A stretch of DNA of 35,156 nucleotides, taken from positions 1 through 35,156 of the forward strand of contig JANWJG010000014.1 of the NCBI GenBank assembly GCA_025449485.1, written 5' to 3'. Positions 1 through 35,156 of this stretch are shown one piece after another. Both the position numbers and the translations under genes were made by a program. Every line of letters begins with the position of its first letter. Positions within the stretch are counted from its first letter, which is position 1. The notes under the pieces are model-generated. The model did not search any database. It saw nothing but the letters and a program-made list of their open reading frames with translations, and had not been told where the DNA came from. The DNA comes from Nitrosotalea sp. (GTDB lineage: Archaea; Thermoproteota; Nitrososphaeria; Nitrososphaerales; Nitrosopumilaceae).

Positions 1-164
1 ATCAACTAATGTCTTACATCCACAGACTACGACCAAAGCTTAGACGAGTAATTGTAAACCACGGTGAGCGACGCAAGTGTGAAAACTTGGCAAGCTCTGT
101 GCACAGGATGTTTAGAATTGCAACAACATGTCCTCAAGTGCAAGAAGGAATTAGATTACTTTAG
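1..164 (+). CDS. C-terminal end of aCPSF1/FttA, archaeal KH-domain beta-CASP ribonuclease (partial)
   Basis: The open frame enters from the left edge (codons from base 3) and stops at TAG 162-164, giving 53 residues. It is absent from the ORF track because no start lies in the window. It reads ..LRPKLRRVIVNHGERRKCENLA.. and ends ..CPQVQEGIRLL. The VNHGE element matches the conserved C-terminal histidine motif of beta-CASP metallo-beta-lactamase nucleases, and the arginine-rich flanks and short tail fit archaeal aCPSF1. That family couples 3'-end RNA cleavage to transcription termination. The stop overlaps the convergent sepF-like gene by 9 bases. The family is recognised from memory; the catalytic metallo-beta-lactamase and KH domains lie outside the window. 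Confidence 0.82.
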   Translation, partial: QLMSYIHRLRPKLRRVIVNHGERRKCENLASSVHRMFRIATTCPQVQEGIRLL

Positions 165-434
165 ATCGTATTCTGCTCGCCAGATCTTGACTCCCGATGG
201 AGTTACAATGATTCTCTCTTCACCAAGTCTTGCGATATCTGCATCAGCATTTTTTGCAATGTTGTAAATTTCCTCAACAGCCTTTCTTAATTCATCCACA
301 TTTTTTTGTGCAAGTGGGGTTACCCTGAGAACCAAAATCATTCCCTTTTTGATGTCCTCTTTTACACTATGCACATCGCTATAGTCCCTCAAAGTTATTG
401 CCTTGAGGTAGGTGGGCGCCTTTTGCTGCTGCAT
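156..434 (-). CDS. sepF: Archaeal SepF-like cell-division protein
   Basis: A 92-residue protein, the right size for archaeal SepF, which lacks the long linker of bacterial SepF. The body consists of one SepF core domain: a strand with MILVLRVTPL, a helix LRKAVEEIYNIAKN, then ARLGEERIIVTPSGVKIW, the usual C-terminal strand pair. In archaea with FtsZ, SepF anchors the ring to the membrane and binds FtsZ; in ammonia-oxidising archaea, which mainly divide with Cdv proteins, its role is less clear. The N-terminus MQQQKAPTYLKAITL could be a short amphipathic membrane-binding segment. The gene converges on the aCPSF1 gene with a 9-base overlap. Confidence 0.85.
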   Translation of the reverse strand: MQQQKAPTYLKAITLRDYSDVHSVKEDIKKGMILVLRVTPLAQKNVDELRKAVEEIYNIAKNADADIARLGEERIIVTPSGVKIWRAEYDLK

Positions 435-504
435 ACTTTCTAAACGATCAACTCCCCCAAAAAGTCTTTCTAGTCAATTATACCTCACAGATTAGCTTGC
501 GTGG

Positions 505-1551
505 CTAAATTCTATACTGCAGGTATTCTGGTTCTGTTATGGAACCGGTTACAATCTCTGACTTGGTACCATTCTTTTCTATCAAGACTGTACCCTGTTG
601 GTCCCTTGGTGCATCAGAGTATCGCAAAGCAATAGAGGCAGCTAGTTTCATATTTTTTTCAGAATCTTCGCCTCGCAATAATGAAATCGGACCGACATGA
701 TCTTTTGCATCAAACAAAACATCGCCAGGCAATGCAAGTGACTTTATCATTTCATTTTCGTCCTTGTGTCTTCCTACAATGAATTTTGTGGTTCCATCAA
801 ATCTAAAATGTCTTCCAATTTTTAGCAAGTCAATGTCATTTGTGTTTGGAGTTTCAGTATGCTTGAAAAGATCTTTTGCTCGTATAGAAAATGCAGGATC
901 AGTAAGTAAGCAACCTCCTCCAGCATTTGGTGGATTCTCAAAACCAAACTCATGGGCCATCTTTAGTTGTTCTTTTCTAGAACGGCCTCGGATCATTCCA
1001 AGGTTCTCTCGTTTGATTATTCCATCCATCTCAGGTTTTGTCGGTGGCAACAATGCTGCAGATAATGGTCTTACAATAATTCCTTCTAATCCAGATTCTT
1101 TCTCTATTGTTTTCAATGCAGGAGCAAACTGACTCATCGGTCTTTGTCCCAGTACCTCACCTGAGATGATAAACTCTGCACCAATCTCATCCATCACTTT
1201 TTTTCCTGCCTTGAACATCATGGAACGGCAGTCAATGCATGGATTCATTCCAGAACCAAAACCGTGTTTTGGTTTTTTTAGCATCTCGATGTAATCGTCA
1301 CCCAAGTATACAGTCTTCAGGTCAACACCCAAAGAGTCTGCAGTCTCTCTAATTTCAAATCCACATCCTCTACCGCAATCAAAATCACAAAACGGAGTCT
1401 TGATTGCAACAGCAGTTACATCAAATCCTTGGTTCTGCATCATCTTTACAGCTAGCCTACTATCAAGACCTCCTGACAATAATGCTACAACTTTCTTTTT
1501 CTCTTCCACAAAACCACAGGGTCTTTTTCCAATATCTAAACCTTCCAGCAA
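505..1551 (-). CDS. PP-loop ATPase of the tRNA thiouridylase (MnmA/ThiI-like) type
   Basis: A 348-residue protein. The PP-loop motif SGGLDS near residue 26 adenylates the substrate in N-type ATP pyrophosphatases. Two cysteine clusters follow: FCDFDCGRGCG (about 54-64) and NPCIDC (about 103-108), which could bind a metal or iron-sulfur cluster and carry persulfide sulfur. The layout matches archaeal homologues of COG0482 (tRNA 2-thiouridylase-like) more than canonical ThiI because no THUMP domain is present. The C-terminal ~120 residues look like a separate alpha/beta domain. The ORF-track start is a TTG at 1551; a GTG at 1509, nearer the PP-loop, is a possible alternative. The gene is divergent from the peptidase gene with about 30 bases between them. 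The tRNA target is inferred. Confidence 0.72.
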   Translation of the reverse strand: MLEGLDIGKRPCGFVEEKKKVVALLSGGLDSRLAVKMMQNQGFDVTAVAIKTPFCDFDCGRGCGFEIRETADSLGVDLKTVYLGDDYIEMLKKPKHGFGSGMNPCIDCRSMMFKAGKKVMDEIGAEFIISGEVLGQRPMSQFAPALKTIEKESGLEGIIVRPLSAALLPPTKPEMDGIIKRENLGMIRGRSRKEQLKMAHEFGFENPPNAGGGCLLTDPAFSIRAKDLFKHTETPNTNDIDLLKIGRHFRFDGTTKFIVGRHKDENEMIKSLALPGDVLFDAKDHVGPISLLRGEDSEKNMKLAASIALRYSDAPRDQQGTVLIEKNGTKSEIVTGSITEPEYLQYRI

Positions 1552-1583
1552 ATATAAAATGGTACAATGATACAGTTATCACA

Positions 1584-2645
1584 TTGAACCAACGCAGAAA
1601 GAACCTTTTGAAATATTGCGGTACCATGGGATGCGATGCACTTGTTGCATTTGAGCCTGAAAATCTATTTTACATGACTGGATTTTGGGGAGAGGCAATC
1701 GGTATACTTGACAAAAATGGCTGTACGATTGTATCTCCTGAACTTGAAATGGGAAGGGCAAAAGTAGAGTCTACTGACTGTGACGTGGTAAAATCCGAGC
1801 GTGGCAAGGGCTCCATTGGTACGGTCATAAACAAATTACAAAAAAACAAGGTCTGCACAGACAGCGACAGTTATGGTATAGTATCAAGCCTCAAAAAATC
1901 ACTGCCAAAAGTAGAATCATCAACTGAGCCATTTTATCGCGCAAGAGAGGTAAAAGATTCCAAAGAGATTGCCATTCTGCAAAAGGCATCCTCGATACTT
2001 GATGAGATGTATGAGATGTGTGTTGATACCATGATGATTGGCCAGACAGAGACACAACTCCAGACCATACTCATGCAGTATGGAATGGAGCGAGGAATGT
2101 TTGCAACTGGATACAAGTCAACGTTAAATCCATTGATTATAGCAGGCGGACCAAATGGTTCTCTGCCACATGCCCAAGTGACTGACAGAAAATTCAAGAG
2201 CGGCGACATGGTTGTAGTTGATCTTACTCTACGATACCAGGGATATGTCTCCGATGCAACAAGAACATTTGGTGTTGGCAAAGTTTCTGATGAAGCAAAA
2301 AAGGTCTATGAGATTGTGCGACAATCACAAGAAGCGGGATTAAAAGCTGTCAAGCCAGGAGTTTCATGCAAGTCTGTTGATGATAATTGCAGAAATGTAA
2401 TAGAAAAGAAACACTATGGAAGATTTTTCATCCACTCGACAGGTCATGGAATAGGACTGGAGGTACATGAATTGCCAAACATTGGTCCATCAAGCAAAGC
2501 TGTACTATCAAAGAACATGGCAGTTACAGTGGAACCGGGAATATCCATTCCAAAAAAGTTTGGCATAAGAATTGAAGACTCTGTAATTGTTGGAAACAAG
2601 GTAAACGTAATGCACAAGTTTACAAAAGAATTGATTACGGTATAA
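1584..2645 (+). CDS. M24 metallopeptidase, Xaa-Pro dipeptidase (PepQ-like)
   Basis: The ORF track begins at 1404, but its first 60 residues are antisense to the thiouridylase gene. A TATA-like run (TATAAAAT, 1553-1560) lies just under 30 bases upstream of TTG 1584, so a leaderless TTG start giving 353 residues is the better choice and fits the usual Xaa-Pro peptidase length. The N-terminal creatinase-like domain contains ENLFYMTGF. The C-terminal pita-bread domain carries the dinuclear metal ligands: VVVDLTL (Asp), YVSDATRTF (Asp), HSTGHGIGLEVHE (His), VTVEPGI (Glu) and RIEDSV (Glu). It should remove residues in front of proline in short peptides in the cytosol. An ATG at about 1626 would cut into the fold. 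Confidence 0.88.
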   Translation: MNQRRKNLLKYCGTMGCDALVAFEPENLFYMTGFWGEAIGILDKNGCTIVSPELEMGRAKVESTDCDVVKSERGKGSIGTVINKLQKNKVCTDSDSYGIVSSLKKSLPKVESSTEPFYRAREVKDSKEIAILQKASSILDEMYEMCVDTMMIGQTETQLQTILMQYGMERGMFATGYKSTLNPLIIAGGPNGSLPHAQVTDRKFKSGDMVVVDLTLRYQGYVSDATRTFGVGKVSDEAKKVYEIVRQSQEAGLKAVKPGVSCKSVDDNCRNVIEKKHYGRFFIHSTGHGIGLEVHELPNIGPSSKAVLSKNMAVTVEPGISIPKKFGIRIEDSVIVGNKVNVMHKFTKELITV

Positions 2646-2683
2646 TTGTACAATTCGCTTTTAAATTTCTTGCAAGAAAAATT

Positions 2684-3247
2684 CTAATCTTGATATCGCA
2701 TCAGTTTTTTTTCTTCAAGCAATGTATGCAAATTGTGAACTGATCTATGTACTTCGGATTCTTTTCGCGCTCCTACACATACAAGTTTTCCAGAAACAAA
2801 AATCAAGGTCACAGTTTTTGGGTCAATCATCCTGTGTATGACACCGGGAAATTGCTCTGGCTCATACATGCTTCTTGGGAGGCTTCTTGCAGCCATTGAC
2901 AAGTGAACTCCTCCACCAAGGTCTACTGATGCAACTATGTTTTGAATCGTTATTACAGCATCATTTTTTATCTTTATCTTGGCCTTGCGGAGTTGTTGTA
3001 TCACTGTCTGTATTGCACTAATTGCAGTTTCTTCAGATTTTGAACCTGTGCAAACAAATTTGCCTGAACTAAATATGAGAGTCGCAGTTCTTGGCGATTT
3101 CAATCTAAATACCAGACCTGGAAATTGTGCTGGATTGTATTCTGCTTCTGGAAATGCCTTTGTTATTTCTACAAGATCAATTTTTTGATCAACTGATGCA
3201 GAAGCAACCACATTAACTATTTGTACAATTGGTTTTGTCTGTGGCAT
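2684..3247 (-). CDS. tbp: TATA-box-binding protein (TBP)
   Basis: An archaeal general transcription factor of 187 residues from this start. Two direct repeats of the saddle fold are visible: IVNVVASASVDQKIDL..FPGLVFRLKSPRTATLIFSSGKFVCTGSKS and IVASVDLGGGVHL..FPGVIHRMIDPKTVTLIFVSGKLVCVGA. The paired FPG(L/V) and LIF.SGK..C.G elements are diagnostic and include the DNA-intercalating phenylalanine positions. I chose the internal ATG at 3247 (MPQTKP) over the track's ATG at 3271 because the upstream one sits inside an ATATATAT TATA box about 25 bases before 3247, and family members usually begin MPQTKP. It ends convergent with the peptidase gene, 38 bases apart. Confidence 0.95.
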   Translation of the reverse strand: MPQTKPIVQIVNVVASASVDQKIDLVEITKAFPEAEYNPAQFPGLVFRLKSPRTATLIFSSGKFVCTGSKSEETAISAIQTVIQQLRKAKIKIKNDAVITIQNIVASVDLGGGVHLSMAARSLPRSMYEPEQFPGVIHRMIDPKTVTLIFVSGKLVCVGARKESEVHRSVHNLHTLLEEKKLMRYQD

Positions 3248-3267
3248 CCCCTGAATGCAATGTTGTA

Positions 3268-3279
3268 TCATATATATCC
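3268..3279 (-). promoter_or_regulatory. TATA box of tbp
   Basis: On the minus strand the run GGATATATATGA lies about 25 bases before the ATG at 3247. This is the spacing expected for a leaderless archaeal transcript, and it decides the tbp start. Confidence 0.6.
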
Positions 3280-3400
3280 AGAATGTGGAATATGTAATGT
3301 ACTAATATTATACCAAACAAGAAAAATTTTTTATTTTTACTTGCATAATGTACAAAACTATTTTGGTAGATTACGAATTATATGTAATTGAAAAATTTAA

Positions 3401-3853
3401 TCACTCTTTTTCTTTGTACAATTTTACAGATTTGGCAATGATATTCACACAGATCATGTATACAATAAATGAAATTGATTGTGCCAAAGCAGATGAAGCA
3501 TATGCTTCATAGTCTCTGACTAGCAGATAGTATTGCAATATCCACCTGCATATGACATAGATTATCTCTCCTGTTCCAAGTGAAGTAATAATTTTTACAA
3601 GATCTGTTTTCAGCCTGGATTTATCCAGTTTGCCTGATTCTAGGAGATATTTTTTCCTATTATCGATATAGAAAAAACCCGAAAAAGCTGCATAATATAC
3701 TGATAGATCAACTACAAGCGTTGCAGAACTATTGACATATTTTGCCTGTAATGCAAATATCTGTGATGCTATGGCAGAGATTGTAACTGATGCAAGAAAT
3801 GCAAAAAAGATATTCTTGTTTAGTTTCAGATATTCTTTATACTGGTTATTCAC
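3401..3853 (-). CDS. Four-helix integral membrane protein, function unknown
   Basis: A 150-residue protein that I do not recognise. Hydrophobic segments lie at about residues 15-35, 44-62, 86-110 and 121-142, separated by a basic loop (DNRKKYLLESGKLDKSRLK), so both ends are probably cytoplasmic. The C-terminus is charged (KSVKLYKEKE). No catalytic or transport motif is visible. The 129 bases between it and tbp hold one copy of GTAGATTACG (3366-3375) but no gene. The very AT-rich surroundings resemble those of other small lineage-specific proteins in this window. Confidence 0.6.
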   Translation of the reverse strand: MNNQYKEYLKLNKNIFFAFLASVTISAIASQIFALQAKYVNSSATLVVDLSVYYAAFSGFFYIDNRKKYLLESGKLDKSRLKTDLVKIITSLGTGEIIYVICRWILQYYLLVRDYEAYASSALAQSISFIVYMICVNIIAKSVKLYKEKE

Positions 3854-3987
3854 TATCTTGTTATTTCACATGTTACAGATAAATTCAATCACTAGAAAAT
3901 CTGTCGCAAAATATTACCATCTTGATATGATAGATGTCATTTTATCAAAACAAGATTTTTCTAGTATGACCTGCTAGTTAGACTGTC

Positions 3988-4110
3988 ATGGTAAGACTAA
4001 GCGATCTTAGGGCATGTAAAAATTGCCACATGGTGTATTTCAAGACTCCATCAGAAAAGTGTGCACATTGCAATGCATCTGTGCAACAAGAAGAAATAAA
4101 ATTTGATTAG
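3988..4110 (+). CDS. Small zinc-ribbon protein (40 aa)
   Basis: Too short for the ORF track. ATG 3988 to TAG 4108-4110 encodes MVRLSDLRACKNCHMVYF followed by CAHCN and an acidic tail. The two knuckles Cys10-x2-Cys13 and Cys25-x2-Cys28 form a minimal zinc ribbon. It recalls the N-terminal knuckle arrangement of Spt4/RpoE'' but lacks the rest of that domain, so Spt4 is not assigned. It could be an adaptor in transcription or translation; no function is claimed. It follows a short AT-rich spacer and faces no overlapping gene. Confidence 0.6.
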   Translation: MVRLSDLRACKNCHMVYFKTPSEKCAHCNASVQQEEIKFD

Positions 4111-4291
4111 AACTTTGTGTATAATAACAAATTTCTACTCCTCCATATTCTTGTATGTGTAACTTACTAATTTTAGTCAATCTTGAATAACTGCCAGAAA
4201 ATACCATTTATTTGCTATATTACAGAAATTATTTTTTTATAACTACTATTTAATAGATTTTTTCTATATTAACGGCTAAAATTTGCATCTT

Positions 4292-4306
4292 ATATCATGG
4301 TGATAT
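4292..4306. repeat. 15-base perfect inverted repeat ATATCA-N3-TGATAT
   Basis: ATATCATGGTGATAT is a perfect 6-3-6 palindrome, 36 bases before the ATG of the small membrane protein and immediately upstream of TTTTATATCATA, a likely TATA box. It could be an operator. The low sequence complexity of the region makes chance a real alternative. Confidence 0.35.
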
Positions 4307-4342
4307 TTTATATCATAATAATTAGACATTGCATTTGAGAAC

Positions 4343-4501
4343 ATGTTAACTGAGCTACTTACATTAGGTGCAATTCTTGCCAGTTGCGGTCTTTTTACAT
4401 GGTCTGCAATGAAAAAATACCAAACAAAGATTGAATCTAGACTAGAAGAGATTGAATCCAGTGGTACGGAATTAGAAGTGACAGAAAGAAGATACAAGTA
4501 A
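4343..4501 (+). CDS. Small single-span membrane protein (52 aa)
   Basis: Missed by the ORF track. ATG 4343 to TAA 4499-4501. Residues 4-22 (ELLTLGAILASCGLFTWSA) form one membrane helix, followed by a basic stop-transfer KKYQTK and an acidic, probably helical tail with ESRLEEIESSG. It has an apparent TATA box about 30 bases upstream and abuts the end of the convergent pentapeptide gene with a one-base gap. The track's minus-strand ORF 4276-4530 is its antisense shadow. Function unknown. Confidence 0.5.
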   Translation: MLTELLTLGAILASCGLFTWSAMKKYQTKIESRLEEIESSGTELEVTERRYK

Positions 4502-4502
4502 T

Positions 4503-5240
4503 CTAGTGGCAGATTGGGCTTCCATGACAAGAACGATCTGTACCAGCTGTAGCAAATCCTGATACATTAGCTCCAGTAAGATCTGCACCTGCTAAAATAG
4601 TATATGATCCATCAGCAGAATCAAGGTTTGCACCGGATAGATTAGCACCTGTTAGATCTGAAGTGCGCATGTTTACATTTGATAGATCAGCCTTTGAAAA
4701 GTTAGCACCTGCAAAGCTTACTTGTATTGCTCGTACCCATGAAAGGTTGGCTCCTGACAAATCAGCATTTTGAAAATTTGCTATTCCAAATGAAGAGCCT
4801 GCAAGGTTGGCACCTTGTAGATCTGCTCTTGCCAGATTAGCACGGTAAAAATCCATGTTTTGTGCATTAATTCCATTTAGTTTTGCACCTGCCAGATTGA
4901 CATTGTTTAGACTGGCACCTGTGATTTGTGCTCCAACAAGATTTGCACCTGAAAGATTGGTGCCATACAAATTTGCACCCTGCAGGTTTGCACCTGCCAG
5001 ATTGATTCCAGTCAAGTTAAGAAATTCTAAACTGGCACCATGTAAATCGCAATTAGACCAATCTGTATTTGCCGATGGTTTACCAGAACATGATTTTGTT
5101 TGTGTCATGCTAGAATGTGTATAGCTTGAATCTGCATATGCTGCAAGTGTTGATACTGGATTGCTTGACATCATAGTAAATAACAAAACTGATACTGCGC
5201 CAATCCACAGCAATGAGACATTTTTCTTATTTGTTTGCAA
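4503..5240 (-). CDS. Secreted pentapeptide-repeat protein
   Basis: A 245-residue protein. A cleavable signal peptide is likely at residues 1-37 (basic MQTNKKN, hydrophobic LLWIGAVSVLLFTMM, small residues ..TLAAYADSS). From about residue 63 to 232 there are more than 30 A(N/D)LxG-type pentapeptides such as LAGANLQGANLYGTNLSGANL, which fold into a right-handed quadrilateral beta-helix. Cys51 and Cys64 near the N-terminus and two cysteines in the last 13 residues could cap the helix by disulfides. The exported location distinguishes it from gyrase-protecting, cytosolic pentapeptide proteins; a surface or binding role is more likely. The start is leaderless, with TTTTATAC about 27 bases upstream, and is preceded by a tandem 33-base-spaced DNA element. 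Confidence 0.88.
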   Translation of the reverse strand: MQTNKKNVSLLWIGAVSVLLFTMMSSNPVSTLAAYADSSYTHSSMTQTKSCSGKPSANTDWSNCDLHGASLEFLNLTGINLAGANLQGANLYGTNLSGANLVGAQITGASLNNVNLAGAKLNGINAQNMDFYRANLARADLQGANLAGSSFGIANFQNADLSGANLSWVRAIQVSFAGANFSKADLSNVNMRTSDLTGANLSGANLDSADGSYTILAGADLTGANVSGFATAGTDRSCHGSPICH

Positions 5241-5287
5241 AGCACCAACTGGATCTAATCTTTGTATAAAAGGATGTCTTAAAAAAA

Positions 5288-5330
5288 CGTAAACTACAAA
5301 ATCAGTCTCACAAAGTTATACGTAAACTGC
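5288..5330 (-). promoter_or_regulatory. Tandem direct-repeat element upstream of the pentapeptide gene
   Basis: Read on the minus strand: GCAGTTTACG (5330-5321) then GTAGTTTACG (5297-5288), start points exactly 33 bases apart. The proximal copy ends about 20 bases upstream of the presumed TATA centre (near 5268), the position of archaeal activator sites. The same paired arrangement occurs before two other genes in this window (16506-16548 and 23216-23258). Confidence 0.55.
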
Positions 5331-5376
5331 AAAATTAATTTTTGAATAAATTCTCTAACATGTAAACAATAAATCT

Positions 5377-5398
5377 ATCAGATAAAATCTAATCTGAT
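5377..5398. repeat. Inverted repeat ATCAGAT-N8-ATCTGAT
   Basis: A perfect 7-8-7 inverted repeat about 20 bases upstream of the AATTTATC TATA-like element of the deoxyhypusine-synthase-like gene. It could be an operator or a small hairpin; no T-tract follows, so a terminator is unlikely. Confidence 0.35.
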
Positions 5399-5446
5399 GT
5401 TACTGTAATTAGAAAATTTATCTAGTAGAATAAATTATACGGTCTG

Positions 5447-6463
5447 ATGGATTATCATCACTTTCATGGAAAAAATATTCCTCACATAGAAATCAATCCA
5501 GATATGAAAATTGATGATCTTGTAGAAATTTATGCAAGCTCAGGTTACAACGCAAGACAGCTTGGAGAAGCTGCAAAATTATTTAGAAAAATGATCGAAG
5601 ATGATGCAACAATATGTCTTACTATTGCAGGTGCCATGACACCAGTTGGATTTGGTGGCCTGTTCAAATCCTTGATTACAAATGGATTTGTAGACTGGAT
5701 AATATCTACTGGTTCTAACCTGTATCACGAAGATCATTTTGCGTGGAACTTGCCTGTGAAGCAAGGACATTTTGAAGTAGATGATATGGTTCTCTACCAA
5801 AAAGATATTGTCAGAATAAGAGATGTCTACATCAAAGGAGAAGAGACACTCAAAGAGCAAGATAGAATTGTATACAAAATGTTTGAAGATAATTTAATTG
5901 AAAAACCATTTACTACAGCAGAATTTGCAAACTGGATGGGCAGGTATTCAAAAGAGCATTCAAAAAATCCAGAAAAAAGTTTTGTTGTTTCTGCATATGA
6001 TTACGATGTTCCTTTGTACATCTCAACTCTGAAAGATTCTTCACTTGCACTTGACTTGGCACCCCTAAGATTGGCTGGCAAGCAATTTCCCCTAGATTTT
6101 GTGAGGGAAATAATTGAACAAGCAGCAATCTTGTACAACTCAAAAAAAGCAGGAATTGTTGAGATAGGTGGGGGTGTTCCTAAAAATACTGCCCAGCAGA
6201 CAGGTCCACTGCTAGACCAGATTCTAGGATTGGGGCACGGCGGACAAAACTATATCATACAAATTACTGATGCAAGACCTGATACAGGAGGTTTGTCTGG
6301 TGCCACACTTCAGGAAGGTAAGAGCTGGGGCAAGGTAAAGGATTCTCATGAAGACGTCATTGTAGTATATGCAGATGCAACCATTGCATTTCCAGTTCTA
6401 TGTCTATATGCATTGAGCATGGAGAGTCCTAGAAAACCAAAACGATTGTACAAAAAGTTGTGA
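5447..6463 (+). CDS. Deoxyhypusine-synthase-like protein (paralogue without the KHH motif)
   Basis: A 338-residue homologue of deoxyhypusine synthase. Recognisable parts are CLTIAGAMTPVGFGGL (57-72), IISTGSNLYHED (85-96), the glycine-rich GGGVPKN (241-247) and GKSWGK, whose Lys296 matches the catalytic lysine that forms the imine intermediate. Where the genuine enzyme has SKHH with the base histidine, this one has PKNT. This GGGVPKN...GGLSGAT layout resembles the bacterial DHS-like group, some members of which make homospermidine or related polyamines from small amines rather than modifying eIF5A. It lies next to arginine decarboxylase and a genuine DHS, so a polyamine-forming role is inferred. 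The start ATG is preceded by a TATA-like AATTTATC about 28 bases upstream. Confidence 0.8.
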   Translation: MDYHHFHGKNIPHIEINPDMKIDDLVEIYASSGYNARQLGEAAKLFRKMIEDDATICLTIAGAMTPVGFGGLFKSLITNGFVDWIISTGSNLYHEDHFAWNLPVKQGHFEVDDMVLYQKDIVRIRDVYIKGEETLKEQDRIVYKMFEDNLIEKPFTTAEFANWMGRYSKEHSKNPEKSFVVSAYDYDVPLYISTLKDSSLALDLAPLRLAGKQFPLDFVREIIEQAAILYNSKKAGIVEIGGGVPKNTAQQTGPLLDQILGLGHGGQNYIIQITDARPDTGGLSGATLQEGKSWGKVKDSHEDVIVVYADATIAFPVLCLYALSMESPRKPKRLYKKL

Positions 6464-6554
6464 AAATATTATGATGAACTGTCTGAAACTTATTTTAACA
6501 AAAAGAAATTAAATCAACCATAAAACAGATTTTTCTATATTTACAAAATTATTT

Positions 6555-7106
6555 TTATAGAATCAAAACTGCAGCAGAAAAAACTGTTGTCCATCTGCCC
6601 TTAGAATCTCCCACTGCACTCTGTGTGATGTTTCTTGTCTTGTATATCTGTCCAGACACCTTCCATTGTTGCCTTTTTTGATCCCAGTTCTTGTCTACAT
6701 CAAATGGTATTCCAATAGATGATGCTAACATCTGAGCTGCAATATCCTCTGCATAATCTCCAGCTTCTTTTTCTGTCTCTCCAAAAGACTGATATTCTGA
6801 TAAATATCCCCACTTTTTCTTGTCAGTTGGCTCTGCCAATCCAACTGATGCAGCCATCAATCTATGTGGTTCATTAGATTGCTGTCGTGCGTAGATTACG
6901 AATTGTACACTACCAGGACGAATCAGCTTTAATCCCTCAGTGCGTGATATTACTTTGGCTCCTGGAGGAAATATGCTTGAAATCAACACCAAATTCGTGT
7001 TTGGTATGCCTGCATCTCGTAGCGCAAATTCAAAACTTGTGAGTTGATCCTGATGTATGCCTTTGCCTCTGGTAAGAAATATTTTTTTTGGAACCAGATC
7101 TAGCAT
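6555..7106 (-). CDS. Pyruvoyl-dependent arginine decarboxylase
   Basis: It converts arginine to agmatine and CO2, the first step to putrescine and spermidine in many archaea. The proenzyme self-cleaves between the serines in LISSIFPPGA (Ser50-Ser51 counted from the ORF-track start), and the second serine becomes the pyruvoyl group. FLTRGKGIHQD at the N-terminus and GYLSEYQ in the C-terminal chain are also typical. I prefer the ATG at 7106 (MLDLVPKK, 183 residues) to 7127 because TTTAAATA lies 27 bases before it; the track's ATG at 7127 adds seven residues and remains possible. It lies between two deoxyhypusine synthase homologues, convergent with the first and divergent from the second. Spermidine derived from its product is the substrate for hypusine synthesis. 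Confidence 0.88.
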   Translation of the reverse strand: MLDLVPKKIFLTRGKGIHQDQLTSFEFALRDAGIPNTNLVLISSIFPPGAKVISRTEGLKLIRPGSVQFVIYARQQSNEPHRLMAASVGLAEPTDKKKWGYLSEYQSFGETEKEAGDYAEDIAAQMLASSIGIPFDVDKNWDQKRQQWKVSGQIYKTRNITQSAVGDSKGRWTTVFSAAVLIL

Positions 7107-7199
7107 CATCTTCAATCTAGCTAACATGTATTTAAAATCTTTCTAAATACAATAAATGAAATTTCAAGAAATTTATACTACCAAGTAAATTACAAGTGG

Positions 7200-8138
7200 A
7201 TGAAAGCTGGTAACCCAGTAAAAGACATCAAAATAAAAAATGGTGATGACCTACAAGATATCTTCAAACAGTTATCAACTTCAGGCGGATTTGAATCACG
7301 AAATCTTGCTGACGGTTTTGAAATTCTTTCAACAATGATTGATGATAAACACTGTCTGAAATTTCTATCATTTGTTGCAGCAATTACATCTACAGGTCTT
7401 CGAGGAATAATCGTTGATATGCTCAAAAATAAAATGTTTGACGTAGTAATTACCACCTGTGGTGCATTAGACCATGATATTGCAAGATATTTTTCAAATT
7501 ATTTGGAAGGATCATTTACCTTGGATGACACTGAACTTTTAAAGAAAAACATGCACAGGTTGGGAAATGTGCTTGTTCCCATGGAAAGCTATGGACCTAT
7601 AATTGAAGAAAAGATGCAAAAGTTTCTTGAAACTGCCTACAAATCAGGCAAAAAAGAAATGTCAACTGCTGATATAACTAGAATGATAGGTGAAAATCTA
7701 GGAGAAGGCTCATTCTTGTACTGGGCATACAAGAATAACATTCCAGTAATAGTTCCGGGAATAATGGATGGTGGAGTAGGCAGCCAGATCTGGCTTTTTA
7801 GCCAAAAACACAGGGATTTCAGACTCAATGTAGTAACAGACAGCGAGACATTGGCTTCTCTTGTCTTCAAGGCAAAAAAATCTGGAGCTCTCATGTTGGG
7901 TGGTGGGATATCAAAACACCATACTCTTTGGTGGAATCAATACCGAGATGGCCTTGATTATGCAGTCTACATTACTACAGCACAAGAGTTTGATGGAAGC
8001 CTGAGTGGAGCTCTTGTCAGGGAAGCAATTTCATGGGGCAAGGTAACCAAAAATGCAAAACAAACAACGATACATGCAGAAATAACTACAATTTTGCCAT
8101 TTCTTTATTCTGCACTACTTGCCAGAGTAAAACGTTGA
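7200..8138 (+). CDS. dys: Deoxyhypusine synthase
   Basis: A 312-residue NAD-dependent enzyme that transfers the aminobutyl group of spermidine to a lysine of translation factor aIF5A. Key motifs are present: TTCGALDHDIAR (85-96), GGGISKHH (234-241) with the catalytic His, YAVYITTAQEFDGSLSGA (NAD and spermidine site), and EAISWGK ending in the catalytic Lys281. This is therefore the canonical member of the pair in the window. The ATG is close behind a TATA-like AATAAATG stretch. It faces the thermosome gene convergently with 32 bases between stops. Length is slightly shorter than eukaryotic enzymes, as is common in archaea. Confidence 0.92.
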   Translation: MKAGNPVKDIKIKNGDDLQDIFKQLSTSGGFESRNLADGFEILSTMIDDKHCLKFLSFVAAITSTGLRGIIVDMLKNKMFDVVITTCGALDHDIARYFSNYLEGSFTLDDTELLKKNMHRLGNVLVPMESYGPIIEEKMQKFLETAYKSGKKEMSTADITRMIGENLGEGSFLYWAYKNNIPVIVPGIMDGGVGSQIWLFSQKHRDFRLNVVTDSETLASLVFKAKKSGALMLGGGISKHHTLWWNQYRDGLDYAVYITTAQEFDGSLSGALVREAISWGKVTKNAKQTTIHAEITTILPFLYSALLARVKR

Positions 8139-8170
8139 CCGCATAAAATATTTCCAATCAATATTACAAT

Positions 8171-9865
8171 TCAATAATAATGATGGGATGGTCTCTGCAT
8201 CTTTCCAAGCTTGTCAAAATGATCATGGGGCTTGTCCCCTCTTGCATGGGAATGAGCCTTGCCATCTCCATGAGTATGCGTATACATGACAGGCTTTCTC
8301 ATGACAACCTCATCAACACGTATCAATAATGATGCAACTTCTGCAGCTGTCTTGATCACTTGTTCTTTTACAACAAGGGGCTCTATGACATCCTGAGAAT
8401 ACATTTCTCTTACTCTTCTTTCCATAGCATCAATTCCATACCATGAATGGATTCTTCCATTATTGTGTTCCAAATTTTTATTTCTTAGCTGTACAATTGT
8501 ATCAACTACATTCATTCCAGAATTTCTTGCTATGGTCAGTGGAATTTCTTCAAGAGCGTCTGCAAAGTTTTGAACTACAACCTGTTCTCTTCCTTCAATA
8601 GAAAGAGATCGTTTCCTGATCTCATTTGCAATTATCATTTCAGTAGAGCCTCCTCCAGCTACTATTGATGGATTGATAAAGAAATCCTTGAGAACTGCAA
8701 TTGCATCAAGTATGGTGCGATGATATTCATCAAGCATTCTCTTAGAGTTTGCCCGCAATAATATGGTGACAGATTTTGGATTTTTGCATTCAGTTACAAA
8801 TACCATCTTGTCATCGCCTACAAATTTTTCATAAACCTTCCCTGCAAATCCCAAGTTTTTTTCATTCATGCTCTCAAGATTATTCACTATTGAGGCGCCA
8901 GTTGCTTTTTCTAGCCAGTGAATGTCATTTTCTTTTACTCGGCGAATCGATATGATATCTGCTCGTGATAGGTAGTGTAGGGCCAGTCGACTAATTCCTT
9001 TCTGGGAAATCACAACATTTGCACCCGAGTCAATTATCCTCCGTGTTTTCTCTTTGATGGTGTCACTTTCCCTTGAAATGTATGCCTGCATCTCTTGGGG
9101 TGTGTTTATGATTATCTCTGCATCCGTTTTGGTTCGTTCATTGTCAAGCTCTTCGTTTATCAAAAGAATCTTGGCTTTTTCAATGGATCTTGGCATGGCA
9201 GAACTATCTATTGTCTTGTCAATGACTACTCCCTTTACTAGTTCAATATCTGAAGTGTTACCTGGTTTTTCTTCTATTTTTATGTCATCTATCTCAATTT
9301 TCCTATCAACAAAATCTGCTATCATACAAAATGCATCAGTCACAAGTTCAGCTACAGATTTTTTTTCACACAGTATGGAAATGGCCTTTGATCTCAGACA
9401 GGTCTGTGCTAACTTTACCATGACTTCTTTATTTTTATAACTGGAAGATTTTGCAATTGACTTTAAAAATCTAAGAGCTTGCTCTGCAGCATTTTTGTAT
9501 CCTATTTCTATTATGGTTGGTGATATGCCCATGTCCAGTAATTTTTCTGCCCTTTCAAGCAAAGAGCCTGCCAAAAGAACCACTGATATTGTTCCATCTC
9601 CCACTTCATTGTCAACTGAGTTTGAAGCATCTATCATCACCTTTGCCGCTGGATGTTCAACATCTATCTTGCGTAACATTGTAGAGCCGTTCTTAGTTAG
9701 TGTAACCTCTCCTAGAAGATCAATGTACATTTTTTCAAATCCCCTTGGTCCAAATGAGCTCTTGATTAGATCTGCAATTAATTTGCCAGCAAGCAAGTTG
9801 TATCTTCTTGCTTCGTCGCCTGTAGAATATTGTGTACCGTCCCCTAATAGCTCTTTTGAACTCAT
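8171..9865 (-). CDS. Divergent group II chaperonin (thermosome) with histidine-rich tail
   Basis: A 564-residue thermosome subunit. The equatorial domain has FGPRGFEKM (canonical GPKG.DKM) and GDGTISVVLLAG with the Mg-binding Asp90; the C-terminal half has VAGGGSTEM. Two departures stand out. First, the motif TNDGAT of ordinary thermosomes reads TKNGST, so Asn59 replaces the aspartate equivalent to GroEL Asp52, one of two residues needed for ATP hydrolysis; the second, in ILDAIAVLKD, is kept. Second, the C-terminus lacks a GGM-type tail and instead has eight histidines in its last ~35 residues (THTHGDGKAHSHARG, PHDH, SHHYY). It lies 77 bases after ureD in the same orientation, suggesting a role in nickel handling or urease folding, by analogy with the nickel-binding His-rich tail of Helicobacter HspA. 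That role is inference. Confidence 0.9.
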   Translation of the reverse strand: MSSKELLGDGTQYSTGDEARRYNLLAGKLIADLIKSSFGPRGFEKMYIDLLGEVTLTKNGSTMLRKIDVEHPAAKVMIDASNSVDNEVGDGTISVVLLAGSLLERAEKLLDMGISPTIIEIGYKNAAEQALRFLKSIAKSSSYKNKEVMVKLAQTCLRSKAISILCEKKSVAELVTDAFCMIADFVDRKIEIDDIKIEEKPGNTSDIELVKGVVIDKTIDSSAMPRSIEKAKILLINEELDNERTKTDAEIIINTPQEMQAYISRESDTIKEKTRRIIDSGANVVISQKGISRLALHYLSRADIISIRRVKENDIHWLEKATGASIVNNLESMNEKNLGFAGKVYEKFVGDDKMVFVTECKNPKSVTILLRANSKRMLDEYHRTILDAIAVLKDFFINPSIVAGGGSTEMIIANEIRKRSLSIEGREQVVVQNFADALEEIPLTIARNSGMNVVDTIVQLRNKNLEHNNGRIHSWYGIDAMERRVREMYSQDVIEPLVVKEQVIKTAAEVASLLIRVDEVVMRKPVMYTHTHGDGKAHSHARGDKPHDHFDKLGKMQRPSHHYY

Positions 9866-9942
9866 GTAAAGAGAATATATTTAGTAATTATAAAACTTCT
9901 GATCAGAAAAAAATCTAAGAGTCTTTACACAACATTTATGGA

Positions 9943-10824
9943 CTAGCTCTGAATTGTAGGTCCAGTTTTGCTGTACCTGTTAAAATTTCTTAGAATCTCT
10001 GTCAATGATTCTGTCAGAGCTATGATATCAGCAACAGAATCAGCAAGCATTCTGACAATAATGCCTGAATCCCGTGGCAAAGTGGAACAACTAGCCAAAA
10101 GAGGAGTATTTTCTGTAAATGTATTGATTTTATCTACAATGCTTTCTATCTGGATGAGACTGCCAATTATGTACATGCTAGAAAAGACATCTTTTTTGCC
10201 AAATACTGACTCAAGGCTTGCCTTGTCTTTTTGACCAAAACTCATGACATCTGTAAATATGGTCTGACCATTTCTGTGAGCTGTTGTGCGAAGAAAACAA
10301 AGATCGCAGTCAAACTTTTCACCAGATGCAATACGGCCTGCTATTACGATCTCAGAATAAATCAATACTGCATTATCATCTATCTCAAGATCTACTTGTT
10401 GATAAAATCTAGATGATTTGAATGGAATTATCTGGTGTGGAACAAATTCCAGATAACTTTTACTTTTACTGTGTATTCTGATGTATTGTGATGCATAACC
10501 TTCCTCCATCTTGTAAATTTTGGTTGCTGACTGGGTGGTGATTCTTGCCATGGAATTTTTTTCCATTGTGATATCAATTTTCTGTTTGTCTCCTTGTAAT
10601 ATTCCGCCAGACGATGACATGATGTAAATGTGTGCAAAATTAGGATAATCTGATTCTGGATACATTGCTTTTTGAATCAAAAATGGAGCTTTTGATAACA
10701 ATGATTTGATATATGTCTTGGAATCATCATTGTATAATTCAATCTCTATGGTACCATTCTGGCCTGGCATCATGAATTCTTTGTTTGTATAATTTTTGAA
10801 AATGTCAGGAATATGCAGAATCAT
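9943..10824 (-). CDS. ureD: Urease accessory protein UreD (UreH)
   Basis: A 293-residue scaffold that binds apo-urease and, with UreF and UreG, delivers nickel. The family hallmark SSSGGILQGD appears near residue 69-78, followed by a beta-rich body with TTQSATKIYKME and YLEFVPHQIIPFKSSRF, both typical of UreD. Its ATG overlaps the ureG stop by four bases (ATGA), which points to translational coupling. It is the last gene of the leftward ureEFGD unit, and the thermosome follows after 77 AT-rich bases. Confidence 0.92.
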   Translation of the reverse strand: MILHIPDIFKNYTNKEFMMPGQNGTIEIELYNDDSKTYIKSLLSKAPFLIQKAMYPESDYPNFAHIYIMSSSGGILQGDKQKIDITMEKNSMARITTQSATKIYKMEEGYASQYIRIHSKSKSYLEFVPHQIIPFKSSRFYQQVDLEIDDNAVLIYSEIVIAGRIASGEKFDCDLCFLRTTAHRNGQTIFTDVMSFGQKDKASLESVFGKKDVFSSMYIIGSLIQIESIVDKINTFTENTPLLASCSTLPRDSGIIVRMLADSVADIIALTESLTEILRNFNRYSKTGPTIQS

Positions 10825-11489
10825 TTTGTTCTGTCCTTTCTAACTACGGGTTTTTTATCAAACAAGATTGATCTGATTATATCTTCTACAACATCTTCTA
10901 TGCCTTGACCTGTCTGACAGTTGACAAATACATATGGTCTACCACTCCTTATTTTTTCAGCATCTCTTTTCATTATGGATAGATCTGCTCCCACATGTGG
11001 TGCAAGATCAATCTTGTTAATGACAAGCAAGTCACAACTTTCTATCCCCAGTCCACCTTTCCTTGGATACTTGTCTCCTCCTGATACATCGATTATGTAA
11101 ATGAAATAATCTGCAAGGGCAGGACTAAAGGTAGTCATGACATTGTCTCCCCCGCTCTCAATGATTATCAAATCCAAGCTCGGGTCTTTTTTTTCTATTT
11201 CGTCAATTACGGCTAGATTGATTGTTGGATCTTCTCGTATGGCAGTGTGTGGACAACCACCTGTTGCTATTCCAATTATCATGTTTTCAGGCATGACTTT
11301 GAGCTCTGTAGACAAAATTCGCTGCATCCTTTGGGCGTCTTCTTTTGATATGACATCATTTGATATTATGCAGCACCGGTATCCCCTTTCTATCAAGACA
11401 GGTACAACTCTCTCAATGAGGCGCGTTTTTCCAGATCCTACCGGTCCACCAATTCCAATTTTTGGTATCTTTTTATTTTTCAAAACCAT
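10821..11489 (-). CDS. ureG: Urease accessory GTPase UreG
   Basis: A 222-residue SIMIBI GTPase that drives nickel insertion. It has the P-loop GGPVGSGKT (residues 14-22), the nickel-binding CPH in GGCPHTAIRED, the ESGGDN switch region, and NKID for guanine recognition. A Shine-Dalgarno-like GGAG lies 8 bases before the ATG. The gap to the upstream ureF stop is 14 bases and the stop overlaps ureD by four, so it sits inside one transcript. No long N-terminal histidine stretch is present. Confidence 0.96.
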   Translation of the reverse strand: MVLKNKKIPKIGIGGPVGSGKTRLIERVVPVLIERGYRCCIISNDVISKEDAQRMQRILSTELKVMPENMIIGIATGGCPHTAIREDPTINLAVIDEIEKKDPSLDLIIIESGGDNVMTTFSPALADYFIYIIDVSGGDKYPRKGGLGIESCDLLVINKIDLAPHVGADLSIMKRDAEKIRSGRPYVFVNCQTGQGIEDVVEDIIRSILFDKKPVVRKDRTK

Positions 11490-11503
11490 TATTTTTCTCC
11501 AAT

Positions 11504-12217
11504 TTATGTGATGAACATCTTTGAGCTTTCATGCTCATGAATCATTTGAAAAATATCTGTCATAGGAGTTAGCTGCCAAATATTGTTCAATGATTCTCTT
11601 TTGTTGTTCTTTGCAATGAAATTGATCTTATCTGAAAGCAGTGCAAGAATTTTTTGGCCACTGATGTGTTCTGTTATTCCAAGCTTGATCGCTGCCGCTA
11701 CTACATTTTGACTAAATGAATAAAGCATCATCCTCATACCGCTCTCTTCCGGAATTCCAAGAAATTCTGCAGCTATGCCAAGACAAACAGGATATGTCCC
11801 AACAGCTTGACCCGTTTCTATCTTTGTCTGAAATTCTTTTGCAAACTTGTTTTTCTGCTTCGATGTAATTTGGGTTATGCAATTGAGTATCTGCGAGCCA
11901 GATCTCACAGACGTATTTCTTACTTCTTTTATCAATCTCATGGAATAGAATAGATTGTCTGCTTCCACAAGTTCTTTGATGTTGTTATTTTTTGCAGCAT
12001 TCATGGCAGTCAAGAAAATTATGCAGTCGCAGGGAACTAGTTGAAACTCTATTTGTTGTGAAATGAAATTTAAAACATCTTCTTCATTTTTAATCATACC
12101 GTGTCTTGCAAGAGACTCTAAACCATTTGATAACCCAAACATTCCTGAGGGAAAAAAGGAATCTGACAGCTGCATTAAAAAAAACTCATGGTCAGTGTTC
12201 ATGCATATATGTTCCAT
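11504..12217 (-). CDS. ureF: Urease accessory protein UreF
   Basis: A 237-residue all-helical protein that works as the GTPase-regulating partner of UreG and binds UreD. The signature LSDSFFPSGMFGLSNGLES near the N-terminus matches the family's SD..FP.G....S.GLE pattern, and later AVGTYPVCLGIAAEFLG matches its conserved GxxPV.....A core. The ORF-track start overlaps ureE by 26 bases; an internal ATG at 12202 would leave an 11-base overlap and is equally possible. Confidence 0.9.
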   Translation of the reverse strand: MEHICMNTDHEFFLMQLSDSFFPSGMFGLSNGLESLARHGMIKNEEDVLNFISQQIEFQLVPCDCIIFLTAMNAAKNNNIKELVEADNLFYSMRLIKEVRNTSVRSGSQILNCITQITSKQKNKFAKEFQTKIETGQAVGTYPVCLGIAAEFLGIPEESGMRMMLYSFSQNVVAAAIKLGITEHISGQKILALLSDKINFIAKNNKRESLNNIWQLTPMTDIFQMIHEHESSKMFIT

Positions 12218-12692
12218 GTCGAGGTTGAAAAATCTGTTCTTCTGTATAGAACTCTAGATCCTTTCTCACATTCAGTAACAATTTTTCAAACGTCTCAGCC
12301 TCTAAATCTGTATGGATGGGAAATGAAAGAGTGTCATCTTTTATCACTATTGGTTTATGCCTATTTCCTATTACGTGGCCCAAAGTAATCAATTCAAAGG
12401 GATTTTTCTGTAATTTTTTTATCTTTACAGAGAGCACTTTTTCAGGTAATTGTTCCACAATGATGAATTTTTTGAGATTTGACACGATAACATCACCATG
12501 ATGCAATTCCGAGTCCATAATGAGCCCTATGTCTGTACCAAGATCGGTTTTCTTTCTTATTCTGCCTCTTTCCAGCTCTTGGCGTGGGATCTTGAGCTTC
12601 TCGCAGCTCTTTTTTGATTCCATTTGTTTAAATCGAGTCATCAATTTCTTGTCGTCAAAAATATTTCCAATCACTGATGTTATGGTAAGCAT
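12192..12692 (-). CDS. ureE: Urease accessory nickel chaperone UreE
   Basis: A 166-residue metallochaperone that hands nickel to UreG. The N-terminal peptide-binding domain includes KIPRQELERGRIRKKTDLG and GDVIVSN; the C-terminal metal-binding domain holds LGHVIGNRHKPI, where the first histidine matches the conserved dimer-interface nickel ligand. The C-terminus HGTYMHEH supplies a short extra histidine cluster. Transcription is probably leaderless: a minus-strand AATATAATT sits about 25 bases before the ATG. It is the first gene of the leftward accessory operon. Confidence 0.92.
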   Translation of the reverse strand: MLTITSVIGNIFDDKKLMTRFKQMESKKSCEKLKIPRQELERGRIRKKTDLGTDIGLIMDSELHHGDVIVSNLKKFIIVEQLPEKVLSVKIKKLQKNPFELITLGHVIGNRHKPIVIKDDTLSFPIHTDLEAETFEKLLLNVRKDLEFYTEEQIFQPRHGTYMHEH

Positions 12693-12782
12693 GATGATCT
12701 GAGTTATTCTATGAAATTATATTTTTTGATCTTAGTAATTTATTATAAATAATAAATACAAGAACCTACAATAGGTACAGAT
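12693..12782. promoter_or_regulatory. Divergent urease promoter region
   Basis: The 90 bases between ureE and ureA hold a TATA-like element for each direction: minus-strand AATATAATT (about 12713-12721) for ureE, and TTATTATAAATAATAA (about 12742-12757) for ureA. Neither the GTTCGA palindrome nor the GTAGTTTACG element found elsewhere in this window is present, so the urease operons may be constitutive or controlled differently from the neighbouring transport genes. Confidence 0.6.
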
Positions 12783-13085
12783 ATGATGCTTAATCCACGA
12801 GAAATTGATAAACTCTATATTTTTATGGCAGCTGAAGTTGCAAGGAAAAGAAAAGCAAGAGGATTGAAGCTCAATTATGTCGAATCAGTTGCATTGTTAG
12901 CAGATCATATAGTAGAAGGGGCTAGGGATGGAAAGTCTGTTTCTGAGCTGATGAGTTCTGGAAGAAAAGTCTTGACAAGAGATGATGTATTGCCAGGTGT
13001 ACCAGAATTAATCAAGACAGTACAAACTGAGGCAACCTTTGAAGACGGAACTAAACTTGTCACTGTACATGATCCAATAGTGTAA
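12783..13085 (+). CDS. ureA: Urease gamma subunit
   Basis: A 100-residue subunit that packs on the alpha and beta chains of urease. Nearly the whole sequence matches the family: [51 protein letters not shown] and the C-terminal TVHDPI. The ATG is 4-5 codons earlier than in some homologues (MML before NPRE). It begins the rightward ureABC operon; ureB follows after 4 bases. A divergent relative lies at 22040-22462. Confidence 0.96.
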
Positions 13086-13089
13086 TGCA

Positions 13090-13461
13090 ATGATTCCAGG
13101 AGAATATTTCCTAAATGATATGCCAATTATTGCAAATAAAGGCAAGAAAACAGTAAAGGTCAAAGTAAGCAACTCTGGAGATAGGCCAATACAGGTGGGT
13201 TCTCATACACATTTCTTTGAGACTAACAAGGCCCTTGTTTTTTCTCGCCAGAAATCTTATGGTTGTCATCTCAATATTCCATCAGGCACATCGGTGCGAT
13301 TTGAACCAGGGGATACAAAGGAAATAGAACTGACAGAATTTGGGGGGTTGAAGATAGTTTATGGGTTTAATGGACTTGTCAATGGCAAGCTCAGTACCAG
13401 AAAACAAATTGCACTCAAGAAAGCAAGAAAAAAAGGATTCAAGGATAGTGATAAGACATGA
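13090..13461 (+). CDS. ureB: Urease beta subunit
   Basis: A 123-residue urease structural subunit. It begins with the usual MIPGEY, and contains [21 protein letters not shown] and GYHLNIP-like [18 protein letters not shown], followed by [16 protein letters not shown], all canonical. The C-terminal basic stretch (KKARKKGF) is common in beta chains. The gene starts 4 bases after ureA and its stop overlaps the ureC start (ATGA), consistent with fixed stoichiometry by coupled translation. Confidence 0.96.
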
Positions 13462-15170
13462 CACTGGTAATTCCTAGAAAACAATACGTGGATCTCTATG
13501 GACCTACAAAGGGTGATAAGATCAGACTTGCTGATACTGATCTTATAATTGAGATTGAAAAAGATTTTCAGAATTATGGTGATGAGATAGTTTTTGGTGG
13601 TGGCAAAAGTGCAAGAGATGGAATGGGACAAGCAAGTGGTGTCATCAGTAAAAATTCTCCAGATCTTGTCATAACAAACGCAATTATTCTTGATCCAGTT
13701 CTTGGTATTGTCAAGGCTGACATTGGCATCAAAAATGGGTTGATATCTGGAATAGGAAAAGCAGGCAATCCAAATGTTATGGACAAAATAGATATGATCA
13801 TATCTGCAAATACTGAGATAATTGCAGGTGAGCATACCATATGCACCCCTGGAATAATTGATACTCATATTCACTTTATTGCACCCCAGCAGGCAATAGA
13901 CGCAATTTGTAGCGGCACCACTACCATGATTGGAGGTGGAACAGGACCTGCTGATGGTACCAAGGCAACTACATGCACTCCTGGTCCTTGGAACATTCAC
14001 AGAATGCTTGAAGCACTTGATGAACTACCCCTAAATTTTGGCCTGCTTGGAAAAGGAAATGATTCACTAGAGCCTGCATTAATGGAACAAATTGCTGCAG
14101 GAGCTTGCGGCTTGAAACTGCATGAGGATTGGGGTACAACTCCTGCAACCATAGATGCAGCATTAAAAGTTGCAGATAAAACTGACACTCAGGTGGCTAT
14201 CCACACAGATACGCTAAACGAGTGTGGCTTTGTTGATGATACGATAGACGCAATAGGTGGGAGAACAATTCACACCTATCACACTGAAGGTGCAGGTGGA
14301 GGACATGCTCCAGATATCATGAAAATAGCAGGTAACAAGAATATTCTTCCTTCCTCTACAAATCCCACAAGACCATTTACAGTCAACACTCTTGATGAAC
14401 ACCTAGACATGATGATGGTGTGTCATCATCTGAATTCTTCTGTAAGAGAGGATGTAGCATTTGCAGAGTCAAGAATCAGAGGAGAAACAATAGCTGCAGA
14501 AGATGTCTTGCATGACATTGGTGCGCTGAGTATGTATTCTTCTGATAGTCAGGCAATGGGTAGAGTTGGAGAAGTAGGACTCAGAGCATGGCAAACAGCA
14601 GATAAAATGAAAAAAATGTCTGGTCGATTGCCCGATGAAATAGGAGATAATGATAATCTTCGTGTAAAAAGATATCTTGCAAAACTTACAATCAATCCTG
14701 CCATAACACATGGAGTCTCTTATCATGTTGGTTCTCTTGAGCCTGGCAAGTTAGCTGATATTGTAATGTGGTCTCCAGAATTTTTTGGTGTAAAACCAAA
14801 ACTTGTGATAAAAGGAGGTTTCATTGCTTATTCCTTGATGGGAGATCCAAACGCATCAATTCCAACACCAGAGCCAGTCTACTATAGACCAATGTTTGGT
14901 GCAATGGGAAAAGCAAATTATTCTACTTCCGTAACTTTTACTTCAAAACTTGCAATACGAAATGGTCTTGCAAAAAAATTAGGTCTAAAAAAGAAATTAC
15001 TTGCAGTCAAAAACTGTAGAAACATTGGCAAGAAAAATATGCTTTACAACAACGCTACTCCAAAAATAGAGATTGATCCTGAAACATACAAAGTCAAAGT
15101 TGATGGAAAAATAGCTACAACAGAACCGGCACAAAAATTATCCATGGCACGATTGTATCATTTATTCTAG
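13458..15170 (+). CDS. ureC: Urease alpha (catalytic) subunit
   Basis: A 570-residue nickel metallohydrolase splitting urea to ammonia and CO2. All active-site residues are present with a constant +3 offset to Klebsiella numbering: His137 and His139 (DTHIHF), carbamylated Lys220 ([10 protein letters not shown]), His249, His275 (TYHTEG), flap Cys322 and base His323 (VCHHL), and nickel ligand Asp363 (SSDSQAMGR). No residue is missing and the length is normal, so the enzyme should be active. The cytosolic ammonia released can feed ammonia oxidation and assimilation. The stop codon lies at the edge of a GTTCGA-type palindrome. Confidence 0.98.
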
Positions 15171-15184
15171 TTCGACAATCGAAA
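15170..15184. promoter_or_regulatory. Palindrome copy 1 (GTTCGA-CAA-TCGAAA)
   Basis: Begins on the last base of the ureC stop and lies just before ATATATTTTTATATTT, the probable TATA region of the 84-residue ORF at 15224. One mismatch (final A for C) from the perfect palindrome at 17399. The 17 bases CTAGTTCGACAATCGAA are identical in copies 1 and 2. Confidence 0.55.
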
Positions 15185-15223
15185 ATCAATATATTTTTAT
15201 ATTTACTAAGTATATAGTATCAC

Positions 15224-15478
15224 ATGACTCCAGTCAAGACACGTGATGAAGTTGAAAAGGCTTCTAGAAAAATAACAGAGTCACTCTATGGCTCTGAAAT
15301 CCAAGATTTCAAGATAAGAGAACTCTTTACATTGCCAGAAAAGGGCCCTCAAGAGGCCTGGGATGTACAAGTGACTTTTCTATTGAATAAACTCAAACAC
15401 ACCGTAGATCTAGTTATTCAACAGAAAGACGGGCATGTAACTAATGCAAGACTGATTGATACAATGGTTCCCTTATAG
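15224..15478 (+). CDS. Small protein of unknown function downstream of ureC (84 aa)
   Basis: I do not recognise a family. The 84 residues seem to fold as helix (TRDEVEKASRKITESLYG) plus strands, with EAWDVQVTFLLNKLKHTVDLVIQQKDGHVTNARLI suggesting a two- or three-strand sheet ending in TMVPL. It is soluble and has no cysteines. A TATA-like region directly follows a GTTCGA palindrome upstream, so it may have its own promoter and be co-regulated with the symporter and ureohydrolase genes, which carry related palindromes. A loose resemblance to the beta strands of GvpO-type proteins is too weak to use. Confidence 0.6.
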   Translation: MTPVKTRDEVEKASRKITESLYGSEIQDFKIRELFTLPEKGPQEAWDVQVTFLLNKLKHTVDLVIQQKDGHVTNARLIDTMVPL

Positions 15479-15602
15479 GACCATTGCCAAAAATATTTTT
15501 AATTAATTTTTCCACATTTCTCAAATATCGGTATTTAGAGATAATTATCTTTGATTTTAGTTAAATACTAAGATTTTTAAAATAACATACTGTTCAAACC
15601 TC

Positions 15603-16124
15603 ATGCCTAGTCAAGGATATGGAACCATAGGACTAAAGCCTGCAATCATATCCACACTACAAAAGTCTACGGATGAATATTATCCAGGAATGTTTCTTCC
15701 CAGTGCCTTGATAATCATGATGAATGAAATAAAACGAGAATATTACGAAGTTGGAATGCACAACATAAAGATCGATTTTTCGGGACGATACACATCATTG
15801 ACAGTTAGATCAGACGTTAAAATATGGTTTGAGGAAAACTATAAGATATTAAAAGAAAAGTATGAAAAAAAATACAAAGCAAATAACTTTACAAAATTTG
15901 CAAGTATCTTCATGCTCAACATATTTGAATCCAAAGCAGTCTCACAGAATAACATTATCAAATTAAAGGAGGCAGACTTTGACTGGTTAAAATCAGAATA
16001 TAGTCAAAGAAAGAAAGAATATGAGGTGAAATATGGAATAAGAACATTTGAGCAGTTTGCAGACATGTTCTTAAAGGAACTACTAGAAAGAATTAATTCT
16101 GCAAAAAAAATTCTGTCATTATAA
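15603..16124 (+). CDS. Protein with two tandem WxxxxYxxxKxxYExKY modules, function unknown
   Basis: A 173-residue soluble, lysine-rich protein. Residues 1-65 include YPGMFLPSALIIMMNEIKREYYEVG. The rest consists of two related ~40-residue modules: VKIWFEENYKILKEKYEKKY..FTKFASIFMLNIFE and FDWLKSEYSQRKKEYEVKY..FEQFADMFLKELLE. Each has a charged helix followed by a hydrophobic (F.(Q/K)FA..F) helix, indicating internal duplication. The basic helices could bind nucleic acid. No known domain is recognised. The 124 bases before it are AT-rich with TTTTTAAAATAA as the likely TATA element. Confidence 0.6.
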   Translation: MPSQGYGTIGLKPAIISTLQKSTDEYYPGMFLPSALIIMMNEIKREYYEVGMHNIKIDFSGRYTSLTVRSDVKIWFEENYKILKEKYEKKYKANNFTKFASIFMLNIFESKAVSQNNIIKLKEADFDWLKSEYSQRKKEYEVKYGIRTFEQFADMFLKELLERINSAKKILSL

Positions 16125-16163
16125 AAATCTGATTTTCCTACATGTTTGACTAATGTTTCACGA

Positions 16164-16457
16164 TTAGTTTGATAAGACAGCAAGATTAGGAATCGTTTGT
16201 TTGCCTAATCCCGTCTTTAAGAGAAGTCTAAAGGTTAACAAAATATCTAACTTTGTTATGTTTGGCATGTCTGTTACTCCTCCATCATGTTTTAGGTCAT
16301 TTATGTAATCAAATATTTCGTCTACTGTTACAGGTTCATCTGCCAATCCTAATTCACCGTTTACTGCATTGTAGGTTGCAATATGATAACTCAAGAATGA
16401 CGTTTTGCTCAGGATTTCTTCAGTGTTTGTACCAAATCCAAGACTGACTCTTTCCAT
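16164..16457 (-). CDS. Conserved-looking small protein of unknown function (97 aa)
   Basis: An acidic, probably helical protein with no recognised motif; it contains SFLSYHIATYNAVNGELG and TVDEIFDYINDLKHDGGVTDMPN. The ORF track starts at a TTG (16478). I prefer the ATG at 16457 because the distances from the upstream tandem element (about 49 bases) and the CCTTAAATC box (about 30 bases) match those of the pentapeptide gene, whose start is clear. Function is unknown. It is convergent with the module-repeat protein (39 bases). Confidence 0.5.
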   Translation of the reverse strand: MERVSLGFGTNTEEILSKTSFLSYHIATYNAVNGELGLADEPVTVDEIFDYINDLKHDGGVTDMPNITKLDILLTFRLLLKTGLGKQTIPNLAVLSN

Positions 16458-16505
16458 AGTTTTTACTAGATCTTTCAAAAATGATTTAAGGTTTAGGGTA
16501 AAAAA

Positions 16506-16548
16506 TGTAAACTACTGATTCACAGAGAAAAAATGATGCGTAATCTAC
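16506..16548 (-). promoter_or_regulatory. Tandem direct-repeat element upstream of the 97-aa gene
   Basis: On the minus strand: GTAGATTACG (16548-16539) and GTAGTTTACA (16515-16506), exactly 33 bases apart. The proximal copy ends about 19 bases before the TATA-like CCTTAAATC. The proximal copy and its flank (GTAGTTTACATTTTTTAC) nearly repeat the sequence in front of the NiCoT gene (GTAGTTTACGATTTTTTAC). Confidence 0.55.
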
Positions 16549-16649
16549 ATTTTATTTGAAAATTGGTGTAAATTGGTACGTTTTAGCCATAAACCAGCTC
16601 GAATCAAGAGAAGGAAATTATAAATACATTTAGTAATTAAATAATATCT

Positions 16650-17399
16650 GTGAAGATCAAAAATATTCCCCTCAAGCTCATAGACATTGCAGATGAAAAT
16701 GTTCGAAAAGATCATCCTTTTGGCGAAGACTCTAGAGACCAATTAATTAAAGATCATTTATCCAAGTTCGAATTATTACAGCCAGTAGTTGTCCGATTTG
16801 ATAATACAAGCAAGAGATACAAGCTGCTCATAGGTCGCAGGAGATTTTTGTCACTAAGTGCAAAAGGAACAAGAGAGATACCGGCAGTGATAACAGAACT
16901 CGAGGGTGCAGAAGCAGAGGCAGCTTCTTTGTTTGAGAATTTAATTCGTAAAGATCTGCCACCAATTGAAAAAGCAAAAATGGTAAGAAAGTTAGTTGAC
17001 TCAACTCAATCAGGTATTACAGGTGTATCGAAAAAATATGGATTGTCTAAAAGTACAGTAAGTGAGTGGCTAAGCGTTTTGACATTAGCAGAACCATTGC
17101 AACAAGCATTAGAGAGTGGAGAAATAACACTTTACGAAGCAATACAGATTGCAAGAAAACCAAAAGCGCTACAAGAAAAATTGGTTAATGCAGTATCCGA
17201 AGGAAAACTTCAAGAAGTAATGATAAAAACCGGAGTAAAGCGCGGAGCGCCAAAAGGTCTTTTGACTATTCGTCTTGTTTTCAATCCAAAGAAAAAATTT
17301 GATAAAAAAATGTGGGATCAATTAAATGATCAAGCCTCTCAAAATGGATTAGAGGTTACAGATTATGTTAAAAATATACTCACAAAGCGTCTTAACTAG
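16650..17399 (+). CDS. Orphan ParB/Spo0J-like DNA-binding protein
   Basis: A 249-residue protein from a GTG start. The N-terminal ParB-type domain has LLQPVVVRFD and the box GRRRF (62-66), then ENLIRKDLPPIEKA (96-109), the conserved ParB arginine-rich and linker motifs. A helix-turn-helix follows (GITGVSKKYGLSKSTVSEWLS, about 122-142). Box II in CTP-hydrolysing ParB is usually G(E/x)RR; GRRR here leaves nucleotide use open. The C-terminal region ends in LEVTDYVKNILTKRLN, perhaps a dimerisation helix. There is no parA next to it, so a role in transcription or nucleoid organisation is as likely as segregation. A perfect GTTCGACAATCGAAC palindrome begins on its stop codon. Confidence 0.85.
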   Translation: MKIKNIPLKLIDIADENVRKDHPFGEDSRDQLIKDHLSKFELLQPVVVRFDNTSKRYKLLIGRRRFLSLSAKGTREIPAVITELEGAEAEAASLFENLIRKDLPPIEKAKMVRKLVDSTQSGITGVSKKYGLSKSTVSEWLSVLTLAEPLQQALESGEITLYEAIQIARKPKALQEKLVNAVSEGKLQEVMIKTGVKRGAPKGLLTIRLVFNPKKKFDKKMWDQLNDQASQNGLEVTDYVKNILTKRLN

Positions 17400-17413
17400 T
17401 TCGACAATCGAAC
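17399..17413. promoter_or_regulatory. Palindrome copy 2 (perfect GTTCGA-CAA-TCGAAC)
   Basis: The only perfect copy of the 6-3-6 palindrome; flanking A and T extend it to 17 bases. It lies between the convergent ParB-like and universal-stress genes, so it is not obviously in a promoter. This place fits a centromere-like or chromosome-organising site, or a bidirectional terminator hairpin, better than an operator. Confidence 0.55.
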
Positions 17414-17435
17414 TGTAACTACAAATCTATTTTGA

Positions 17436-17942
17436 CTATCGTATAGCTAATACTGGACAATGTGCATATGTTATAACATCATTAGCAACACTCCCCATGA
17501 GGAATTTTTCAATTCCAGTCATGCCTTTTGTTCCAACTACAATCAAATCTATTTTCTGTTTTTTAGCATAATCTATGATTGCTTTCTCGGCTGATGAGTC
17601 CATTATAACTTCAGAATGCATCTGTATTCCTTCCTTCTCACCAAATTCTACTGCCTTTTTGAGTAATTTTTCAGCTTCACCTTTTAATGCATCTTGATAA
17701 GCCTTGAGTTTTCCACCTCTGTAATATCCCAGTAAATCTCCCGTAGCCCCAAATGATGACTTTGCTATTACATGAATAACAGTCAACTCTGCTCCTAATG
17801 ATCTTGCCAAAGTTACTGCATATGCAGTTGCCTTGTTCTTGTATCCAGATTTGTCTATTGCAACAAGTATCTTGTTTATAGCTACATTGGAATCTTCGAA
17901 TGTGTTCGTCACATGTTTTTTGGTTTGGCTATTCTTAGACAT
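17436..17942 (-). CDS. Universal stress protein (UspA family)
   Basis: A 168-residue single Usp domain with a ~20-residue polar N-terminal extension. The ATP-binding motif G-2x-G-9x-G-(S/T) is present as GTKGMTGIEKFLMGSVAND, and the first strand reads KILVAIDKSGY. Such proteins bind ATP and modulate partners under stress. It starts 13 bases after the stop of the sodium:solute symporter in the same direction, so the two probably form an operon; Usp proteins often accompany transporters and may gate them. No enzymatic function is implied. Confidence 0.9.
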   Translation of the reverse strand: MSKNSQTKKHVTNTFEDSNVAINKILVAIDKSGYKNKATAYAVTLARSLGAELTVIHVIAKSSFGATGDLLGYYRGGKLKAYQDALKGEAEKLLKKAVEFGEKEGIQMHSEVIMDSSAEKAIIDYAKKQKIDLIVVGTKGMTGIEKFLMGSVANDVITYAHCPVLAIR

Positions 17943-17955
17943 ATCGTTCTAATTC

Positions 17956-19545
17956 CTACACAGGTCCTTTTTTATTTGTGTTAGAAATTTGTCTTACGTC
18001 TATAGGATTAGTCCATTCCTCAACACTAGCACCGCTAACCACATCTGCATCACTTGGAATAAGATAAACCACATCGTGTCTCGATGGTGTTCTTTTTTGT
18101 GTTGCTAGGCTGACTAGTATGAAGACTGCTAATGATATGAGTGGAGGAATCATTGTATCAAGTCCGCCATATTGGTAATAGGGACTATCAGATGGAGCTA
18201 TAGTTATGACAAAGAATAAGATTAGTCGTGTGATAGAACCTACTACAATTGATGCAATAGCACCAGATGCTGTTGATTTTTTCCAAAAGGTTCCAAAAAC
18301 TAGAGGAACAAGACATCCTGCTAAAACAATATCAAATGCCAAGACAAGATATGCGCCTGGTCTTGGAATGAGATAACCTAATGCAAAGGCGGTAAAGAAC
18401 ATGGGGATCACAAAGAGTCTTGTTGCAACAAGTAATTGTCGATCAGTCAGCTTTGGTCTCTTGAGTAATTTTGCTATAATATTTCGTTGCAACATGTTTC
18501 TAGATAGCACACTTGCTATAGCTAATGTACCACCATTGGCAGTAGACATACCACAACTGACTGTACTTACTAGCATCAGTATGCCAATTACTGCAGGTAC
18601 GTGTTTTATTGCAATGATTGGGTACAAAGTATAAGGATCCGCAAGCTTTGGCTCTAATGTAAATCCAATAATTCCTACCATGGTTACAGGTATTAGGATC
18701 AGGAGAGTTATTCCAGCACCCATGTAACAGCTTTTTGTTGCGGTACGGCCTCCATCTGCCGCAAATACTCTTTCCATAAAGTCTAACGCTACAATATCTC
18801 CTAATCCTAGTGATATTATTGCAGCCCAGTTTAACATAGCTCCACTACCTACATTGAGTAAGCCTGACATATCCATGAATCCGGCAGGCGCATTTGCTAC
18901 TATAGTGTCCAATCCACCAGGAATTGGAGACCATGGCCCTATGAAAAATAAAAAGCCCGCCCAAAATCCTACCACAGCTAAATAGATGTGGAAGATGTCT
19001 GTGTATGCACAAGAGAACAGTCCTCCAAAATACGTATACAGTAGAACAACTGCAGTTGAAATCAACATTGCATAAATTAACGGTATTCCTAAAACTACTG
19101 ATAAAATATAGCCACTTGCTGCGAGGTTACCGGCAACAAGAACTATGAAACTGACTGCCATGACAGTTCCTGACATTACTTCAGTAGTGTTTCCATATCG
19201 TCTATAGTAGAAATCTGCAAGTGTAATCATGTTCATACGGTTAAACCGTTTTCCAAAAAATAATCCAGTCAACACAAGACAAATAGCTAAACCCATGGGA
19301 ATGACAGCGCCTCCCCAAAAACCACCTGTGAATGTTAACGCGACATTTCCAAGAGATGCATTGCCATCAACTGCTTCTGACACAAGCATTGTGCCGATGA
19401 AGAAAAGCGGTAAACTTTTTCCAGCAACAATATATCGTTTACTACTTTTCTTGACAAATTTTACTGCGATAACCCCAATGAATGCGGTTACACCAACGAA
19501 TGCCATAACGATGATTGGATAATAAAGTGGAATTGCATCAACCAT
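17956..19545 (-). CDS. Sodium:solute symporter family protein, possible urea transporter (DUR3-like)
   Basis: A 529-residue membrane protein with about 13 hydrophobic segments and an N-terminal FVKKSSKRYIVAGKSLPLF, the usual SSS loop after helix 1. The region NGGTLAIASVLSRNM in the middle resembles the conserved SSS helix-8 segment that shapes the sodium site. The C-terminal tail is hydrophilic. Homologues in urease-bearing ammonia-oxidising archaea are commonly taken as urea carriers; position 3 kb from ureC supports this but proline, acetate or other substrates are not excluded. TTATTAATATATAG is the TATA region and a GTTCGA-type palindrome lies about 50 bases before the ATG. Confidence 0.8.
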   Translation of the reverse strand: MVDAIPLYYPIIVMAFVGVTAFIGVIAVKFVKKSSKRYIVAGKSLPLFFIGTMLVSEAVDGNASLGNVALTFTGGFWGGAVIPMGLAICLVLTGLFFGKRFNRMNMITLADFYYRRYGNTTEVMSGTVMAVSFIVLVAGNLAASGYILSVVLGIPLIYAMLISTAVVLLYTYFGGLFSCAYTDIFHIYLAVVGFWAGFLFFIGPWSPIPGGLDTIVANAPAGFMDMSGLLNVGSGAMLNWAAIISLGLGDIVALDFMERVFAADGGRTATKSCYMGAGITLLILIPVTMVGIIGFTLEPKLADPYTLYPIIAIKHVPAVIGILMLVSTVSCGMSTANGGTLAIASVLSRNMLQRNIIAKLLKRPKLTDRQLLVATRLFVIPMFFTAFALGYLIPRPGAYLVLAFDIVLAGCLVPLVFGTFWKKSTASGAIASIVVGSITRLILFFVITIAPSDSPYYQYGGLDTMIPPLISLAVFILVSLATQKRTPSRHDVVYLIPSDADVVSGASVEEWTNPIDVRQISNTNKKGPV

Positions 19546-19596
19546 CCCACATAATTAGTAACTATATATTAATAAATATGCCGGTATTGGTACAAG

Positions 19597-19611
19597 TTTC
19601 GACAGTCGAAC
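19597..19611. promoter_or_regulatory. Palindrome copy 3 (TTTCGA-CAG-TCGAAC)
   Basis: One mismatch from the perfect palindrome. It is about 52 bases upstream of the symporter ATG and about 20 bases beyond its AT-rich TATA region; on the other side it is 140 bases before the C2H2 gene. An activator or repressor site for the symporter-usp operon is the simplest reading. Confidence 0.5.
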
Positions 19612-19750
19612 AATAGCTTAGTACATCGAATAAAATAATTTTTGAATCTAATTTGCAAAAAACTAGAGAGGCAATCAAGTAAACGTAAAAAGATCTGTTC
19701 TGTAATGTGTTGAGAAATTTTTATATAAAAATAAATTTAATAATCTACAA

Positions 19751-19936
19751 TTGTTTGGAAAAAAAAGTTATGGATGCGGTTCTTGTGGTATGCAATTCAA
19801 AGAACGTGAAGATTTGCTCAAACATGCAGAAGAAATTCACGATAAAAATACAACCTATCTATGCATAACATGTGATGAATCTTTTGAAAACGAATCATCT
19901 TTTAGGATACACATGATTCGTAATCACAAAATTTGA
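19751..19936 (+). CDS. Two-finger C2H2 zinc-finger protein (61 aa)
   Basis: Two classic fingers fill the protein: Cys9-x2-Cys12-x12-His25-x4-His30 and Cys38-x2-Cys41-x12-His54-x4-His59, with hydrophobic core residues at the expected places (F16, L23; F45, F51). The start is a TTG at 19751; TTATATAAAA lies 26 bases before it, so the transcript is probably leaderless. C2H2 fingers of this small type are frequent in ammonia-oxidising archaea and may bind DNA, RNA or protein. Target unknown. Confidence 0.8.
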   Translation: MFGKKSYGCGSCGMQFKEREDLLKHAEEIHDKNTTYLCITCDESFENESSFRIHMIRNHKI

Positions 19937-19955
19937 ATAGATTTTTATCAAAAAT

Positions 19956-20471
19956 CTAAGACTTCATTTTCTTTAGTTTACCAAAAAGTAACGGATCTAA
20001 CTTTCTTGCAGTATCAAAACTTCTTTGAGATTCATTTTCTTTTCCTAGCATAGATAGTCCACGGCCTTTGTTGTACCATGCTTTTGCGTATTTTTCATTG
20101 ATTTCTATTGCTTTGTTGAAGCATTCAACTCCTTCAACAAGTTTTCCTAATTTTAGGAGCGTCAATCCTTTGTTGTGCCAGGTTATGGAATTAGACGAAT
20201 CAATCTCTAATGCCCTGGAAAACGATTCTAATGCTTCATTTTTTCTTCCTTTCTTATCCAACATCAAGCCACGATCCCCCCAAGCAAAATCATTTTCTGA
20301 GTTCATTTCTATAGCCTTGTTAAAATATTCAAGGGCTTTGTCATAATGCCGATCGTTAGCAAGATCTTCCCCTAATTGTACCAACTCTTCTGAAGCTTCT
20401 TTTCTGGAAGCTTTTTTGTATTTCACTGTAGGAACTTCTGACTGATTTTTCTTAAACCAAGAAAATATCAT
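19956..20471 (-). CDS. Tetratricopeptide-repeat protein
   Basis: Residues after a charged N-terminal segment hold at least three TPR units: YDKALEYFNKAIEMNSENDFAW, KNEALESFSRALEIDSSNSITW and LVEGVECFNKAIEINEKYAKAW, each with the W/G/A pattern of the family. TPRs mediate protein-protein contacts. I start at the ATG at 20471 (MIFSWFKKN, 171 residues) because ATTTAAATC lies about 30 bases upstream; the track's ATG at 20522 would place that box inside the gene. MIFSWFKKN could be a weak membrane contact. The gene is convergent with the zinc-finger gene. Confidence 0.82.
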   Translation of the reverse strand: MIFSWFKKNQSEVPTVKYKKASRKEASEELVQLGEDLANDRHYDKALEYFNKAIEMNSENDFAWGDRGLMLDKKGRKNEALESFSRALEIDSSNSITWHNKGLTLLKLGKLVEGVECFNKAIEINEKYAKAWYNKGRGLSMLGKENESQRSFDTARKLDPLLFGKLKKMKS

Positions 20472-20539
20472 ATCATAGTTATGTAACACGCTATGATTTA
20501 AATTAGTATTTATGAAAAACAAATTAGGAAAATTTACGA

Positions 20540-20674
20540 TTAATCAGATTCTTCTACTTTGTGTAATTCATCTTCTTTTTTGTTTCCTCTTATTCCAACT
20601 ATTCCTATAAACAAGAAGAATCCGGCTGCAACAAGTATTGCTGCAAACATTCCGTAAACTCCACTTAAATCCAT
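20540..20674 (-). CDS. Small single-span membrane protein (44 aa)
   Basis: Missed by the ORF track. ATG (20672-20674) to TAA encodes MDLSGVYGMFAAILVAAGFF and continues LFIGIVGIRGNKKEDELH. Residues 6-28 form one hydrophobic helix followed by a short charged cytoplasmic tail (RGNKKEDELHKVEESD), an N-out orientation by the positive-inside rule. It resembles small accessory subunits of membrane complexes in general form only. It runs in the same direction as the TPR gene, 68 bases upstream of it. Confidence 0.55.
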   Translation of the reverse strand: MDLSGVYGMFAAILVAAGFFLFIGIVGIRGNKKEDELHKVEESD

Positions 20675-20798
20675 CCTCTATTATTAATTCCAGTATATTT
20701 AAAATTTTATTTACATAGAAAAATTTTGCAAATAAATTTTAATCTACAATATTAGTTGGATTGATGCATTTTATCATTTTTTTCTTCAGATTTAACAC

Positions 20799-20808
20799 GT
20801 AGATTACG
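20799..20808 (+). promoter_or_regulatory. Single GTAGATTACG element
   Basis: A copy of the 10-base element about 120 bases upstream of the ureohydrolase gene. A second, weaker copy GTAGATTACT is at 20873-20882, about 11 bases upstream of the AAATTTAAG box. The spacing (74 bases) differs from the 33-base pairs elsewhere, so the link is uncertain. Confidence 0.35.
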
Positions 20809-20845
20809 GAACACTTTTCATAATTTATGAATCAAGTATGAAAAA

Positions 20846-20860
20846 GTTCGACTGTAGAAC
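20846..20860. promoter_or_regulatory. Palindrome copy 4 (GTTCGA-CTG-TAGAAC)
   Basis: One mismatch from the palindrome. It is 58 bases upstream of the ureohydrolase start and directly followed by ATATTTAAAAAC, a TATA-like stretch. It would place the ureohydrolase gene under the same regulator as the symporter operon. Confidence 0.5.
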
Positions 20861-20918
20861 ATATTTAAAAACGTAGATTACTTAGACAAATTTAAGTAGA
20901 TACTAATACAATACTAAA

Positions 20919-22043
20919 GTGATTAATATGGGTGCAGAATTTTATGGAGAATCATACCGGGGCAATGACGAACCAATTTTTGTGGGCATTCCTACGTTCT
21001 TGAAATTGCCTTTGCTTAAAAATAAGGCAGAACTGGAAAAAGTGCGTCCAGATGTTGCCATAATAGGTGAACCTTTTGATTTTGGGACAACTATTAGACC
21101 AGGTGCCAGATATGGACCTAGAGCTATAAGAGCAGCTTCAACAGTACCATCTCCTCCGTACGAGCACTTCAACATTGAAACAGGTGTTGATCCATTTGGA
21201 GTTTTTAAAACAGTTGATTATGGAGATGTGAATATTGTACCAGGCGATGTGGTAGAATCCCACAGAAGAATGACTGACAAGGTTAAAGAAGTGTTAGATA
21301 TTGACGGCATTCCTGTCATGCTTGGTGGTGATCATTCCATCACTTTTGCAAATGTACGAGCCTTTGCAAAGAAATACAAGAACATAGGAATGATTCACAT
21401 TGATACGCATGCTGACTGTGCACCACAGGGTTTGTGTGGTTTCAAGTATGATCATGGGGCTCACATTAGAAGAATAATGGAATTAGGATGTCTAAAAGGA
21501 AAGAATTACACCCTAATTGGACCTCGTGGATACTGGCCAGGTCCAGATCTATACAAGTGGATGGCAGATCAAGACTTTCAATGGTTCACTATGCTTGATG
21601 TAGAAGAGTTAGGCATAGATAGAATTGCCAAAGAGGCAGCAGACAGAGCTAATGACAATGTCGATGCAGTGTACATTAGTTGGGACATTGATACATTTGA
21701 CCCAGCATATGCTCCAGGAACTGGAGAGCCAGAACCAAACGGACTCACCTCCAGAGAAGGAATGAGACTGATGAGATTACTTTCATCCTCGTTTGATCCC
21801 GACAAGTTTGCTTTTGACTTGGTCGAAGTAGCCCCCAACTATGATGTCAGTGATGGTAATTCGTATAGTGGCGGAATCACTTCAGGTCTTGCAAACCGCT
21901 TGATAGTAGAGCTCTTAGCAGGACTATCACTCACAAAGAAAGGAGAGACTGAAGGTAGACCAGTAAGACCAAAATCTTATCGTGGTACAGGGAACACATA
22001 CAGCTTTGGTAAACCTAAAGCCCAGATTCCGAAAAGGAATTGA
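20919..22043 (+). CDS. Arginase-family ureohydrolase (agmatinase-like; guanidine- or guanidino-acid hydrolase possible)
   Basis: A 374-residue enzyme that should release urea from a guanidino compound. The binuclear metal ligands are complete: His139 (GGDHS), Asp162-His164-Asp166 (HIDTHAD), Asp256 and Asp258 (SWDIDTFDP). RPGARYGPRAIR is the family's N-terminal motif. It is about 70 residues longer than usual agmatinases, with ~45 extra residues in front (FVGIPTFLKLP) and a polar tail, as in guanidinobutyrase and nickel-dependent guanidine-hydrolase branches. Agmatine is a reasonable substrate because the window encodes arginine decarboxylase, but guanidine is possible. Its stop overlaps a urease-gamma-like gene, and NikR and NiCoT follow. 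GTG 20919 lies 26 bases after AAATTTAAG; ATG 20928 is the alternative start. Confidence 0.88.
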   Translation: MINMGAEFYGESYRGNDEPIFVGIPTFLKLPLLKNKAELEKVRPDVAIIGEPFDFGTTIRPGARYGPRAIRAASTVPSPPYEHFNIETGVDPFGVFKTVDYGDVNIVPGDVVESHRRMTDKVKEVLDIDGIPVMLGGDHSITFANVRAFAKKYKNIGMIHIDTHADCAPQGLCGFKYDHGAHIRRIMELGCLKGKNYTLIGPRGYWPGPDLYKWMADQDFQWFTMLDVEELGIDRIAKEAADRANDNVDAVYISWDIDTFDPAYAPGTGEPEPNGLTSREGMRLMRLLSSSFDPDKFAFDLVEVAPNYDVSDGNSYSGGITSGLANRLIVELLAGLSLTKKGETEGRPVRPKSYRGTGNTYSFGKPKAQIPKRN

Positions 22044-22462
22044 TTAGAATCGAGGTCTTGATAGAGGGAGAGCCAGACATTCTTCCCTCTATCAAACTCT
22101 TTGAATTCAAAGATGAGGATGAGGCAATTTTTCTCAATGTCATAGAAATGGTCAAAGACAAACTCTCAAGAAATTTGAGGCTAAACACTCATGAAACTCT
22201 ACATGTATTTTGTGCATATGTTGTTAGTGAAATTCGTTCAGGAAAATCAGAATCGCAAATCATAGATAACTCATCAAAAATTTTAACAAGAGACAATGTT
22301 TTGTTCGGGGTACCAGAAACCTTAAGACAAATTACGTTCAATATTACCGTAGATAATTTGCCAAAAAAGATAATCCAATTTATTGAACCAATTCCAACTA
22401 TGAATTACGTAATGGCAGATCCCAGAGCAGTTGTGGTAACCAATTGTGAGAAACAGAAATAA
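22040..22462 (+). CDS. Urease-gamma-like (UreA paralogue) protein coupled to the ureohydrolase
   Basis: A 140-residue protein starting at a TTG inside TTGA, a four-base overlap with the ureohydrolase stop. Residues from about 44 to 115 align by eye with UreA: LRLNTHETLHVFCAYVVSEI against [40 protein letters not shown] against [27 protein letters not shown] against VLPGVPE, then FIEPI against VHDPI. The first helix is poorly conserved and there are extra N-terminal (IRIEVLIEGEPDILP) and C-terminal (MADPRAVVVTNC) pieces. The true ureA is intact 9 kb upstream, so this is a specialised paralogue. A partner or regulator of the ureohydrolase, or a linker between it and urease, is inferred. Confidence 0.75.
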   Translation: MIRIEVLIEGEPDILPSIKLFEFKDEDEAIFLNVIEMVKDKLSRNLRLNTHETLHVFCAYVVSEIRSGKSESQIIDNSSKILTRDNVLFGVPETLRQITFNITVDNLPKKIIQFIEPIPTMNYVMADPRAVVVTNCEKQK

Positions 22463-22580
22463 AAATATCTTTGAAAAAATCTGGACTTCGATGGCAATTA
22501 TAATTATTTCAGGATTAACTGGAAAAGCTAATGTTGCTACATTCTTTGATGATGAGAGGAAAGAATAGGCTGGTGTAAAT

Positions 22581-22748
22581 TTGAAGGAGATCTACTGTAA
22601 TAACTGCAAGAAATCATTTGGCTCATACAATGAAAAATATTTCTCAGATAAAGATCTTGAAAAAATGAAAACCCATTATGGTTCATTACATATTTTTTAT
22701 GGGCATGATGTAATTATTTCATTAAATACAAAAGATAAAAGATTGTAA
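22581..22748 (+). CDS. Small Cys/His protein between urease-gamma-like and NikR genes (55 aa)
   Basis: Not in the ORF track. TTG 22581 to TAA 22746-22748, beginning MKEIYCNNCKKSFGSYNEKY. Cys6-x2-Cys9 and His32-x4-His37 could form a single divergent zinc finger with a long loop. It ends 14 bases before nikR in the same direction, so it may be co-transcribed. A preceding 25-codon reading frame (ATG 22491 to TAG 22568) is too short to call. The coding call is moderate: the codon pattern looks like neighbouring genes but no homologue is recalled. Confidence 0.45.
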   Translation: MKEIYCNNCKKSFGSYNEKYFSDKDLEKMKTHYGSLHIFYGHDVIISLNTKDKRL

Positions 22749-22762
22749 CTCTAAATGATACT

Positions 22763-23206
22763 ATGAAGAAAAAACAAAGATCATCTCATGATGACGAGAG
22801 AAATGTCATGAGAATAAGTATGTCCTTATCAGCCAAACTTTTGGCTGAATTTGATCGTGCGATGAAAAAAGCAGGATATTCTGATAGATCAAAGGCAATA
22901 CAGACTGCCCTGCATTCATTTGTAGATGAATATGGATGGAAGGGAAATGATAATCATGAAGGGGCAGGTGCAATAGTTTTGTTGTATGACAATCATACGT
23001 ATAACCATGACTCTGAATCTACAGAATCGCAGCATGACTATACCGACATTATCAGTGCTGTAACGCATACCCATCTTGATCATGAAAATTGTCTGGAAAC
23101 AATAATGGTCAAGGGAGAAATAGGAAGGATAAAAGAACTGGCTAGAAAAATTTCAAAGAATCGTGGAATCAAAAGTTTGAAGATCAATTTCGTAACTATG
23201 GTCTAG
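22763..23206 (+). CDS. nikR: Nickel-responsive transcriptional regulator NikR
   Basis: A 147-residue regulator with an N-terminal ribbon-helix-helix (MRISMSLSAKLLAEFDRAMKKAGYSDRSKAIQTAL) and a C-terminal ACT-like nickel domain. The four high-affinity ligands keep the exact family spacing: His91, His102, His104 and Cys110 (THTHLDHENCLE), equivalent to His76, His87, His89 and Cys95 of the E. coli protein. Two features differ: a 14-residue basic/polar N-terminal arm and a short insertion DNHTYNHDSESTESQ before the first ligand with two extra histidines. Nickel-bound NikR would repress nickel uptake genes; the nickel permease is the next gene, transcribed in the same direction. Confidence 0.95.
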   Translation: MKKKQRSSHDDERNVMRISMSLSAKLLAEFDRAMKKAGYSDRSKAIQTALHSFVDEYGWKGNDNHEGAGAIVLLYDNHTYNHDSESTESQHDYTDIISAVTHTHLDHENCLETIMVKGEIGRIKELARKISKNRGIKSLKINFVTMV

Positions 23207-23215
23207 AATATTTTT

Positions 23216-23258
23216 GCACTTTACGTATGGCATTTTAGAAGCAGTTTGGTAGTTTACG
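23216..23258 (+). promoter_or_regulatory. Tandem direct-repeat element upstream of the nickel permease
   Basis: GCACTTTACG (23216-23225) and GTAGTTTACG (23249-23258), exactly 33 bases apart. The proximal copy ends about 19 bases before the centre of ATATTTTTATAG (23271-23282), the likely TATA box. The arrangement matches the elements at 5288-5330 and 16506-16548. Confidence 0.55.
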
Positions 23259-23365
23259 ATTTTTTACATCATATTTTTATAGAAATATTATTTACTAAAT
23301 CCGTGCTTTGTTTGGTATTACTTTTTAAGAATTTTGTAATACTATGTAACAAGGAGGTTTCTTAG

Positions 23366-24175
23366 ATGGCAGACGCCTGGTCTTTTATCTTGGTGTCAAT
23401 ACCTGTGATGATACTGTTTGGAATACGTCATGGATTAGACGTTGATCATATTACTGCAATTGATAATCTTGTTAGGTTACACAATGCCACAAAAAAATCA
23501 AGACTAGTAGGGGCGGGATTCAGTTCTGGCCACATGATGTCCGTTCTTGCCGAAATGATTTTCATCATATATGTAGTTGGCAGCATTACTAGCACAGGCA
23601 ACCTACAGTTTTGGGGAGGCATCACAGGTGCAATAGCACTAGGTACAATTGGTGCAGTCAACATCTATGCAATGAAAAAATGGGGCAAGAGCGGTTCTGC
23701 AATACTTGCAAGCAAGGTACTCAACAGAGTTGGAATACTTGGTCCAGTAGGCTCTTCTTTTGTAACAGGCATGGTATTTGGCCTGGGCTTTGATACTGCG
23801 ACACAAATTTCTGCAATTACAATATCTGCAGTGGCATCAGCTACTACAGGAATCCAGACAGCACTGATTCTCTCAGGATTCTTTGCACTTGGCATGATCC
23901 CAGTGGATACACTAGACAGTGTCATGATACGCTCTGCATTCTCTAGAATATTTGACACCAAGGGTTTCCGGTACATGACATATGGATTGAGTGGAGTTGC
24001 ACTCTTTGTTGCCGCATTTGAATCATATTCAACAATAACTGGTAACAACATACTTTCACCGTTAGCAGGTCCAGTCTTGGCAGGTTCCATACTTGCGATA
24101 TCATTTGGATATGCATTTGCAACAAGAAAGAAAAAATTGCAGCGTCATACTGAAAGCTCTAAAGAAAAACTCTAG
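23366..24175 (+). CDS. NiCoT-family nickel/cobalt permease
   Basis: A 269-residue, seven- to eight-helix permease. The helix-II signature RHGLDVDHITAIDN (residues 22-35), with the H-x4-DH that selects nickel or cobalt, is intact; LGFDTATQI is the second conserved family motif and SGHMMSV the third. The gene has a strong Shine-Dalgarno AAGGAGG about 9 bases before the ATG and, from the predicted TATA box, a leader of roughly 60 bases, unlike the leaderless genes around it. Position after nikR and near urease points to nickel as substrate. Its stop overlaps the convergent coaBC stop by four bases (CTAG). Confidence 0.93.
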   Translation: MADAWSFILVSIPVMILFGIRHGLDVDHITAIDNLVRLHNATKKSRLVGAGFSSGHMMSVLAEMIFIIYVVGSITSTGNLQFWGGITGAIALGTIGAVNIYAMKKWGKSGSAILASKVLNRVGILGPVGSSFVTGMVFGLGFDTATQISAITISAVASATTGIQTALILSGFFALGMIPVDTLDSVMIRSAFSRIFDTKGFRYMTYGLSGVALFVAAFESYSTITGNNILSPLAGPVLAGSILAISFGYAFATRKKKLQRHTESSKEKL

Positions 24176-25404
24176 CTGATTCTTTTTTCAATTTCCTTTC
24201 TGATAAATTTTGCAATCTTTGACTTTTCTTTCCATCCCGATTCAGTGGTACCTTTCAAGTCAACTGACATTACATTGTTGTAACTCGAATTTTCCTTGTA
24301 TCTTTTTGTGCCAATGTCATTTGCGATAACCAGATCACAGTCTGCTTGTACAATTTTCTCTCTTGCTTTTTTAATCAACTGTTCCTTGGATATACCAGTC
24401 TCTGCCTTGAACCCGACAAGAAATGTATTCCTCTGGATCTTTTTGACATCGTTTATCATCTTTGGAACTCGCTCAAGCTTTAAAGAAATCCGTAAAAGAT
24501 CGCTGTCAAGTTTTGTCTTTCTTGGTTTTTCTGGAGTATAGTCAGATACAGCAGCAGCTAGTATCACAATGTCCCATTTTTGTCTCATCTCTTTTTTTAG
24601 CGCCTCACTCATCTGCAAACTTGTCTTGACGTGTACCACTTTGGCGCCTTTTGGAGGCACCTCTGTGCCTGGGCCATAAATCATGGTAACCTTGGAGCCT
24701 GCTGAGACAAACTCTGATGCAAGTAATACGCCGGTCTTGCCAGTACTCTGGTTTGTAATCACTCTCACTGGGTCGATGTATTCTATGGTAGGTCCTGCAG
24801 TTATCAAGACCTTTTTTCCCTTCAAAACAGGTGACGAGCCAAACCTTTGCAGAATCACACCCAGTATCTCCTCGGGTTCAGCAGCCTTTGCCTTTCCCTC
24901 GATAAATTTTGGAGAGATAAAATCAACCTTATTTTTTAAAAATTCAATGTTATGTACCACAGCAGGGTTTTCATACATTGCCTGGTGCATTGCAAGTGCA
25001 ATTATGATTGGAATCTTGGAGCCAAGCCCCACACTTAGCACAGTAGATATCGGAGTGTCATCAATTCCGTTTGCAAGTTTGCCTAGCGTATTTGCAGTGC
25101 ATGGATATACAACAATAAGATCTGATTGTCTATAGTCTGCAACTTTTATGTGCTCCAGGTCTCCCGTAAGTTTTGTTATCACGGGATTTCCAGTTGCCCA
25201 CTTGAAATAACTTGGCTGTATCAAGTCAGTTGCAGCCTTGCTTGCAACACAGGTGACATCTCCACCATGTCGCATCAGTAATCTTGCAAGCTCTATTGAC
25301 TTGTATGCAGCAACACTTCCTGATATGCACAAGACAATTTTTTTTCCTGCAAGTTCTGTACCGTCAGAGCCCACTATATCCAGCGAGGGATGTTTTTCAA
25401 CCAA
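24172..25404 (-). CDS. coaBC: Phosphopantothenoylcysteine decarboxylase / phosphopantothenate-cysteine ligase
   Basis: A 410-residue fused enzyme for two steps of coenzyme A synthesis. The N-terminal flavodoxin-like CoaC half (about 20-195) has CISGSVAAYKSIELARLL (FMN binding) and PCTANTLGKLANGIDDTPIS, and AMHQAMYENPAV carries the active-site region. The C-terminal CoaB half (from about 200) has VLITAGPTIEYIDPVRVITN..STGKTG and AAAVSDYTP, diagnostic for the ligase. NDIGTKRY near the end fits the archaeal form. It is the last gene of the leftward CoA operon and its start overlaps panB by 8 bases. Confidence 0.95.
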   Translation of the reverse strand: MVEKHPSLDIVGSDGTELAGKKIVLCISGSVAAYKSIELARLLMRHGGDVTCVASKAATDLIQPSYFKWATGNPVITKLTGDLEHIKVADYRQSDLIVVYPCTANTLGKLANGIDDTPISTVLSVGLGSKIPIIIALAMHQAMYENPAVVHNIEFLKNKVDFISPKFIEGKAKAAEPEEILGVILQRFGSSPVLKGKKVLITAGPTIEYIDPVRVITNQSTGKTGVLLASEFVSAGSKVTMIYGPGTEVPPKGAKVVHVKTSLQMSEALKKEMRQKWDIVILAAAVSDYTPEKPRKTKLDSDLLRISLKLERVPKMINDVKKIQRNTFLVGFKAETGISKEQLIKKAREKIVQADCDLVIANDIGTKRYKENSSYNNVMSVDLKGTTESGWKEKSKIAKFIRKEIEKRIS

Positions 25405-26230
25405 TCTCTTTTCTCAACCTTTCAAGTTCAGATTTTTCCATCAAAAAAGAGTGTTCTGCTCCGGGAAACTTGCCTGATGTTACATCATTTTTGTATGACT
25501 GGATTGCTCCAACAATATCTGTAGACAATTCAAGATATCTTTTTGCAAATTTTGGTTTTATTTTTTCATACAATCCAAGTAGATCGTGGACAACAAGTAC
25601 CTGTCCGTCACAGTCAGGCCCAGAACCTATTCCAATAGTAGGAATACTGACAGAATCTGAAATAATCTTTGATACCTCTCTTGTCACCATCTCAAGTGTT
25701 ATGCAAAAAGCGCCTGCCTTCTCTAGTGCCTTGGCAGAATCAATCAACTTTAACGCAGCATCTTTTGTCTTTGCCTGGACCTTGTAGCCTTCCTGCAGTG
25801 TGGTAGTCTGGGGCTGGAATCCAATGTGGCCCATCACAGGTATGCCAATTTCCACTATCGCATGTATGGTATCTTTAATCTCAGTTCCACCCTCTAGTTT
25901 TACTGCATCTGCACCAGACTTGACAAGCCTTCCAGCATTCTCAATTGCCTGCGACTTGCTTGACTGGTATGACATGAATGGCATGTCTGCAACAACTAGC
26001 GCATTCTGTCTACCCCTTGCAACTGCTTCTGTAAAAAGACACATCTGGTCCATCGTAACTGGTATGGTATTGTCATATCCCAACATCACCATCCCTGCAC
26101 TGTCGCCTACAAGCATCATGTCAACTCCTGCCTTGTCACATAACTGCGATGTGGTATAATCATACGCAGTGATGACTGTAATTTTCTTGGAATTTTTCAT
26201 TGACAAGATATCTCTGACAGACTTAGGCAT
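25397..26230 (-). CDS. panB: 3-methyl-2-oxobutanoate hydroxymethyltransferase (ketopantoate synthase)
   Basis: A 277-residue TIM-barrel enzyme that adds a hydroxymethyl group from methylenetetrahydrofolate to 2-oxoisovalerate. Family motifs are clear: ITAYDYTTSQLCDKAGVDMMLVGDSAGMVMLGY (metal-binding Asp), VKLEGG, GHIGFQPQT, LEMV and IGIGSGPDCDGQVLV.HD. Length is normal. It overlaps the phosphopantothenate synthetase gene upstream and coaBC downstream by 8 bases each, indicating coupled translation in one operon. Confidence 0.96.
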   Translation of the reverse strand: MPKSVRDILSMKNSKKITVITAYDYTTSQLCDKAGVDMMLVGDSAGMVMLGYDNTIPVTMDQMCLFTEAVARGRQNALVVADMPFMSYQSSKSQAIENAGRLVKSGADAVKLEGGTEIKDTIHAIVEIGIPVMGHIGFQPQTTTLQEGYKVQAKTKDAALKLIDSAKALEKAGAFCITLEMVTREVSKIISDSVSIPTIGIGSGPDCDGQVLVVHDLLGLYEKIKPKFAKRYLELSTDIVGAIQSYKNDVTSGKFPGAEHSFLMEKSELERLRKEIG

Positions 26231-26996
26231 TTGCCATTCTCCTCAGGTTTTTTCTTATGGTATTAATTGATTTTTTCAAGTTCTTTTTGTTGTCAAACTT
26301 TTTTTCTACCAGATCTTGCTTTGATAATTTTTTACAGACATCAATCAATATTTTCATTCCGCGGATTACGTTATCCACTATGGTGATATCTGCAGTCTGT
26401 GCAGTACGCGACATGGGGTTCAAGTCAAACGTAATCACATCTTTTCCAAATTTCTTTAGTGCGATAGTCCTGTCCCCATCCTCTAGTGGAACAAGTACCA
26501 CATCTGCAGAAAATATTCCTCGTTTGTCAACAACTCTTCTTGCGCTGTCAAGCTTGGGGATTCTCTTTGCAAATTTTGGATCAATTCCTAGTATCTCTTT
26601 TGCACCGTTTTTCTTCAAGTGTACAGCAATGGCTTTTTTTCGTTTCTCGCTTGCATAAAACAGGTTCACCTCAATCTTTGCACCAGTAACTTTAGACAGT
26701 TCCACAATCTCTTTTGCACAAAGTGCGGCAAAGTTCCCGTTTACTGATATTACAGGTGATTTTGCAGTCAAAAGGGAGACGGCAGCAGCCCTTATTGCCT
26801 TGCGCGAAGTCTTGGTCGTTTTTTCACCTATGAGATAGTCAAACATCTCGCCTCTGCCGTGAGCCAAAAGGCCTTCTTCAACAACAAGCCCATCTCTAAA
26901 ACCATGCACAAGTTTTTCCCGGATGTATAAAGATGCGGCTCTAGGGTGTGTCTTTGGAATCAAAACACTAGGAGACTCTGACTCCGCTCTTGTCAA
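26223..26996 (-). CDS. Archaeal phosphopantothenate synthetase (4-phosphopantoate-beta-alanine ligase)
   Basis: A 257-residue enzyme of the COG1701 type that joins 4-phosphopantoate with beta-alanine using ATP, the archaeal replacement for PanC. Recognisable parts are PKTHPRAASLYIREKLVHGFRDGLV at the N-terminus, AAVSLLTAKSPVISVNGN, NLFYASEKRKKAIA and VVLVPLEDGDRT, and FDLNPMSRTAQTADITIVDN near the C-terminus. The start overlaps the pantoate kinase end by 29 bases on the annotated ATG. The tail is lysine-rich (KKFDNKKNLKKS). Order PoK-PPS-PanB-CoaBC gives an almost complete route to phosphopantetheine. Confidence 0.93.
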   Translation of the reverse strand: MTRAESESPSVLIPKTHPRAASLYIREKLVHGFRDGLVVEEGLLAHGRGEMFDYLIGEKTTKTSRKAIRAAAVSLLTAKSPVISVNGNFAALCAKEIVELSKVTGAKIEVNLFYASEKRKKAIAVHLKKNGAKEILGIDPKFAKRIPKLDSARRVVDKRGIFSADVVLVPLEDGDRTIALKKFGKDVITFDLNPMSRTAQTADITIVDNVIRGMKILIDVCKKLSKQDLVEKKFDNKKNLKKSINTIRKNLRRMANA

Positions 26997-27852
26997 TACC
27001 AGTCTTGATTACCAGTCCGTCATATTTTTTTAGAATCTGCATTACTTGGATTTCTTTTGTCTTTGGTACAAGTGTAAATACAGTCTCACCAAACATTGCA
27101 ACACCTGACTTGAATCCGTTCTTTGATAGATCGTCTATCACTTTTTGCATCTGTGGTGTGATTACATCAACATATTTTGCAAACTCTAGTGACATGTCCA
27201 AAAACTCCATCTGATCCCTTGACTTTAATAATTTTGTAACCATCTTTCCTCCAAGACCGTTTATCTTTGACAGTTCTGTCTTGATAAAGTGCTTTGTAGA
27301 TATTGGTGAAAAGCAAATTACAATTGCGGTATAATCTGTATGGATCTTTTGCAGGCTGCCAATTCCTGGAGCGCCATGCTTTGTCCTGATTTCAAACCCA
27401 CCATGATACGATGATAGTACAGTACCAAGTCCTGTCTTGCAATGGATCTCTGCATTGTGTGCAATCTGTCCTATTCTAGTACGGGATAGATTTGTCCCAA
27501 GTGCCTTGTTTAGTGCAAATGCAAGACTTAGTGCAACTGCTCCACTTGAGCCAAGACCATATCCGACAGGAATGGTAGTGCTGTGCTCAATTTCTAAAAA
27601 CCAATTCTCCTTTACAATTTTAAAAAATTCTCTTACAACAAATTCCGAGACCTGTGTATTATCTGACTGGAATCCAGTTACTACAATCTTAAACCCAGGT
27701 TTATCAGAACTTGTAACCTTGACACGTGTTGTCACTCCCTCCTTGATGCAAAATCCTGCACCTATGGAACCTTTCTGCTCTGGCTCTTTCTCCCCGACTT
27801 CGGCCTTGAAAAATCCAGTGATATGTCCTGGTGCAAAGGCTACTGCCTGCAT
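26968..27852 (-). CDS. Pantoate kinase (archaeal, GHMP superfamily)
   Basis: A 294-residue kinase from the preferred ATG at 27852 (MQAVAFAPGHITGFF). It phosphorylates pantoate, the archaeal step replacing pantothenate kinase. The GHMP ATP-binding motif PVGYGLGSSGAVALSLAFALN and the N-terminal APGHITGFF are diagnostic. The track's start at 27891 adds 13 residues; a minus-strand TATA-like TTTTTATATTTT lies 27 bases before 27852, so the shorter form is better supported. It is first in the leftward CoA operon and divergent from the phoU-like gene. Confidence 0.92.
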   Translation of the reverse strand: MQAVAFAPGHITGFFKAEVGEKEPEQKGSIGAGFCIKEGVTTRVKVTSSDKPGFKIVVTGFQSDNTQVSEFVVREFFKIVKENWFLEIEHSTTIPVGYGLGSSGAVALSLAFALNKALGTNLSRTRIGQIAHNAEIHCKTGLGTVLSSYHGGFEIRTKHGAPGIGSLQKIHTDYTAIVICFSPISTKHFIKTELSKINGLGGKMVTKLLKSRDQMEFLDMSLEFAKYVDVITPQMQKVIDDLSKNGFKSGVAMFGETVFTLVPKTKEIQVMQILKKYDGLVIKTGIDKSGVRVS

Positions 27853-27914
27853 AACTAGCTTAAATTTAAGAGAAAATATAAAAATGATCATTAAATTATA
27901 TAAATTAGTATAAA

Positions 27915-28892
27915 TTGACTAAATTCATTCGACGCCTGCAAAGAATAGGGAGCAGCATACTGGTGTCACTACCAATAGAGTGGGTCCAGGCAAACAAGCT
28001 TGAAAAAAGTGACGAAGTAGAAATTGAAACCGGTACCAACAGTATCTCCATTACACCAACTGGAGGAAGCAGGCCACCAAATGAAGTCATAATTCCATAT
28101 CCTGTATCAAAACAAGAAAACATTAGCGCCTATGTGACAGGTGCATACCTGCTTGGATATGATATAATCAAGATCAGCGGAAGGTCTACAATATCAGCAG
28201 AGGACAGAGAAAAGATCCGTGGCCTGATGCGAAGACTTGTCGGTATGGAGATAGTCGAAGAGGATGCATCAAATGTTAACGTCCAGTTTTTACTTGATGC
28301 AACTACACTAAGCCCTGACAAGATACTAAAAAGAATGAGCTCAATTGTTCTTGGAATGTTCCGTGATACAACATCATGTCTTGTGTCTGATGATCGTTCT
28401 GTACTGGATACAATGTCAAGCAGGGACGATGAAATTGACAGACAATATTTCTTGTTGGTAAGATTGATTCGAAGCGCAATGGTTGACAAGAAACTTGCAA
28501 CTGCACTAAACTTGGGAAATATTGATATCTTGGATTATAGAGTTGCAGCCAACTTGCTAGAGACTGCAGGAGACATCATAACAGATCTTGCTCATTCAAT
28601 ATCCGAGTTACCTATGGCCAAGTCTGATACAAAAAAACTGTACGATGTTGCAAAAGAGATAGAAAACGTTCATGAAAAATCAATCACCTCATTTATTGAG
28701 AACAATAGAAAATTGGCAATTGAGGCAATCACGTTGCACAGAAACTATCAAAAAAAGATCATAAGTGTCGGCTCGTCAATTGATCCAAAAAAACAAGGTT
28801 CCATACAACTTTTGAATTTAATATTTACATTTGAAAAACTATCAAGGTGTTGGGCAGATGTTGCAGACTTGGTAAAACCAGTCTATACGTGA
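27915..28892 (+). CDS. PhoU-like regulator with N-terminal AbrB-type domain
   Basis: A 325-residue protein starting at TTG 27915, preceded by TTATATAAATTAG. The N-terminal ~50 residues (MTKFIRRLQRIGSSILVSLPIEWVQANKL) are a SpoVT/AbrB swapped-hairpin DNA-binding domain, common in archaeal PhoU proteins. The rest is two PhoU helical bundles (SRDDEIDRQYFLLVRLIRSAM and ANLLETAGDIITDLAHS) which hold metal-binding acidic residues in the family. Such proteins regulate phosphate transport. No pst genes are in the window. Its 3' end overlaps the Nudix gene by 10 bases, convergently. Confidence 0.88.
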   Translation: MTKFIRRLQRIGSSILVSLPIEWVQANKLEKSDEVEIETGTNSISITPTGGSRPPNEVIIPYPVSKQENISAYVTGAYLLGYDIIKISGRSTISAEDREKIRGLMRRLVGMEIVEEDASNVNVQFLLDATTLSPDKILKRMSSIVLGMFRDTTSCLVSDDRSVLDTMSSRDDEIDRQYFLLVRLIRSAMVDKKLATALNLGNIDILDYRVAANLLETAGDIITDLAHSISELPMAKSDTKKLYDVAKEIENVHEKSITSFIENNRKLAIEAITLHRNYQKKIISVGSSIDPKKQGSIQLLNLIFTFEKLSRCWADVADLVKPVYT

Positions 28893-29404
28893 TGTTTTGT
28901 GGTATAAGCAAGAACTGCACAGATTGTTTTTGAATCAGTAATCTTTCCGGACATTATCATCTTGACTACTTTTTTGATATCCATCTTTACAACTGACATG
29001 ATTTCATCTTGGTCAAGCTGCAAGTCTCCTACTTTTTTTAGTCCAGTTGCTACATAGCAATGGATGATTTCAGTATTGTATCCAATCGATGGATAGTACT
29101 TGATTAGTGGAACCATCTTTTTTGCAGTGTGTCCAGTTTCTTCGCGCAGTTCCCTGTGGGCACACTTTAACGGCTTTTCTCCCTTTTCAAGTGTCCCTGC
29201 CGGAATTTCAAGCACATACCCATGGGGAAATCTGTGCTGTCGCACAAGCAGTATCTTGCCTGATTCAATTGCAAGTATTGCAGCAGCACCTGGGTGCTCT
29301 ATTACTTCACGTGTAACTTTTCGCTTGTTTATTGATAAAGTGTAAAGACTAAGTGAGAGAACTCTGCCCTTGAAGACATTTTTCCTCATTTGATGGAACC
29401 ACAA
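28883..29404 (-). CDS. Nudix hydrolase, ADP-ribose pyrophosphatase-like
   Basis: A 173-residue protein with a complete Nudix box GTLEKGEKPLKCAHRELREETGH, the Mg-binding GX5EX7REUXEEXG pattern. The upstream RQHRFPHGYVLEIPAG matches the ADP-ribose pyrophosphatase subfamily, which splits ADP-ribose to AMP and ribose-5-phosphate. The ORF-track start is a TTG at 29404; ATG 29389 (MRKNVFKG) is a plausible alternative and still leaves the domain whole. It follows the Lrp-like regulator gene by 9 bases in the same direction, probably one operon. Confidence 0.88.
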   Translation of the reverse strand: MWFHQMRKNVFKGRVLSLSLYTLSINKRKVTREVIEHPGAAAILAIESGKILLVRQHRFPHGYVLEIPAGTLEKGEKPLKCAHRELREETGHTAKKMVPLIKYYPSIGYNTEIIHCYVATGLKKVGDLQLDQDEIMSVVKMDIKKVVKMIMSGKITDSKTICAVLAYTTKHHV

Positions 29405-29413
29405 AATAATATG

Positions 29414-30319
29414 TTATGAATGTATCTCAGACATGAGGTGCAGTTTTTTGGATTTCTTGGCCTGTATGATTGCTCTCTCAACCCACTTGCCTTGCAATGT
29501 AATTTTTTTTGGAATAAACAAGTCAACAGAATGTATTCCTTCTATGCCATGTGCCTTGGCAGAAAGATCGTCCATCTTGTAGATGTTATCAGTATACATG
29601 AATAGCACAATCTGGTCCATGTGCACAAATGGTTTTTGCAAAAATGATCCAGAAAATGTCTTGTCTAATATAGCAAGTGTCTTTTTCACATTTTCTTTTA
29701 CCCTAACCAATATGACAAACGGAATAAACTCTTCCATCTTTTTTGGATTGTATATTACAGTAAACTGGATGGCTTCATCATTTTGTAATTTATCAAGTGA
29801 GCGAGTCACAGTCTTTGTAGAAAAACCAGATTTTTTTGCAATCTCTTCTATTTTTAGCCGTGGGTTTTTTAATAAAATGTCAATGATCTCAATGTCTGTC
29901 TTTGTCAGGTCTGATCGAATCTCTGGATTTTTTGCCTCAAAGATGCTAAGCACTCTTACATCTCGCAACAAATTTTTTGCAATCTCCATCTTTTGTGCAG
30001 GATCTTCTTTTACTACAATACTGCATACTGCTATGCCTCCAACACATGGAACAACAAAGAACGGATCCCCTACCAATTTTATCTGATTGATTATATCATC
30101 AATCTCTTTTCCTGTAACAACAAAATACAAAACACTGTACCCAAGAACAGGAGGCTCTATCTTTAGCACAAACTCTTGGATAATTTTTTTGTCAAGCATT
30201 TTTTGAATTCTTGATTTTACCGAAACGCCAGAGATGCCAATCTCTTGTCCTATCTGCCTGTCAGGTTTTCTACAGTTGTTAAGAAGATGTGAGAGAATCT
30301 GTATGTCTAATTTGTCCAT
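29414..30319 (-). CDS. Lrp/AsnC-family regulator with two winged-HTH domains
   Basis: A 301-residue protein. The first HTH is DIQILSHLLNNCRKPDRQIGQEIGISGVSVKSRIQKM (residues 4-41). A second comparable segment, DIEIIDILLKNPRLKIEEIAKKSGFSTKTVTRSLDKL (about 142-178), is followed by ~120 residues with KITLQGKWVERAIIQ. Each half therefore looks like an Lrp HTH plus an alpha/beta sensor-like domain, so this is a tandem duplication, about twice the size of ordinary Lrp proteins. Such double forms are known in ammonia-oxidising archaea. It probably responds to a small molecule; the ligand is not visible. It leads the operon with the Nudix gene. Confidence 0.85.
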   Translation of the reverse strand: MDKLDIQILSHLLNNCRKPDRQIGQEIGISGVSVKSRIQKMLDKKIIQEFVLKIEPPVLGYSVLYFVVTGKEIDDIINQIKLVGDPFFVVPCVGGIAVCSIVVKEDPAQKMEIAKNLLRDVRVLSIFEAKNPEIRSDLTKTDIEIIDILLKNPRLKIEEIAKKSGFSTKTVTRSLDKLQNDEAIQFTVIYNPKKMEEFIPFVILVRVKENVKKTLAILDKTFSGSFLQKPFVHMDQIVLFMYTDNIYKMDDLSAKAHGIEGIHSVDLFIPKKITLQGKWVERAIIQAKKSKKLHLMSEIHS

Positions 30320-30436
30320 TTGTTATGCAATTACCCCATCAATTATATCAAATCGAACATGTATTATTTATAATTGTCTGATATGACAAGTATACATCGC
30401 TAAAACATTAAATAACAGACTAATCATGATCGTCTA

Positions 30437-31633
30437 TTGGATTATCGCGCACAAATTGGCATTAGATTCATCACAAGGCGCAAAGGCAGCCTCATTGCGG
30501 CAAGCCTTGCAGTTGCAATTGCTATACTTGTAGTCCAGGTAAATTCTGTTATATTCCAGGGACTGTACGATGCAATTGTCCGTGATCAGATAAACTATCG
30601 ATTCGGACATGTATACATTACACGACAAGAGAACTTTATCACAAAATCTGATTTTGTACTGGTAAACTGGCTTGAAAGAATTCCATATGTCCAGGCCGCT
30701 GCTCCAAGAATAGAGTCTGTTGCTTCAATCAACGCAACAGTAAATGGAAAAATAATTCGTGATTATTCTGTACCGGTCATTGGAGTCGATCCAGTTCTTG
30801 ACAGGGAAGCATCTACAATGTATCAGACTGTGGGTGCTGGCGGTCAGTATGTGACATACAGAGATTCAGTGGTGGTTGGAGCAATGGTAGACAGAGATCT
30901 TGGTGGCCCGCAAGTAGGTGACACTATCAAACTAAAATTCAAAGATCAGTTTGGAAATGATGTTCTACGAAGATTAACTATAGTTGGAATAACTGCAACT
31001 GCAGGTTCAGTAGGTCTTGACAATGGTATCATAATGAATATTGATACATTGCGAGAAATTTTAAACAGACCTCATGAAACACAAGCAATTATAGTAAAAC
31101 TAAACGATCCCACAAAGGATGTAGATGTCAAGAACTTGTTTCTTGCAGCATATCCTTCAACTGCTGACAAATTCAAAGCTCAAACAATCGAAGAATCAGC
31201 AGAGCAGACACTTAGCGGTTTTCGTTCAGGTATTGCGCTGATTAATTTAGTTGGATATTTTGGAATGATGTCTTCTGCATTTGCTGTAGTTACAATACAA
31301 ATGATGCAGGTATCAAGCAAGACTAGAGACATTGGTGTGATGAGGGCAATTGGCGCAAAAAGAAAAGATGTACTGCTAGTTTTCATATTTCAAGGAATGG
31401 TCATTGGTATAATAGGTGCAGGACTTGGGACTGTCATGGGAGTAGCATATACCGCATACGCAAAAGAGACCCACATGACATTTCAGGGAAGCTTGGCACT
31501 TGAGGTGAAATACAACTGGACAAGCATAATCCAGACCGATATTCTGGCATTTGTACTTGCAGTTGTAGCGTCAATCTATCCTGCATACAAGGCTACGAAA
31601 TTAGAGCCTGTGGAGGCAATGAGAGTTGGCTGA
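30437..31633 (+). CDS. ABC transporter permease, MacB/FtsX/LolE type
   Basis: A 398-residue permease from TTG 30437, preceded by AACATTAAATAAC about 29 bases upstream. Topology is the four-helix type VII form: helix 1 at about 16-38 (SLIAASLAVAIAILVVQV), a long extracytoplasmic MacB periplasmic-core-like domain to about 260, then three helices (VGYFGMMSSAFAVVTIQMM, FIFQGMVIGIIGAGLGTVMG, ILAFVLAVVASIYPAYKA). DIGVMRAIGAKRKDV is the FtsX coupling motif and PAYKATKLEPVEAMR the family ending. Such systems use ATP to move lipoproteins or peptides, or to transmit force. It overlaps the ATPase gene by 8 bases. Confidence 0.92.
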   Translation: MDYRAQIGIRFITRRKGSLIAASLAVAIAILVVQVNSVIFQGLYDAIVRDQINYRFGHVYITRQENFITKSDFVLVNWLERIPYVQAAAPRIESVASINATVNGKIIRDYSVPVIGVDPVLDREASTMYQTVGAGGQYVTYRDSVVVGAMVDRDLGGPQVGDTIKLKFKDQFGNDVLRRLTIVGITATAGSVGLDNGIIMNIDTLREILNRPHETQAIIVKLNDPTKDVDVKNLFLAAYPSTADKFKAQTIEESAEQTLSGFRSGIALINLVGYFGMMSSAFAVVTIQMMQVSSKTRDIGVMRAIGAKRKDVLLVFIFQGMVIGIIGAGLGTVMGVAYTAYAKETHMTFQGSLALEVKYNWTSIIQTDILAFVLAVVASIYPAYKATKLEPVEAMRVG

Positions 31634-32324
31634 TTACGTATTAGAAGTTCAAAACATCGACAAGGTATACGGACAGGGAGAGACCGAGGTCTATGCCTTG
31701 AGAAATCTCTCATTTAAGGTCAAGCGCGGAGAATTCATGCTAATTGTAGGAAGCTCAGGCTCTGGCAAGTCTACGTTGCTTAACATGATTGGATTGCTTG
31801 ACAGGCCAACAAGGGGAAAAGTGATAATTGATGGAGTGGACACGTCAGAGCTTACTGACAACCAACTTTCTGCGTTTAGAAACACAAAACTTGGATTCAT
31901 ATTTCAATTTTCAAATCTCTTGTCAGATCTTACAGTTCTTGAAAACGTTACACTACCAAGAAAGATTCAGGGTACCATACAAAATTCTTCAGACGAGGCA
32001 AGGACATTACTCAAAACAGTTGGACTAGAAAATCAGATGCACAAGTTTGGAAACCAAATATCTGGTGGACAGGCACAAAGAGTAGCAATCACAAGGGCAT
32101 TGATTGCAAAACCAGCTGTAGTACTTGCAGACGAGCCTACAGGAAACTTGGATTCAATATCTGCTGAAACTACTGTACAGCTACTAAAATCCTTGAACAG
32201 AAAACTATACCAGACATTTATCATTGTAACACACGACAGACACCAGTTTGGAGAGGTGGATAAAGTAGTAACAATAAAAGATGGCCGAATTTTAAAAGAA
32301 GAGATGGAGGCAAATCTGACATGA
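31626..32324 (+). CDS. ABC transporter ATP-binding protein (LolD/MacB type)
   Basis: A 232-residue ATPase beginning at a TTG that overlaps the permease stop. Walker A GSSGSGKST, the Q-loop FQFSNLL, signature ISGGQAQRVAI, Walker B VVLADEPTGNLD and the H-loop VTHDR are all present. The combination LADEPTGNLD is typical of the partner of MacB/LolE permeases. It supplies energy to the upstream permease. Its stop overlaps the next gene by four bases (ATGA), tying that extracellular protein to the transporter. Confidence 0.95.
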   Translation: MADYVLEVQNIDKVYGQGETEVYALRNLSFKVKRGEFMLIVGSSGSGKSTLLNMIGLLDRPTRGKVIIDGVDTSELTDNQLSAFRNTKLGFIFQFSNLLSDLTVLENVTLPRKIQGTIQNSSDEARTLLKTVGLENQMHKFGNQISGGQAQRVAITRALIAKPAVVLADEPTGNLDSISAETTVQLLKSLNRKLYQTFIIVTHDRHQFGEVDKVVTIKDGRILKEEMEANLT

Positions 32325-33976
32325 TCTACAAAAGTATTCTTCTTCTAGTATTATTGTCTGTAGGACAGATTGTAATTCCAAGCTATGCCCAAACTGCTGA
32401 GCACCTTGCACCAGGTCAGTCACCCTTTGAGCATGGATTCAATGATGTAAAACTTCTTGATGCATACTTTGGTCCTGCTGGACAAAAGATCGAGGCAGAG
32501 CCAGGTGACAAGAATGTTCCATTAACAATCGTATTATCAAATGTTGGAACAGAAGACATCTCTGGAATACAAGGTCTACTTAGCTTGCCAGCAGGATTTT
32601 CAGGGGCTGTTTCAAACAATGGACTCATCCAGGCAGACAACATCCAGACCGCTACTGCAGGCCAATCCTTTACGCTTACATTCTTTGTAAATGTGGATAA
32701 GACAATCAATATCCACGACTATTCAGGTACAGTCAAGGTTACATATTCAAGGGTACGAGAAAATGGAGAACGAACAGCATTTCTTGACTTTAATTTCAAA
32801 GTTACAGGAAAGAGCGTGATAAACCTCAAGGCAGAAAATCCATTCTTGGATCCTGCATCAAATAATGAAATAACAATCCAGATATCAAATGCCGGAACTG
32901 CACCGCTCAATGACGTCGATGTTGTAATTCAAAGAGATCAAAATAGCGGTACTACCTCTAGCACAAACAACCTACAAGGAATTGTGCTTGACCAGAATCA
33001 CTGGAAGGTGGGAACAGTCCAGCCTGGCTCATCAAACACATTTACAATCCAGACATTTATCCCACAAAGTGTTGCAGGCCAGACAATACATGCACCATTT
33101 ACTGTAACATATTTTGACGGGCAAGGAAACCAAGTTACAACAGCAAGGACTGTAGACTTTATTGTTGGACCAACAAGTTCTGTATCAATAATAAAATTGT
33201 CATCCCCTCCATATCTTTTGACTGCAGTTATGCAAAACCTAACACTAGGAATTGAAAACTTGTCCCCCTCAAAGATATCTGATCTATCAATTTCAATCAC
33301 ACCAAACTCTAACAGCTTGAAGATTCTACAAGACAACAAGTGGTTCATAAAAGAAATAAACCCACTTGAAAAGACCGACCTTGTAATCCCAGTATTTGCA
33401 GACAAGAGCATCGAGGGCCAGGCAGTAGATTATGAAGTTGATGTACAGTATACAAAGGACGGTGCAACAGTAATTGAGAAACAAAACTTTGCAACCTACA
33501 TCAGGGGAGTAATTGATATCTCAGTTCATGACATTGGCCTAACAGAGATTGCAGGTCAGAAGATGATAACTGGAGACGTACTCAACCAAGGAAATGTCAA
33601 GGCAGTCTTTGGCCAAGTGACCGTAATGCCTCTAGATAATCAAGCAATCAAAAAGTCAAGCCAGTATATTGGAGACATTGACATTGACGCACCAGTTCCA
33701 TTTAACATTCCACTAAGTTATGATTCCCCACCATCAGGTGACCAAAAAATCCAAGTGACACTGACATGGAAGGATACTTTATTGCAGCAGCATACAATAA
33801 CAGAAATTGATACTGTATCATTTGGAGCTCCCCCGGTACAATCAAGTGACAGCTCTAACGCAAGCCAACTCCAAATCATCATACTTGTGGCAATTGCAGC
33901 AGGAATAGGTGGTATTGTATTCAAGGTACGAAAGAAAAAGATTGTACTTGAAAAGAAAATCGAAGAATCAAGCTAA
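32321..33976 (+). CDS. Membrane-anchored extracellular protein with CARDB/NEW3-like beta domains
   Basis: A 551-residue protein. Signal peptide at 1-23 (MIYKSILLLVLLSVGQ..), a large beta-rich exterior, and a C-terminal anchor (QLQIIILVAIAAGIGGIVFK) followed by basic KVRKKK. The exterior holds at least four Ig-like units with the pattern LSNVGTEDISG, ISNAGTAPLNDV, IENLSPSKISD and VLNQGNVKA, as in CARDB/COG1361 archaeal surface proteins. Being coupled to an ABC transporter by overlap suggests it is the extracytoplasmic partner of that system, perhaps handling S-layer or exported substrate. No catalytic motif is seen. Confidence 0.85.
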   Translation: MIYKSILLLVLLSVGQIVIPSYAQTAEHLAPGQSPFEHGFNDVKLLDAYFGPAGQKIEAEPGDKNVPLTIVLSNVGTEDISGIQGLLSLPAGFSGAVSNNGLIQADNIQTATAGQSFTLTFFVNVDKTINIHDYSGTVKVTYSRVRENGERTAFLDFNFKVTGKSVINLKAENPFLDPASNNEITIQISNAGTAPLNDVDVVIQRDQNSGTTSSTNNLQGIVLDQNHWKVGTVQPGSSNTFTIQTFIPQSVAGQTIHAPFTVTYFDGQGNQVTTARTVDFIVGPTSSVSIIKLSSPPYLLTAVMQNLTLGIENLSPSKISDLSISITPNSNSLKILQDNKWFIKEINPLEKTDLVIPVFADKSIEGQAVDYEVDVQYTKDGATVIEKQNFATYIRGVIDISVHDIGLTEIAGQKMITGDVLNQGNVKAVFGQVTVMPLDNQAIKKSSQYIGDIDIDAPVPFNIPLSYDSPPSGDQKIQVTLTWKDTLLQQHTITEIDTVSFGAPPVQSSDSSNASQLQIIILVAIAAGIGGIVFKVRKKKIVLEKKIEESS

Positions 33977-34009
33977 GGGTATATTTACAGCAAAGGCATT
34001 TTTTTAGAC

Positions 34010-34402
34010 ATGATATGGGATGAAATCGAGATCCCAAAAGAAGTTCGCCATTTTATGCTTGAAGGAGCAGAGGAGACAGTACTGGGTCAACAAAATGGCG
34101 CAAAAAAACAGTATCGTTATGGTAATCTACACATAAGAGAATATGACGACAAGTATTTGGTTCACATGGATAAAGTTGATCCAAGAAAAGATCCACTAGG
34201 ACATCTTGTAAAAGATGCTCCAGAAATTCTAGTTGGAATCACAAGCGGTATAGTTGCGGCAAAAAAAGTTTCATCAAGTGTTTACAAATTACAAAAGAAC
34301 ATGCCATTTGCAAAGAGCACATCTATCTTTGCAGGACTTGTGGCATCAGTACTTGCAGGCTATGCAGGCTATACCATAACAAAAAAACTAAAAGAGTTCT
34401 AA
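34010..34402 (+). CDS. Conserved-looking small membrane-associated protein (130 aa)
   Basis: Unrecognised. Residues 1-60 are polar and mixed alpha/beta (YGNLHIREYDDKYLVHMDKVDPRKDP). The C-terminal half has a glycine/alanine-rich membrane helix (SIFAGLVASVLAGYAGYTIT, about 103-122) and an earlier amphipathic stretch ILVGITSGIVAAKKV. It is 33 bases behind the surface-protein gene and in frame with the AarF kinase gene behind it, separated by a TAA. An operon with that kinase is likely. Function unknown. Confidence 0.7.
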   Translation: MIWDEIEIPKEVRHFMLEGAEETVLGQQNGAKKQYRYGNLHIREYDDKYLVHMDKVDPRKDPLGHLVKDAPEILVGITSGIVAAKKVSSSVYKLQKNMPFAKSTSIFAGLVASVLAGYAGYTITKKLKEF

Positions 34403-34417
34403 GGGAGGAGAAGACAA

Positions 34418-35156
34418 ATTTCCCGACTTCGAACAATCCAAACCTTCATCAAACTAGTGCCACTTGTTTTTGCATTACGAAAGGACAGAAGAGAGTGGGT
34501 AAGAAAACAAGGAAAAAATGTTGACACCAAAAGATACCAAAAAAATGCACGCAAGGCACTTGATACATTTCTGTCACTTGGACCTGTATACATCAAGTTG
34601 GGCCAATGGCTCTCATCACGGGCTGATATATTGCCACAGCCATATCTTGAGGAGCTTGCAAAACTGCAAGATGAGGTTCCAGCAGAATCATTTGACAAGG
34701 TAAAGCCAATCATAGAAAAAGATCTTGGGCCAATGGACCAGAGTTTTGATTTTGTTGACACCAACGTAATTTCTGGCGCATCACTTGGACAGGTCTACAA
34801 GGCAAGGCTCCAAGGAAAAGATGTAATCATCAAGGTCAAAAGACCAGGGATTGAAAAAGTCGTTGAAGAAGATATCCGCGTATTAAAAAAAATTATTCCG
34901 TTTGCAATGAAGTTTGTCGATCCCAATCTACGATATTCTGCCGAGGCAATGCTTTCACAGTTTATCGAAACAATAAACGAAGAGATGGATTACCGAATCG
35001 AGTCCCAGAACCTAAAGGCAATCAAGAAAAACATGCAGAGCTATCCAAAGCTGATAATTCCATCTGTAATAGACAACAGGTCAAGCAAAAACGTACTAAC
35101 AATGGAGTATCTCCCAGGAATAAAAATAACAAATGTCAAGGCACTTGATGAGGCAG
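34418..35156 (+). CDS. ABC1/AarF/UbiB-family atypical kinase (partial, probable ATT start)
   Basis: The 5' part of an ABC1-family protein, truncated by the window end; absent from the ORF track. It reads LGPVYIKLGQWLSSRADILP (KxGQ motif, unique to this family), then GASLGQVYKARL (alanine-rich nucleotide loop), VIIKVKRPGIEK (catalytic-lysine strand) and EEMDYRIESQNL (the ExD motif). ABC1 proteins are ATPases/kinases linked to quinone or membrane-lipid metabolism. After the upstream TAA the frame has no ATG, GTG or TTG before a GTG at 34457, which would remove the arginine-rich N-terminus. GGGAGGAG at 34403-34410 lies 7 bases before ATT 34418 (ISRLRTIQTFIK), so ATT initiation is proposed. Confidence 0.9.
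   Translation, partial: MSRLRTIQTFIKLVPLVFALRKDRREWVRKQGKNVDTKRYQKNARKALDTFLSLGPVYIKLGQWLSSRADILPQPYLEELAKLQDEVPAESFDKVKPIIEKDLGPMDQSFDFVDTNVISGASLGQVYKARLQGKDVIIKVKRPGIEKVVEEDIRVLKKIIPFAMKFVDPNLRYSAEAMLSQFIETINEEMDYRIESQNLKAIKKNMQSYPKLIIPSVIDNRSSKNVLTMEYLPGIKITNVKALDEA

Follow-up and report, generated by a model that had tools for sequence, protein, structure and literature searches.

Palindrome pairs upstream of urea-utilisation genes in ammonia-oxidising archaea and a predicted ribbon-helix-helix protein as their candidate regulator

Ammonia-oxidising archaea (AOA) rank among the major nitrifiers of oceans and soils, and urea can sustain many of them. The window analysed here, a stretch of 35,156 nucleotides from Nitrosotalea sp., comes from an ammonia-oxidising archaeon, with Thaumarchaeota, Nitrosopumilales, and Nitrososphaera assemblies as its closest named relatives, and carries urease operons, a sodium:solute symporter, a ureohydrolase, a urease-gamma-like gene, NikR, and a nickel permease; genome comparison showed that relatives carry the same urea cluster. 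The best PDB matches of the ureohydrolase are 3nio (a guanidinobutyrase), 7esr, and 9fek. Its gene is overlapped by the urease-gamma-like gene (window 22040-22462), which in other genera is followed by a metal permease that reads from its sequence as UreH/HupE-like (L068, L200, L202); the overlap and the permease together suggest a nickel-dependent ureohydrolase operon. Pairs of a 10-base element, GYASWTTACR, precede three genes of the window, those for the nickel permease, a pentapeptide-repeat protein, and a 97-residue protein (Table 1). A sequence-only reading had described these pairs, and its coordinates and letters proved correct at all three promoters, as did the start-to-start spacing of 33 bases, the common orientation relative to the gene, and the distance of about 19 bases from the proximal copy to the centre of a TATA-like box, each of which is the same in 3 of 3 pairs. 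The same reading had called the three genes unlinked, which does not hold, because all of them lie within one 20-kb urea-utilisation cluster.

Table 1. Positions of paired sites, putative target genes, and regulators considered (window numbering).
Feature	Position	Strand	Remark
TATA-binding protein (TBP) gene, possible target	2684..3271	-	Pfam PF00352; site pair upstream
Palindrome GTACATTAC (GTAATGTAC on +), TBP-gene promoter	3294..3302	-	
Distal palindrome GTAGATTAC, TBP-gene promoter	3366..3374	+	
Pentapeptide-repeat protein, putative target gene	4503..5240	-	Pfam PF00805
Proximal copy GTAGTTTACG, pentapeptide-gene promoter	5288..5297	-	from sequence
Distal copy GCAGTTTACG, pentapeptide-gene promoter	5321..5330	-	from sequence
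Candidate regulator, 173 residues	15603..16124	+	predicted tandem ribbon-helix-helix plus C-terminal helical hairpin
97-99-residue protein, putative target gene	16164..16463	-	no Pfam or NCBIfam match
Proximal copy GTAGTTTACA, 97-residue-gene promoter	16506..16515	-	from sequence
Distal copy GTAGATTACG, 97-residue-gene promoter	16539..16548	-	from sequence
ParB-like protein	16650..17399	+	rejected as general regulator
Sodium:solute symporter, probable urea transporter	17956..19545	-	Pfam PF00474
Distal palindrome GTAGATTAC, ureohydrolase promoter	20799..20807	+	74 bases from proximal
Proximal palindrome GTAGATTAC, ureohydrolase promoter	20873..20881	+	near-fixed position relative to start codon in relatives
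Ureohydrolase, agmatinase/guanidinase family, putative target gene	20919..22043	+	Pfam PF00491
NikR	22763..23206	+	rejected as general regulator
Distal copy GCACTTTACG, nickel-permease promoter	23216..23225	+	from sequence
Proximal copy GTAGTTTACG, nickel-permease promoter	23249..23258	+	about 19 bases 5' of TATA-like centre
NicO-type nickel permease, putative target gene	23366..24175	+	Pfam PF03824

Scanning the organism's own assembly (1.49 Mb, 110 contigs, 85% complete) for GYASWTTACR-N23-GYASWTTACR returned three matches, which are the window pairs, and none for the reversed control. Chance would supply about 0.001 pairs per own genome and 3e-5 per window, against the three seen, and shuffling the window 30 times under a first-order Markov model produced no strict pair, in keeping with the earlier judgement that the shared spacing is hard to get by accident. 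When three mismatches were permitted, matches in the own genome fell below the control count, so the exact form alone is conspicuous. Across 151 family genomes the strict pattern, with 22-24 bases permitted between the copies, gave 19 matches in 11 genomes, and the intervening length was 23 in all 19. The pair is conserved at orthologous promoters: it is present before the 97-residue gene in 10 of 10 aligned genomes and before the nickel permease in G005, G057, G066, G128, and G058b (and in G133 with a spacing of 32), the pentapeptide-gene pair recurs in G058, and pairs precede one or other of the latter two genes in several relatives. Spacings of 31-34 bases recur across many AOA genera at the promoters of the 97-residue gene, the nickel permease, and, in other genera, the urea transporter, so the strict 33-base rule stands approximately at these promoters and fails elsewhere, where the copies are 41-43, 62-64, 71-75, 82, or 94 bases apart. 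In the window itself, no pair was found at the urea-transporter promoter or at the ureE/ureA promoter. Taken together, the genome comparisons support the earlier view of a regulatory element upstream of TATA that did not arise by chance and is probably bound as a pair on one face of the helix.

Comparison across genera also refined the element itself. Its invariant core is the palindrome GTA-N3-TAC, and the flanks widen the consensus to about AnACGTAnWnTACGTnT, in which the six core letters were fixed through site selection and the flanks were free of it. The description as a direct repeat is therefore right in that two copies lie in the same orientation, but it understates the symmetry, since each copy is itself nearly palindromic. 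Perfect GTA-N3-TAC palindromes formed 115 pairs at 12-110 bases in 64 loci, versus 2-42 pairs (mean about 11) for each of eleven control palindromes in the same loci; these loci were mostly picked via a 173-residue protein (see below), and the enrichment thus gauges the element and not its link to a regulator.

Where the sites lie relative to the gene was also informative. The proximal palindrome of the ureohydrolase promoter is present in 23 of 23 listed genomes having the 173-residue protein, and in nearly all genomes with this protein it begins 53-57 bases upstream of the start codon (47 in G036); a second palindrome usually stands another 63-74 bases away on the upstream side. Two sites precede the TBP gene, 72 bases apart in the window and 72-75 in L063, L107, L112, and L113, and this general transcription factor may therefore fall within the regulon. 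Similar sites lie upstream of a chaperonin gene of Nitrosocosmicus. At the transporter, ureohydrolase, and chaperonin promoters the proximal site mostly precedes the start codon by 45-50 bases, and the sites hold a near-constant place upstream of BRE/TATA, as expected of an archaeal upstream activator. Spacings favour a period of about 10.1-10.3 bases (R 0.59, p about 1e-4; 26 distinct gene-spacing combinations, kinship ignored), which suggests helical phasing of the sites; a test of the helical period on cluster centres was not significant (p 0.78). Given that result and the variable spacing at the TPR/ureohydrolase promoters, we dropped the rule that every spacing is a whole number of helical turns. 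At these divergent promoters the spacing varies freely between 61 and 75 bases because each gene owns a site.

The sites co-occur with the gene for the 173-residue protein, which was found in 32 of the 151 genomes; every one of these belongs to the set of 62 with urease (p 8e-16, kinship ignored). A broad form of the pair pattern was present in 25 of the 32 genomes with the protein versus 20 of the 119 without it (p 1e-10, kinship ignored) and, among urease genomes alone, in 25 of 32 versus 8 of 30 (p 1e-4, kinship again ignored); all 11 genomes with the strict pattern encode the protein. Some genomes without the protein point the same way. G052 keeps the transporter, the ureohydrolase, the urease-gamma-like gene, and an 84-residue gene, and both the 173-residue protein and the promoter sites are absent; G033, G015, and G049 keep the ureohydrolase and lack both the protein and the sites at its promoter. 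The 84-residue gene, the TPR gene, and the urease-gamma-like gene were rejected as determinants of the sites because G052 has homologues of all three and no sites. The place of the 173-residue gene is occupied in G052 by a small gene (L169:3400-4080) that the inverted repeat GATTTTGTGAAAACTAG flanks and that may be a mobile insertion.

No Pfam or NCBIfam family matched the 173-residue protein, even at lax thresholds, its profile found nothing meaningful among PDB chain sequences, and no relatives turned up in the viral contigs searched. An AlphaFold2 model built from a 57-sequence alignment (mean pLDDT 89) took the place of a single-sequence fold (pLDDT 51). The model shows the strand and two helices, in paired units, of the ribbon-helix-helix fold (unit 1, strand 6-11 and helices 13-26 and 32-44; unit 2, strand 64-69 and helices 70-91 and 96-116), followed by a predicted C-terminal hairpin of helices 123-144 and 149-172. 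Its nearest solved folds are all weak matches (Z below 8), and Foldseek alone gave no significant match (best E 0.085). The top match was to F-plasmid relaxosome chains (PDB 9f0x and 9f0y, whose ribbon-helix-helix chains we take to be TraY) with Z up to 6.4 over 102 residues; unlike the candidate, these serve bacterial plasmid transfer, they share 12% identity with it, and they have no urea link. AvtR followed at Z 5.3 over 76 residues and permuted single-chain Arc at 4.1. AvtR, from Acidianus filamentous virus 6 (PDB 4hv0), binds DNA as a monomer and both activates and represses (PMC5569661). Like the candidate, it is archaeal, has two ribbon-helix-helix repeats in a single chain, and uses several sites; however, it is viral, at 11.9 kDa it has no space for a helical hairpin, and its consensus, ATnnTnnTAnnACnTT, differs from GTA-N3-TAC; the likeness is one of aligned structures. 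Strand residues K12, T67, and R69 of the candidate are invariant in the 57 sequences and T8 and G10 nearly so, a pattern that fits sequence-specific DNA binding. The invariant positions include neither His nor Cys, which gives no hint of a nickel sensor.

We consider it probable that the pairs serve as operator for a local regulon of urea, ureohydrolase, and nickel genes in AOA and that the 173-residue protein, with its predicted ribbon-helix-helix fold, is what most likely binds them. Another protein encoded elsewhere, for example of archaeal HTH or Lrp type, could own the operator while the 173-residue protein merely accompanies the urea cluster. Genetic linkage of protein and cluster would make co-occurrence expected without any function, and there are genomes that have sites and lack the protein: G013 (97% complete, 330 contigs) is a counter-example, with sites at the transporter and ureohydrolase promoters and no match to the protein, and G020 and G055, likewise fragmented assemblies, have the ureohydrolase sites. 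We nevertheless judge such a binder unlikely, since the pair pattern tracks the protein within urease genomes, the four genomes described above retain targets with neither protein nor sites, and the predicted fold is of a DNA-binding type.

The two other regulators encoded in the cluster fare worse. NikR is itself a ribbon-helix-helix protein, its gene stands immediately before the nickel permease, and the permease is among the targets; on this reading NikR would bind the pair and repress nickel-uptake and nickel-enzyme genes at sufficient nickel. The sequence-only reading had raised this link through the permease, and the phyletic distribution of NikR does not match: a strong match to the window NikR occurs in this genome (G000) alone, NikR sits at the permease in no other family genome, a generic NikR turns up in 133 of 151 genomes regardless of whether pairs are present, and the incomplete assemblies of G053 (73%) and G130 (77%) contain pairs but gave no match to NikR. 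Thus NikR does not occur wherever the operator does, as the regulator of its own regulon should, and some pair-bearing genes have no known nickel link. The candidate system resembles NikR in its ribbon-helix-helix fold, its two half-sites, and the nickel and urease link known for NikR in bacteria, but the 173-residue protein did not match the nickel-binding NikR_C domain. The half-sites of Escherichia coli NikR are GTATGA-N16-TCATAC, unlike the window element in sequence and spacing. Nor do the pairs form a long inverted repeat with unlike half-sites of the NikR type, as every copy forms a short palindrome by itself; by the same token, the earlier argument from a lack of palindromic symmetry falls away. 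For these reasons we think control of the pairs by NikR very improbable. We give even less credence to binding by the ParB-like protein, whose gene adjoins the 97-residue gene divergently: although the protein is 90-98% identical wherever it is found in the family, the gene occurs in 10 of 151 genomes from two genera, and pairs are present in many others, so that the site is often found where the gene is not.

If the 173-residue protein is the binder, one protein unit would occupy each 9-10 base palindrome in the major groove, and a pair of units separated by roughly three helical turns would share one side of the DNA close to BRE/TATA; the second unit would sit farther off at the promoters of the ureohydrolase and TBP genes. 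We infer two molecules on a single face of the DNA, adjacent to the TATA box. A chain carrying two ribbon-helix-helix repeats would constitute one dimer-like reading head, the C-terminal helical hairpin could link two chains, and the proximal unit would help TBP/TFB to bind and thereby activate transcription. The proximal site is placed immediately 5' of TATA, and its distance from the start codon is nearly fixed, which makes activation appear more likely than repression. Whatever the protein, the pairs could be a repressor operator from which spreading over BRE/TATA blocks TBP/TFB, as proposed for SvtR; this alternative concerns the direction of control alone. Ribbon-helix-helix proteins are mostly repressors, and their upstream sites can seed spreading into the promoter (PMC5569661); moreover, the proximal site of the ureohydrolase promoter is about 8 bases from a TATA-like box. 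On the other hand, the main site consistently precedes TATA rather than overlapping it, and AvtR, the nearest archaeal single-chain example, also activates (PMC5569661). We regard repression as a possible but doubtful mode of control.

A wider proposal, which we put forward tentatively, is that the 173-residue protein represents a hitherto undescribed family of activators, encoded by cells and built as single-chain tandem ribbon-helix-helix proteins, that is limited to urease-bearing AOA and would control the use of urea and guanidine-type substrates, nickel supply, and the TBP gene via helically phased palindrome pairs. The literature searched contained no description of a regulator or operator for AOA urea use. 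The accessible text of a study of copper limitation in Nitrososphaera viennensis reports promoter motifs upstream of start codons, among them a motif of upregulated genes that starts at -35 to -70, and upregulation of urease and urea transporter genes, and in that text no urea operator is described (PMC7785015). Its motifs, TTCSGSMTTTGWACYANT and RATTTAAABATAGATTTAAATAATAAS as given there, differ from the window element in sequence and in the genes they precede. If our reading is true, AOA urea use would have a defined operator, a protein that is a candidate for its regulator, and, in G052, a case of natural loss; together these would give a first testable control point for switching on urea use and open the choice between urea and ammonia to assay. 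As a single-chain ribbon-helix-helix regulator encoded by a cell, the protein would likewise be unusual, and it may be an activator in archaea.

Other palindromes were noticed at these promoters. A second one, TTCGACTGTCGAA, lies before the urea transporter (window 19598-19610, - strand), and a near copy, GTTCGACTGTAGAAC, lies in the ureohydrolase promoter (window 20846-20860, + strand); palindromes of the TTCGACTGTCGAA type are kept in the genus of the window and in one other, whose transporters have no GTA-N3-TAC pair. Other groups of nickel permeases have differing palindromes near BRE/TATA, namely GTTGGATAAACTGTCCAAC, TGTAATTCATTACA, and GACTRGG-N10-CCYAGTC (L052-L055 and L057-L060; L032-L034 and L037; L043-L047), so nickel uptake has seemingly been rewired several times.
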